NCBI GenBank assembly: GCA_025057635.1
Contig: JANXBD010000010.1
Coordinates: 1 to 35,909 of the forward strand
Length of the DNA stretch: 35,909 nt
Direction of reading: 5' to 3'
Source: Thermoflexus sp.
Lineage (GTDB): Bacteria > Chloroflexota > Anaerolineae > Thermoflexales > Thermoflexaceae
The translations under genes were made by a program, and so were the position numbers. Shown one piece after another: positions 1-35,909 of this stretch. The notes under the pieces are model-generated. The model saw only the letters and a program-made list of their open reading frames with translations, did not search any database and was not told the DNA's origin. The first letter of the stretch is position 1, and each line of letters begins with the position of its first letter.

Positions 1-138
1 ATCTTCGCTGGCCGGCTCCGGCCGGTGATCGATCGGGTGCTGCCGCTGACCCCGGCGGGGGCGCGGGAGGGCCACCGTCTGCTGGAGTCCGGAGCGGTCT
101 TCGGGAAGATCGTCTTCCAGGTCGACGCGATCGAATGA
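1..138 (+). CDS. C-terminal end of a zinc-type alcohol dehydrogenase / quinone oxidoreductase (5' end outside window)
   Basis: An open frame enters from the left edge and stops with TGA at 136-138, giving 45 residues. The end of the peptide (VDRVLPL-like strand, a helix containing [11 protein letters not shown], then FGKIVF) is the usual C-terminal pattern of the MDR superfamily (NAD(P)H:quinone oxidoreductase / zinc-binding dehydrogenase). In that family this segment closes the catalytic domain, and the phrase 'HRLLES...FGKIV' recurs. The catalytic and cofactor-binding parts are outside the window, so substrate and zinc content cannot be judged. The stop codon overlaps the start of the next gene (ATGA), so the two are probably translationally coupled. 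Confidence 0.7.
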
Positions 139-530
139 GCCGATGGCGGCGTCTTCCCGGAGTTCTATGGCTGCTCTACTTCGCCCTGCGCAATGCGGTG
201 CGCGCCGCCTACTATCTGGGGGCGATTCCCCCGGTGTGGACGGAGGAGGGCCTCCACGGGCCCTGGATCTATCTGGGAATGGCCGCGCTGGCCTGGGCGC
301 TGGCCTTCGGGGTATCCGCCAGCCTCTGGTGGTGGAGGGGGCCGGCAGCTGCCCGGTGGATCCTAGGAGGGATGGTCCTCTATCAACTCCATGGCTGGGT
401 TCACCGGCTCTTTCTGATGCGCAGCCCATTCATTGCCCAGAGCCATGGTTTCGCGTTGCTGGTCAGCCTCCTCACCCTCATCGGGACCGCATGGTTCCTA
501 GGTCTGCTCCACAGGCGAAATCGCGCTTAG
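135..530 (+). CDS. small integral membrane protein, unknown function
   Basis: This is a 131-residue protein starting at an ATG that overlaps the stop codon of the upstream dehydrogenase (ATGA), which indicates a shared operon. It is rich in Trp, Leu and Ala. I see about four hydrophobic segments: near residues 8-30, 45-67, 73-95 and 104-125. Positively charged residues flank them (RWRR at the N terminus, HRRNRA at the C terminus). No catalytic motif is visible and I do not recognise the family. Coupling to an oxidoreductase suggests an accessory membrane component, but that is only an inference from context. Confidence 0.6.
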
Positions 531-765
531 AGCCGATTTCCAGGTTTGCGGCTCGCCTTCCGCAGCCCGCACGCCCAGAAAGACAAGGAACACCATGGGC
601 AACTTCAGACCTTGAGCTCCATCCAGGTGCCCCTGGGAGGGAAGCGGGCCGGGCCCCATTCCCATGGGCCATGGGGAAGCGGTGCCCCAGCTCCAAAACC
701 TATGAGAGAGCAGGAGCATGGGAAGGAGAGCAGGAGGAACGGCTCATCCAGCCTTTGATTCAGGC

Positions 766-1992
766 TCAGGGGATCGTCTCCTCGAACACCTCCTGGATCT
801 GATCCAGCGCCCAGTCTAGATCCTCCTGGGAGATCACGAGAGGAGGGGCGAACCGGATGATGTGTTCATGGGTGTCCTTTATCAGAACTCCCCGCTCCTT
901 CAAGGCCTCGCAGAAGCGACGGGCTCCACCGGCCTCCGCGTGGAGCTCGATGCCGATCAACAAGCCCCGACCGCGCACCTCTTTGATGTGGGGGCTTCGG
1001 ATGGCCCGCAAGCGTTTCAGGGCATGCTCACCGAGCGCCACCGCCCGTTCCGGCAGGTTTTCCTCCACAATCACCCGCAGCGCCTCCCGGGCCACCGCGG
1101 CGGCCAGCGGGTTGCCGCCGAAGGTGCTCCCGTGGTCGCCTGGTCGGAACACGCCCAGGATCTCCCGCCGGGAGACCACGGCGGAGATCGGCATCACGCC
1201 GCCCCCGAGGGCTTTGCCCAAGATCACCATATCGGGTTGGACGTCTTCCCACCACGAGGCAAGCAATTGGCCGGTGCGCCCTAAGCCGGTCTGGATCTCA
1301 TCGGCGATGAAGAGCACGTTGTGCCGGCGGCAGATCTCCGCAGCTTGGGCCAAGTATCCCGGCGGCGGCACCCGCACACCTGCTTCTCCCTGAATCGGTT
1401 CCACCAGGAACGCAACAGTGTTCGGCGTGATCGCCCGCTCCAGCGCTTCCACATCCCCGTAAGGGATGATCGCGAAGCCCGGCGTATAAGGCCCGAAGTC
1501 CTCCCGATATTGAGGAACGGTGGAAAAGCTGATGATGGTGATAGTGCGGCCGTGGAAGTTCTCCTCGCAGACGATGATCTCCGCCTGATTATCGGGGACG
1601 CCCTTCACCCGATAGCCCCACTTGCGGGCAGTCTTGATAGCGGTCTCCACCGCCTCGGCTCCAGTGTTCATGGGCAGGGCCATCTCGTAGCCGAGCAGCT
1701 CGCAAAGTTCTTTCAGGAAGGGGCCGAGCTGATCGTTCCGGAAGGCCCGGGAGGTGAGCGTCACCCGCCCGACCTGTTCGATCAGGGCCCGGATGATCCG
1801 GGGATGCCGATGGCCCTGGTTCAGGGCTGAATAGCCGCTGAGAGCGTCTAGGTAACGGCGACCTTCCACGTCATACACCCACACTCCCTCCGCCCATGCG
1901 ATGACCACATCGATCGGCTTATAGTTCGGCGCGCTGTAGGTATCCTCCAACTCGATGTAATCGACAGAGCAAGGCCGGGTTTGAGTCGACAT
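766..1992 (-). CDS. rocD: ornithine aminotransferase (ornithine--oxo-acid transaminase)
   Basis: This 408-residue class III PLP-dependent aminotransferase moves the delta-amino group of ornithine to 2-oxoglutarate, giving glutamate semialdehyde (arginine/ornithine catabolism linked to proline). The N-terminal part ([10 protein letters not shown]..., then [14 protein letters not shown] at about 51-64) is the family signature that separates RocD from acetylornithine and GABA aminotransferases. The cofactor residues are present: DEIQTGLGR at 231-239 with the PLP-binding Asp231, and the Schiff-base lysine in LGKALGGG, Lys260. Length matches the family (about 400). The ATG has a GAGGAGG ribosome site five bases upstream. 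It lies 78 bases downstream of thiI on the same strand with no clear terminator between, so co-transcription is possible although the functions are unrelated. Confidence 0.93.
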
Positions 1993-2070
1993 GATCGCCT
2001 CCTCAAGGGAGATGGGTTTTGCGGGCGACCGCGCTGCTTTCTACATGTGCAGCCCACAAGCTCCACCCAA

Positions 2071-3258
2071 TCAGAGAGCGAGAACAGGTGCCTGATCGCT
2101 CACCGGTATGCGCAGGGCTTGGGCTAGGGCTTGCTGCACTAACTCTTCGATCTGTAGCCGCCTTTCGATCTTGTGCGTGGTTTCTAGGGAAGGGCGAGTG
2201 ACCACGAGGGGAGGCATGAGGAATTGACAGCAATCCTCTCCTGGCAGGATAGAGATCCCGTAGGTTCCAATCCTGCGTGCCCAATCGATGATCTCCACCT
2301 TGTCCAGCCCGATAAGGGGTCGCAGGATCGGCATGGTAGCGGCATCCTCGATGGCCGACAGGCTTTCCAAGGTCTGGGAGGCTACCTGCCCGAGGGAGTC
2401 ACCAGTTACTAGGGCCTTTCCGTTCTCACGCCGGGTGAGGGCTTCGGCGATCCGCACCATCAACCGCCGGTAGAGGATCAGCCGGTAGGATGCGGGGGCA
2501 GCCAGCACGATGGCACGCTGAAGCTCCCCAATAGGCACCACGTAGAGCCACGGAGGCATCCCGTAAGGACGCATCCAGCGGACAATCGCCATCGCTTTGG
2601 CCTCCGAGGCAGCCCAATCCCCGAAAGGTCCACTATGAAAATGAATGGGGATGACTTCGCAGCCCCGTTTCAGCATAAAATATGCGGCCACGGGGGAATC
2701 GATGCCGCCAGAGAGAAGCAGCCCTACCCGGCCACTAACGCCCACCGGCAGACCTCCAGGCCCTTGATGGCGGGCAAAGTAAACGAGGGCCGTTTTCGGA
2801 GCGATCTCGATGTAGACCACCCAAGCGGGCTCCGACAGATTTACCCGCCATCCCGTCTGGCGCTGGATGGCTGCCCCAATGTGGCGCTCGATTTCTTGGG
2901 AGGTCACCGGGAAAGACTTGTCTGTGCGGGAGGCTCGAACACGAAAGGAGGGGATTGGCTCGGAAGGGAGGTGATGAAGGATGACCTCCGTTAGGGTATG
3001 CAGATCTTTGGAGGTGGGGATCGCGGGGGCAAAATAGGCGATGCCGAACACAGTGCGCAGGCGCTCGACCCACAAGGCCTCCGGGACCGGGCGTGGGAGC
3101 TGCACGAGGAGCCGTCCGGGGAGGCGTGCCACGAGGGCGGGCCCGATATCCTGCAAGCGCTCCTCGATCCGTCGGGCTAGGGCGCGTTCGAAGAACCCCC
3201 GGTTACGCCCTTTCAATCCAATTTCCGCATAATGCACGACCGCGTATCGGCTCTCCAT
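2071..3258 (-). CDS. thiI: tRNA 4-thiouridine synthase ThiI (short form without rhodanese domain)
   Basis: The 395-residue protein has the ThiI order: an N-terminal ferredoxin-like region (about 1-60), a THUMP RNA-binding domain (about 60-165), then an adenylating PP-loop domain with SGGIDSP at 183-189. ThiI activates U8 of tRNAs with ATP and transfers sulfur to make s4U; in some bacteria it also serves thiamin thiazole synthesis. There is no C-terminal rhodanese domain, so persulfide sulfur must come directly from a cysteine desulfurase, as in the Bacillus-type short ThiI. The conserved cysteine of the PP-loop domain is seen in EDCCQF (Cys343/344). The ATG has only a weak ribosome site. It follows the tRNA-Val terminator, so it probably has its own promoter, which I could not place. 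Confidence 0.93.
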   Translation of the reverse strand: MESRYAVVHYAEIGLKGRNRGFFERALARRIEERLQDIGPALVARLPGRLLVQLPRPVPEALWVERLRTVFGIAYFAPAIPTSKDLHTLTEVILHHLPSEPIPSFRVRASRTDKSFPVTSQEIERHIGAAIQRQTGWRVNLSEPAWVVYIEIAPKTALVYFARHQGPGGLPVGVSGRVGLLLSGGIDSPVAAYFMLKRGCEVIPIHFHSGPFGDWAASEAKAMAIVRWMRPYGMPPWLYVVPIGELQRAIVLAAPASYRLILYRRLMVRIAEALTRRENGKALVTGDSLGQVASQTLESLSAIEDAATMPILRPLIGLDKVEIIDWARRIGTYGISILPGEDCCQFLMPPLVVTRPSLETTHKIERRLQIEELVQQALAQALRIPVSDQAPVLAL

Positions 3259-3323
3259 TGTTTCTGGAATCTGCTCTCATTTAGAGGTGCCTGCTCGGCC
3301 CTTTCAGTCTCCAACCGACTAAA

Positions 3324-3350
3324 GAAGGGGCGCGGGTGGCGCGCCCCTTC
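3324..3350 (-). terminator. intrinsic terminator after tRNA-Val
   Basis: A perfect 11-bp stem (3324-3334 with 3340-3350) closes a 5-base loop. On the minus strand it is followed by TTTAG. It starts nine bases after the 3' end of the tRNA gene and stands between that tRNA and thiI. Confidence 0.85.
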
Positions 3351-3358
3351 TCCCACAT

Positions 3359-3430
3359 GGGCGAGGCAGGACTCGAACCTGCGACCCTCCGCTTGTAAGG
3401 CGGATGCTCTCACCCCTGAGCTACTCGCCC
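3359..3430 (-). tRNA. tRNA-Val (anticodon TAC)
   Basis: The minus strand folds into a complete 72-nt cloverleaf. It has a 7-bp acceptor stem (GGGCGAG/CTCGCCC), a D arm with GCTC/GAGC, an anticodon stem TCCGC/GCGGA around loop CTTACAA, a 5-base variable loop, and a T arm GCAGG-TTCGAGT-CCTGC. Loop positions 34-36 read TAC, so it decodes GUA and probably other valine GUN codons. CCA is not encoded (ATG follows) and must be added by nucleotidyltransferase. Its first ten bases are also the last codons and stop of pth. Confidence 0.96.
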
Positions 3431-4128
3431 GTCTTCCCTATGGGATGCATCACCGGCTGGGCGTTAAAACGGTTCATCGCCGCCTCGAGTCCTTCCTCGA
3501 TGAATGTGCGGATGGCCTGCAAAGCTCGATGGAGCACGCCTTCTAGGATCTCCTCCTCGTCCGGCCGGAAATCCTGGAGTACGTAATCCGCCGGGTTCAT
3601 ATGACCTGGGGGGCGCCCGATGCCAATACGTAGGCGCGGGAACTCCGTTGTCCCCAACGCATGGACGATCGATTTCATCCCGTTGTGACCCCCAGGGCTG
3701 CCCCGAGGCCGCAGCCGGATCGTCCCGAGGGGAAGATCCATATCGTCATATACAACTAAGATTCGATCCAAAGGAATTCGATAGTATGAAACCAAGGGGC
3801 GCACCGAGCGCCCGCTCAGGTTCATAAACGTCTGGGGCTTAGCCAGGATCACCCGCTGGCCTGCCAGGCGCCCTTCGGCAATCAGAGCCTGATGCAGGAT
3901 CCGCCGGAAGGTGATCTGATGGGCCTGGGCGAATACATCTAAGACCCGGAAGCCTACATTATGGCGGTTGCGTGCGTATTCAGGGCCTGGGTTCCCCAGG
4001 CCCACAATCAGCACTGGCAATCCTTCCGAAGGAACCTCCTCGCTGCCGGCTTCAGAGGCTAGCTCTGGCCGAAGCGCCTTCAGGATGCGATCCAGGCGCT
4101 TCAGAGTGTCCTCGTAGTGCAGAGTCAC
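3421..4128 (-). CDS. pth: peptidyl-tRNA hydrolase
   Basis: Pth cleaves the ester bond of peptidyl-tRNAs that drop off the ribosome and so recycles tRNA. The core is unmistakable: VGLGNPGPEY (catalytic Asn), RHNVGF (catalytic His), KPQTFMNLSG, VVYDDMDLPLG (catalytic Asp) and GGHNGMKS. The frame starting at GTG 4128 gives 235 residues and has a good GGAGGAAGG site six bases upstream. It puts a 38-residue, partly acidic extension in front of the core, where the family (about 185-200) normally starts. A second GTG at 4014 with GGAAGG upstream gives the usual 197-residue form. I cannot decide between the two. The stop codon (TAG, 3423-3421) lies inside the 5' end of tRNA-Val, so processing of that tRNA would remove it. 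rsfS lies upstream on the same strand. Confidence 0.93.
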   Translation of the reverse strand: MTLHYEDTLKRLDRILKALRPELASEAGSEEVPSEGLPVLIVGLGNPGPEYARNRHNVGFRVLDVFAQAHQITFRRILHQALIAEGRLAGQRVILAKPQTFMNLSGRSVRPLVSYYRIPLDRILVVYDDMDLPLGTIRLRPRGSPGGHNGMKSIVHALGTTEFPRLRIGIGRPPGHMNPADYVLQDFRPDEEEILEGVLHRALQAIRTFIEEGLEAAMNRFNAQPVMHPIGKTGE

Positions 4129-4278
4129 TCCGCACCTTCCTCCGGATTATCTCAAACCTCAAGATTCCACCTCGGAGAACGCTAAAGATTCCAGGGATTG
4201 CGTTCTCTTCCAGTTCTTGATGACTTCAAGAGGAAGGGGCTCGACAGTGTTTCTTTCTCGGGTACCGGGCTTGATTCC

Positions 4279-4626
4279 TTACTGGGCCCGAACTAAGATC
4301 GGCGCCCCGCGCCACAAGGATTCTAAATCGTAATAGCGGCGCTGCGGAGGGGCGAAGATATGAACAATAATGTCCCCATAATCCATCAGCACCCAGCCCG
4401 AGGCCGGATCCCCTTCCACGCGAGCGGGATCTACCTGATAACCCCGCGCCGTGGCCTCCGCAATGCTTTCCACGATCGCTTGCAACTGTCGCTCCGAAGT
4501 CCCCGTGCAGATGATAAAGTAATCCGCGAAGGCAGCGCGGGTTCGGAGGTCCATCACTACTACATCCATCCCTTTTTTATCGAGGATGGCATCTACGATC
4601 TGATGGGCCAGATCCAGCGTTTTCAG
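4279..4626 (-). CDS. rsfS: ribosomal silencing factor RsfS (Iojap family), probable CTG start
   Basis: RsfS binds ribosomal protein uL14 and keeps 50S subunits from joining 30S when nutrients are low. The recognisable core runs from VVVMDLR through FADYFIICTGTSERQLQAI, then GDPASGWVLMDYGDIIVHIF and RRYYDLESLW. The first ATG (4569) would delete the N-terminal helix that the family normally has. The frame stays open upstream and reads LKTLDLAHQIVDAILDKKG, which fits that helix. A GGAGGGG ribosome site stands five bases before a CTG at 4626, so I place the start there, giving 115 residues, the usual size. A start at ATG 4569 (96 residues) is the alternative. It is followed by pth on the same strand, a common association of ribosome-recycling functions. 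Confidence 0.9.
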   Translation of the reverse strand: MKTLDLAHQIVDAILDKKGMDVVVMDLRTRAAFADYFIICTGTSERQLQAIVESIAEATARGYQVDPARVEGDPASGWVLMDYGDIIVHIFAPPQRRYYDLESLWRGAPILVRAQ

Positions 4627-4922
4627 GGATTCCCCTCCGGAATGAGGCTTGATTCAGGATGGCGCCGATAGACGGAGGCCGTATGCGCCAATATCATTTT
4701 ATCATATAACGGAGGTTATTGGCGCTTCGATCAATAGAGCGTATTGGGTCTTCCAACAGGAGGCGATTATAAGTGCAACCGTTTTCCAGAAGAGACAAAA
4801 TCGCGGCCCTTTACTGGCATTCCGTCAACCTGCAACCGCCAGCTCGGGAAGCCATAAATCTTAGCCCCATTGCAGGAGGCATGGAACTTGGTGGGAAGGG
4901 AGGCGCGGGACGCGAAGGATTT
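4627..4922. other. intergenic region with a 9-bp inverted repeat
   Basis: No gene is supported here. An AT-rich patch (about 4691-4720) sits between the arms of a perfect 9-bp inverted repeat (4685-4693 and 4717-4725, GCGCCAATA/TATTGGCGC). On the minus strand this lies 60-100 bases upstream of the rsfS start, where a promoter or operator would be expected, but I could not find a well-spaced -35/-10 pair. Confidence 0.4.
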
Positions 4923-5054
4923 CTAGAACGAGCCCTCGTTGATATGCAGGTGGGCGTCCGGCTCATCGATCAGGCAGAGGGAAAGTTTGTTCGTAATGAA
5001 ATCGTTTAGCAGCCTCAGGATGTTGAATTGATCCTCCGACTTGTTGCAAAACTG
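4923..5054 (-). pseudogene. remnant of an AAA-family ATPase (Walker B region)
   Basis: The minus strand encodes, in one frame ending at TAG 4925-4923, a 43-residue piece: a segment with EDQFNILRLLNDFI followed by LSLCLIDEPDAHLHI. A hydrophobic strand ending in DEPD/E-x-H-L-H is the Walker B and following loop of ABC/SMC-like AAA ATPases (AAA_15/AAA_21, as in OLD-type and other defence-associated ATPases). No Walker A, signature motif or start is nearby. The frame breaks just after the motif and runs into the neighbouring membrane-protein gene on the other side. I read it as a degraded fragment of a lost gene. The match is by motif only. Confidence 0.45.
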
Positions 5055-5074
5055 AGGAAACAAAAATTCGAATC

Positions 5075-5428
5075 TCAAAATCGATTTATGAGTTCTGAAA
5101 ATGTCCGAAAAACGCTTTGTAGTCTCATTGCTGCTACAGGGAGCGTGTGCCTAAGCAGCCAAATAACAGCTAATATAAATAAGAAGGCGACAGCAGCGAT
5201 CAGCACAAATGCTGCTACGATACCTGCCGCGGCGAACCAAATGTTAGCCCCTGCTTGTTGTATATATCCACGCACCGTGGCGCTAACAGGCCCGAGATTG
5301 CTCAGCAGATACAGCACAATGACCGTGGAAAAGAATATTATTACCACAACTAACGCTGATCCAAGCAGGATGTCAAGCAAACTCGCCGTTTCTTGCGACT
5401 TTGGCTTTCCAGTAGGTTCCAGTTTCAT
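5075..5428 (-). CDS. small membrane protein with two transmembrane helices, unknown function
   Basis: The likely start is ATG 5428, preceded by GGAGGAGAAAGG, giving 117 residues; a longer in-frame start at 5491 has no ribosome site. After a hydrophilic head (MKLEPTGKPKSQ) come two long hydrophobic helices: about residues 20-45 (LLGSALVVVIIFFSTVIVLYLLS) and about 65-93 (IWFAAAGIVAAFVLIAAVAFLFILAVIWLL). A short basic/amphipathic tail follows. Base composition is more AT-rich than the surrounding genes. I do not recognise a family. The tail abuts the AAA ATPase remnant, so this may be what is left of a transferred cassette. Confidence 0.55.
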   Translation of the reverse strand: MKLEPTGKPKSQETASLLDILLGSALVVVIIFFSTVIVLYLLSNLGPVSATVRGYIQQAGANIWFAAAGIVAAFVLIAAVAFLFILAVIWLLRHTLPVAAMRLQSVFRTFSELINRF

Positions 5429-5873
5429 GGCCTTTCTCCTCCGATGAAAGTCGGTTTGGAGTTTTATCGAAACATGGTCAACGCCTTGCAATTTTGGGCA
5501 GAACGCTTACGCGAAGGTCTGTAATCGGGCAGCTGAGCTGTGTGTTCCCCACTAGACCTATCCGCAAGCCTGTGGATAGGGGTGATGAATTCATAGGATT
5601 CACAAGATGGAACGGGAGCTTTCTTCAAGGGCCTGCAAGGGAAGTCATCGACCACCTCCAGACTATCCCTTCAACAAGTCAACCCACTCCATGGTCTCGG
5701 CGATCTGGATCGGGCTCAATGGGAAATTGTTCGCATCCCAACTGACTTGTCAATCCTGCTCATAGAAAGAAGGGGATGAAACACTGACTTCATATTCTGA
5801 TGATCGGGGTTAAGTAGTTGGCTTCCTCTTTGCAATCCTAGGAGGCAGGCACCTGGGAGGCTAACAGGATTTG
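5429..5873. other. intergenic region without a recognisable gene
   Basis: Several short frames cross this stretch on both strands, but none has a convincing ribosome site together with a recognisable product. It may be degraded coding sequence, given the ATPase remnant next to it. It ends at the promoter of the FMN riboswitch transcript. Confidence 0.4.
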
Positions 5874-5902
5874 TTGACAATCAGATCCCAGGCCCTTATC
5901 AT
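5874..5902 (+). promoter_or_regulatory. sigma-70 type promoter of the riboflavin transport operon
   Basis: TTGACA (5874-5879) is separated by exactly 17 bases from TATCAT (5897-5902). This near-consensus pair puts the transcription start near 5909, about 35 bases before the FMN riboswitch. Confidence 0.8.
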
Positions 5903-5945
5903 GAATACCGACTTGCCGTTGGGGATCATTTTACTACAACTGAAT

Positions 5946-6120
5946 CGCTACGACCTGCGGGGCAGGGTGAGGCCGCCCTCGGGGCGGCCAATTCCCGACC
6001 GGCGGTGATGGAGGCGGTGGCTTGTCCCTCCTCAGCCCGCGAGCCGAGGCCCTTCGGCCAAGGCAGGACGCCGGTGTAAGTCCGGGGCCGACCGTATAGT
6101 CGGGATGGGAGCAGGTGGCG
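5946..6120 (+). promoter_or_regulatory. FMN riboswitch (RFN element)
   Basis: The conserved FMN aptamer blocks occur in order: GGGGCAGGGTGA (5959-5970), ATTCCCGACCGGCGGTGATG (5991-6010), AGCCCGCGAGCC (6034-6045), AGGAC (6064-6068), GGTGTAAGTCCGGGGCCGAC (6073-6092), and ATAGTCGGGATGGGAG (6096-6111). The outer stem is formed by CCTGC near 5953 with GCAGG near 6111. Variable arms are inserted at the two usual places. FMN binding normally lowers expression of riboflavin genes. Here the downstream genes are a permease, a lipoprotein receptor and an ATPase, so the element should shut off riboflavin import when FMN is sufficient. Two intrinsic terminators follow it. Confidence 0.95.
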
Positions 6121-6222
6121 TTCCCACGGTGCGCCGCGCGTGGAGCAAGGCGTATTCCGGATGTGTTTGGGACGGTTCGGGAAAGGTTGATGCACGCGCG
6201 GCCAGGTGCTTGGTTTTCCCTG

Positions 6223-6260
6223 CCCCCGAAGGTCAGATAGCCTTCGGGGGTTTGTTTTTT
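6223..6260 (+). terminator. first intrinsic terminator after the FMN riboswitch
   Basis: A perfect 10-bp stem, CCCCCGAAGG (6223-6232) with CCTTCGGGGG (6241-6250), closes an 8-base loop and is followed by TTTGTTTTTT. It lies about 100 bases after the aptamer, where the expression platform is expected. The CCGAAGG arm can also pair with CCTTCGG at 6051-6057 inside the aptamer, a possible alternative fold. Confidence 0.88.
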
Positions 6261-6322
6261 GGGCGCCCGGTGGGAAGCGAGGCCGGGAACACAAGGGTTT
6301 CCAGGCTTCGCTGTCGTTTCCT

Positions 6323-6358
6323 GCCCCGAAGGCAGTAGCCTTTCGGGGCGTTTTGTTT
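6323..6358 (+). terminator. second intrinsic terminator in the riboflavin operon leader
   Basis: GCCCCGAAGGC (6323-6333) pairs with GCCTTTCGGGGC (6338-6349) with one bulged base, followed by GTTTTGTTTA. It resembles the first terminator closely in stem sequence, as if duplicated. Confidence 0.8.
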
Positions 6359-6554
6359 ATGGAGGCGCATTAAGGATCGCCCTCCCTCTAGCAGTTTCGA
6401 AAGCCGGATGGAAAGTCCCTTGAACAGGATGGACGACTTTGATCTTTCTTCTCCCAGATTTCCGGGTTACGACGGGGGAGCAACGCCAGCGGGGCTTTCC
6501 ATAGGAGTTCCTCGGGTGGGCATCTTAGATCAGCGTTCCTAAGGGGAGTGTGAG

Positions 6555-7331
6555 ATGCTTGGAAAAGCTGCAGGATGGGGCATCATGGGTCGTAGCGCGA
6601 TCTGGCTGCCCCGTGCGGGGACTGTGTTCCTTTTTGTCTTCCTCTGGAGCCTTCTGGTTCGCATCGGCGACTATCCACCCTTTATCCTGCCAGGGCCGGA
6701 GCGGGTAGCCGCTCGGCTGTGGGCGCTGGCAGCGGAGGGAGCCCTCTGGCGCCACTGGTGGGCGACGGCGGTTGAGGTGGGATTGGGATTGGGCTTAGGG
6801 GTCACCGTGGGCCTAGCCCTGGCGTATCCGCTAGCCCACTGGCGTCTGTTTGAGCAAATGATGACACCGTATCTGGTGGCCTCCCAGGCGGTGCCTATCA
6901 TAGCAGTCGCGCCGTTGTTGATCATCTGGTTCGGCCCTGGGCTGCTCGCCCGCGTCCTGGTCAGCGCCCTGGTCGCCTTCTTCCCCATTCTCGTTTCGGC
7001 CATCGCTGGCTTCCGCCAGGTGCCTCTGGAGTGGCGCGAGCTGTTTCGCAGCTTGCAGGCCACGCGATGGCAGACCTTCTGGAAGCTGGAATGGCCCGCG
7101 GCCCTTCCAGTGATCTTCGGAGGCTTGAAGATCAGCGCTACCCTATCGGTCATCGGGGCGTTCGTAGGGGAGCTCATCAGCGCGGATCGGGGGATCGGCT
7201 TTCTGATCAAGCAAGGTCAGGGGCTCTATGACACCCCTTTGGTGTTTGGAGGAATCCTCCTCTTGGCTTCCCAGGCCCTGCTGCTTTACGGGGCAATCTC
7301 GGCGCTGGAGCATCGATGGGTGCGGAGGTAA
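6555..7331 (+). CDS. ribX: riboflavin ABC transporter, permease subunit (RibX-type)
   Basis: This 258-residue inner-membrane permease belongs to the BPD_transp_1 family (SsuC/TauC/ThiX-like). About six hydrophobic helices are visible, starting with VFLFVFLWSLLV (about 24-36). The cytoplasmic EAA-type loop that contacts the ATPase is at about 165-200 (FRSLQATRWQTFWKLEWPAALP... then GGLKISATLSVIGAFVGEL). Sequence alone would only say 'nitrate/sulfonate/thiamin-precursor type'. The FMN riboswitch in its leader points to riboflavin, and Chloroflexi RibXYZ is the known system with this layout. It is first in the operon, with ribY and ribZ following. The start ATG has only a modest ribosome site (AAGGGGAGTG). 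Confidence 0.88.
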   Translation: MLGKAAGWGIMGRSAIWLPRAGTVFLFVFLWSLLVRIGDYPPFILPGPERVAARLWALAAEGALWRHWWATAVEVGLGLGLGVTVGLALAYPLAHWRLFEQMMTPYLVASQAVPIIAVAPLLIIWFGPGLLARVLVSALVAFFPILVSAIAGFRQVPLEWRELFRSLQATRWQTFWKLEWPAALPVIFGGLKISATLSVIGAFVGELISADRGIGFLIKQGQGLYDTPLVFGGILLLASQALLLYGAISALEHRWVRR

Positions 7332-7484
7332 ACAGCAGGAGGAAGTCTGTCCTCTATGGAAGAAGGCAAACCGTCTCTTCCTAATCTGGCTCCTTTACCT
7401 CCCTTCCTTAAATTCCGCCTGTTTAGGAAAGCGAATTTCTTCGATAACACCTTGTTGCCAACATACTGCCTCTGGAGGTGAACG

Positions 7485-8495
7485 ATGCGTCATCGTTTCC
7501 TGGTTCCCAGCTTGTTGCTTGTTGCACTGACAGCCTGTCAAGCGCTCGCTGGTCTCCCTGCCCCAGCCACTCCCACCCCCATCCGCCTGCCGATGGGATA
7601 TATCGCCAACGTTCAGTTCGCTCCCTTCTACGTGGCCTTGGAGAAAGGCTACTTCGCACAGGAAGGGATCGAGCTCTCATTTGATTACAGTTTTGAGACC
7701 AACGGGGTGCAGCTGGTGGGGGCTGGGCAGCTTCCCTTCGCCCTGGTCAGCGGCGAGCAGGTTCCTCTCGCGCGAGCCCAGGGGCTCCCCGTGGTGATGA
7801 TCGCCCAATGGTATCAGCGATATCCCATCGCGGTCTTCGCCCTGGCGGAAAAAGGGATCCGAACCCCCCCGGATCTGCGGGGGCGGAAGGTAGGCCTCCC
7901 CGGGTTCTTCGGGGCTTCGTATGTGGGGTTCAAGGCGCTGCTTTACGCTTCCGGCTTGCGCGACGAGGAGGTGGAAGCGGTGGATCTGGGAGGCTTCACC
8001 CAGGTGGCGGCGGTCAAGGAGGGGAAGGTGGATGCCGCAGTTGGCTACATCAACAACGAGCCCCTGGTGCTGCGGCGGGCGGGCTTTGCCGTAAACGTCA
8101 TTGACGTCGCGGATCACACCGCCCTGGTCGGGAATGGCATCCTGACCAACGAGCGGACGATCCGGGATGATCCGGATCTGGTGCGACGGTTCCTGCGCGC
8201 GTTCCTACGAGGACTGCGGGATACGCTGCGAGATCCAAGGGAAGCTTTCGAGATCAGCAAAAAGTATGTGGAAGGATTGAGCGGCGAGAACGAGGCGGCC
8301 CAGTGGGAGGTGCTGCAGGCCACGCTGCCGCTGTGGCAGGCGGAGATGCCGGGCCGCTCGGACCTGCGGGCATGGCAGGAGATGGTGAACGTGCTCGTCC
8401 GAATGGGTCAGCTGAAGGAGCCGGGGGACATCGGTGCGATGTTCACCAACGCCTTCGTCGAGGAGCTCTGGCCGCTGGTGGAGCAAGGGCGATGA
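7485..8495 (+). CDS. ribY: riboflavin ABC transporter, substrate-binding lipoprotein (RibY-type)
   Basis: This is a 336-residue NMT1/THI5-like periplasmic-binding protein. The N terminus is a lipoprotein signal: basic MRHR, a hydrophobic core, and the lipobox LTAC with Cys at residue 18, so it should be lipid-anchored on the outer face of the membrane. The fold signature follows: GYIANVQFAPFYVALEKGYF, an acidic patch, and GAGQLPFALVSGEQ. GLPVVMIAQWYQRYPIAVFAL and the glycine-rich DLRGRKVGLPG complete the NMT1 pattern. NMT1-like receptors bind pyrimidine thiamin precursors, sulfonates or, in RibY, riboflavin; the upstream FMN riboswitch supports riboflavin. The ribosome site is GGAGG, and the stop overlaps the ribZ start (ATGA). 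Confidence 0.9.
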   Translation: MRHRFLVPSLLLVALTACQALAGLPAPATPTPIRLPMGYIANVQFAPFYVALEKGYFAQEGIELSFDYSFETNGVQLVGAGQLPFALVSGEQVPLARAQGLPVVMIAQWYQRYPIAVFALAEKGIRTPPDLRGRKVGLPGFFGASYVGFKALLYASGLRDEEVEAVDLGGFTQVAAVKEGKVDAAVGYINNEPLVLRRAGFAVNVIDVADHTALVGNGILTNERTIRDDPDLVRRFLRAFLRGLRDTLRDPREAFEISKKYVEGLSGENEAAQWEVLQATLPLWQAEMPGRSDLRAWQEMVNVLVRMGQLKEPGDIGAMFTNAFVEELWPLVEQGR

Positions 8496-9262
8496 GCGAC
8501 CGGCCGATCCTGTCTGCGCATCGGATCACGCACCTCTATCCCACCCCTCGGGGCGAGATCCTGGCGTTGCGGGAGGTCTCATTGACGTTGCGGCCTGGGG
8601 AGTTCGTCTGCCTGGTGGGGCCTTCGGGATGCGGGAAGACCACGCTGTTGCGCATCCTGGCTGGTTTGCTTCTTCCCACCCGAGGGGAAGTCTGGCTTAG
8701 GGAACAACCCCTGCGGGGGCCGGATCGGCGGGTCGGGATCGTATTCCAGAAGGATTCGCTGTTGCCTTGGCGGACGGCGATGGAGAATGTGCGGCTGCCG
8801 TTAGAGCTGGGCGGCTGGCCTCCGCTGGAGGCGATGGAACGAGCGAAGGAACTGCTCGAACAGGTGGGGCTAAAAGGATTCGAGCAGGCTTATCCCCAAG
8901 AGCTCTCCGGGGGGATGCAGCGGCGGGTGGCCCTGGCCCGGGCCCTGGCTGCCGATCCAGAGATTCTGCTCTTAGATGAGCCGTTTGCCGCTTTAGATGC
9001 GATCACTCGAGAGCGATTGAATGAGGCGCTGGTGGAACTATGGGAACGACAACGCAAGACGGTGCTGATGGTCACGCACGATGTCCAGGAGGCCGCCTGG
9101 TTGGCGGATCGTGTCCTGATTATGAGCCCGCGGCCGGGCACCATCGTTGCCGAGATTCAGATCCCATTCCCCCGCCCTCGTGGTGCCGATCGATGGGCCC
9201 ATCCGGCTTTCCTTCAGACCGTCTGGGCCATCCGACAGGCGCTGGGGAATGGAGGAGGATAG
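8492..9262 (+). CDS. ribZ: riboflavin ABC transporter, ATP-binding subunit (RibZ-type)
   Basis: This 256-residue ABC ATPase powers the RibX/RibY importer from the cytoplasm. Walker A is GPSGCGKT (43-50). The Q-loop is VFQKDSLLPW, the signature is LSGGMQRRVALARALA, Walker B with the catalytic Glu is ILLLDEPFAALD, and the switch His is in VTHDVQEA. It resembles the SsuB/TauB/ThiZ group. The ATG overlaps the ribY stop as ATGA, so translation is coupled; a longer in-frame reading that begins inside ribY (8303) is only an overlap of open frame. No transmembrane segment is present, as expected. Confidence 0.92.
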   Translation: MSDRPILSAHRITHLYPTPRGEILALREVSLTLRPGEFVCLVGPSGCGKTTLLRILAGLLLPTRGEVWLREQPLRGPDRRVGIVFQKDSLLPWRTAMENVRLPLELGGWPPLEAMERAKELLEQVGLKGFEQAYPQELSGGMQRRVALARALAADPEILLLDEPFAALDAITRERLNEALVELWERQRKTVLMVTHDVQEAAWLADRVLIMSPRPGTIVAEIQIPFPRPRGADRWAHPAFLQTVWAIRQALGNGGG

Positions 9263-9793
9263 ACGCTCAGCGCTCCCAGAGGGCTCATGAGGTGTGATGC
9301 AGGCAGTCGGTACATTCCTCAAGGCCTCAAGGAGGGGCTGCCAACTCTTGTGATCGCTATGGTTAAGCCTCCGGACACTACTGATCCTGCTGCAACTCAC
9401 CCCCTGCCGGACGGGGCCTTCCAGGCCTTTAGAGAGCAGTTCTTCAGAGTGCCCTTTATGGGGCTCCAAATGGTTCAGCCGCGTGGAAACATGAGGAGCG
9501 CCTCTCGTGGTTGGACGTTGCAGGCTGACAGAACCGAAGGCTGGGGACTTTCCAGGTTCATCGCTTTTTGATAGCGGATGAAGGGACGCCTGCTGGTGAT
9601 CCCGCTGAAGCTTGAGGCCCCGGCCATCGCATTCTCGAGATTGATCTTCCCGTTGTTCTCCGAGCGAAAGGCCCAGTATAGCTTAGTGCAGCAACGAAGC
9701 CCTTTCATAGCTCCCCACAGCCTCTTCCAGATCTCCGCGATTCCGATTATGATGGATAGGCCAACATCCAGCTGAACAGGAGGTCGCGCGCGA
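9263..9793. other. intergenic region without a recognisable gene
   Basis: This 530-base gap lies between ribZ and prs. Open frames cross it on both strands, including a minus-strand frame that continues antisense into prs, but none shows a start with a ribosome site or a recognisable motif. Two adjacent copies of CCTCAAGG lie near 9316-9332. No terminator for the rib operon was found. Confidence 0.4.
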
Positions 9794-10756
9794 ATGCCCG
9801 GACCGTCATGGCGGTATGGGGGTCTGATCCTGGTGGCGGGCTCCGGCCATCCGCAGCTGGCCGAGGAAATCGCGGAGCACTTGGGGGTTCCCTTGCTTCC
9901 TCGCGAAATCATCGTCTTTCCGAACGAGAACATCTTCGTCCGCCTGCTGGCCAGCGTCCGCGGACAGGATGTTTTCGTGATCCAGAGCACGGCCTCGCCG
10001 GTGAATTATAACCTGATGGAGCTCTTCATCCTGCTGGACACCATCAAGCGGGCGAACGCCGGCCGCATCACCGCGGTCGTCCCTTATCTGGCGTATGCCC
10101 GGAGCGATAAGAAAGATCAGCCCCGCGTGCCGATCACTGCGCGCTTGGTGGCGGACTTCATTGCCGTGGCTGGCGCTGACCGCTGGGTGACCATCGACCT
10201 GCACGCCAGCCAGATCCAGGGCTTCTTCAGCCTCCCGGGCGATGAGCTGACTGCTTTCCATCTGTTATGCGATTACCTACAGGAGAAGAATTTCTCCGCC
10301 GAGGAGGCCGTGGTGGTGGCTGCTGATTTGGGATTCGCCAAGAAGGCCCGTAACTACGCTGCCCGGCTCAACCTGCCCATCGCCTTCGTGGAGAAACGCA
10401 GGACTGGAACGCAAACGGAGGCCCTGACGGTCATTGGGGACGTGGCAAAGAAGAAGGTGATCCTAGTGGACGATGAGGTGGACACGGCTGGCTCGGTGAG
10501 CGGCGCGGTGCGTGCTCTGAAGGAAGAAGGAGCGGAGGAGATCTATCTCTGCTTCACCCATGCAGTCCTCTCCGGGCCTGCGGTGGATCGGCTGCGGGCG
10601 CTGCCGCTGAAGGAGATCATCTGCACGAACACGATCCCGATTCCACCCCATAAGCGCCTCCCGAATATGACCGTTCTTTCCATCGGCTCAATGCTCGCCG
10701 AGGTCATCCGCCGGATTCACGAGGGCCGCTCCGTCGGTCAGCTATTCAACGAGTAA
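9794..10756 (+). CDS. prs: ribose-phosphate pyrophosphokinase (PRPP synthetase)
   Basis: Prs makes PRPP from ribose-5-phosphate and ATP for purine, pyrimidine, NAD, His and Trp synthesis. The 320-residue protein has the two phosphoribosyltransferase-like halves. Visible landmarks are FPNENIFVR (42-50), the ATP/flexible-loop region YLAYARSDKKDQPR (98-111), the VTIDLHASQIQGFF signature (132-145), and the PRPP loop VDDEVDTAGS (225-234). The loop has Glu where most class I enzymes have a hydrophobic residue (VDDMIDTAGT or similar), and the conserved RTGTQTEA stands in place of the usual RxGxN pattern. The essential acidic pair of the loop is kept. The ATG follows CAGGAGGTC. A membrane glycosyltransferase gene begins 15 bases downstream. 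Confidence 0.93.
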   Translation: MPGPSWRYGGLILVAGSGHPQLAEEIAEHLGVPLLPREIIVFPNENIFVRLLASVRGQDVFVIQSTASPVNYNLMELFILLDTIKRANAGRITAVVPYLAYARSDKKDQPRVPITARLVADFIAVAGADRWVTIDLHASQIQGFFSLPGDELTAFHLLCDYLQEKNFSAEEAVVVAADLGFAKKARNYAARLNLPIAFVEKRRTGTQTEALTVIGDVAKKKVILVDDEVDTAGSVSGAVRALKEEGAEEIYLCFTHAVLSGPAVDRLRALPLKEIICTNTIPIPPHKRLPNMTVLSIGSMLAEVIRRIHEGRSVGQLFNE

Positions 10757-10771
10757 CAGGGGAAGGCTGGG

Positions 10772-12685
10772 ATGGGACGCACGGGCCAGACCAGCCGATG
10801 GAGGGGTCTATGGGGGATCGGGCTGGCCGTGTTGCTGCTGGGGATGGGGCTGCGGTTCTACCGCCTGGAGGCCCAAAGCCTGTGGTATGACGAAGGGGCA
10901 TCCGTCCGCCTGAGCGAAGGCCCTCTTCGGCGCATCTTGGAAGGCGCAGCCCAGGACATCCATCCCCCATTGTATTACGTGCTGTTGTATGGGTGGGGCA
11001 CCCTTGTCGGACGCTCTGTCTTTGCCCTTCGGGCCTTCTCCGCCCTGACCGGCGTGCTCCTGATCGCGGCTGTCGGAAATCTGACCGCCCGGCTTTTCGG
11101 CCGGCGGGCCGCCGGGCTCGCGATGCTCCTAATCGCCGTCCATCCCCTGGCCATCTACTATGCTCAGGAAACACGAATGTACACCCTCTTAGGGCTGTGG
11201 GCAGCGTGGCACTCTGTCTTCTGGCTGGCCTGGCAACGGTGGCCTCGCCCGGGGCGCGCTCTGGGGCTGCTCCTGACCGGGGTTGCGGGATGGTATACCC
11301 ACTACGTATTCCCGGCGATCCCTGCCGCCCATTTTCTGGGCATGCTGATCGACACCGGGCGCGGCCGGCTCCGACGGTTGATCCGCTGGCTGGGCCTCCA
11401 GGCATGGATCGGGCTGGCGGTTCTGCCCTGGGCGCCGGTCGCCATAACCCAACTTCGACAGTGGCCGTCCCCCCCACGGGCTCATCTCCCCGAGGCCCTG
11501 GAAGCGATCCTGCGCGCCCTGAGCGTCGGGATCACGCTTCCCCCGGAAGTCCCTTCCATGGTGATCGTCCTGCCGCTGATCGGGATTGTCACGGGGATCA
11601 TCGGGAAAAGCATCGCTTTCCCCCAAGCCCCTCGGGGGGCGAATCCGCTGGGGGTCTGGATGGCGCTGGCGATGGTTCTGAGCCCCATCGGGCTGGTGCT
11701 AGGGCGAGGGGCCTATCGGGAGGCGAATCTGAAGTTTTTTATGGCCGCGCTCCCTGCCTTCATCGCTCTGGGGGCCGCTGGCCTCGAGACGATCCGATGG
11801 CTCTTCCGGACGCACGGGGGCATATGGGCGGAACGAATCAGCCTCGTCTTTGCTCTCGGACTGATGCTCGGCCCGATGGGGCTCAGCCTGCGGGCGCTTT
11901 ACTTCGATCCCCGCTTCGCCCGGGATGATTACCGGGGGCTGGCCCGGACGCTGGCCGCCATCCTCCGGCCCGGGGATGGGGTCCTGCTGTATGCGCCCGG
12001 GCAGGTGGATGTGTTCACCTACTACTGGCCGGAGGCCCCATTGATCCCCGCCCCGTTGCGGCGCCCGCCTCCGCCTGAAGAAATTGAGGGCGCGCTGGCG
12101 CCTGCGTTGCGCGGGCGGGATCGGCTCTTCGTGCTCTGGTATGGAGAGCGGGAAGCGGATCCGGAGGGACAGGTCGAGAGGTGGCTGGACATCCATGCGT
12201 TCCGGGCGGAGGAGCACTGGGTTGGCAGGGTTCGTCTCGCGGTTTACGGCCTAGGAAAGCCGGAGGAACGCCCAGCGCCCGGAGTTCGGTTCGGGGAGGC
12301 CATTGAGGTGGACGGATGGGGGATGACCGCCTCGCCCCGGCGTCCTGGAGATGTGCTGGGCGTGGCGGTGCGATGGCGGGTCCTGGCCTTAATTCCCACA
12401 CCCTACAAGGTGTTCGTGCACGTGCGAGGCCTGGATGGTCGTCCGGTGGCCCAGACGGATCGGGAACCCCTAGGATGGCGCCGTCCGACCACGACCTGGC
12501 GCCCGGGGGAAATCCTGGAAGATCGCTACGGGGTCTGGCTGCCCACCGAGCTCATGCCAGGACGTTACCCGGTCGTCATTGGCTTCTATGCGCCCGACGG
12601 CGGGCGGCTACCGGTGTTTCGCAACGGCCAGCCCGCAGGCGAAGCGTGGGAAATCGGGATCATTGAGATCCGCCCGGCTTCATAA
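10772..12685 (+). CDS. GT39-type (ArnT/PMT-like) membrane glycosyltransferase with C-terminal soluble domain
   Basis: The 637-residue protein begins with a membrane helix (about 14-26). LEAQSLWYDEGAS follows, with the Asp-Glu pair that GT-C family 39 enzymes use at the first periplasmic loop, then IHPPLYYVLL and YAQETRMYTLLG. These are hallmarks of polyprenol-phosphate-sugar-dependent transferases. About ten to twelve hydrophobic helices extend to about residue 380. From about 500 to the end (DGWGM..., RWRVL, VFVHVRGLDGRPVAQTDREP, MPGRYPVVIGFYAPDGGRLPV) lies a beta-rich domain seen as an extension in many Chloroflexi family members. The donor is probably a polyprenyl-phosphate sugar; a GT2 synthase of that kind is encoded at 29291-30043. 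The acceptor is unknown. Confidence 0.82.
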   Translation: MGRTGQTSRWRGLWGIGLAVLLLGMGLRFYRLEAQSLWYDEGASVRLSEGPLRRILEGAAQDIHPPLYYVLLYGWGTLVGRSVFALRAFSALTGVLLIAAVGNLTARLFGRRAAGLAMLLIAVHPLAIYYAQETRMYTLLGLWAAWHSVFWLAWQRWPRPGRALGLLLTGVAGWYTHYVFPAIPAAHFLGMLIDTGRGRLRRLIRWLGLQAWIGLAVLPWAPVAITQLRQWPSPPRAHLPEALEAILRALSVGITLPPEVPSMVIVLPLIGIVTGIIGKSIAFPQAPRGANPLGVWMALAMVLSPIGLVLGRGAYREANLKFFMAALPAFIALGAAGLETIRWLFRTHGGIWAERISLVFALGLMLGPMGLSLRALYFDPRFARDDYRGLARTLAAILRPGDGVLLYAPGQVDVFTYYWPEAPLIPAPLRRPPPPEEIEGALAPALRGRDRLFVLWYGEREADPEGQVERWLDIHAFRAEEHWVGRVRLAVYGLGKPEERPAPGVRFGEAIEVDGWGMTASPRRPGDVLGVAVRWRVLALIPTPYKVFVHVRGLDGRPVAQTDREPLGWRRPTTTWRPGEILEDRYGVWLPTELMPGRYPVVIGFYAPDGGRLPVFRNGQPAGEAWEIGIIEIRPAS

Positions 12686-13030
12686 AGATTGTGCGAAGAT
12701 TGTGCGAGCGGGTTGGCCACCGTGCCCATTTGCTCTCCAATCTTCTCTTCAACGGTTGCGCCAACGGAATGAGGGATCACGCTCTTGATTCGCCGGGAGT
12801 TGCGGGCGGATGAGACCGCCGGTAAGCCCACAGATGGAGGCGCTCCCGTTCAGCTGGGCCGAAGATTCCCGCTTCCCTTTTCCCTTATGAGGAGCCATGT
12901 TCTCATCGTTATGCATGGGAAGTGGCAACTGGCCAATCAAAAAAGCCAGCTTTTTGGGGGCGGAGGATCGCTGGAGATGACCCTCCGGCCTATCAAATCC
13001 TGAATCCGTCGAACTAGAGGGAGCCCGCCG
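12686..13030. other. intergenic region with a short tandem repeat
   Basis: Directly after the glycosyltransferase stop are two adjacent copies of the 11-mer AGATTGTGCGA (12686-12696, 12697-12707). The rest holds no supported gene. A short A/T hairpin (AAAAAG...CTTTTT near 12942-12956) is too weak to call a terminator. Confidence 0.4.
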
Positions 13031-13762
13031 ATGGTGGGGACACTTCTGAATGTCGCGACCGTGGTGGTCGGCAGCGGAGCCGGGATGTTGGTGGGCAGCC
13101 GTCTTCCCGAGCGCATCCGTCAGACCGTGCTGCATGGCCTGGGCCTGATGACCCTGGTCATCGGGATGAGCATGGCGCTTCAAACGCAGAATCCGCTCCG
13201 AATGCTGGCCGCCTTGCTCCTCGGAGGGGTGATCGGCGAGTGGTTGGGCCTGGAGGAACGGCTCCAGGGGCTGGGGCGCTGGCTGGAGACCCGTGTCTCA
13301 GGGAGGAGCGAGGAGGGCAGCTCCTTCGTGAAAGGCTTCGTCACCGCCAGCCTGGTCTTCTGTGTGGGGCCGATGACCATCTTGGGCTCCATTCAGGACG
13401 GCCTCACTGGAAACTACACCCTCCTGGCCATCAAGGCCACCTTAGACGGATTCGCCTCTCTGGCCTTCAGCGCTTCCCTAGGCATCGGGGTCATGTTTGC
13501 CGCCCTGACGGTGCTGATCTACCAGGGATCCCTCACCCTGGGGGCTGGTCTGGTGAAAGCGATCCTCACGGAGGCGATGATCACCGAGATGACCGCCGTC
13601 GGGGGAACAATGATCCTGGGAATCGGGTTACTGCTGCTGGATATCAAGCGGGTGCGGGTAGCCAGTTTCCTCCCGGGCCTGCTGATCGCCCCTATCCTGG
13701 TTGCCCTGACCCCCACCATCAACGCGATCCTGATCCGGCTAGGCATTCCCCTGACATCATAG
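13031..13762 (+). CDS. DUF554 family membrane protein (YdfK/YqgA-like)
   Basis: This is a 243-residue polytopic membrane protein. It begins with GTLLNVATVVVGSGAGMLVGSRLPERIRQTVL, where the 'G...N...G...G...G...LP' spacing is the DUF554 pattern. GLMTLVIGMSMALQTQNPL, GGVIGEWLGLEERL, FVTASLVFCVGPMTILGSIQDGLTGN and a conserved TLDGFASLAF segment follow. About six to seven helices are visible. The family's function is not established. A GAGGGAG ribosome site precedes the ATG. It stands alone on the plus strand and converges on fabF. Confidence 0.88.
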   Translation: MVGTLLNVATVVVGSGAGMLVGSRLPERIRQTVLHGLGLMTLVIGMSMALQTQNPLRMLAALLLGGVIGEWLGLEERLQGLGRWLETRVSGRSEEGSSFVKGFVTASLVFCVGPMTILGSIQDGLTGNYTLLAIKATLDGFASLAFSASLGIGVMFAALTVLIYQGSLTLGAGLVKAILTEAMITEMTAVGGTMILGIGLLLLDIKRVRVASFLPGLLIAPILVALTPTINAILIRLGIPLTS

Positions 13763-13954
13763 GGCCGATGTGATAGGGAGCGCTCCGGTCTGCCGTGTCA
13801 TTCTGCAGCTCCAGACCGGTGATCAGGACGGATCGCTGCGATCGCATCCTGAGCCAGGGGACATAACCGCTAGAACCGCTAGCTTCTCGTTTTCCGTTCC
13901 CGCCATTCAGGAAATCAACGCTGCAATGCAACCTGCCCGATCAAGGAAAGGGGC

Positions 13955-15202
13955 TCAACGTCCATGCCAGCGCCGGATGATCAGCACAGTATTATGGCCG
14001 CCGAAGCCGAAAGCATTCGTCATTGCGATCCGAACATCCTTCCGCCGGGCAGTGTTCGGCACATAGTCGAGATCACATTCTGGATCCGGGGTCTGCAGGT
14101 TAATCGTGGGCGGGAGGATACCCTCACGGATGGCCATCACGCAGAAGATGACTTCTAGCGCACCGGTGGCCCCGATCATGTGGCCAGTCATGGACTTGGT
14201 GGCGCTAACGGGGATCTCATAGGCCCGCTCGCCGAATACGGTTTTGATAGCCATGGTCTCCGTCTTATCGTTAAGGGGGGTCCCAGTCCCATGGGCATTG
14301 ATGTAGTCCACCTCCTCGGGGCGGATCCCTGCCTTGTGGAGGGCTTTGGCCATGGCTCGTGCTGCTCCTGCTCCTTTCTCATCGGGGGCGATCGGGTGAT
14401 ACGCATCGGACGTTGCCCCATACCCGATGATCTCCGCGAGGGGCTCGGCTCCGCGGGCCATGGCGAACTCCAGGTCTTCCAGCACTAGGATTGCTGCTCC
14501 CTCTCCCATCACCGTGCCATCGCGATCTTTGTCGAACGGCCGACAGGCACCTGCTGGGTTCTCATTCCGCTTAGACATGGCCCCAATCCGATCGAAAGCC
14601 GCGATGCCAATGTAGGTCACACTGGCCTCAGCACCCCCTGCAATGCATACCCGGCAATCCCCTGCGCGGATCAACTCATAGGCGATGCCGATGGCGTCGG
14701 CTCCGGCTGAACATGCCGAGACGGTGGCGAAGTTTGGGCCCCGAGCTCCCAGCTCGATGGCGATATGAGCAGAGGCCCCATCTGCAATCACCATGGGGAT
14801 AATGAACGGATGAAGCAGGCGAGGGCTTTTATGAAGGGCAGTTTCCACCCCATCGGCGAAGGACTGGGCTCCGCCGATGGCGGAGCCCACAATCACCCCG
14901 ACCTCATCGGCGATCGAATCCGTGATGTGAAGGTTCGCCTGGCGCACCGCCTCCCGGGTAGCAGCGATAGCAAACTGCTCAAAGCGATCCCGCCGCCGCG
15001 CCTCCTTGGCATCCATATAGTTCAGCGGATCGAATCCTTTCACTTCGGCGGCGATGCGGACATTCAGCGAGGAAGCATCGAAAAGGGTAATCGGGCCTAT
15101 CCCGGAACGCCCGGCGATCACGTTCTCCCACGTCGTCAGCACATCCAGGCCGAGGGGAGTGATGGCCCCCATACCGGTAATCACCACACGACGCAGCCGC
15201 AC
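13955..15202 (-). CDS. fabF: beta-ketoacyl-[acyl-carrier-protein] synthase II
   Basis: FabF condenses malonyl-ACP with acyl-ACP in fatty-acid elongation. The 415-residue protein has the full Cys-His-His triad in the usual places: Cys164 in VSACSAGADAI, His304 in NAHGTGTPLND and His341 in KSMTGHMIGATGA, with Lys336. N-terminal VVITGMGAITPLG and C-terminal NAFGFGGHNTVLI are standard. The start is GTG 15202 with GGGAGG five bases upstream. It lies 36 bases after efp on the same strand and is probably expressed from the efp promoter. No other fatty-acid gene is next to it. Confidence 0.95.
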   Translation of the reverse strand: MRLRRVVITGMGAITPLGLDVLTTWENVIAGRSGIGPITLFDASSLNVRIAAEVKGFDPLNYMDAKEARRRDRFEQFAIAATREAVRQANLHITDSIADEVGVIVGSAIGGAQSFADGVETALHKSPRLLHPFIIPMVIADGASAHIAIELGARGPNFATVSACSAGADAIGIAYELIRAGDCRVCIAGGAEASVTYIGIAAFDRIGAMSKRNENPAGACRPFDKDRDGTVMGEGAAILVLEDLEFAMARGAEPLAEIIGYGATSDAYHPIAPDEKGAGAARAMAKALHKAGIRPEEVDYINAHGTGTPLNDKTETMAIKTVFGERAYEIPVSATKSMTGHMIGATGALEVIFCVMAIREGILPPTINLQTPDPECDLDYVPNTARRKDVRIAMTNAFGFGGHNTVLIIRRWHGR

Positions 15203-15238
15203 GGAAGCCTCCCAGATGAAGTGTCCGTATGTCCTTGA

Positions 15239-15799
15239 CTAACTCACACGGGTTACATACTCCCCCGTCCGTGTGTCTACACGGATGACGTCTCCTTCGT
15301 TGACAAAGAGGGGCACCCGGAGCCGATAGCCGGTTTCCACCACCACCCACTTATCCGCTCCAGAGGCTGTATCTCCCTTCACCCCGGGCTCTGCTTCCAC
15401 CACCCGTAAATCCACGGTGACGGGAAGTTCCACTCCTAAAGGCTCGCCCTCATACTCCCGTAGGATCAGCGTCGTCCCTTCCTTCAGAAAGTTCACCGCT
15501 TCCCCTAGACGCTCGACTGGAACCGGGATCTGCTCATAGGTCCGAGTGTCCATCATGTAGTAGAGGTCGCCATCCCGATACAGAAACTGAACCTCCCGGT
15601 TCTCCACCCGAATATCCTGCACCCGATCCCCGGAGAGGAATGTCTTGTCGACGATCGCGCCGGTGCGAAGATTGCGTAATTTCGTCCGGATGAAAGCGTT
15701 CCCTCGCCCAGGTTTGTGGTGCTGATATTCCATAACCTCATAGATTTGGCCCTCCAGGATGAACGTGGTTCCCCTCCTCAGATCGTTCACATCGATCAT
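15239..15799 (-). CDS. efp: elongation factor P
   Basis: EF-P binds between the P and E sites and relieves ribosome stalling at polyproline. The start is ATG 15799 with AAGGAGG eight bases upstream, giving 186 residues; the open frame runs further upstream but crosses the promoter. The three beta-barrel domains are recognisable: MIDVNDLRRGT..., the central FLSGDRVQDIRVENREVQFLYRDGD...Y.MMDT.TYEQIPV, and GVELPVTVDLRVVEAEPGVKGDTASG...KWVVVETG...VPLFVNEGDVIRVDTRTGEYV. The loop reaching the peptidyl-transferase centre reads KPGRGNAF, with Arg32 at the tip where many bacteria have a modified lysine. No EarP, EpmA or YmfI gene is in the window. Confidence 0.96.
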   Translation of the reverse strand: MIDVNDLRRGTTFILEGQIYEVMEYQHHKPGRGNAFIRTKLRNLRTGAIVDKTFLSGDRVQDIRVENREVQFLYRDGDLYYMMDTRTYEQIPVPVERLGEAVNFLKEGTTLILREYEGEPLGVELPVTVDLRVVEAEPGVKGDTASGADKWVVVETGYRLRVPLFVNEGDVIRVDTRTGEYVTRVS

Positions 15800-15868
15800 T
15801 CGTCTATCCTCCTTAGCGGAGATGAGAGCGCTGGTCCCTCGGGGTGAGTCTTTCGAAGATCGAGGGGG

Positions 15869-15897
15869 ATTATAAAAAATACCCGCAGGCTCGTCAA
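15869..15897 (-). promoter_or_regulatory. sigma-70 type promoter of efp-fabF
   Basis: On the minus strand TTGACG (15897-15892) and TATAAT (15874-15869) are separated by 17 bases. This predicts a start near 15862 and a leader of about 60 bases before efp. Confidence 0.88.
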
Positions 15898-16027
15898 AGG
15901 GCGTAAAGGTAAAGGCCCGGTTAGGCCGAAGGCACCTGGCCTCGCTTTCCGAATCCGTTGGAAGAACGCCTTCTGCTTCGCCTCGGGAATGTTCCAGCGG
16001 ATGAATCGGCATGCCATCCTTATCTGA

Positions 16028-16960
16028 TTAGGCTTTCGTTCTTCCTGCCTTTTCCTGAGATACAATAGCAATTCCAGTGAGGATCAGGCCTCCGCCCAGG
16101 ATCTTGATCCATGGGGGGGCCTCGCGCAAGATCACATATGCTAAGATGGTTGATCCAATCGGCTCTCCCAAGGTGGTTACGGTGACCACCGCCGCGGGCA
16201 GGTAGCGTAAGGCCCAGTTGAAGGAGGAGTGCCCGATGAATTGGGGGAAAATCGCAATCAAGGACATCCAAAAGTAGGTCTGAGGCGGATAGCCCAAGAT
16301 AGGGAGCCCAGACCCTGCCACGATCAGCAAGCAGACCAGCGCGGCAGATCCGTAGACGAGGCTGATATAGACCGGTAGGGAGAACCGGCTGCGCACTTGA
16401 CGGCCAATCATGAAATAACCCGCTACCATGATGGCCCCGATGAGGGCCAGGAGGTTGCCGACGATTGGGAGACGACCGTCCCCTTCCAGCGTGCAGCGCA
16501 GCGGCGGCCATGAACATGCATCACTGAAACCCACCACCGCGCTTCCTGCTAGGGCGATGAAAATTCCGAGGATCACCCGGGAGGTAATAGCTTCTCTTAG
16601 GAAAACCGGTGCCGCGATGGCGACGAAAGCTGGTGAGAGAGAGACCAGCACCACTGAGCTGGCTACTGTGGTGTATTCCAGCGAGGTAATCCAGGTCACA
16701 AAGTGAAACGCCAAGAAGATCCCCGATAGCCCCATCCACAGCAAATCCCGGCCCCTTAACTGCCTGAGCTCATGACGATAGCGTGTGAAGGCCACCGGAA
16801 GGATCAGCAGCGTGGCCAGGGCCAACCGGTAAGCGGCGATCACTAGAGAGGAAGCCTCGCGCTGTGCGAAGCGGATGAAAATTGAAGACATGGAAACAGC
16901 TAGGATGCCGATCAGCAGAACCAGGTATGGAGAAAGCGGCGGTTTTTCTACATTCCGCAC
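16028..16960 (-). CDS. EamA/DMT-family membrane transporter
   Basis: This is a 310-residue protein with about ten hydrophobic helices arranged as two five-helix EamA repeats. The first opens with LVLLIGILAVSMSSIFIRFAQ and contains ASSLVIAAYRLALATLL. The second contains LLALIGAIMVAGYFMIGRQ and ends with the ALRYLPAAVVTVTTLGEPIGSTILAYVILRE pattern and KILGGGLILTGI, typical of the family. Members export amino acids or other metabolites; the substrate cannot be told from sequence. The start is GTG 16960, with GGAGG eight bases upstream. The C-terminal tail is basic. Confidence 0.88.
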   Translation of the reverse strand: MRNVEKPPLSPYLVLLIGILAVSMSSIFIRFAQREASSLVIAAYRLALATLLILPVAFTRYRHELRQLRGRDLLWMGLSGIFLAFHFVTWITSLEYTTVASSVVLVSLSPAFVAIAAPVFLREAITSRVILGIFIALAGSAVVGFSDACSWPPLRCTLEGDGRLPIVGNLLALIGAIMVAGYFMIGRQVRSRFSLPVYISLVYGSAALVCLLIVAGSGLPILGYPPQTYFWMSLIAIFPQFIGHSSFNWALRYLPAAVVTVTTLGEPIGSTILAYVILREAPPWIKILGGGLILTGIAIVSQEKAGRTKA

Positions 16961-17081
16961 AGGGACTGCCTCCAGGTTGAAAGGGCTAGACGCACTTTAA
17001 GGATGATCCGCAACAGAGCTTTGAGGGTAGCCGGAGGCATCTCTAATGCGATGACGATGCTCGGATCAGCGGCGATTCCGG

Positions 17082-17087
17082 TATAAT
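17082..17087 (+). promoter_or_regulatory. possible -10 element upstream of the P-loop kinase gene
   Basis: A perfect TATAAT lies about 95 bases before the kinase start. No good -35 is found at 16-18 bases, so this is only a candidate. Confidence 0.3.
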
Positions 17088-17182
17088 TTGATTGAGCCCG
17101 TCTGGCAAATTTTCGGATGTAGGGATCTCATTACAGCCAGCTTGTCATGGTCTGACGAATAGGCAACCGGGAGCGGAGTTGG

Positions 17183-17911
17183 ATGAGGATGGAAGACCAG
17201 ACGCTTTCAGCGCCGGCTGGGAGTCGTGAAGATGGCCTAGAACGTTCATCGCGACGGGATACGAGTCTAGGAGGCCCTTCCCCTTTTCCTCTGTCCCGGG
17301 GAGCAGCTGAGGAGATAGCCGAGCGGGTGGCTCAGGCGTTGGGGATTCGTCCGATCCCTACTCCTCATCCGCGGCTGATCTTAATGGTCGGCTTACCCGG
17401 CACCGGGAAATCTACCCTCTCCCGCCGGCTGGCGGCTCTTCTACCTGCTCCAGTCGTGGAATCTGATCGGGTGCGGCGGATCATGTTCAAATGGCCTCGG
17501 CATACACTAAACGAAAGCCGGCGCATCCACCAGGTCTGTCGAACCCTGATCGAACAACTACTCCGCCAGGGCTCCTCAGTGATCTTTGATGCCACAAATC
17601 TGATCGAAGCCCACCGTGCCCTGATCTACCAGATTGCAGACCGCCTCCACATCCCCTTGGTGATCCTATTTGTTACCGCCCCAGCGGAGGTGGTGCGGGA
17701 TCGCCTGGAGAGGCGCAGGTATCGGCATTCCCATGAGGACGCTAGCGAGGCCACATGGCCAGTTTATGAGCGGATGCAGCGCTCCATGGAGCCTATCGGT
17801 CGTCCTTATCTCGAGGTGGATACTTCCCAGGATCTAGAAGCTTTGTTTCCCCGGATCATCCAAGCGGTTTATCAAGCCACTCCTTTTCGGATGGAATCCC
17901 GCCAGCCGTAG
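17183..17911 (+). CDS. P-loop kinase (AAA_33 / polynucleotide-kinase-like)
   Basis: The 242-residue protein has a low-complexity hydrophilic N terminus (about 1-40) and then a compact ATP-binding kinase. Walker A GLPGTGKST is at 70-78. VVESDRVRR follows (the acidic residue after strand 2 that binds substrate or metal), then GSSVIFDATNL (Walker-B-like, as in T4 Pnk, zeta-toxin and gluconate-kinase-like proteins). The lid arginines are in RDRLERRRYR. Such proteins phosphorylate nucleic-acid ends, small molecules or antibiotics; which one cannot be told. No antitoxin-like partner is adjacent, so I would not call it a zeta toxin. An ATG six bases further on is an equally possible start. Confidence 0.7.
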   Translation: MRMEDQTLSAPAGSREDGLERSSRRDTSLGGPSPFPLSRGAAEEIAERVAQALGIRPIPTPHPRLILMVGLPGTGKSTLSRRLAALLPAPVVESDRVRRIMFKWPRHTLNESRRIHQVCRTLIEQLLRQGSSVIFDATNLIEAHRALIYQIADRLHIPLVILFVTAPAEVVRDRLERRRYRHSHEDASEATWPVYERMQRSMEPIGRPYLEVDTSQDLEALFPRIIQAVYQATPFRMESRQP

Positions 17912-18085
17912 AGGAGCCGGCCATTCTTCCTAGTGTATTCGGCTTCAGAACTTTCCTAAAAATCTTCTGCATGTCTATTCCTTATTCGCTTCGGAAGCAT
18001 TTCTGTGATGAGGCATCTCTTGAGAACTCCGCTTCATAGATCGTTCCGGCGAGCTAGCATGGCTTCGTTCAGTTGAGGAGGAATC

Positions 18086-18658
18086 GTGAAGTTAGAGGAC
18101 GAGCTTGCATTCATTCGAGAAGGGATAGCCATCCTCGAAGACTATCTGGATTCGGATCTGGTTTACTGGTCTCTTCGTCCCTTCTCGGCCTCCTTGCCGT
18201 TGTTCAGCCTTGGAGGGATGCTGGAGAGCCTGCGGCGATTGGAGGGGCTTCGAGACCAGCTTCCGCTATCAGTCCAATCTGAGCTGGAGCGGCTGAAGGC
18301 CCAGCTAGAGCAGTTGCGAGAAGCTCGACGCGACCGCTATCGGCGAAAATTAGAGAGAGAGCTAGACAGCCGCTTAAGCGCCTGGGCATGGTATTTAGAG
18401 GATTATGAACGGCATCCGGAGGAAATCGCTGCGAGCTATCCCGCTCAGTCCCACATTCGTGTCAAGATTGATCTCCTCCTGGAAGAGGGAGAGCGCATAG
18501 GGATAGATACGGAGAAAATTCGGAGCCGATTGAGCGAGCTAGATCAAATCCTACGGCGCAACTGGAATCCAGGCCCTTTCTTATGGGAAGAGCCTGTGCA
18601 GAATGTGTTTCCAGCGCATCGCTTTTGGTGGCTTTACGGACGACCTCGAGGCCGCTGA
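18086..18658 (+). CDS. charged helical protein, unknown function
   Basis: The 190-residue reading starts at GTG 18086, with GAGGAGG upstream. It is soluble and strongly charged, with predicted long helices. An N-terminal acidic part (KLEDELAFIREGIAILEDYLDSD) is followed by a central stretch of heptad-like Leu/Arg/Glu residues (about 60-100, LERLKAQLEQLREARRD) that could form a coiled coil. The C-terminal tail is aromatic (PAHRFWWLYGRPRGR). No catalytic motif is seen and I do not recognise the family. It stands between the P-loop kinase and the metal ATPase on the same strand, with gaps of about 170-220 bases, so an operon is uncertain. Confidence 0.6.
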   Translation: MKLEDELAFIREGIAILEDYLDSDLVYWSLRPFSASLPLFSLGGMLESLRRLEGLRDQLPLSVQSELERLKAQLEQLREARRDRYRRKLERELDSRLSAWAWYLEDYERHPEEIAASYPAQSHIRVKIDLLLEEGERIGIDTEKIRSRLSELDQILRRNWNPGPFLWEEPVQNVFPAHRFWWLYGRPRGR

Positions 18659-18877
18659 GAAGGGCGGAGATGAACCTGCGCTGAGGATTCAGGCGGTTGG
18701 AGTTGCCTGTATCCACAAATCATGATCGCGAACGGAACGCTCGGCAACGGGGATCAAAGTGATCCGAATACAGTGAAAGTAAAGTAAAGTTGGGCTTTTG
18801 GTCCTAATCCTTATCCTTCATAAGGCGTTTCTCCTCATAGCATGTCACATACGCTTGCCCAGCAGGAGAATCTCGGT

Positions 18878-20977
18878 ATGGCGAAAATGCAGCTCCTTGA
18901 GGTGCCCATCCAGGGGATGGACTGCGCCGAATGCGTCCTGCACGTTCAACAAGCCATCGCCAACCTGCCTGGGGTCGAGTCGGTCCATGTCCTTTTGTCC
19001 TCCGAGAAAGCCATCGTCCGGGTGGATCCCACCCGGGTGGATTGGTCGGCGATCCGTAAAGCGGTGGAGAGCGCAGGCTATTCGGTCCCGGACTCCGCTG
19101 TGCCATCGGCTGCTCCCGCAGGCGCTTTCATCCGCCGCATGCGGATGTGGCTGGCCCTCGTGTTCAGCGGGGTCCTGATCATCGTGGTCGCCGGGGAGTG
19201 GCTGGGTCTGTTCGAGAAACTGAATAAGCTTGTTCCTCTCCCCATCGGCGCTGCCTTCGTCATCGTAGGCGGCTTTCCGGTCTTTCGCAACGTCGTGCGG
19301 GCTGCCCTGAAGCGGCGAATCACCGCCCATGCCCTGATGACGCTCGGTGCCATGGCCGCTCTCGCCGTCGGCGACTGGGCAGCGGCGGCGATCGTGGTGG
19401 TGTTCATGCGGGTCGGCGATTCGATAGAGCGCTTCACCGCTGAAGGCGCCCGCCGTGCTGTGAAAGAACTCATCGCCATGGCACCGCAAACCGCCCGCGT
19501 GGAACGCAACGGCGCGGAAGTGGAAGTGCCGGTGACGGAGGTGCAAGTTGGCGAAATCGTGGTCATTCGCCCAGGAGAGAGGATCCCGGTGGATGGCGAG
19601 GTGATCGCCGGACATGCCACCGTGGATCAATCCGCGATCACCGGCGAGTCCATGCCCGTGGAAGTGGCGAGGGGTTCGCATGTTTTCGCGGCCACCATTG
19701 TAAAGCTGGGCAGTCTGCGGGTGAAAACGCTGCGCGTGGGCGCGGAAACCACGTTCGGGCGCGTGATCAAAATGGTGGAGGAGGCGGAAGCCCATCGGGC
19801 CGATGTCCAGCGCCTCGCCGATCGGTTCAGCGCGTGTTACTTGCCGGTGGTGGCCGGGATCGCCGCTCTGACCTTCCTCATCAGCCGCAATCCCCTGGCC
19901 GCCGCCGCCGTCCTGGTCGTGGCATGTTCCTGTTCCTTCGCCCTGGCCACGCCAGTGGCGATGCTGGCCTCCATCGGCGCCAGCGCCAGGCGCGGCGTGC
20001 TGATCAAGGGCGGCAAGTATCTCGAAGCGCTGGCGCGCGCGGACGTCGTGCTGGTCGATAAAACCGGCACGCTTACGTTGGGGCGACCCCAAATCACCGA
20101 TGTGGTTCCGCTGAACGACATGTCCCCGTCCGAAATCCTGGCTCTCGCCGCTTCCGCGGAACGCTACTCGGAACACCCCCTCGCCGAGGCGGTGCGGGAG
20201 GCGGCCCGCGCTCACGATCTGCCGCTTGCCGAACCTCAGGACTTTGAGGCAATCCCCGGCATGGGCGTCCGAGCGAGGGTGAATGGCCACTTGGTCACCG
20301 TTGGCAACCGCCGGTTGGTTCCAGCGCCAGAATCTTTGTCCCTCGCCCGATCATTAGAGGAACAGGGCAAGACGCTCCTGTGGGTCGCCCTGAACGGGAA
20401 GCTGGCGGCTATCCTCGCGGCCTCCGACACGCTCCGCCCTGAGGTCCCCGCTGCCCTCGCTGAACTGCGCGCCCTCGGCATCCAGCGGGTGGAACTGCTT
20501 ACAGGCGACAACGAACGGGTTGCCGCCGAGCTGGCTGGAAAACTCGGCGTGCCCTATCGAGCGAATCTGTTGCCCGAAGATAAGATCCGGGTGGTGAAAG
20601 ATTATCAGGCGAAAGGGCACACGGTGGTGATGATCGGGGACGGTGTGAACGATGCGCCCGCCCTGGCCCAGGCGGACGTCGGTATCGCCATGGGTGTGGC
20701 GGGGACAGACATCGCCATCGAAGCCGCTTCCATCGCCCTGATGCGGGAGGACTGGAGGCGAATCCCCGAGGTTTTGCGGATTGCCCGGCGCACGATGGGG
20801 GTGGTCCGGATGAACCTCGCCTTCACCGCCATCTACAACCTGGTTGGCTTGGCGCTGGCTGCTCTGGGCATCTTGCCGCTCCCCCTCGCGGCGGCCGCCC
20901 AGTCCTTGCCGGATCTGGGGATCCTGGCCAATTCCGCACGGCTGTTGCGGCAGGGTCATGGATCCGCTTCGCCGTAA
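18878..20977 (+). CDS. heavy-metal translocating P1B-type ATPase with unusual CSC motif
   Basis: This 699-residue cation pump has an N-terminal HMA domain with the metal-binding pair Cys16/Cys19 (GMDCAEC), then membrane helices and the actuator loop (DQSAITGESMPVE, the TGES motif). Helix M6 follows, then the phosphorylation site DKTGTLT (Asp394), the P1B HP motif in SEHPLAEAV, and the hinge GDGVNDAPALAQAD. The M6 metal site reads ACSCSFALATP (Cys350-Ser351-Cys352), where most family members have CPC, SPC, CPH or TPC. The last helices contain QSLPDLGILANSARLL, unlike the canonical copper pattern, so the metal is unclear. I use ATG 18878, with AGGAG nine bases upstream; ATG 18842 gives 12 more residues but lacks a ribosome site. 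A palindrome GGATCA-AAG-TGATCC near 18752-18766 could be an operator. Confidence 0.88.
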   Translation: MAKMQLLEVPIQGMDCAECVLHVQQAIANLPGVESVHVLLSSEKAIVRVDPTRVDWSAIRKAVESAGYSVPDSAVPSAAPAGAFIRRMRMWLALVFSGVLIIVVAGEWLGLFEKLNKLVPLPIGAAFVIVGGFPVFRNVVRAALKRRITAHALMTLGAMAALAVGDWAAAAIVVVFMRVGDSIERFTAEGARRAVKELIAMAPQTARVERNGAEVEVPVTEVQVGEIVVIRPGERIPVDGEVIAGHATVDQSAITGESMPVEVARGSHVFAATIVKLGSLRVKTLRVGAETTFGRVIKMVEEAEAHRADVQRLADRFSACYLPVVAGIAALTFLISRNPLAAAAVLVVACSCSFALATPVAMLASIGASARRGVLIKGGKYLEALARADVVLVDKTGTLTLGRPQITDVVPLNDMSPSEILALAASAERYSEHPLAEAVREAARAHDLPLAEPQDFEAIPGMGVRARVNGHLVTVGNRRLVPAPESLSLARSLEEQGKTLLWVALNGKLAAILAASDTLRPEVPAALAELRALGIQRVELLTGDNERVAAELAGKLGVPYRANLLPEDKIRVVKDYQAKGHTVVMIGDGVNDAPALAQADVGIAMGVAGTDIAIEAASIALMREDWRRIPEVLRIARRTMGVVRMNLAFTAIYNLVGLALAALGILPLPLAAAAQSLPDLGILANSARLLRQGHGSASP

Positions 20978-21203
20978 CCTTTCTCGTCTCGTGGTTTTGG
21001 GGGCGCGGATCGCTGGAGGCCGTTCGCAATCCATGAACAGGAATCCCGATTGGGCCGTTGGGCAAAAAGGACGGACCAACCTGTGCTTGGAGCCAGCGCA
21101 TCGATCAGCGCCGCCGCTCGAGGGCGAGTCGTCGGGCAGTGATGCTGGGGTTCCCTTTGCCACTTCACAACCGGAAACGGCGATGGAAAGGAGGGGATCA
21201 CCG

Positions 21204-21587
21204 ATGAACGTTCTTCTTTGGATCCTGCAAGGCGTGTTGGGGGTCTATTTCTTCATCACCGGGATTGTCCATTTTATTGTTCCCCCCGGTCTGCCTGCCC
21301 CGATGGCCTGGATGTATGAGTTGCCCCCTGCCTTACATTATCTGAGCGGCACGGCCGAGATTTTGGCCGGACTGGGGCTGATCCTACCTGGTCTCACTCG
21401 CATTCAGACCCGCCTGATTCCTCTGGCAGCCCTCGGCCTGGTGCTGGTCATGCTGGGCGCAGCGATCTGGCATTTATCACGGAACGAGTTCCAAAGTATC
21501 GTTATGAATCTGATCCTCGGCGGGCTGGCGGGTTTCGTGGCGTATGGCCGGTGGCGATTGAGTCCGTTGAAAGAGGTGGGGAAATAG
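21204..21587 (+). CDS. DoxX-like membrane protein
   Basis: This 127-residue protein has four hydrophobic helices. ILQGVLGVYFFITGIVHF (about 6-24) is followed by HYLSGTAEILAGLGLILPGL (about 45-65), which matches the DoxX 'G.xEI.xGxxL' pattern. Further helices are at about 72-90 and 98-115. DoxX family members are small quinone- or redox-associated membrane proteins of mostly unknown role. The start ATG has a clear AGGAGGGG site; the open frame extends upstream but overlaps the ATPase gene. It lies 226 bases downstream of the P-type ATPase on the same strand. Confidence 0.8.
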   Translation: MNVLLWILQGVLGVYFFITGIVHFIVPPGLPAPMAWMYELPPALHYLSGTAEILAGLGLILPGLTRIQTRLIPLAALGLVLVMLGAAIWHLSRNEFQSIVMNLILGGLAGFVAYGRWRLSPLKEVGK

Positions 21588-21722
21588 GCTTTGCCTAACG
21601 GTTGTGATCATCCTTCACACCCTACAGGTTGCTTTCAAGCTCCTTGAAGAGGTTGGGGAGTAGGGCGTCACCAAGAGGAAGAAGTTGACGCCGAGGTCGG
21701 TCCTGTGCATGATCGATCTGTT

Positions 21723-21760
21723 GGCGCAGGCTGCCAGTCTCGCTGTTCTGGGCCTGCGCC
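21723..21760 (+). ncRNA. hairpin at the 5' side of a structured RNA candidate
   Basis: GGCGCAGGC (21723-21731) pairs perfectly with GCCTGCGCC (21752-21760), leaving a 20-base loop. It is the first of three stems in the 200-base element that ends at the terminator at 21886-21914. Confidence 0.45.
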
Positions 21761-21782
21761 CCCTGGGTGCGCCATCCCACAG

Positions 21783-21853
21783 AAAGGAGGTGATGCGACA
21801 TGGACGAAAAACGTTGGACAGACCGGAAGGAGGTGGGCCGTCGCATCACCTCC
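21783..21853 (+). promoter_or_regulatory. Shine-Dalgarno / anti-Shine-Dalgarno mimic switch
   Basis: AAAGGAGGTGAT (21783-21794) matches the full complement of the usual 16S 3' end and stands nine bases before an ATG. GGAGGTGATGCGAC (21786-21799) pairs perfectly over 14 bp with GTCGCATCACCTCC (21840-21853), which would hide the ribosome site. The same CACCTCC (21847-21853) can instead pair with a nearer GGAGGTG (21829-21835). The two helices exclude each other, as in an attenuator or thermometer. Confidence 0.5.
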
Positions 21854-21865
21854 GGTGAACGCTGA
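21800..21865 (+). CDS. 21-codon small ORF with a maximal ribosome-binding site
   Basis: The ATG at 21800 is preceded by an unusually complete Shine-Dalgarno sequence, and the frame ends with TGA 21863-21865. The peptide is basic and hydrophilic (MDEKRWTDRKEVGRR then ITSGER), with no membrane segment. Codons 14-18 are part of the stem that can mask the ribosome site. It could be a small protein, a leader peptide or just the reading of a structural RNA. Nothing lies downstream except a terminator and the convergent rpoD, so a leader role for a downstream gene is not supported. Confidence 0.4.
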   Translation: MDEKRWTDRKEVGRRITSGER

Positions 21866-21885
21866 TCTGCGACGGCCCGCCGGGA

Positions 21886-21920
21886 GAGGCCGCTTCCAAA
21901 CCGGGAGCGGCCTCTTCATT
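21886..21920 (+). terminator. intrinsic terminator, plus strand
   Basis: GAGGCCGCT (21886-21894) pairs with AGCGGCCTC (21906-21914), followed by TTCATTTCTC. It ends the small structured transcript or the DoxX operon. Confidence 0.75.
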
Positions 21921-21931
21921 TCTCTCCAGAA

Positions 21932-21975
21932 ATAAAACCGGACCGGCGCCTTAGGCGGCCGGCCCGGTCTTGGAA
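21932..21975 (-). terminator. probable terminator of rpoD, minus strand
   Basis: On the minus strand a GC-rich imperfect stem (ACCGGGCCGGCC with GGCGCCGGTCCGGT) is followed by TTTATTTC. It lies just after the rpoD stop codon and faces the plus-strand terminator. Confidence 0.65.
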
Positions 21976-22001
21976 GTCTGCCGCAGGGGAAGGAAACCGC
22001 T

Positions 22002-23210
22002 TTACGTCAGGAACTCTCGTAACTGGCGGCTTCGGCGCGGATGGCGCAGGCGACGCAGGGCGCGTCCTTCGATCTGACGGATGCGTTCCCGTGTCAGTCC
22101 AAACTTCTTCCCCACTTCTTCTAGGGTGTAGCAGCGCCCATTCACCAAGCCAAATCGCAGCCGCAGAATCCGGGCCTCTCGAGGGCTTAAGGTGGAAAGG
22201 ATCTCCTCGATCTTCTCCCGAAGCAGGTTTTGGTAGGCGATCTGGTTCGGAGAGGGTGAGGACTCATCCTCGATGAAGTAACCTAGCTCGTCCTCTTCGT
22301 CCTCTCCTACGGGGTTCTCCAAGCTTAGGGGCTGCCAGGAAACCCGGAACATCCATTCTACCTTTCGAGGATCCACCCCCAGCTCGGCGGCAATCTCCTC
22401 CGCCGTCGGCTTGCGGCCCAAGCTCTGCTCTAGTTCATGGGCCACCCGATATAGTTTGCGAATTCGGTCACTCATGTGGACTGGAACCCGGATGGTTCGG
22501 CTCTGATCGGCAATGGCCCGGGTGATGGTTTGGCGGATCCACCACGTGGCGTAGGTGCTGAAGCGATATCCCCGTCGGTAATCGAACTTCTCCACTGCCT
22601 TCATCAGCCCTAAGTTGCCTTCCTGGATTAGGTCTAGGAAGGGCACTCCGCGGCCCATGTATTTCTTGGCGATGCTCACCACTAGACGCGTGTTGGCTTT
22701 AATTAGGTGCTCTCGCGCCTTGCGGCCCTCTTCGATCAGCCGTTCTAAGCGGGCCCGCTGCTGTGGGGAGAGCCGGTGGGATTCCTGCAGTCGTCGGGCG
22801 GCTTGCTGCCCCCGGAACACCTGCCGGGCTAGTCGCACTTCCTCTTCGCTGGTGAGCAGGGGCACACGAGCCATCTCCTTCAGATAGAGGCCAACAGTGT
22901 CGTTCACGTCGATGTCCGCCAGATCATCATCTTCTCCTAGGACAACATCGCTGGTTTCGAGGTGTTCTTCCGCTTCCTCCTCTTCTTCCTCCTCGATCTC
23001 ACGCAGGAAGCGCTCTTCTTCCTCAATGTTGATCCGCGAATCATCATACAGCTCGATTCCTGCCTCTTGCAGCCAAAGGCAGATCTCGTCCAGCTCCTCG
23101 GGGGACTCCTCAACTTCCGGGTAGATCTCTAGGATATCTGTGACGGTGAGGTAACCTTGCCGCTCCGCTAGGGAAAGAAGCTCTCCGAGAATTTCATCAA
23201 AGCTAGCCAT
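22002..23210 (-). CDS. rpoD: primary sigma factor (RpoD/SigA, sigma-70)
   Basis: The 402-residue protein has the housekeeping sigma layout. A short region 1.1 is at about 1-55. An unusually acidic linker (63-82, mostly Glu) follows, then region 1.2 ([22 protein letters not shown], about 103-124). Region 2 has [40 protein letters not shown] and [21 protein letters not shown], which melt and read the -10 element. Region 3 is present, and region 4 has [15 protein letters not shown] and the helix-turn-helix [28 protein letters not shown], which reads the -35. That match to group 1 factors, plus consensus TTGACR/TATAAT promoters in this window, supports the primary factor. It lies 26 bases after the DUF177 gene and shares its promoter. 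Confidence 0.95.
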
Positions 23211-23236
23211 TGTCGCTCCTCTCCGAGATCATCTGA

Positions 23237-23740
23237 TCACTTGAATAACTGGGCAGATGGTAGAACAGTCCAACGAGGATCCGGCTCGTTTATGCATTCA
23301 CATTTTCCCTCGTTTAGGTTGTGACCGCACTCTGGGCATAGCCCCCGGCAACCCGGCCGACAGAGGACCCGCAGCGGGGTGTTCAGCAGGATGTGCTCCC
23401 GTAGTGGCGCTGTCAGGAAGAGATAGCCATCGTGGGTGACCGCATAGAAAGCCTCCCCAGGTATATCGACCGGGGAAAGGTGGAAGGCTTCCTCAAATTC
23501 GAAGGACATGGGAAAGAGAACCGGCTCCAGGCAGCGGGCACACGGTATGCGGATCTGTGTGGAGATCACTCCGGAGGCAAGGAGCCGACAGTCCGAGCGG
23601 ACTAACTCAATCTCCCCCTTGAGATAATCCACCTGCACTTGATCGCCCAGGTCCCCCGGTCCTTCGTCTAAGGATAACACCATTCGACTTCCGATCGGTG
23701 CACCCACCAATCCACTAACTTGATAGCGTAGCATTTTCAT
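23237..23740 (-). CDS. DUF177 / YceD family protein (large-subunit rRNA accumulation)
   Basis: The start is ATG 23740 with GGAGGG six bases upstream, giving 167 residues; the longer open frame would begin inside the -35 box of its own promoter. The protein has the DUF177 pattern: an N-terminal beta-rich part, LLASGVISTQIRIPCARCLEPV (first Cys pair), an acidic strand EFEEAFHLSP, and a Cys-rich tail CRPGCRGLCPECGHNLNEGKCEC that looks like a small zinc site. In other bacteria and in plants the family is needed for 23S rRNA accumulation and usually sits next to rpmF. Here it is followed by rpoD instead. It is the first gene of a two-gene operon. Confidence 0.88.
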   Translation of the reverse strand: MKMLRYQVSGLVGAPIGSRMVLSLDEGPGDLGDQVQVDYLKGEIELVRSDCRLLASGVISTQIRIPCARCLEPVLFPMSFEFEEAFHLSPVDIPGEAFYAVTHDGYLFLTAPLREHILLNTPLRVLCRPGCRGLCPECGHNLNEGKCECINEPDPRWTVLPSAQLFK

Positions 23741-23752
23741 AAGAACCCTCCA

Positions 23753-23782
23753 GGCCGGGCCACGGGACTCTGTGGCCGGGCC
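23753..23782 (-). promoter_or_regulatory. perfect leader hairpin in front of the DUF177-rpoD operon
   Basis: An 11-bp perfect inverted repeat (GGCCGGGCCAC 23753-23763, GTGGCCGGGCC 23772-23782) with an 8-base loop lies in the 5' leader. It ends immediately before the TGGAGGG ribosome site. There is no U run, so it is not an ordinary terminator. Confidence 0.6.
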
Positions 23783-23815
23783 CCGGGTGAAATCATTCGA
23801 ATATTCACAAGCCGG

Positions 23816-23845
23816 ATTATAGCATATTCGAGCCTTTGTCGTCAA
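23816..23845 (-). promoter_or_regulatory. sigma-70 type promoter of DUF177-rpoD
   Basis: On the minus strand TTGACG (23845-23840) and TATAAT (23821-23816) have an 18-base spacer, predicting a start near 23809. If region-4/region-2 recognition is standard, sigma would promote its own gene. Confidence 0.88.
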
Positions 23846-24073
23846 GCCGAAGGTTGGAATTTCTTTAACAAGCGGAACGCCCTAAGGCTGCTCCTCGAAT
23901 CCCGCGACAGCAAATCCAAGGAGTTTGCAAGATGTGAGTGATCGATTTGTTCTTCAATAGCGCTGTGAGCGGATTTTATGAATTAGTTTTTGTTTGTAAT
24001 TTCGCTGATCTGTTAAATGTATCCTTTACAAGGATAGCGAAGGGCATCCAGGCCATCTACGCTTTCTTTATGA
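23846..24073. other. AT-rich intergenic region with a small hairpin
   Basis: No gene is supported. The stretch 23935-24050 is notably AT-rich compared with its surroundings. A perfect 7-bp hairpin TATCCTT-TAC-AAGGATA (24020-24036) lies 38 bases after the PH-domain gene stop. On the minus strand it is followed by CATTTAAC, so it may be a weak terminator. Confidence 0.4.
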
Positions 24074-25771
24074 CTATGACGAAGCGCCGAATCCTTTCCC
24101 CACGCCAGGAGGGCCAAAGCGGAGGCGATCGTAGGCGGCGATGGCGTCGATCAAATGCCGGCGCTGTCGTGTGGACTCTTCCTCTTGAAGACGACGACGG
24201 TAGGCCTCCATTCGTCGAGTGATCTCCTGTTGCACCTGTCGGGGCCTTCCGACGTACAGCAGGCGGAAATCCCCGCCCGGCACACGAACCACCACATGGC
24301 CATAGTGAAGCAAGCGGGCCAGGATCGAGGGGATGGTATACTCCACGCTCTGGATGCGAGCCAGGTTGGTGGTCTGGGTTTCCTCTCGCATCAACATAGG
24401 CAGGCGATGTGCGAGGATCAGTTGGCTGGGGGTTAGGATATATTCGTCGTTCCGCCAGTTCTCGTAGCGCCACCACCACCAGATTCCCAATAGCAGACCG
24501 CCCAGGATCAAGGCACCCCAGCGGATTCCTGGGTCGATCCGATCGATCAGCCACACATGATTTACATGCAGAACCCATCCCAGGATCCATAATCCCAGCG
24601 CCGCGGGCGGCCCCCATCCGATGGAACGGAACAGAGCGACCCAGTGCTTGTGGTAGATAATCCGATCGCCTACAGTTTCCTGAAGGGGTGGGAAAAGGTA
24701 GCGGGCTACACCTTTTGCAATCAGCCAGATCCATTCTGCCAGACTCGAGGGAGCAGCCGGAGGGGAGGGGGCGGGCGTTGCTTCCGCGGGCGCTGGGATC
24801 AGACCTAGGCGGTGGCGCAATTCCTGTTGTAGGCGATAGCGCTGTTTGGCCTGTTGGATGGCCCGGAGGCGGTCGATTTGCTCGTAGATCAGCTGCCGGA
24901 CCCCATCCGGTTTGGGAAGGTTCGAGAAAGCGATCCGTCCGCTGATTGCCTCCACCTCGACATCACCGAAATCGAACAGATAGGGGCTGGCCAAGGGCGT
25001 GCGCCGGAGGATCTGTACCTCCTGGATTTGATCAATTGGCATATCCTGTCGGACTTCGAGGCCGGGAAGCACATATAGCCAGCGTTCCCGCTGAATATGC
25101 ACGATCCGCCGCGTGGTGAGAATATATTGATCGTCCCACCAGTTCCAGACCTGGGCGCCGAGCAGGATCATCGGGATCGCATTCAAGAAGAGAGCCGGCC
25201 ACCATCCTAATGAGGCGGTCAGAAAGGTCGTCAGCACAATGAATACCAGAAGAAGCACTAGGGGGGGCATGAGGGCTGGGATCAGACTGATCCAATGCTG
25301 GTGAATCGCTGCAAGCACTTGCTCGTCAGAGTCCAACCAGGGAAACCGGGGCGCCCGAAGGCGCGCTTCCACATCGGAAGGCAATTCCAGACGATGGATC
25401 AGATCTGGCCGTTCAGCGAGCAGCCTTTCAAACTCCGCTTTCTCCAGCAACCAGCCCTCCACCGGTGTGATCGCTAGGGCGGTGACATCTCGCGGGTCGT
25501 TCAAAAAAAGAGAATGGACGCCGATTCCCTCTCCCGGTTGGAGGTGACGGATCAGGCGCTCGATCCCATCGGCACCAATGCGCAGCAGTGCCAAACGACC
25601 CGAGCGGAGGATGAAATAGGCAGGGAATGCCTCACCTTCCATAAACAGATCCTCACCTGGGGCGAGGGTTTTCACCTTCATCCGCGCCGCGATTTGGGTG
25701 AGATCCTCGGGATCTAAGCGGCGGAACAGTGATTGCTGGGCTAAAACGCTTAGAAGCTCCTTATCAGCCAT
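24074..25771 (-). CDS. cyclic-nucleotide-binding domain fused to two membrane-anchored bacterial PH domains
   Basis: Starting at ATG 25771 the protein has 565 residues; an in-frame ATG 72 bases earlier lacks a ribosome site. Residues about 10-125 form a CRP-like sensor domain (LFRRLDPEDLTQIAARM, LAPGEDLFMEGEAFPAYFILRSGRLALL, LQPGEGIGVHSLFLNDPRDVTALAI). Two units then follow, each with a hydrophobic helix pair and a YdbS/YdbT-type bPH2 domain. The first has helices near 170-215 and the domain beginning WWDDQYILTTRRIVHIQ. The second has helices near 385-430 and the domain beginning RNDEYILTPSQLILAHR. A Gln/Arg-rich helix and Ala/Pro linker separate them. It should sit in the membrane with the sensor in the cytoplasm. 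No enzyme motif is seen; the ligand and output are unknown. Confidence 0.8.
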   Translation of the reverse strand: MADKELLSVLAQQSLFRRLDPEDLTQIAARMKVKTLAPGEDLFMEGEAFPAYFILRSGRLALLRIGADGIERLIRHLQPGEGIGVHSLFLNDPRDVTALAITPVEGWLLEKAEFERLLAERPDLIHRLELPSDVEARLRAPRFPWLDSDEQVLAAIHQHWISLIPALMPPLVLLLVFIVLTTFLTASLGWWPALFLNAIPMILLGAQVWNWWDDQYILTTRRIVHIQRERWLYVLPGLEVRQDMPIDQIQEVQILRRTPLASPYLFDFGDVEVEAISGRIAFSNLPKPDGVRQLIYEQIDRLRAIQQAKQRYRLQQELRHRLGLIPAPAEATPAPSPPAAPSSLAEWIWLIAKGVARYLFPPLQETVGDRIIYHKHWVALFRSIGWGPPAALGLWILGWVLHVNHVWLIDRIDPGIRWGALILGGLLLGIWWWWRYENWRNDEYILTPSQLILAHRLPMLMREETQTTNLARIQSVEYTIPSILARLLHYGHVVVRVPGGDFRLLYVGRPRQVQQEITRRMEAYRRRLQEEESTRQRRHLIDAIAAYDRLRFGPPGVGKGFGASS

Positions 25772-25847
25772 GGCCCCCCTTGCTTGCTTAGGGATAGGCG
25801 TCCGCCCTCCGAGGTCGGTCGGACGAGACTGAAGGGCTCGCATCTAT

Positions 25848-27200
25848 CTATATGATAAAAGCCTTGGACTGCACCAATGTGATCGGTGCTCCTGATCCCA
25901 GGCGGCCCTGCGCCCCATCGGCTAGAATCAGGCGAGCGGTGTGCCGGCCCAATTCCACCGCATAATTCGTCCCTCGGTCCCATGGATACACTTGGCTCAT
26001 GCTGGCGAAGTAGAGACCCGCCAGCGGTGTGCGCAGATCGGGGATCATCCGCGAGTAGTTCACTGGAACTACCGGCTGGGCATACGGCTCTCGAAAGACC
26101 CAGTATCGGCGGATCCATTCTCGCTGAAAGGACGGATTGAAGCGTGGGAGGGCAGGCAGGAATGTGCGTAGGAGTTCCTCCGGTGACATCGAAAAGTAGG
26201 GATGGTCCGCCGGGAGGTAATCGCCACAATAGACCAGATGCTCCTCGCCATAGTGCTCTGGCGGGATATAGTTGGTATGCTCGACCAGGGCTAGGAAAGG
26301 GAAACCTGCCCGCTTGGGGAGGTTGATCCAGTAAATCCCACGGGTGAGGGGGCGATCCAGGGCTAGAATTAGAACCACGGCACCTAGAGACCGCAGGGCT
26401 AGTAGCTGGCTGACATACGAAGCGGGCAATGCCGGGGCCAGCCGGACTAGCAGGCGCGGGGAAGTGGTGACCATCACGGCATCATACAGGGCTGAGCCAT
26501 CGGCTGCCTCCACCCTCCACCCTCCTTCCACCGGCTCTAGTCGGATCACCGGGGTCATCAGGCGGATCTCGCCGCCCTGGCGGCGGATCTGTTCTGCTAG
26601 AAGATCAAAGAACGCCTGGAAGCCGCCCTCGAAAGTCCCCAACCGCGGGCTACGCTTATGGATGCGCGCCCAGAACCAAGCCATATTGATCTCCCGATAA
26701 GCCTCTCCGAACTTTCCTTCCAGAAGCGGCTGCCAGATCTGCTCGTAAGCCCGTTGCCCCATATACCGGGGCAGCCATTCATGAGCGGTGACCCGTTCGA
26801 GCGGCTTCCAGTGGGGGATGAGGCGGAGATAGGCGATCACCAGGCCCATTCGCAGTTTCTCCACCATGGAAAGACCAGGGAAACGAAGGACGGTGAGAGG
26901 GCTATCGAAGGGGTAGGGTCGCTCGTTATACCAGATGGCGGTGACCGGGCGGGGGAATCGCACCCGATGGCTCAGACCTAGCTCTCGGATCAGCCGCAGG
27001 ATCTGGGTGTCAGAGGCAAACCAGTGATGGTAGAATCGTTCCAAAGACCAAGACCAGCCTTCCGCGCGGAAGCCGGAGGCCAGCCCGCCGGTCTGGGATG
27101 CTGCCTCATATACCACTACATGGGCTCCAGCGCGCGTCAGATCGTAGGCAGCTGCCAGGCCCGCTGCGCCGGCCCCTACGATGGCCACTCGTAGCGTCAT
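25848..27200 (-). CDS. FAD-dependent amine-oxidase-type oxidoreductase (protoporphyrinogen-oxidase-like)
   Basis: The 450-residue protein starts with a dinucleotide-binding fold, VAIVGAGAAGLAAAYDLTRAGAHVVVYEA (GxGxxG, acidic end of strand 2), then TGGLASGF, the pattern of the flavin amine oxidase / protoporphyrinogen oxidase / UDP-galactopyranose mutase clan. WQPLLEGKFGEAYREINMAWFWARIHKR and GTFEGGFQAFFDLLAEQI recur in the related 'NAD(P)/FAD-dependent oxidoreductase' group found next to glycosyltransferases. The C-terminal FAD contact is in LYFASMSQVYPWDRGTNYAVELGR. The substrate is unknown; haem genes are absent nearby, so HemY is unlikely. GGAGAG precedes the ATG. The gene diverges from the TPR protein. 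Confidence 0.82.
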   Translation of the reverse strand: MTLRVAIVGAGAAGLAAAYDLTRAGAHVVVYEAASQTGGLASGFRAEGWSWSLERFYHHWFASDTQILRLIRELGLSHRVRFPRPVTAIWYNERPYPFDSPLTVLRFPGLSMVEKLRMGLVIAYLRLIPHWKPLERVTAHEWLPRYMGQRAYEQIWQPLLEGKFGEAYREINMAWFWARIHKRSPRLGTFEGGFQAFFDLLAEQIRRQGGEIRLMTPVIRLEPVEGGWRVEAADGSALYDAVMVTTSPRLLVRLAPALPASYVSQLLALRSLGAVVLILALDRPLTRGIYWINLPKRAGFPFLALVEHTNYIPPEHYGEEHLVYCGDYLPADHPYFSMSPEELLRTFLPALPRFNPSFQREWIRRYWVFREPYAQPVVPVNYSRMIPDLRTPLAGLYFASMSQVYPWDRGTNYAVELGRHTARLILADGAQGRLGSGAPITLVQSKAFII

Positions 27201-27250
27201 CGTTGGGACTCTCCGAAGGAAATCCCATCTTTTACAGAGAGGTCCCGACC

Positions 27251-28750
27251 GTGAAGGCCGCTTCAGGGGTATCCTTCGCGATCGTTATCACTTCTCATTA
27301 TTCTAACTCCATCCGTGTTCTCCTGGAACGGCTTCATCGGCGCCTACCTGGATCCCTCGGGAAACAAGGAGGTCGGATCGGTGGGCTGATGGTGTTGTTG
27401 GTGTTGCTTTTCCTTGACCCCGTGGGGGTTCCGGCGGCGCGCTGGATCCGCGAGGGGGATGCTCTCTGGGCGGACGGATTGGGCCTTTCGGCACAAAAAG
27501 CCTATCAGGCCGCCTTGGCTCTGCGCCCGATGGATCCCGCGGTCTGGCATCGTGTGGCTCGCACGCACGCCGCTCTAGGGGAGCTAGAGGAGGCGGAGGC
27601 CGCCTGGAGGCGTGCGATGGAGCGGGGAGATCCGTGGGCGCTCCGCGGTTTGGCGGCGGTCGCTACTCAGCGCGAAGAGTGGGAACAGGCACGCGCGCGC
27701 TGGCGGGATTGGGCGCTCCGCTCTTTTTCTGATCGGGAGGCGTTCTGGCGTTGGGCGGAAGCGGCCATGGCCCTTGGGGATGAGCAGGACGCCCAGAGGG
27801 CCTGGGAAACCGGGTTGTCCTATCATCCGGATGACCTGCAGATTCGTTTTCGGTTGGGTCTCCTGCGGGGCGCTCAGGATCCGGAAGGGGCTCGCGCCCT
27901 CCTAGCCTCCCTTCCCGCTCCATGGAAGGGATGGGTGGATCTCCTGCCGGCGCCGTGTGCTCCACGGGGTTTATGTAGAGAAAGCGCTTCCGATCAGACC
28001 TTACGCCGGTGGGGATTCGCGCTGTTGGGGGCGCGGTATTGGGGGGAAGCCCGCCTGGCTCTAACCCGCTGGGTTGAGAGGCATCCGGAGGATCTTGTGG
28101 CGATGGCTGCTCTGGGTTATGTGCTGGGGCGCCTCGGGCTGGATGGGATCTCGTGGCTACGGCGGGCCAGCGAAAGCTATGCCGTTCCCCCCGAGGTTCA
28201 CTATTTCTGGGGCCTCTATTTCCTAGAGCAGGGACAATACCTGCGAGCTCAAGAACGATTCGCCGCCGCCTATCAGCTGGATCCCACCCCCCTCTATGCT
28301 TTAGAGCAAGGACGTGCAGCGATGCTAGCTGGGGATCTCCTCACGGCCGAGCGCTGGCTCCGCCGGGCTCTGGAGGCCGAGCCTGAGAATGTGGAGATCT
28401 GGATCATGCTGGCCGCGCTGTATCTGGGCCATCAGGTGTGGATCGGGAAAGGGTTCGAGGCGGCCCAGGAGATCCTTCAGCGGGCGCCGCATCGGGTAGA
28501 GGGATATGAATGGATGGGATGGGCGTATTATCTTCAAGGAAGGTGGGCGGAGGCAGAGCGGCTGCTGCGGCAGGCTCTCCAGATGGCCCCGGATCGGCCC
28601 TCAATTCGTTATCGCCTCGGGATGGTCTTGAACGCGAAAGGTGAGAGAGAAGCAGCGCGCCACATGCTAGAGCAGACCATCCTTCTGGATCCTATGGGAA
28701 GGTTCGGACATCAGGCGCTCCGGATGCTGATCCGGCTTCAAGGGAGATGA
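27251..28750 (+). CDS. tetratricopeptide-repeat protein, probably membrane-anchored
   Basis: From GTG 27251 the product has 499 residues. The open frame reaches back to 27098 but overlaps the divergent oxidoreductase, and another possible start is ATG 27389. A hydrophobic segment (GGLMVLLVLLFLDPVGV, about 44-62) anchors or exports the protein. Behind it are many 34-residue helical pairs with the TPR pattern (W-x2-L-G-x2-Y...A...A...P), for example ALRPMDPAVWHRVARTHAAL, LEAEPENVEIWIMLAALYLG and WMGWAYYLQGRWAEAERLL. TPR arrays bind partner proteins; none is identified here. No catalytic motif is visible. Confidence 0.8.
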   Translation: MKAASGVSFAIVITSHYSNSIRVLLERLHRRLPGSLGKQGGRIGGLMVLLVLLFLDPVGVPAARWIREGDALWADGLGLSAQKAYQAALALRPMDPAVWHRVARTHAALGELEEAEAAWRRAMERGDPWALRGLAAVATQREEWEQARARWRDWALRSFSDREAFWRWAEAAMALGDEQDAQRAWETGLSYHPDDLQIRFRLGLLRGAQDPEGARALLASLPAPWKGWVDLLPAPCAPRGLCRESASDQTLRRWGFALLGARYWGEARLALTRWVERHPEDLVAMAALGYVLGRLGLDGISWLRRASESYAVPPEVHYFWGLYFLEQGQYLRAQERFAAAYQLDPTPLYALEQGRAAMLAGDLLTAERWLRRALEAEPENVEIWIMLAALYLGHQVWIGKGFEAAQEILQRAPHRVEGYEWMGWAYYLQGRWAEAERLLRQALQMAPDRPSIRYRLGMVLNAKGEREAARHMLEQTILLDPMGRFGHQALRMLIRLQGR

Positions 28751-29000
28751 GCAGGTGCTTTCTCTCAATCCAGGGCCGCTTTCGCCGTGGGAAAAACAAG
28801 CCGCCCAGCCCTCAGCGGTGGGCATTTTCGTGCCTCTCCGCAGACAGGGTGCCCGATTGTGAGCAGACAGGCACAAGTCGGAAGGCCTGTTTGAGCGTTC
28901 GCGACCCAGATCATGCGCTTCCACGCCCGATGACAGGCAGAAAGAGAGCCAGCTGCCAAGTGATCGGAACACCAAGGGCGTGGCCCGGCGACGCGCTCGC

Positions 29001-29294
29001 TTATCGCCGCCGTCCCTTTCGGCGGGTAGGCCGGAGGGCCAGCCGCAATGTCCGTAGCCCACGATCCAGCGCGTCCACATCCAGCGTGTAAAACGTCTGG
29101 CGGCCGACCTCCCGGGAACGGAGAAGCCCTGCCTGCTGCAGGATGCGGAGATGATGGGAGACCGTGGGCTGGGAGAGGCCCAGTGCCTGCACGAGATCCC
29201 GTACGCAGAGTTCGCGGCCCCAGAGCAACCGCAGGATCTGTTGCCGATGGTCATCCGCCAAGGCATGGGCGAAGCGAACCGCATCTCCGCTCAT
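29001..29294 (-). CDS. ArsR-family winged-helix transcriptional regulator
   Basis: The start ATG 29294 overlaps the stop of the upstream GT2 gene (ATGA), giving 97 residues. A longer frame reaches back into that gene without a ribosome site. The ArsR fold is clear: FAHALADDHRQQILRLLWGRELCVRDLVQALGLSQPTVSHHLRILQQAGLLRSREVGRQTFYTLD, with recognition helix SQPTVSHHLRIL and the wing. The alpha-3 metal motif of ArsR/SmtB proteins (ELCVCDL) reads ELCVRDL here, so one cysteine of the arsenic-type site is missing and metal sensing is doubtful. The C terminus is very basic. Its targets cannot be told from the sequence. Confidence 0.85.
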   Translation of the reverse strand: MSGDAVRFAHALADDHRQQILRLLWGRELCVRDLVQALGLSQPTVSHHLRILQQAGLLRSREVGRQTFYTLDVDALDRGLRTLRLALRPTRRKGRRR

Positions 29295-30043
29295 GGGGAT
29301 GTCTCGAGGCGAACGAGTGAGATCGGCTCCAAATCCCGGTAGCGCCACCGAAGTTCCCACACCCGCAACGCGGCCTCCAGTTTGATCCGCCAGTCCATCT
29401 TGGAGCGACCGATCCGCCGGTCCTCAAAGAAGATCGGGATCTCACATACCCGATATCCTAGCCGCTGGGCGATGTATGCCATCTCTACTTGGAAAATATA
29501 TCCGGTTGATCGGACGCGCTCTAGGGGCATCTGAGCCATGGCGTCCCGGCGCCAGCACTTGAAGCCAGCGGTAGCATCTCGGACTTGAAGCCCTAGAATC
29601 AAGCGAGCATAAATGTTCCCCCACCGGCTGAGCCAGTAACGCCCAGGGCCCCAGCGAGGATCCACTTGCCCGCCTGAGATGTAGCGGGATCCCACCACCA
29701 CATGGTAATCTGCCATTCGCTCCAACATCTGAGGGATCGCTGAGGGCGGATGGGAAAGATCCGCATCCATCTGGATGATCGCCTCCGCATCAGTCCCGAG
29801 CGCAAGGCGGAAGCCTTCTAAATACGCAGGCCCTAACCCCCGAGGCCCATCCCGATGCAGCACAGCGAGGCGGCCAGGATATTTCCGAGCAAGCGCCTCG
29901 GCGACCTCACCAGTTCCGTCCGGCGAGCGATCGTCTACTACCAGGATCCGCAGCTCCGGCAGGCCCAGTGCCATCAGTGCCTGAACAAGTTGAGGCAGGT
30001 TCTCTGCCTCGTTATACGTTGGAACGACCACTAGCGCTCGCAT
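29291..30043 (-). CDS. GT2 polyprenol-phosphate mannosyltransferase-like (dolichol-phosphate mannose synthase family)
   Basis: The 250-residue glycosyltransferase has VVPTYNEAENLPQLV, VVDDRSPDGTG, the metal-binding DAD motif at 93-95 (IIQMDADLSHPP) and VVGSRYISGG. It also has the DPM1-type region RWGNIYARLILGLQVRDATAGFKCWRR and the acceptor part PIFFEDRRIGRSKM. It lacks C-terminal membrane helices, as bacterial Ppm1-like and archaeal/eukaryotic soluble DPM1 types do. It should transfer mannose or another hexose from GDP-sugar to polyprenyl phosphate on the inner membrane face, making the donor that GT39 enzymes such as the one at 10772-12685 use. GGAGCAGAGGG precedes the ATG. It overlaps a small ORF upstream and the ArsR gene downstream. 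Confidence 0.9.
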   Translation of the reverse strand: MRALVVVPTYNEAENLPQLVQALMALGLPELRILVVDDRSPDGTGEVAEALARKYPGRLAVLHRDGPRGLGPAYLEGFRLALGTDAEAIIQMDADLSHPPSAIPQMLERMADYHVVVGSRYISGGQVDPRWGPGRYWLSRWGNIYARLILGLQVRDATAGFKCWRRDAMAQMPLERVRSTGYIFQVEMAYIAQRLGYRVCEIPIFFEDRRIGRSKMDWRIKLEAALRVWELRWRYRDLEPISLVRLETSP

Positions 30044-30267
30044 CCCTCTGCTCCGTAGGATAAGCGTTCGATCAGGACGCGATTCTCAGGGTTTCCCCTG
30101 GGGCGAGGTTTGGCCTTCGGCAGTTCCCCAGCTCTCGAGAGCGATGCTTCACTCTTCGACTGCTGGTGGAAGATGCCAGGCCGATACAACACTCCATCTA
30201 CGTCCTGTAGAGCGGGCATGCCCCCTTCAAGAGTTCGCTTCCTGGTTGGCTTTGCAGATTCTTCCAT
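30031..30267 (-). CDS. small basic protein between ubiX and GT2, unknown function
   Basis: A frame of 78 residues fills the gap between ubiX and the GT2 gene. The ATG at 30267 is within the end of ubiX and ten bases after AAGGAG. The stop overlaps the first bases of the GT2 gene by 13 bases. The peptide is hydrophilic and rich in Lys/Arg and Glu (MEESAKPTRKRTLEGG...), without membrane segments or known motif. Tight packing favours a real gene, but I do not recognise it; another frame in the same place (ATG 30276) is better spaced to the ribosome site but shorter. Confidence 0.4.
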   Translation of the reverse strand: MEESAKPTRKRTLEGGMPALQDVDGVLYRPGIFHQQSKSEASLSRAGELPKAKPRPRGNPENRVLIERLSYGAEGCER

Positions 30268-30271
30268 TTGT

Positions 30272-30838
30272 TCATTTCTCCTTCCATCGCGCATAAAGAT
30301 CGTTCTCGATCCCCAGCCGCAGGAGAACCCGTCCCACAGTCTGGTCGATCAGGTCCTGGATCGTGCGCGGGCGGCCGTAGAAAGCAGGGACTGGAGGCAT
30401 GATAATTGCCCCCATCCGCGCCGCCCGCCGCATCAGGTCTAAGTGGCCGATGTGCAGTGGGGTCTCTCGCACCACGAGCACGAGAGGTCGTCCCTCTTTT
30501 AAGGTCACATCGGCGGCCCGGCTGATCAGATCCGCCGTGTACCCGCTGACGATAGCGCCCAGGGTCTTGATCGAGCACGGGATCACCACCATCCCGATCG
30601 TCCGGAAAGAGCCGGAGGAGATCGCCGCTCCAATGTCGTGGTGCGCGTAGACCACGTCGGCGAGCTCCATAACTTGACGGATGGTGTAATCGGTCTCCTG
30701 GGCGATTGTAATCCGAGCTGCGGGGCTGAGGATCAGGTGGGTTTCGATTTCCGGGTCAGAGCGAAGCACCTCCAGCAGTCGGATGCCATAGATTACCCCA
30801 CTGGCCCCGCTGATCCCAACAACCAGGCGCTGCTTCAT
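30272..30838 (-). CDS. ubiX: flavin prenyltransferase UbiX (3-octaprenyl-4-hydroxybenzoate carboxy-lyase partner)
   Basis: UbiX joins dimethylallyl phosphate to FMN to make prenylated FMN, the cofactor of UbiD-type decarboxylases. The 188-residue protein begins VVGISGASGVIYGIRLLEVL (the FMN-phosphate loop). It contains GSFRTIGMVVIPCSIKTLGAIVSG, with the conserved SxxT/PCS segment. RAADVTLKEGRPLVLVVRETPLHIGHLDLM has the prenyl-phosphate-binding Arg/Glu pattern, and PPVPAFYGRPRTIQDLIDQTVGRVL completes the family signature. Length is normal. AGGGGAAG precedes the ATG. No ubiD is visible in the window. Confidence 0.94.
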   Translation of the reverse strand: MKQRLVVGISGASGVIYGIRLLEVLRSDPEIETHLILSPAARITIAQETDYTIRQVMELADVVYAHHDIGAAISSGSFRTIGMVVIPCSIKTLGAIVSGYTADLISRAADVTLKEGRPLVLVVRETPLHIGHLDLMRRAARMGAIIMPPVPAFYGRPRTIQDLIDQTVGRVLLRLGIENDLYARWKEK

Positions 30839-30983
30839 TCGACTTCCCCTGCCTTGTAGGTGCCTCGGCGCGTGATGAGTTGCATGGATTAGCTCTCTAT
30901 CCGGAGGGAGCCAAGCGGTTGTCCATCGAAGGTGCTTGGGCGGCTGCCTATTTCCAAGCTTTTTTTAATCCTCATCCCCTGTC

Positions 30984-31886
30984 CTAAATGAGATCTGTCG
31001 AAGGGAAAGGTTCCCGGAGAACTTCTGGGAGAATCCGTAGGGCATATCGGAGACGGGTGCCGTGCCAGAACAGCAGGCTGCCGTCGACCCAGCGCACCCG
31101 ACTGGCGCGTCCGGCCGGCGTATCCGCGAAATGCGTGCGGATGGTTTCCGTATCTTCTGGCCGGAAGGGATACGGCTCGCTGGGGAGCAGGATCAGCTCT
31201 GGGGCAGCGCGGCGGATCTCCTCCTCCGACAGGCGCGGATATCGGTCATCACGGGCGACGGGTCGGGCAGGCAACTCGGGGTTCAGATCCGCGGCTAGCG
31301 GATATCGTCGCCGGCGATGGGCGAAGATGTTCTCACCCCCGCATACGGTCAGCACGTCATGGGCATAGGTCTCCGCGTTGAAGGTCATCCATGGATCCTT
31401 CCAGATCGCGCAGAACACCCGTGGGCGCCGCTGTGGAATGGCCTGACGGCGGGCAGCCTCCAGGGCCCTCAGTTCCTCCAGCACCGGCGGATGGGAGAGA
31501 CCAAACAGCTCCGCCAGACACCGAACCAGGGCAATGGCCTCTGCCACCGAGCGGGGGAAGGAAACCGCCACTGGGATCCCATGGGCTGCGAGGGCCCGCG
31601 CATCCGCCTCCCGGTTCTCCTCCACATTGACGAAGACCACATCCGGTTGCAGCGCGATTATCCGAGCGAGATCCGGGTTCTTCGTCCCCCCTACCGAGGG
31701 GACAGAGTGCGCCTCCGCCGGGTGGATGCAATAGTCCGTGCGCCCAACCACGCGATCCCCCACGCCCAAATCGAAGAGGGTCTCCGTCAGGCTGGGCACC
31801 AAGGAGACGATCCGGCGAAGCGGACGTTCAGGCTGGAACGGCCGGCCTTCCAGATCCCAGAGGGGATCGTGCGCCTGGAAGAGCAT
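30984..31886 (-). CDS. BtuF-like (vitamin B12 / metal-chelate) helical-backbone binding protein without signal peptide
   Basis: From ATG 31886 the product has 300 residues. An open frame with an ATG at 31988 overlaps the upstream gene. The fold is that of class III (FecB/BtuF-like) receptors. RIVSLVPSLTETLFDLGVGDRVVGRTDYCIHPAE and VPSVGGTKNPDLARIIALQPDVVFVN form the N lobe; the long linking helix comes next. ARPVARDDRYPRLSEEEIRRAAPELILLPSEPYPF in the C lobe matches the BtuF / 'cobalamin-binding protein' group. Neither start gives a lipobox or a signal peptide, so it may be cytoplasmic or the true start may differ. No permease or ATPase is adjacent. Confidence 0.8.
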   Translation of the reverse strand: MLFQAHDPLWDLEGRPFQPERPLRRIVSLVPSLTETLFDLGVGDRVVGRTDYCIHPAEAHSVPSVGGTKNPDLARIIALQPDVVFVNVEENREADARALAAHGIPVAVSFPRSVAEAIALVRCLAELFGLSHPPVLEELRALEAARRQAIPQRRPRVFCAIWKDPWMTFNAETYAHDVLTVCGGENIFAHRRRRYPLAADLNPELPARPVARDDRYPRLSEEEIRRAAPELILLPSEPYPFRPEDTETIRTHFADTPAGRASRVRWVDGSLLFWHGTRLRYALRILPEVLREPFPSTDLI

Positions 31887-31968
31887 CTTCGTTTGAACCG
31901 CGAGATGCCGGGGAGGCCAAGGGAAGGCCCGCCTAGACTTCCCAGAGCTCCCGGTGAAGGTTGAAGAA

Positions 31969-32649
31969 TCAGCAGAGCGACTTGCCATCGAGCCAGCACG
32001 CTCCGAAGACCAGGGTGATCTCCCCTTCCCCCCAACGCTCGATCTGGTCGCCTGGGCCGAGGGCGAGGGCGGCTCCTTCCGCTAGGCCGATGCCATAGGC
32101 GAAGGGCCGCTGGTGGAGAGCCGCCTGAAGGGCCCGAGCGGCTTTTGGTGTATAATGGCTCACCACGAAGGCGCCCGGCAACCATCCCCAGGCTCCCAGG
32201 GTCTCCTCCCAGCTCGATTGCAACACCCAGGTTCCCATCGCCTCCGCTCCCGCGCCAATCCCTAGCACTACTGCGCCGGAGTGGTAGGCGGTGAGCATCG
32301 CCTGAAGCGCTGGGGTGTCGAAAAAGGTCTTCAGCAAGCGCCGGACATCGCCGTCGGCAATCAGGATAAGGCGGGCCCCTAAGAGAAGGCGGGCGTGAGC
32401 GCTCTGGAGTGCCTCCTCTCGGTCGTGTAAGGTCAGCACATGGCAGGGCAGATCTCCCCAGGTTCGATACTGCCGCTCATATCGGCGAGCGCGCTCTGGA
32501 TCATCAGCGGCCGCCATGACCACCACCGCGTATCCCTTCATTGCGGTCCGGGCCAGCGCCATCCGGTGCGCTTCGATCGCCTGCTCTCCCCCGCATAGCA
32601 CCAGCCATCCATAGCCACCTCGCCAACGGAGCGGACCCTTCTGTCCCAT
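31969..32649 (-). CDS. S51/cyanophycinase-like protein lacking the catalytic serine
   Basis: The 226-residue protein follows the S51 (class-I glutamine-amidotransferase-like) fold. GWLVLCGGEQAIEAHRMAL, AVVVMAAADDPERARRYERQYRTWG, LILIADGDVRRLLKTFFDTPALQAML and AVVLGIGAGAEAMG align with the cyanophycinase pattern (FTGGDQ..., G-T-S-A-G-A). At the nucleophile position the motif reads G130-I-G-A-G-A instead of G-x-S-A-G-A, so Ser is replaced by Gly. Peptidase activity of the usual kind is not expected; a binding or regulatory role is possible. GAGGAGG precedes the ATG. The downstream BtuF-like gene follows closely on the same strand. Confidence 0.72.
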   Translation of the reverse strand: MGQKGPLRWRGGYGWLVLCGGEQAIEAHRMALARTAMKGYAVVVMAAADDPERARRYERQYRTWGDLPCHVLTLHDREEALQSAHARLLLGARLILIADGDVRRLLKTFFDTPALQAMLTAYHSGAVVLGIGAGAEAMGTWVLQSSWEETLGAWGWLPGAFVVSHYTPKAARALQAALHQRPFAYGIGLAEGAALALGPGDQIERWGEGEITLVFGACWLDGKSLC

Positions 32650-32792
32650 CCAGACCTCCTCTTCCTGTTCTTATTTTGCATCGATCCGGGAAATTCTCAT
32701 AGGCTAGGATCTCGACGCTATGGAACGTCTAGCAGACAAACACGAGCGTAACACCTTATGCGCTTGCTCTCATCGTTTAGGCGGGCTCGAGT

Positions 32793-32798
32793 TATAAT
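32793..32798 (+). promoter_or_regulatory. possible -10 element upstream of the UroD-family gene
   Basis: A perfect TATAAT lies about 50 bases before the ATG. The -35 position (TCATCG) is poor, so this is a candidate only. Confidence 0.35.
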
Positions 32799-32845
32799 CG
32801 CCGGCGATCTTGCTCATGTCCATCTGAAGACTCTAGGAGGCGTCG

Positions 32846-33826
32846 ATGGAAAAGCGTGAACGGCTTCAGGCAGCGATTCGGGGAGAGGCGGTGGATCGCC
32901 CACCGGTAGCGCTGTGGCGCCATTTCCCTGTCGCAGATCAGGATCCTGGGCTTTTGGCGGAGGCGGTGATCGAGTTCCAGCGCCGCTTCGATTTCGACTT
33001 TGTCAAGATCACCCCCGCCTCTAGCTACTGTGTGCGGGACTGGGGCGTCGAGGATCGATGGGAGGGGGATACCGAGGGAACGCGACGCTATACGCGACAT
33101 CCGGTGCAGGAGCCCCAGGATTGGGCTGCCCTTCCGATCCTCGATCCCGCGCGTGGCGCCCTACGGGAACACCTGGACGTGGTGGCAAGGATCCGCCAGG
33201 CGCTCCCGGAGGTTCCCATCGTCGTGACCGTGTTCAGCCCTCTGGCCCAGGCCAAGAACCTGGCGGGCTCCGAGCGGCTGCTCCTGCATTTGAGGCGCTA
33301 TCCGGAGGCGCTTGAGAAAGGACTTGACGTGATCGCCGAGAGCACTCGCCGCTTCGTCCGCGCCGCCCTGGAGCTCGGGGTAGACGGGATTTTCTATGCC
33401 GTTCAGCATGCCTCTTATCTGTGGCTCTCCGCCGAAGAATATCAGGCCTTTGGGCGTCGCTACGATTTAGCAATTCTGGAGGAGGCTGCCGATGCATGGC
33501 TAAACATCCTCCACCTCCATGGCGAGGCGCTGATGTTCGATGTGGGAAGGGATTATCCGGTCGCTGTCTGGAACTGGCATGATCGAGAGACGCCGCCTGC
33601 GCTGGAGGAGGGACAAGCGATTGTGCGCGGAGCCGTGCTGGGAGGTCTCTCCCGGATCCAGACCCTTGTGCTCGGAACCCCCCAGGATGTAGAGGCCGAA
33701 GCCCGAGAGGCCATCGTCCGCACAGGCGGACGTCGGTTCATCCTGGGCACTGGATGCGTCGTTCCAATCCATGCCCCTGAGATCAACTTGTGGGCCGCCC
33801 GACATGCTGTCGAGCGCGCCGCTTAA
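32846..33826 (+). CDS. uroporphyrinogen-decarboxylase-family protein (MtaA/corrinoid methyltransferase-like)
   Basis: The 326-residue TIM-barrel protein starts MEKRERLQAAIRGEAVDRPPVALWRHFP, which is the opening of the URO-D superfamily (HemE, MtaA/MtbA, CmuA). It ends RFILGTGCVVPIHAPEINLWAARHAVER, the family's C-terminal GxGCxVP...P..N pattern. HemE-type catalytic RQAGRYLPE near the N terminus is absent, so it is not the haem enzyme; methylcobamide:CoM-like methyl transfer is the other known role. The substrate is unknown. AGGAGG precedes the ATG. It diverges from the S51-like and BtuF-like genes, and a link through corrinoids is possible but unproven. Confidence 0.83.
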   Translation: MEKRERLQAAIRGEAVDRPPVALWRHFPVADQDPGLLAEAVIEFQRRFDFDFVKITPASSYCVRDWGVEDRWEGDTEGTRRYTRHPVQEPQDWAALPILDPARGALREHLDVVARIRQALPEVPIVVTVFSPLAQAKNLAGSERLLLHLRRYPEALEKGLDVIAESTRRFVRAALELGVDGIFYAVQHASYLWLSAEEYQAFGRRYDLAILEEAADAWLNILHLHGEALMFDVGRDYPVAVWNWHDRETPPALEEGQAIVRGAVLGGLSRIQTLVLGTPQDVEAEAREAIVRTGGRRFILGTGCVVPIHAPEINLWAARHAVERAA

Positions 33827-34204
33827 GATGAAAATCGGCCTATTCTGTTTCTCTGCAAATGAGCGAGGGATGTGGCGTCGATGATCTTCTCGACGATCGT
33901 TATTCCGACGAGGTGGTCGAGCGATCTATCTCTAACAGCCGTATTCTTTCTATGGGCTCCCTTCTCGATGCGTTCCCCATTCATTTCGCGTAGGGCTTCA
34001 AGCGTGTGGGAAAGATGCGTCGGGGCCCTCCCATTCCAGATCCGAGCGTCCAATTTTTGCTCAGAACGACCATATGATGGCTTTCACTTACCTAAGCGAC
34101 ATGGTCTTCAATAGGATGGAATTGGATTACGTGACTCGAAGAAACCTCCCGGTCAACCGGAGGCTGCCCGATCAGGCCAGCATCTGTCCAGGAGGCGAGG
34201 CGGA
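33827..34204. other. intergenic region upstream of nrfHA
   Basis: No supported gene. A minus-strand frame of 76 codons (33823-34053, with HLSHTLEALREMNGERI) looks somewhat protein-like and could be a remnant, but it has no ribosome site or known motif. At 34147-34164 a short hairpin (CCTCCCGGT / ACCGGAGG, one bulge) lies in the nrfH leader, about 40 bases before the start codon. Confidence 0.35.
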
Positions 34205-34690
34205 ATGCGAACTACGATCTATTGGGGGATCGGCGGGCTGGTGGGGGTTCTCATTGTGGCCGGGATGGGCTGGCTCCTCCTGAACCCTCATGGCTTAGGC
34301 GCTTATCTGTCTGATCGGCCAGAGGCCTGCAACAATTGCCACGTGATGAATCCTGCCTACGAAGGGTGGTTCCACGCCGCACATCGCGGGGTCGCCGTCT
34401 GCAATGATTGTCACACTCCCCACGCCTTCCCCGCCAAGTGGGGTGTCAAATTCCTCAAGGGCCTTCAGCACGTCTACTTCTACACCACTTATCAGATCCC
34501 CCCGCAGATTTATGCCGACAACATGACCCGGCAGATCGTGCAATCGAACTGCGTGCGTTGCCATTTCAATACGGTTGCTGCCCAGCGCGGACTGATGGGA
34601 GGGGAGCGCCTTTGCTTCGATTGCCATCGCACGGTTGCCCATGGCGAACGGCGTTCAATTGCCTTCGGCACCTTGCCGGAAAGGAGGTAA
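34205..34690 (+). CDS. nrfH: cytochrome c nitrite reductase small subunit NrfH (NapC/NirT family)
   Basis: This membrane-bound tetrahaem protein oxidises menaquinol and passes electrons to NrfA. The 161-residue protein has one N-terminal helix (about 8-26). Four CxxCH sites follow: CNNCH 42-46, CNDCH 66-70, CVRCH 116-120 and CFDCH 137-141. The first is followed by Val-Met (CHVM, Met48), as in NrfH, where this methionine ligates haem 1. Length and spacing fit NrfH rather than the longer NapC. AGGAGG precedes the ATG. nrfA starts three bases after its stop. Confidence 0.93.
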   Translation: MRTTIYWGIGGLVGVLIVAGMGWLLLNPHGLGAYLSDRPEACNNCHVMNPAYEGWFHAAHRGVAVCNDCHTPHAFPAKWGVKFLKGLQHVYFYTTYQIPPQIYADNMTRQIVQSNCVRCHFNTVAAQRGLMGGERLCFDCHRTVAHGERRSIAFGTLPERR

Positions 34691-34693
34691 AGC

Positions 34694-35909
34694 ATGTTCC
34701 AGCGGATGCCCCCTCTGTGGCTGCAAATCACCGGCTTTGTGATCCTGGTCGTCGTGCTTGGCCTTGCCTTTGCTCTTTTGATCGTGCAGCTGCGCGGGCC
34801 TCGCCTAGAGGTGGTTCGCCCGGTGACCATCCCGGAGAACGAGGTCAACCCTGCGGTCTGGGGGCAGGCTTTCCCACGGGAGTATGAATCCTGGCTGCGC
34901 ACCAAGGAGGGAAGGAAGACCCTCTACGCGGGCTCGGTTCCCTTTGAGAAGCTGGAGGAAGATCCGCGCCTGAAAGTGCTCTGGGAGGGCCATCTGTTCG
35001 CCGTGGAGTGGGGAGAAGATCGGGGTCACGCATATTCCTATGAGGATGTGGTGAAATCGAAGCGCCGAGCCAAGCTGGCCGAGCGCCGGGGCGGCACATC
35101 CCCCGGATCCTGCTGGGCCTGTAAGGCGGCGGATGCCCTCATCGTAATGGCGGAGATGGGCCCCGCCCAGTTCTACGCTACGCCCTTTGAGGAACTGCAG
35201 AACCGGATCAAATATCCGGTCTCCTGCGCCAACTGTCACGATCCGAAGACTATGGCGCCCGTTATCAAGCAGGTAGCGCTGGTGGAGGCGCTGCAGAAGC
35301 TCGGAAAGGATGTCCATCAGCTGACCCGCCAGGAGCTGCGCAACTTGACCTGCGCCCAGTGCCACGTCGAGTATTATTTCGCCAAGGAGCCGAAGGATTA
35401 CCTCGTCTTCCCATGGGACAAGGGCATCCGCTTCGAGGACATCGAGGCCTACTACAACGAGCGCAAGTTCGCGGATTGGACTCATCCCTCCACCGGTGTG
35501 CCCCTTGTGAAGTTCCAGCATCCGGAATATGAGCTTTACGCCGCCAACTCCACCCACTACCTGGCGGGGGTGACCTGTGCGGACTGCCACATGCCCTTCG
35601 TGATCGAAGGCGGGATCAAATATACCTCCCACCAGGCCGCCAGCCCCTGGTATCGCATGGAGCAGGCCTGCGGCACGTGCCACCGGGACCTCGCCTTCAT
35701 CCGCAAGCGGGTGGAGATCATCCAGACGATCACGAAGGGGCTGCAGGACGCAGCGGAGAACGCGCTGGTGGAGGCGATCGAGGCCCTCAAGGCCATCAAG
35801 GACAACCCCAACGCGGATCCCAAGCTGGCGGAGGAAGCCCGCACGCTGTTCCGCAAGGCCCATATGCGCTGGGACTTCGTCGCTGTCGAGAACTCGCTGG
35901 GCTTCCACA
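34694..35909 (+). CDS. nrfA: ammonia-forming cytochrome c nitrite reductase NrfA (3' end outside window)
   Basis: An open frame starts at ATG 34694, with AAGGAGG ahead of it, and leaves the window after 405 codons. NrfA reduces nitrite to ammonium with six electrons at a Lys-ligated haem. The active-site haem is CWACK at 140-144 (Lys144). Four CxxCH sites follow: 178-182, 220-224, 295-299 and 326-330, so all five haems are visible. CHVEYYF carries the catalytic Tyr, TSHQ (311-314) the catalytic His, and KFQH (273-276) the calcium-ligand motif. The N terminus has an uncleaved-looking helix (about 9-32, LWLQITGFVILVVVLGLAFALLI), so the enzyme is probably anchored facing outward beside NrfH. Confidence 0.95.
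   Translation, partial: MFQRMPPLWLQITGFVILVVVLGLAFALLIVQLRGPRLEVVRPVTIPENEVNPAVWGQAFPREYESWLRTKEGRKTLYAGSVPFEKLEEDPRLKVLWEGHLFAVEWGEDRGHAYSYEDVVKSKRRAKLAERRGGTSPGSCWACKAADALIVMAEMGPAQFYATPFEELQNRIKYPVSCANCHDPKTMAPVIKQVALVEALQKLGKDVHQLTRQELRNLTCAQCHVEYYFAKEPKDYLVFPWDKGIRFEDIEAYYNERKFADWTHPSTGVPLVKFQHPEYELYAANSTHYLAGVTCADCHMPFVIEGGIKYTSHQAASPWYRMEQACGTCHRDLAFIRKRVEIIQTITKGLQDAAENALVEAIEALKAIKDNPNADPKLAEEARTLFRKAHMRWDFVAVENSLGFH

Follow-up and report, generated by a model that had tools for sequence, protein, structure and literature searches.

In translational attenuators of the ermC type, a short open reading frame (ORF) is combined with mutually exclusive helices, and the position of the ribosome hides or frees a Shine-Dalgarno (SD) sequence. 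The SD controlled there is a second one, belonging to a downstream gene, whereas the element described here contains one ORF only. The small RNA rnTrpL of Sinorhizobium meliloti also carries a leader-type ORF, and its leader peptide, peTrpL, was reported to act in trans (PMC7298713). While rnTrpL stems from a trp attenuator (PMC7298713), our element is without a downstream operon and its controlled SD is the ORF's own. In the CC2171 sRNA of Caulobacter (RF01867), too, a possible short ORF comes after AAAGGAGGUGAUC, but its fold is different and its score of 27.2 bits stayed below the gathering score of 75. Apart from tRNA, no Rfam family was found in the related loci scanned, nor was an account of such an element found in the open-access literature searched. 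We consider the element undescribed, its general kind (small RNAs that unite a short ORF with alternative folding) being known; that it constitutes a new class is the lesser chance.

A predicted small transcription unit convergent with rpoD

As read from the sequence, positions 21685-21920 of the window (the whole stretch of 35,909 nucleotides of Thermoflexus sp. DNA that was analysed) hold a complete small transcription unit with promoter, 5' hairpin, SD, mini-ORF and terminator. In the window genome it is predicted to be transcribed on its own, as an RNA of about 200 nt. Its features are the following:

21685..21713 (+), predicted sigma-70 promoter TTGACG-17-CATGAT (consensus scan)
21723..21760 (+), 5' hairpin, GGCGCAGGC at 21723-21731 with GCCTGCGCC at 21752-21760 (predicted fold)
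21771..21779 (+), conserved GCYATCCYA box 5' of the SD (alignment of 81 sequences, several positions with 90% invariance or more)
21783..21794 (+), 12-nt SD sequence AAAGGAGGTGAT (match to the 16S 3' end, genome-wide count, invariant GGAGGT)
21786..21799 (+), arm A, GGAGGTGATGCGAC, 5' side of helix S1, which hides the SD (pairing conservation, predicted fold)
21800..21865 (+), mini-ORF of 21 codons, MDEKRWTDRKEVGRRITSGER, stop TGA (frame open class-wide, in-frame indels)
21832..21845 (+), 5' side of helix S2, overlapping B (two-sided covariation at 11/12 pairs)
21840..21853 (+), arm B, GTCGCATCACCTCC, a mimic of the 16S tail (ATCACCTCC) and 3' side of S1 (alignment, pairing)
21868..21881 (+), arm C, 3' side of S2, starting 2 nt past the stop codon (covariation, permutation, predicted fold)
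21883..21917 (+), intrinsic terminator (terminator prediction)

A preliminary description of this locus had proposed a 12-base complement to the 16S 3' end, a 21-codon ORF, a 14-bp stem between A and B, a preceding hairpin and a following terminator, and all five were located at the positions listed. The complement is exact over its full 12 nt to the 16S tail of the window genome (GGCTGGATCACCTCCTTT), and the ATG at 21800 stands nine bases past GGAGG and five past the 12-mer. The proposal of a self-contained unit also held: promoter and terminator are its own, the next gene after it, rpoD (a sigma-70-type factor, named from sequence), is convergent at 22002-23210, and the neighbours vary between genomes. 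The element region folds much better than shuffled sequence (z = -5.9). The -35 and -10 boxes are retained across 8 Thermoflexus copies, and in two of the genomes (G004 and G005) a hairpin of other sequence, as read by eye, occupies the position of the 5' hairpin; class-wide, leader folding is just mildly better than in shuffles.

In a closed congener genome (G005) the 12-mer occurs at two sites only, the element and the antisense strand of the 16S gene, and in the other genomes searched its copy number was two to five. Another very strong SD, AAAGGAGGGGATCACC, is located in the window at 21187-21206 (+), directly 5' of an ATG at 21204 that opens a small, membrane-protein-like ORF; the same interval also holds the 16S-tail-like GGATCACC.

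Distribution across Chloroflexota and beyond

Conservation of the stem in relatives had been set beforehand as a test of the preliminary description, and it was found: 7 of 8 congeners carry the element at 83-93% identity, a value that in most cases lies above that of the neighbouring rpoD stretch, and across the class to which Thermoflexus belongs A and B are paired in 89.7% of alignment cells. A distant copy from another family (L010) led to a first model, R1, with 118 matches in 396 class genomes; R1 alone underestimates prevalence, its seed having comprised few and closely related sequences. A covariance model, R2, was then built from an 81-sequence alignment that includes the window copy. 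At E <= 0.001, R2 matched 150/219 class genomes and 102/147 genera in many families, nearly always as a single copy, and about 31% of the 219 genomes were without a match at this threshold. The window copy, itself in the R2 seed, scored 58.2 bits (E 2.8e-14, one match) and has the marks of the family: near-fixed spacing from SD to ATG, an ORF of 15-21 codons, a B:C helix across the stop and single-copy occurrence. Other Chloroflexota classes gave matches with E values down to about 1e-7 and the same plan, while two matches outside the class (L176 and L181) look like false or different elements. Overall, we regard the existence of this element family as near certain.

Most copies also appear to be equipped as separate units. 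Promoter scores of at least 9/12 were found in 85% of 120 class-wide elements against 5% of shuffles, and a terminator follows 77% of them against 4% of shuffles. The genes further downstream, named from sequence only, include AIR-synthase-like and HNH-like genes, a regulator and others, and the locus comparison revealed no conserved neighbour or downstream operon across the class. Cis-regulation of rpoD or another gene was rejected, rpoD being convergent and the neighbours variable. We think it very improbable that the element is the relic of a leader-peptide transcription attenuator whose operon was lost. The leader-like ORF, the alternative pairing of A, B and C and the terminator would all suit such an origin, but the terminator stem lies beyond C and takes part in neither alternative, the class has no conserved downstream operon, and conservation is too wide for a relic.

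Two further candidates were set aside. A mobile or viral origin disagrees with the roughly one copy per genome, and there was no convincing member among 52 viral pattern matches (best 18.8 bits). A general artefact of strong SD sequences was rejected after a loose pattern scan of the species genomes, which gave mostly unrelated coding matches. Among the matches listed, convincing R2 scores came from Chloroflexota loci and one Bdellovibrionales locus only.

Several other arrangements were observed among the weaker matches. About fifteen viral contigs (L309, L310, L311, L322, L327, L330, L333 and others) share what appears to be a single 51-base AAGGAGGTGATG...CATCACC stretch that scores only about 11 bits with R2. 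In two Desulfobacterota loci (L242 and L254), AAGGAGGTGATG...CATCACC pairs occur shortly 5' of a second SD and ATG, possibly an SD/anti-SD arrangement in a 5' leader. A metagenome-assembled genome labelled Nitrospirae (G745; loci L361 and L364) has several R2-weak loci in which AGGAGGTGATGTCAATGGACG precedes ORFs whose products begin with MDGGPSS or MDDGPAN; these may form a multi-copy group of ORFs with strong SD sequences.

Exclusive helices around a translated-looking mini-ORF

Arm C pairs with 21832-21845 and thereby occupies the middle of B, so that A:B and B:C are mutually exclusive. The preliminary description had proposed a switch between an SD and an anti-SD mimic with two exclusive folds. 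The two folds stand, but the second uses arm C rather than 21829-21835, where the GGAGGTG named as alternative partner reads GGAGGCG in other Thermoflexus copies, a T-to-C change that breaks the pairing. The minimum-energy fold of the full-length RNA is B:C.

Covariation differed between the helices. S2 (B:C) exceeded all controls, with two-sided changes at 11/12 pairs, pairing in 97.4% of cells, 111 cells showing two-sided changes (20.5 in shuffles) and an own-partner score of 31.8 against 22.3 +/- 0.4 with permuted partners; as the sequences are related and kinship remains in the controls, these shuffle figures, like the binomial ones, are not true probabilities. The alignment thus strongly supports B:C. 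For S1 (A:B) the own-partner score was 26.5 against a maximum of 26.28 among 5000 permutations, and the clearest two-sided position was column 34 with 88; covariation is limited because arm A is nearly invariant. In the SLL lineage both S1 arms are altered and the helix is still predicted, although it is weak as an unbroken helix. A:B is conserved, yet nearly invariant, and part of its apparent support is complementarity that conservation of the SD alone could yield.

Predicted folding of growing transcripts is consistent with an exchange between the two helices. In lineages with B = ATCCCTCCTC or GCGCCGCCTCC, RNA cut after B is predicted to form A:B and longer RNA B:C. Across 120 loci, mean predicted SD accessibility was 0.24 before B, 0.06 through B and 0.22 through C; release is partial and often small, with a rise above 0.3 in 17% of loci only. 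We examined in the same energy model the suggestion, also made in the preliminary description, of an RNA thermometer in which heat melts A:B and frees the SD. An SD-hiding helix in a hot-spring genus invites such a reading, but in the A:B state predicted SD accessibility stays at 0.00-0.01 between 37 and 72 C, with 0.01 at the upper end. For the completed RNA the open state is already preferred at 37 C and remains so at higher temperatures, predicted exposure being similar over 37-72 C. The element is moreover spread over many families of the class, and we give a thermometer hardly any credence.

The mini-ORF is as regular as the helices. An ORF of 15-21 codons is present in 120/122 distinct class-wide elements, the exceptions being L079, for which automatic start assignment settled on an inner ATG, and L109, with an early stop. 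The latter (genome G037) is alone among the class-wide copies in that its frame is stopped early, within B (MSDCSNAAP-stop), and is possibly decaying or recoded. In 108/117 sequences ATG and B are separated by a whole number of codons (distances of 27, 30, 33, 36, 39 or 42); the nine off-frame sequences belong to a few coherent lineages including Thermoflexus and, except in L109, their frame stays open as far as a stop next to C. Among 121 stops, 73 are TAG, 44 TAA and 4 TGA, against 107/245 (44%) TGA in neighbouring genes, and where C follows the stop TGA falls to 2/96. The window copy is one of the TGA exceptions.

This regularity could indicate a micro-protein gene, in which a serine-rich peptide of 15-21 amino acids is the product and the folds merely autoregulate its translation. 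Open frame and start/stop architecture are nearly universal, an M-D-x-S-S motif is widespread, and the N-terminal part shows a mild deficit of non-synonymous changes (65% against 79% expected, P = 0.017), a sign of weak purifying selection that leaves room for a functional peptide. On the other hand, the second half of the peptide follows the RNA arms, B being placed in another frame in the nine sequences from several lineages, and Thermoflexus substitutions in the mini-ORF, read by eye, are mostly non-synonymous. Serine makes up about 30% of residues at codons 2-8 class-wide and is encoded mainly by AGT (181/276), which is rare among serine codons of neighbouring genes, a bias that points to a constraint on the RNA. 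The peptide had no Pfam match. Taken together, we judge a micro-protein gene rather unlikely. The peptides are polar and serine-rich, not hydrophobic as expected of the toxin of a type I toxin-antitoxin mRNA.

A candidate relative in Bdellovibrio and a possible function

Outside Chloroflexota, R2 at E <= 0.01 matched 16/119 Bdellovibrionota genomes (best 2.9e-7), compared with 3/115 in Alphaproteobacteria (best 0.0025), the control class. The Bdellovibrionota versions may share descent with the Chloroflexota family. In Bdellovibrio bacteriovorus HD100, the single match below E 0.01 (G760, 535192-535288 (+), 20.6 bits, E 0.0076) lies inside the interval of APsRNA2, 535188-535321, on the same strand (+). 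G760 was equated with HD100 by a c-di-GMP riboswitch found within the published merRNA interval, and APsRNA2 is a published, transcribed small RNA whose level is 43-fold higher in attack phase, when the cells do not replicate (PMC3627812). Chance overlap with an sRNA seems unlikely, the eight published sRNAs covering, by our estimate, about 0.03% of the two strands.

Like the element, APsRNA2 has a 5' hairpin, AAGGAGGTGATGC, in which the first G of GGAGG stands 13 nt 5' of an ATG, a 15-codon ORF ending in TAG and a helix across the stop; its published start is 22 nt 5' of the SD, and a terminator is found just past its published end. Unlike the element, it belongs to a different phylum, its arms are largely other in sequence, and in the Bdellovibrio lineage the 16S-tail-like complement is positioned after the stop. 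The 20.6-bit match and the shared architecture make APsRNA2 a likely relative. It has been reported as a small non-coding RNA (PMC3627812).

The abundance of APsRNA2 bears on the idea of a ribosome trap or decoy, in which 30S subunits would be held by the 12-nt SD, perhaps while cells are not growing, and folding would control how much of it is exposed. Its rise in attack phase would suit such a role, as would the rarity of the full 12-nt anti-SD match, the sole one in the closed Thermoflexus genome besides the 16S antisense strand. However, APsRNA2 is far less abundant than merRNA, and a pure trap needs neither an in-frame ORF nor a stop-codon preference. We hold a trap to be improbable.

The reading we favour, with about even confidence, is that of an undescribed, class-wide and usually single-copy RNA gene encoding a translation-responsive two-state RNA with a mini-ORF. 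The function we infer for it is as follows. A:B would form first during transcription and hide the SD; once C is transcribed, B:C would outcompete A:B and free the SD, and the finished RNA could then load a 30S subunit. Each ribosome reading the mini-ORF would melt B:C, and one terminating beside C would let A:B re-form behind it, so that the RNA's state would serve as a readout of ribosome loading and termination. We think that this state rather than the peptide would be the output, because the B-coded half of the peptide shifts frame in several lineages, Thermoflexus among them; in these, B is retained as RNA sequence, and so are the openness of the frame and the place of the stop. A wider proposal, which we offer tentatively and regard as rather unlikely, is a new housekeeping-like class of regulatory RNA common to Chloroflexota and Bdellovibrionota. 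Such an RNA would sense, on its own mini-ORF, how ribosomes load and how they terminate with release factor 1, would switch between SD-hidden and SD-exposed states and would signal in trans.

Conservation as a single copy across the class, combined with absence from the Rfam and Pfam libraries searched, points to a basic, unrecognised function that is probably linked to translation. As TGA is strongly avoided and the position of the stop is fixed, termination at the mini-ORF offers a concrete clue that can be tested, and since the Bdellovibrio match overlaps a mapped sRNA, a cultured organism is available for such tests. Elsewhere in the window, two known RNAs were detected, an FMN riboswitch aptamer at 5949-6120 (+; 70.4 bits) and a tRNA-Val gene at 3358-3430 (-; anticodon tac).
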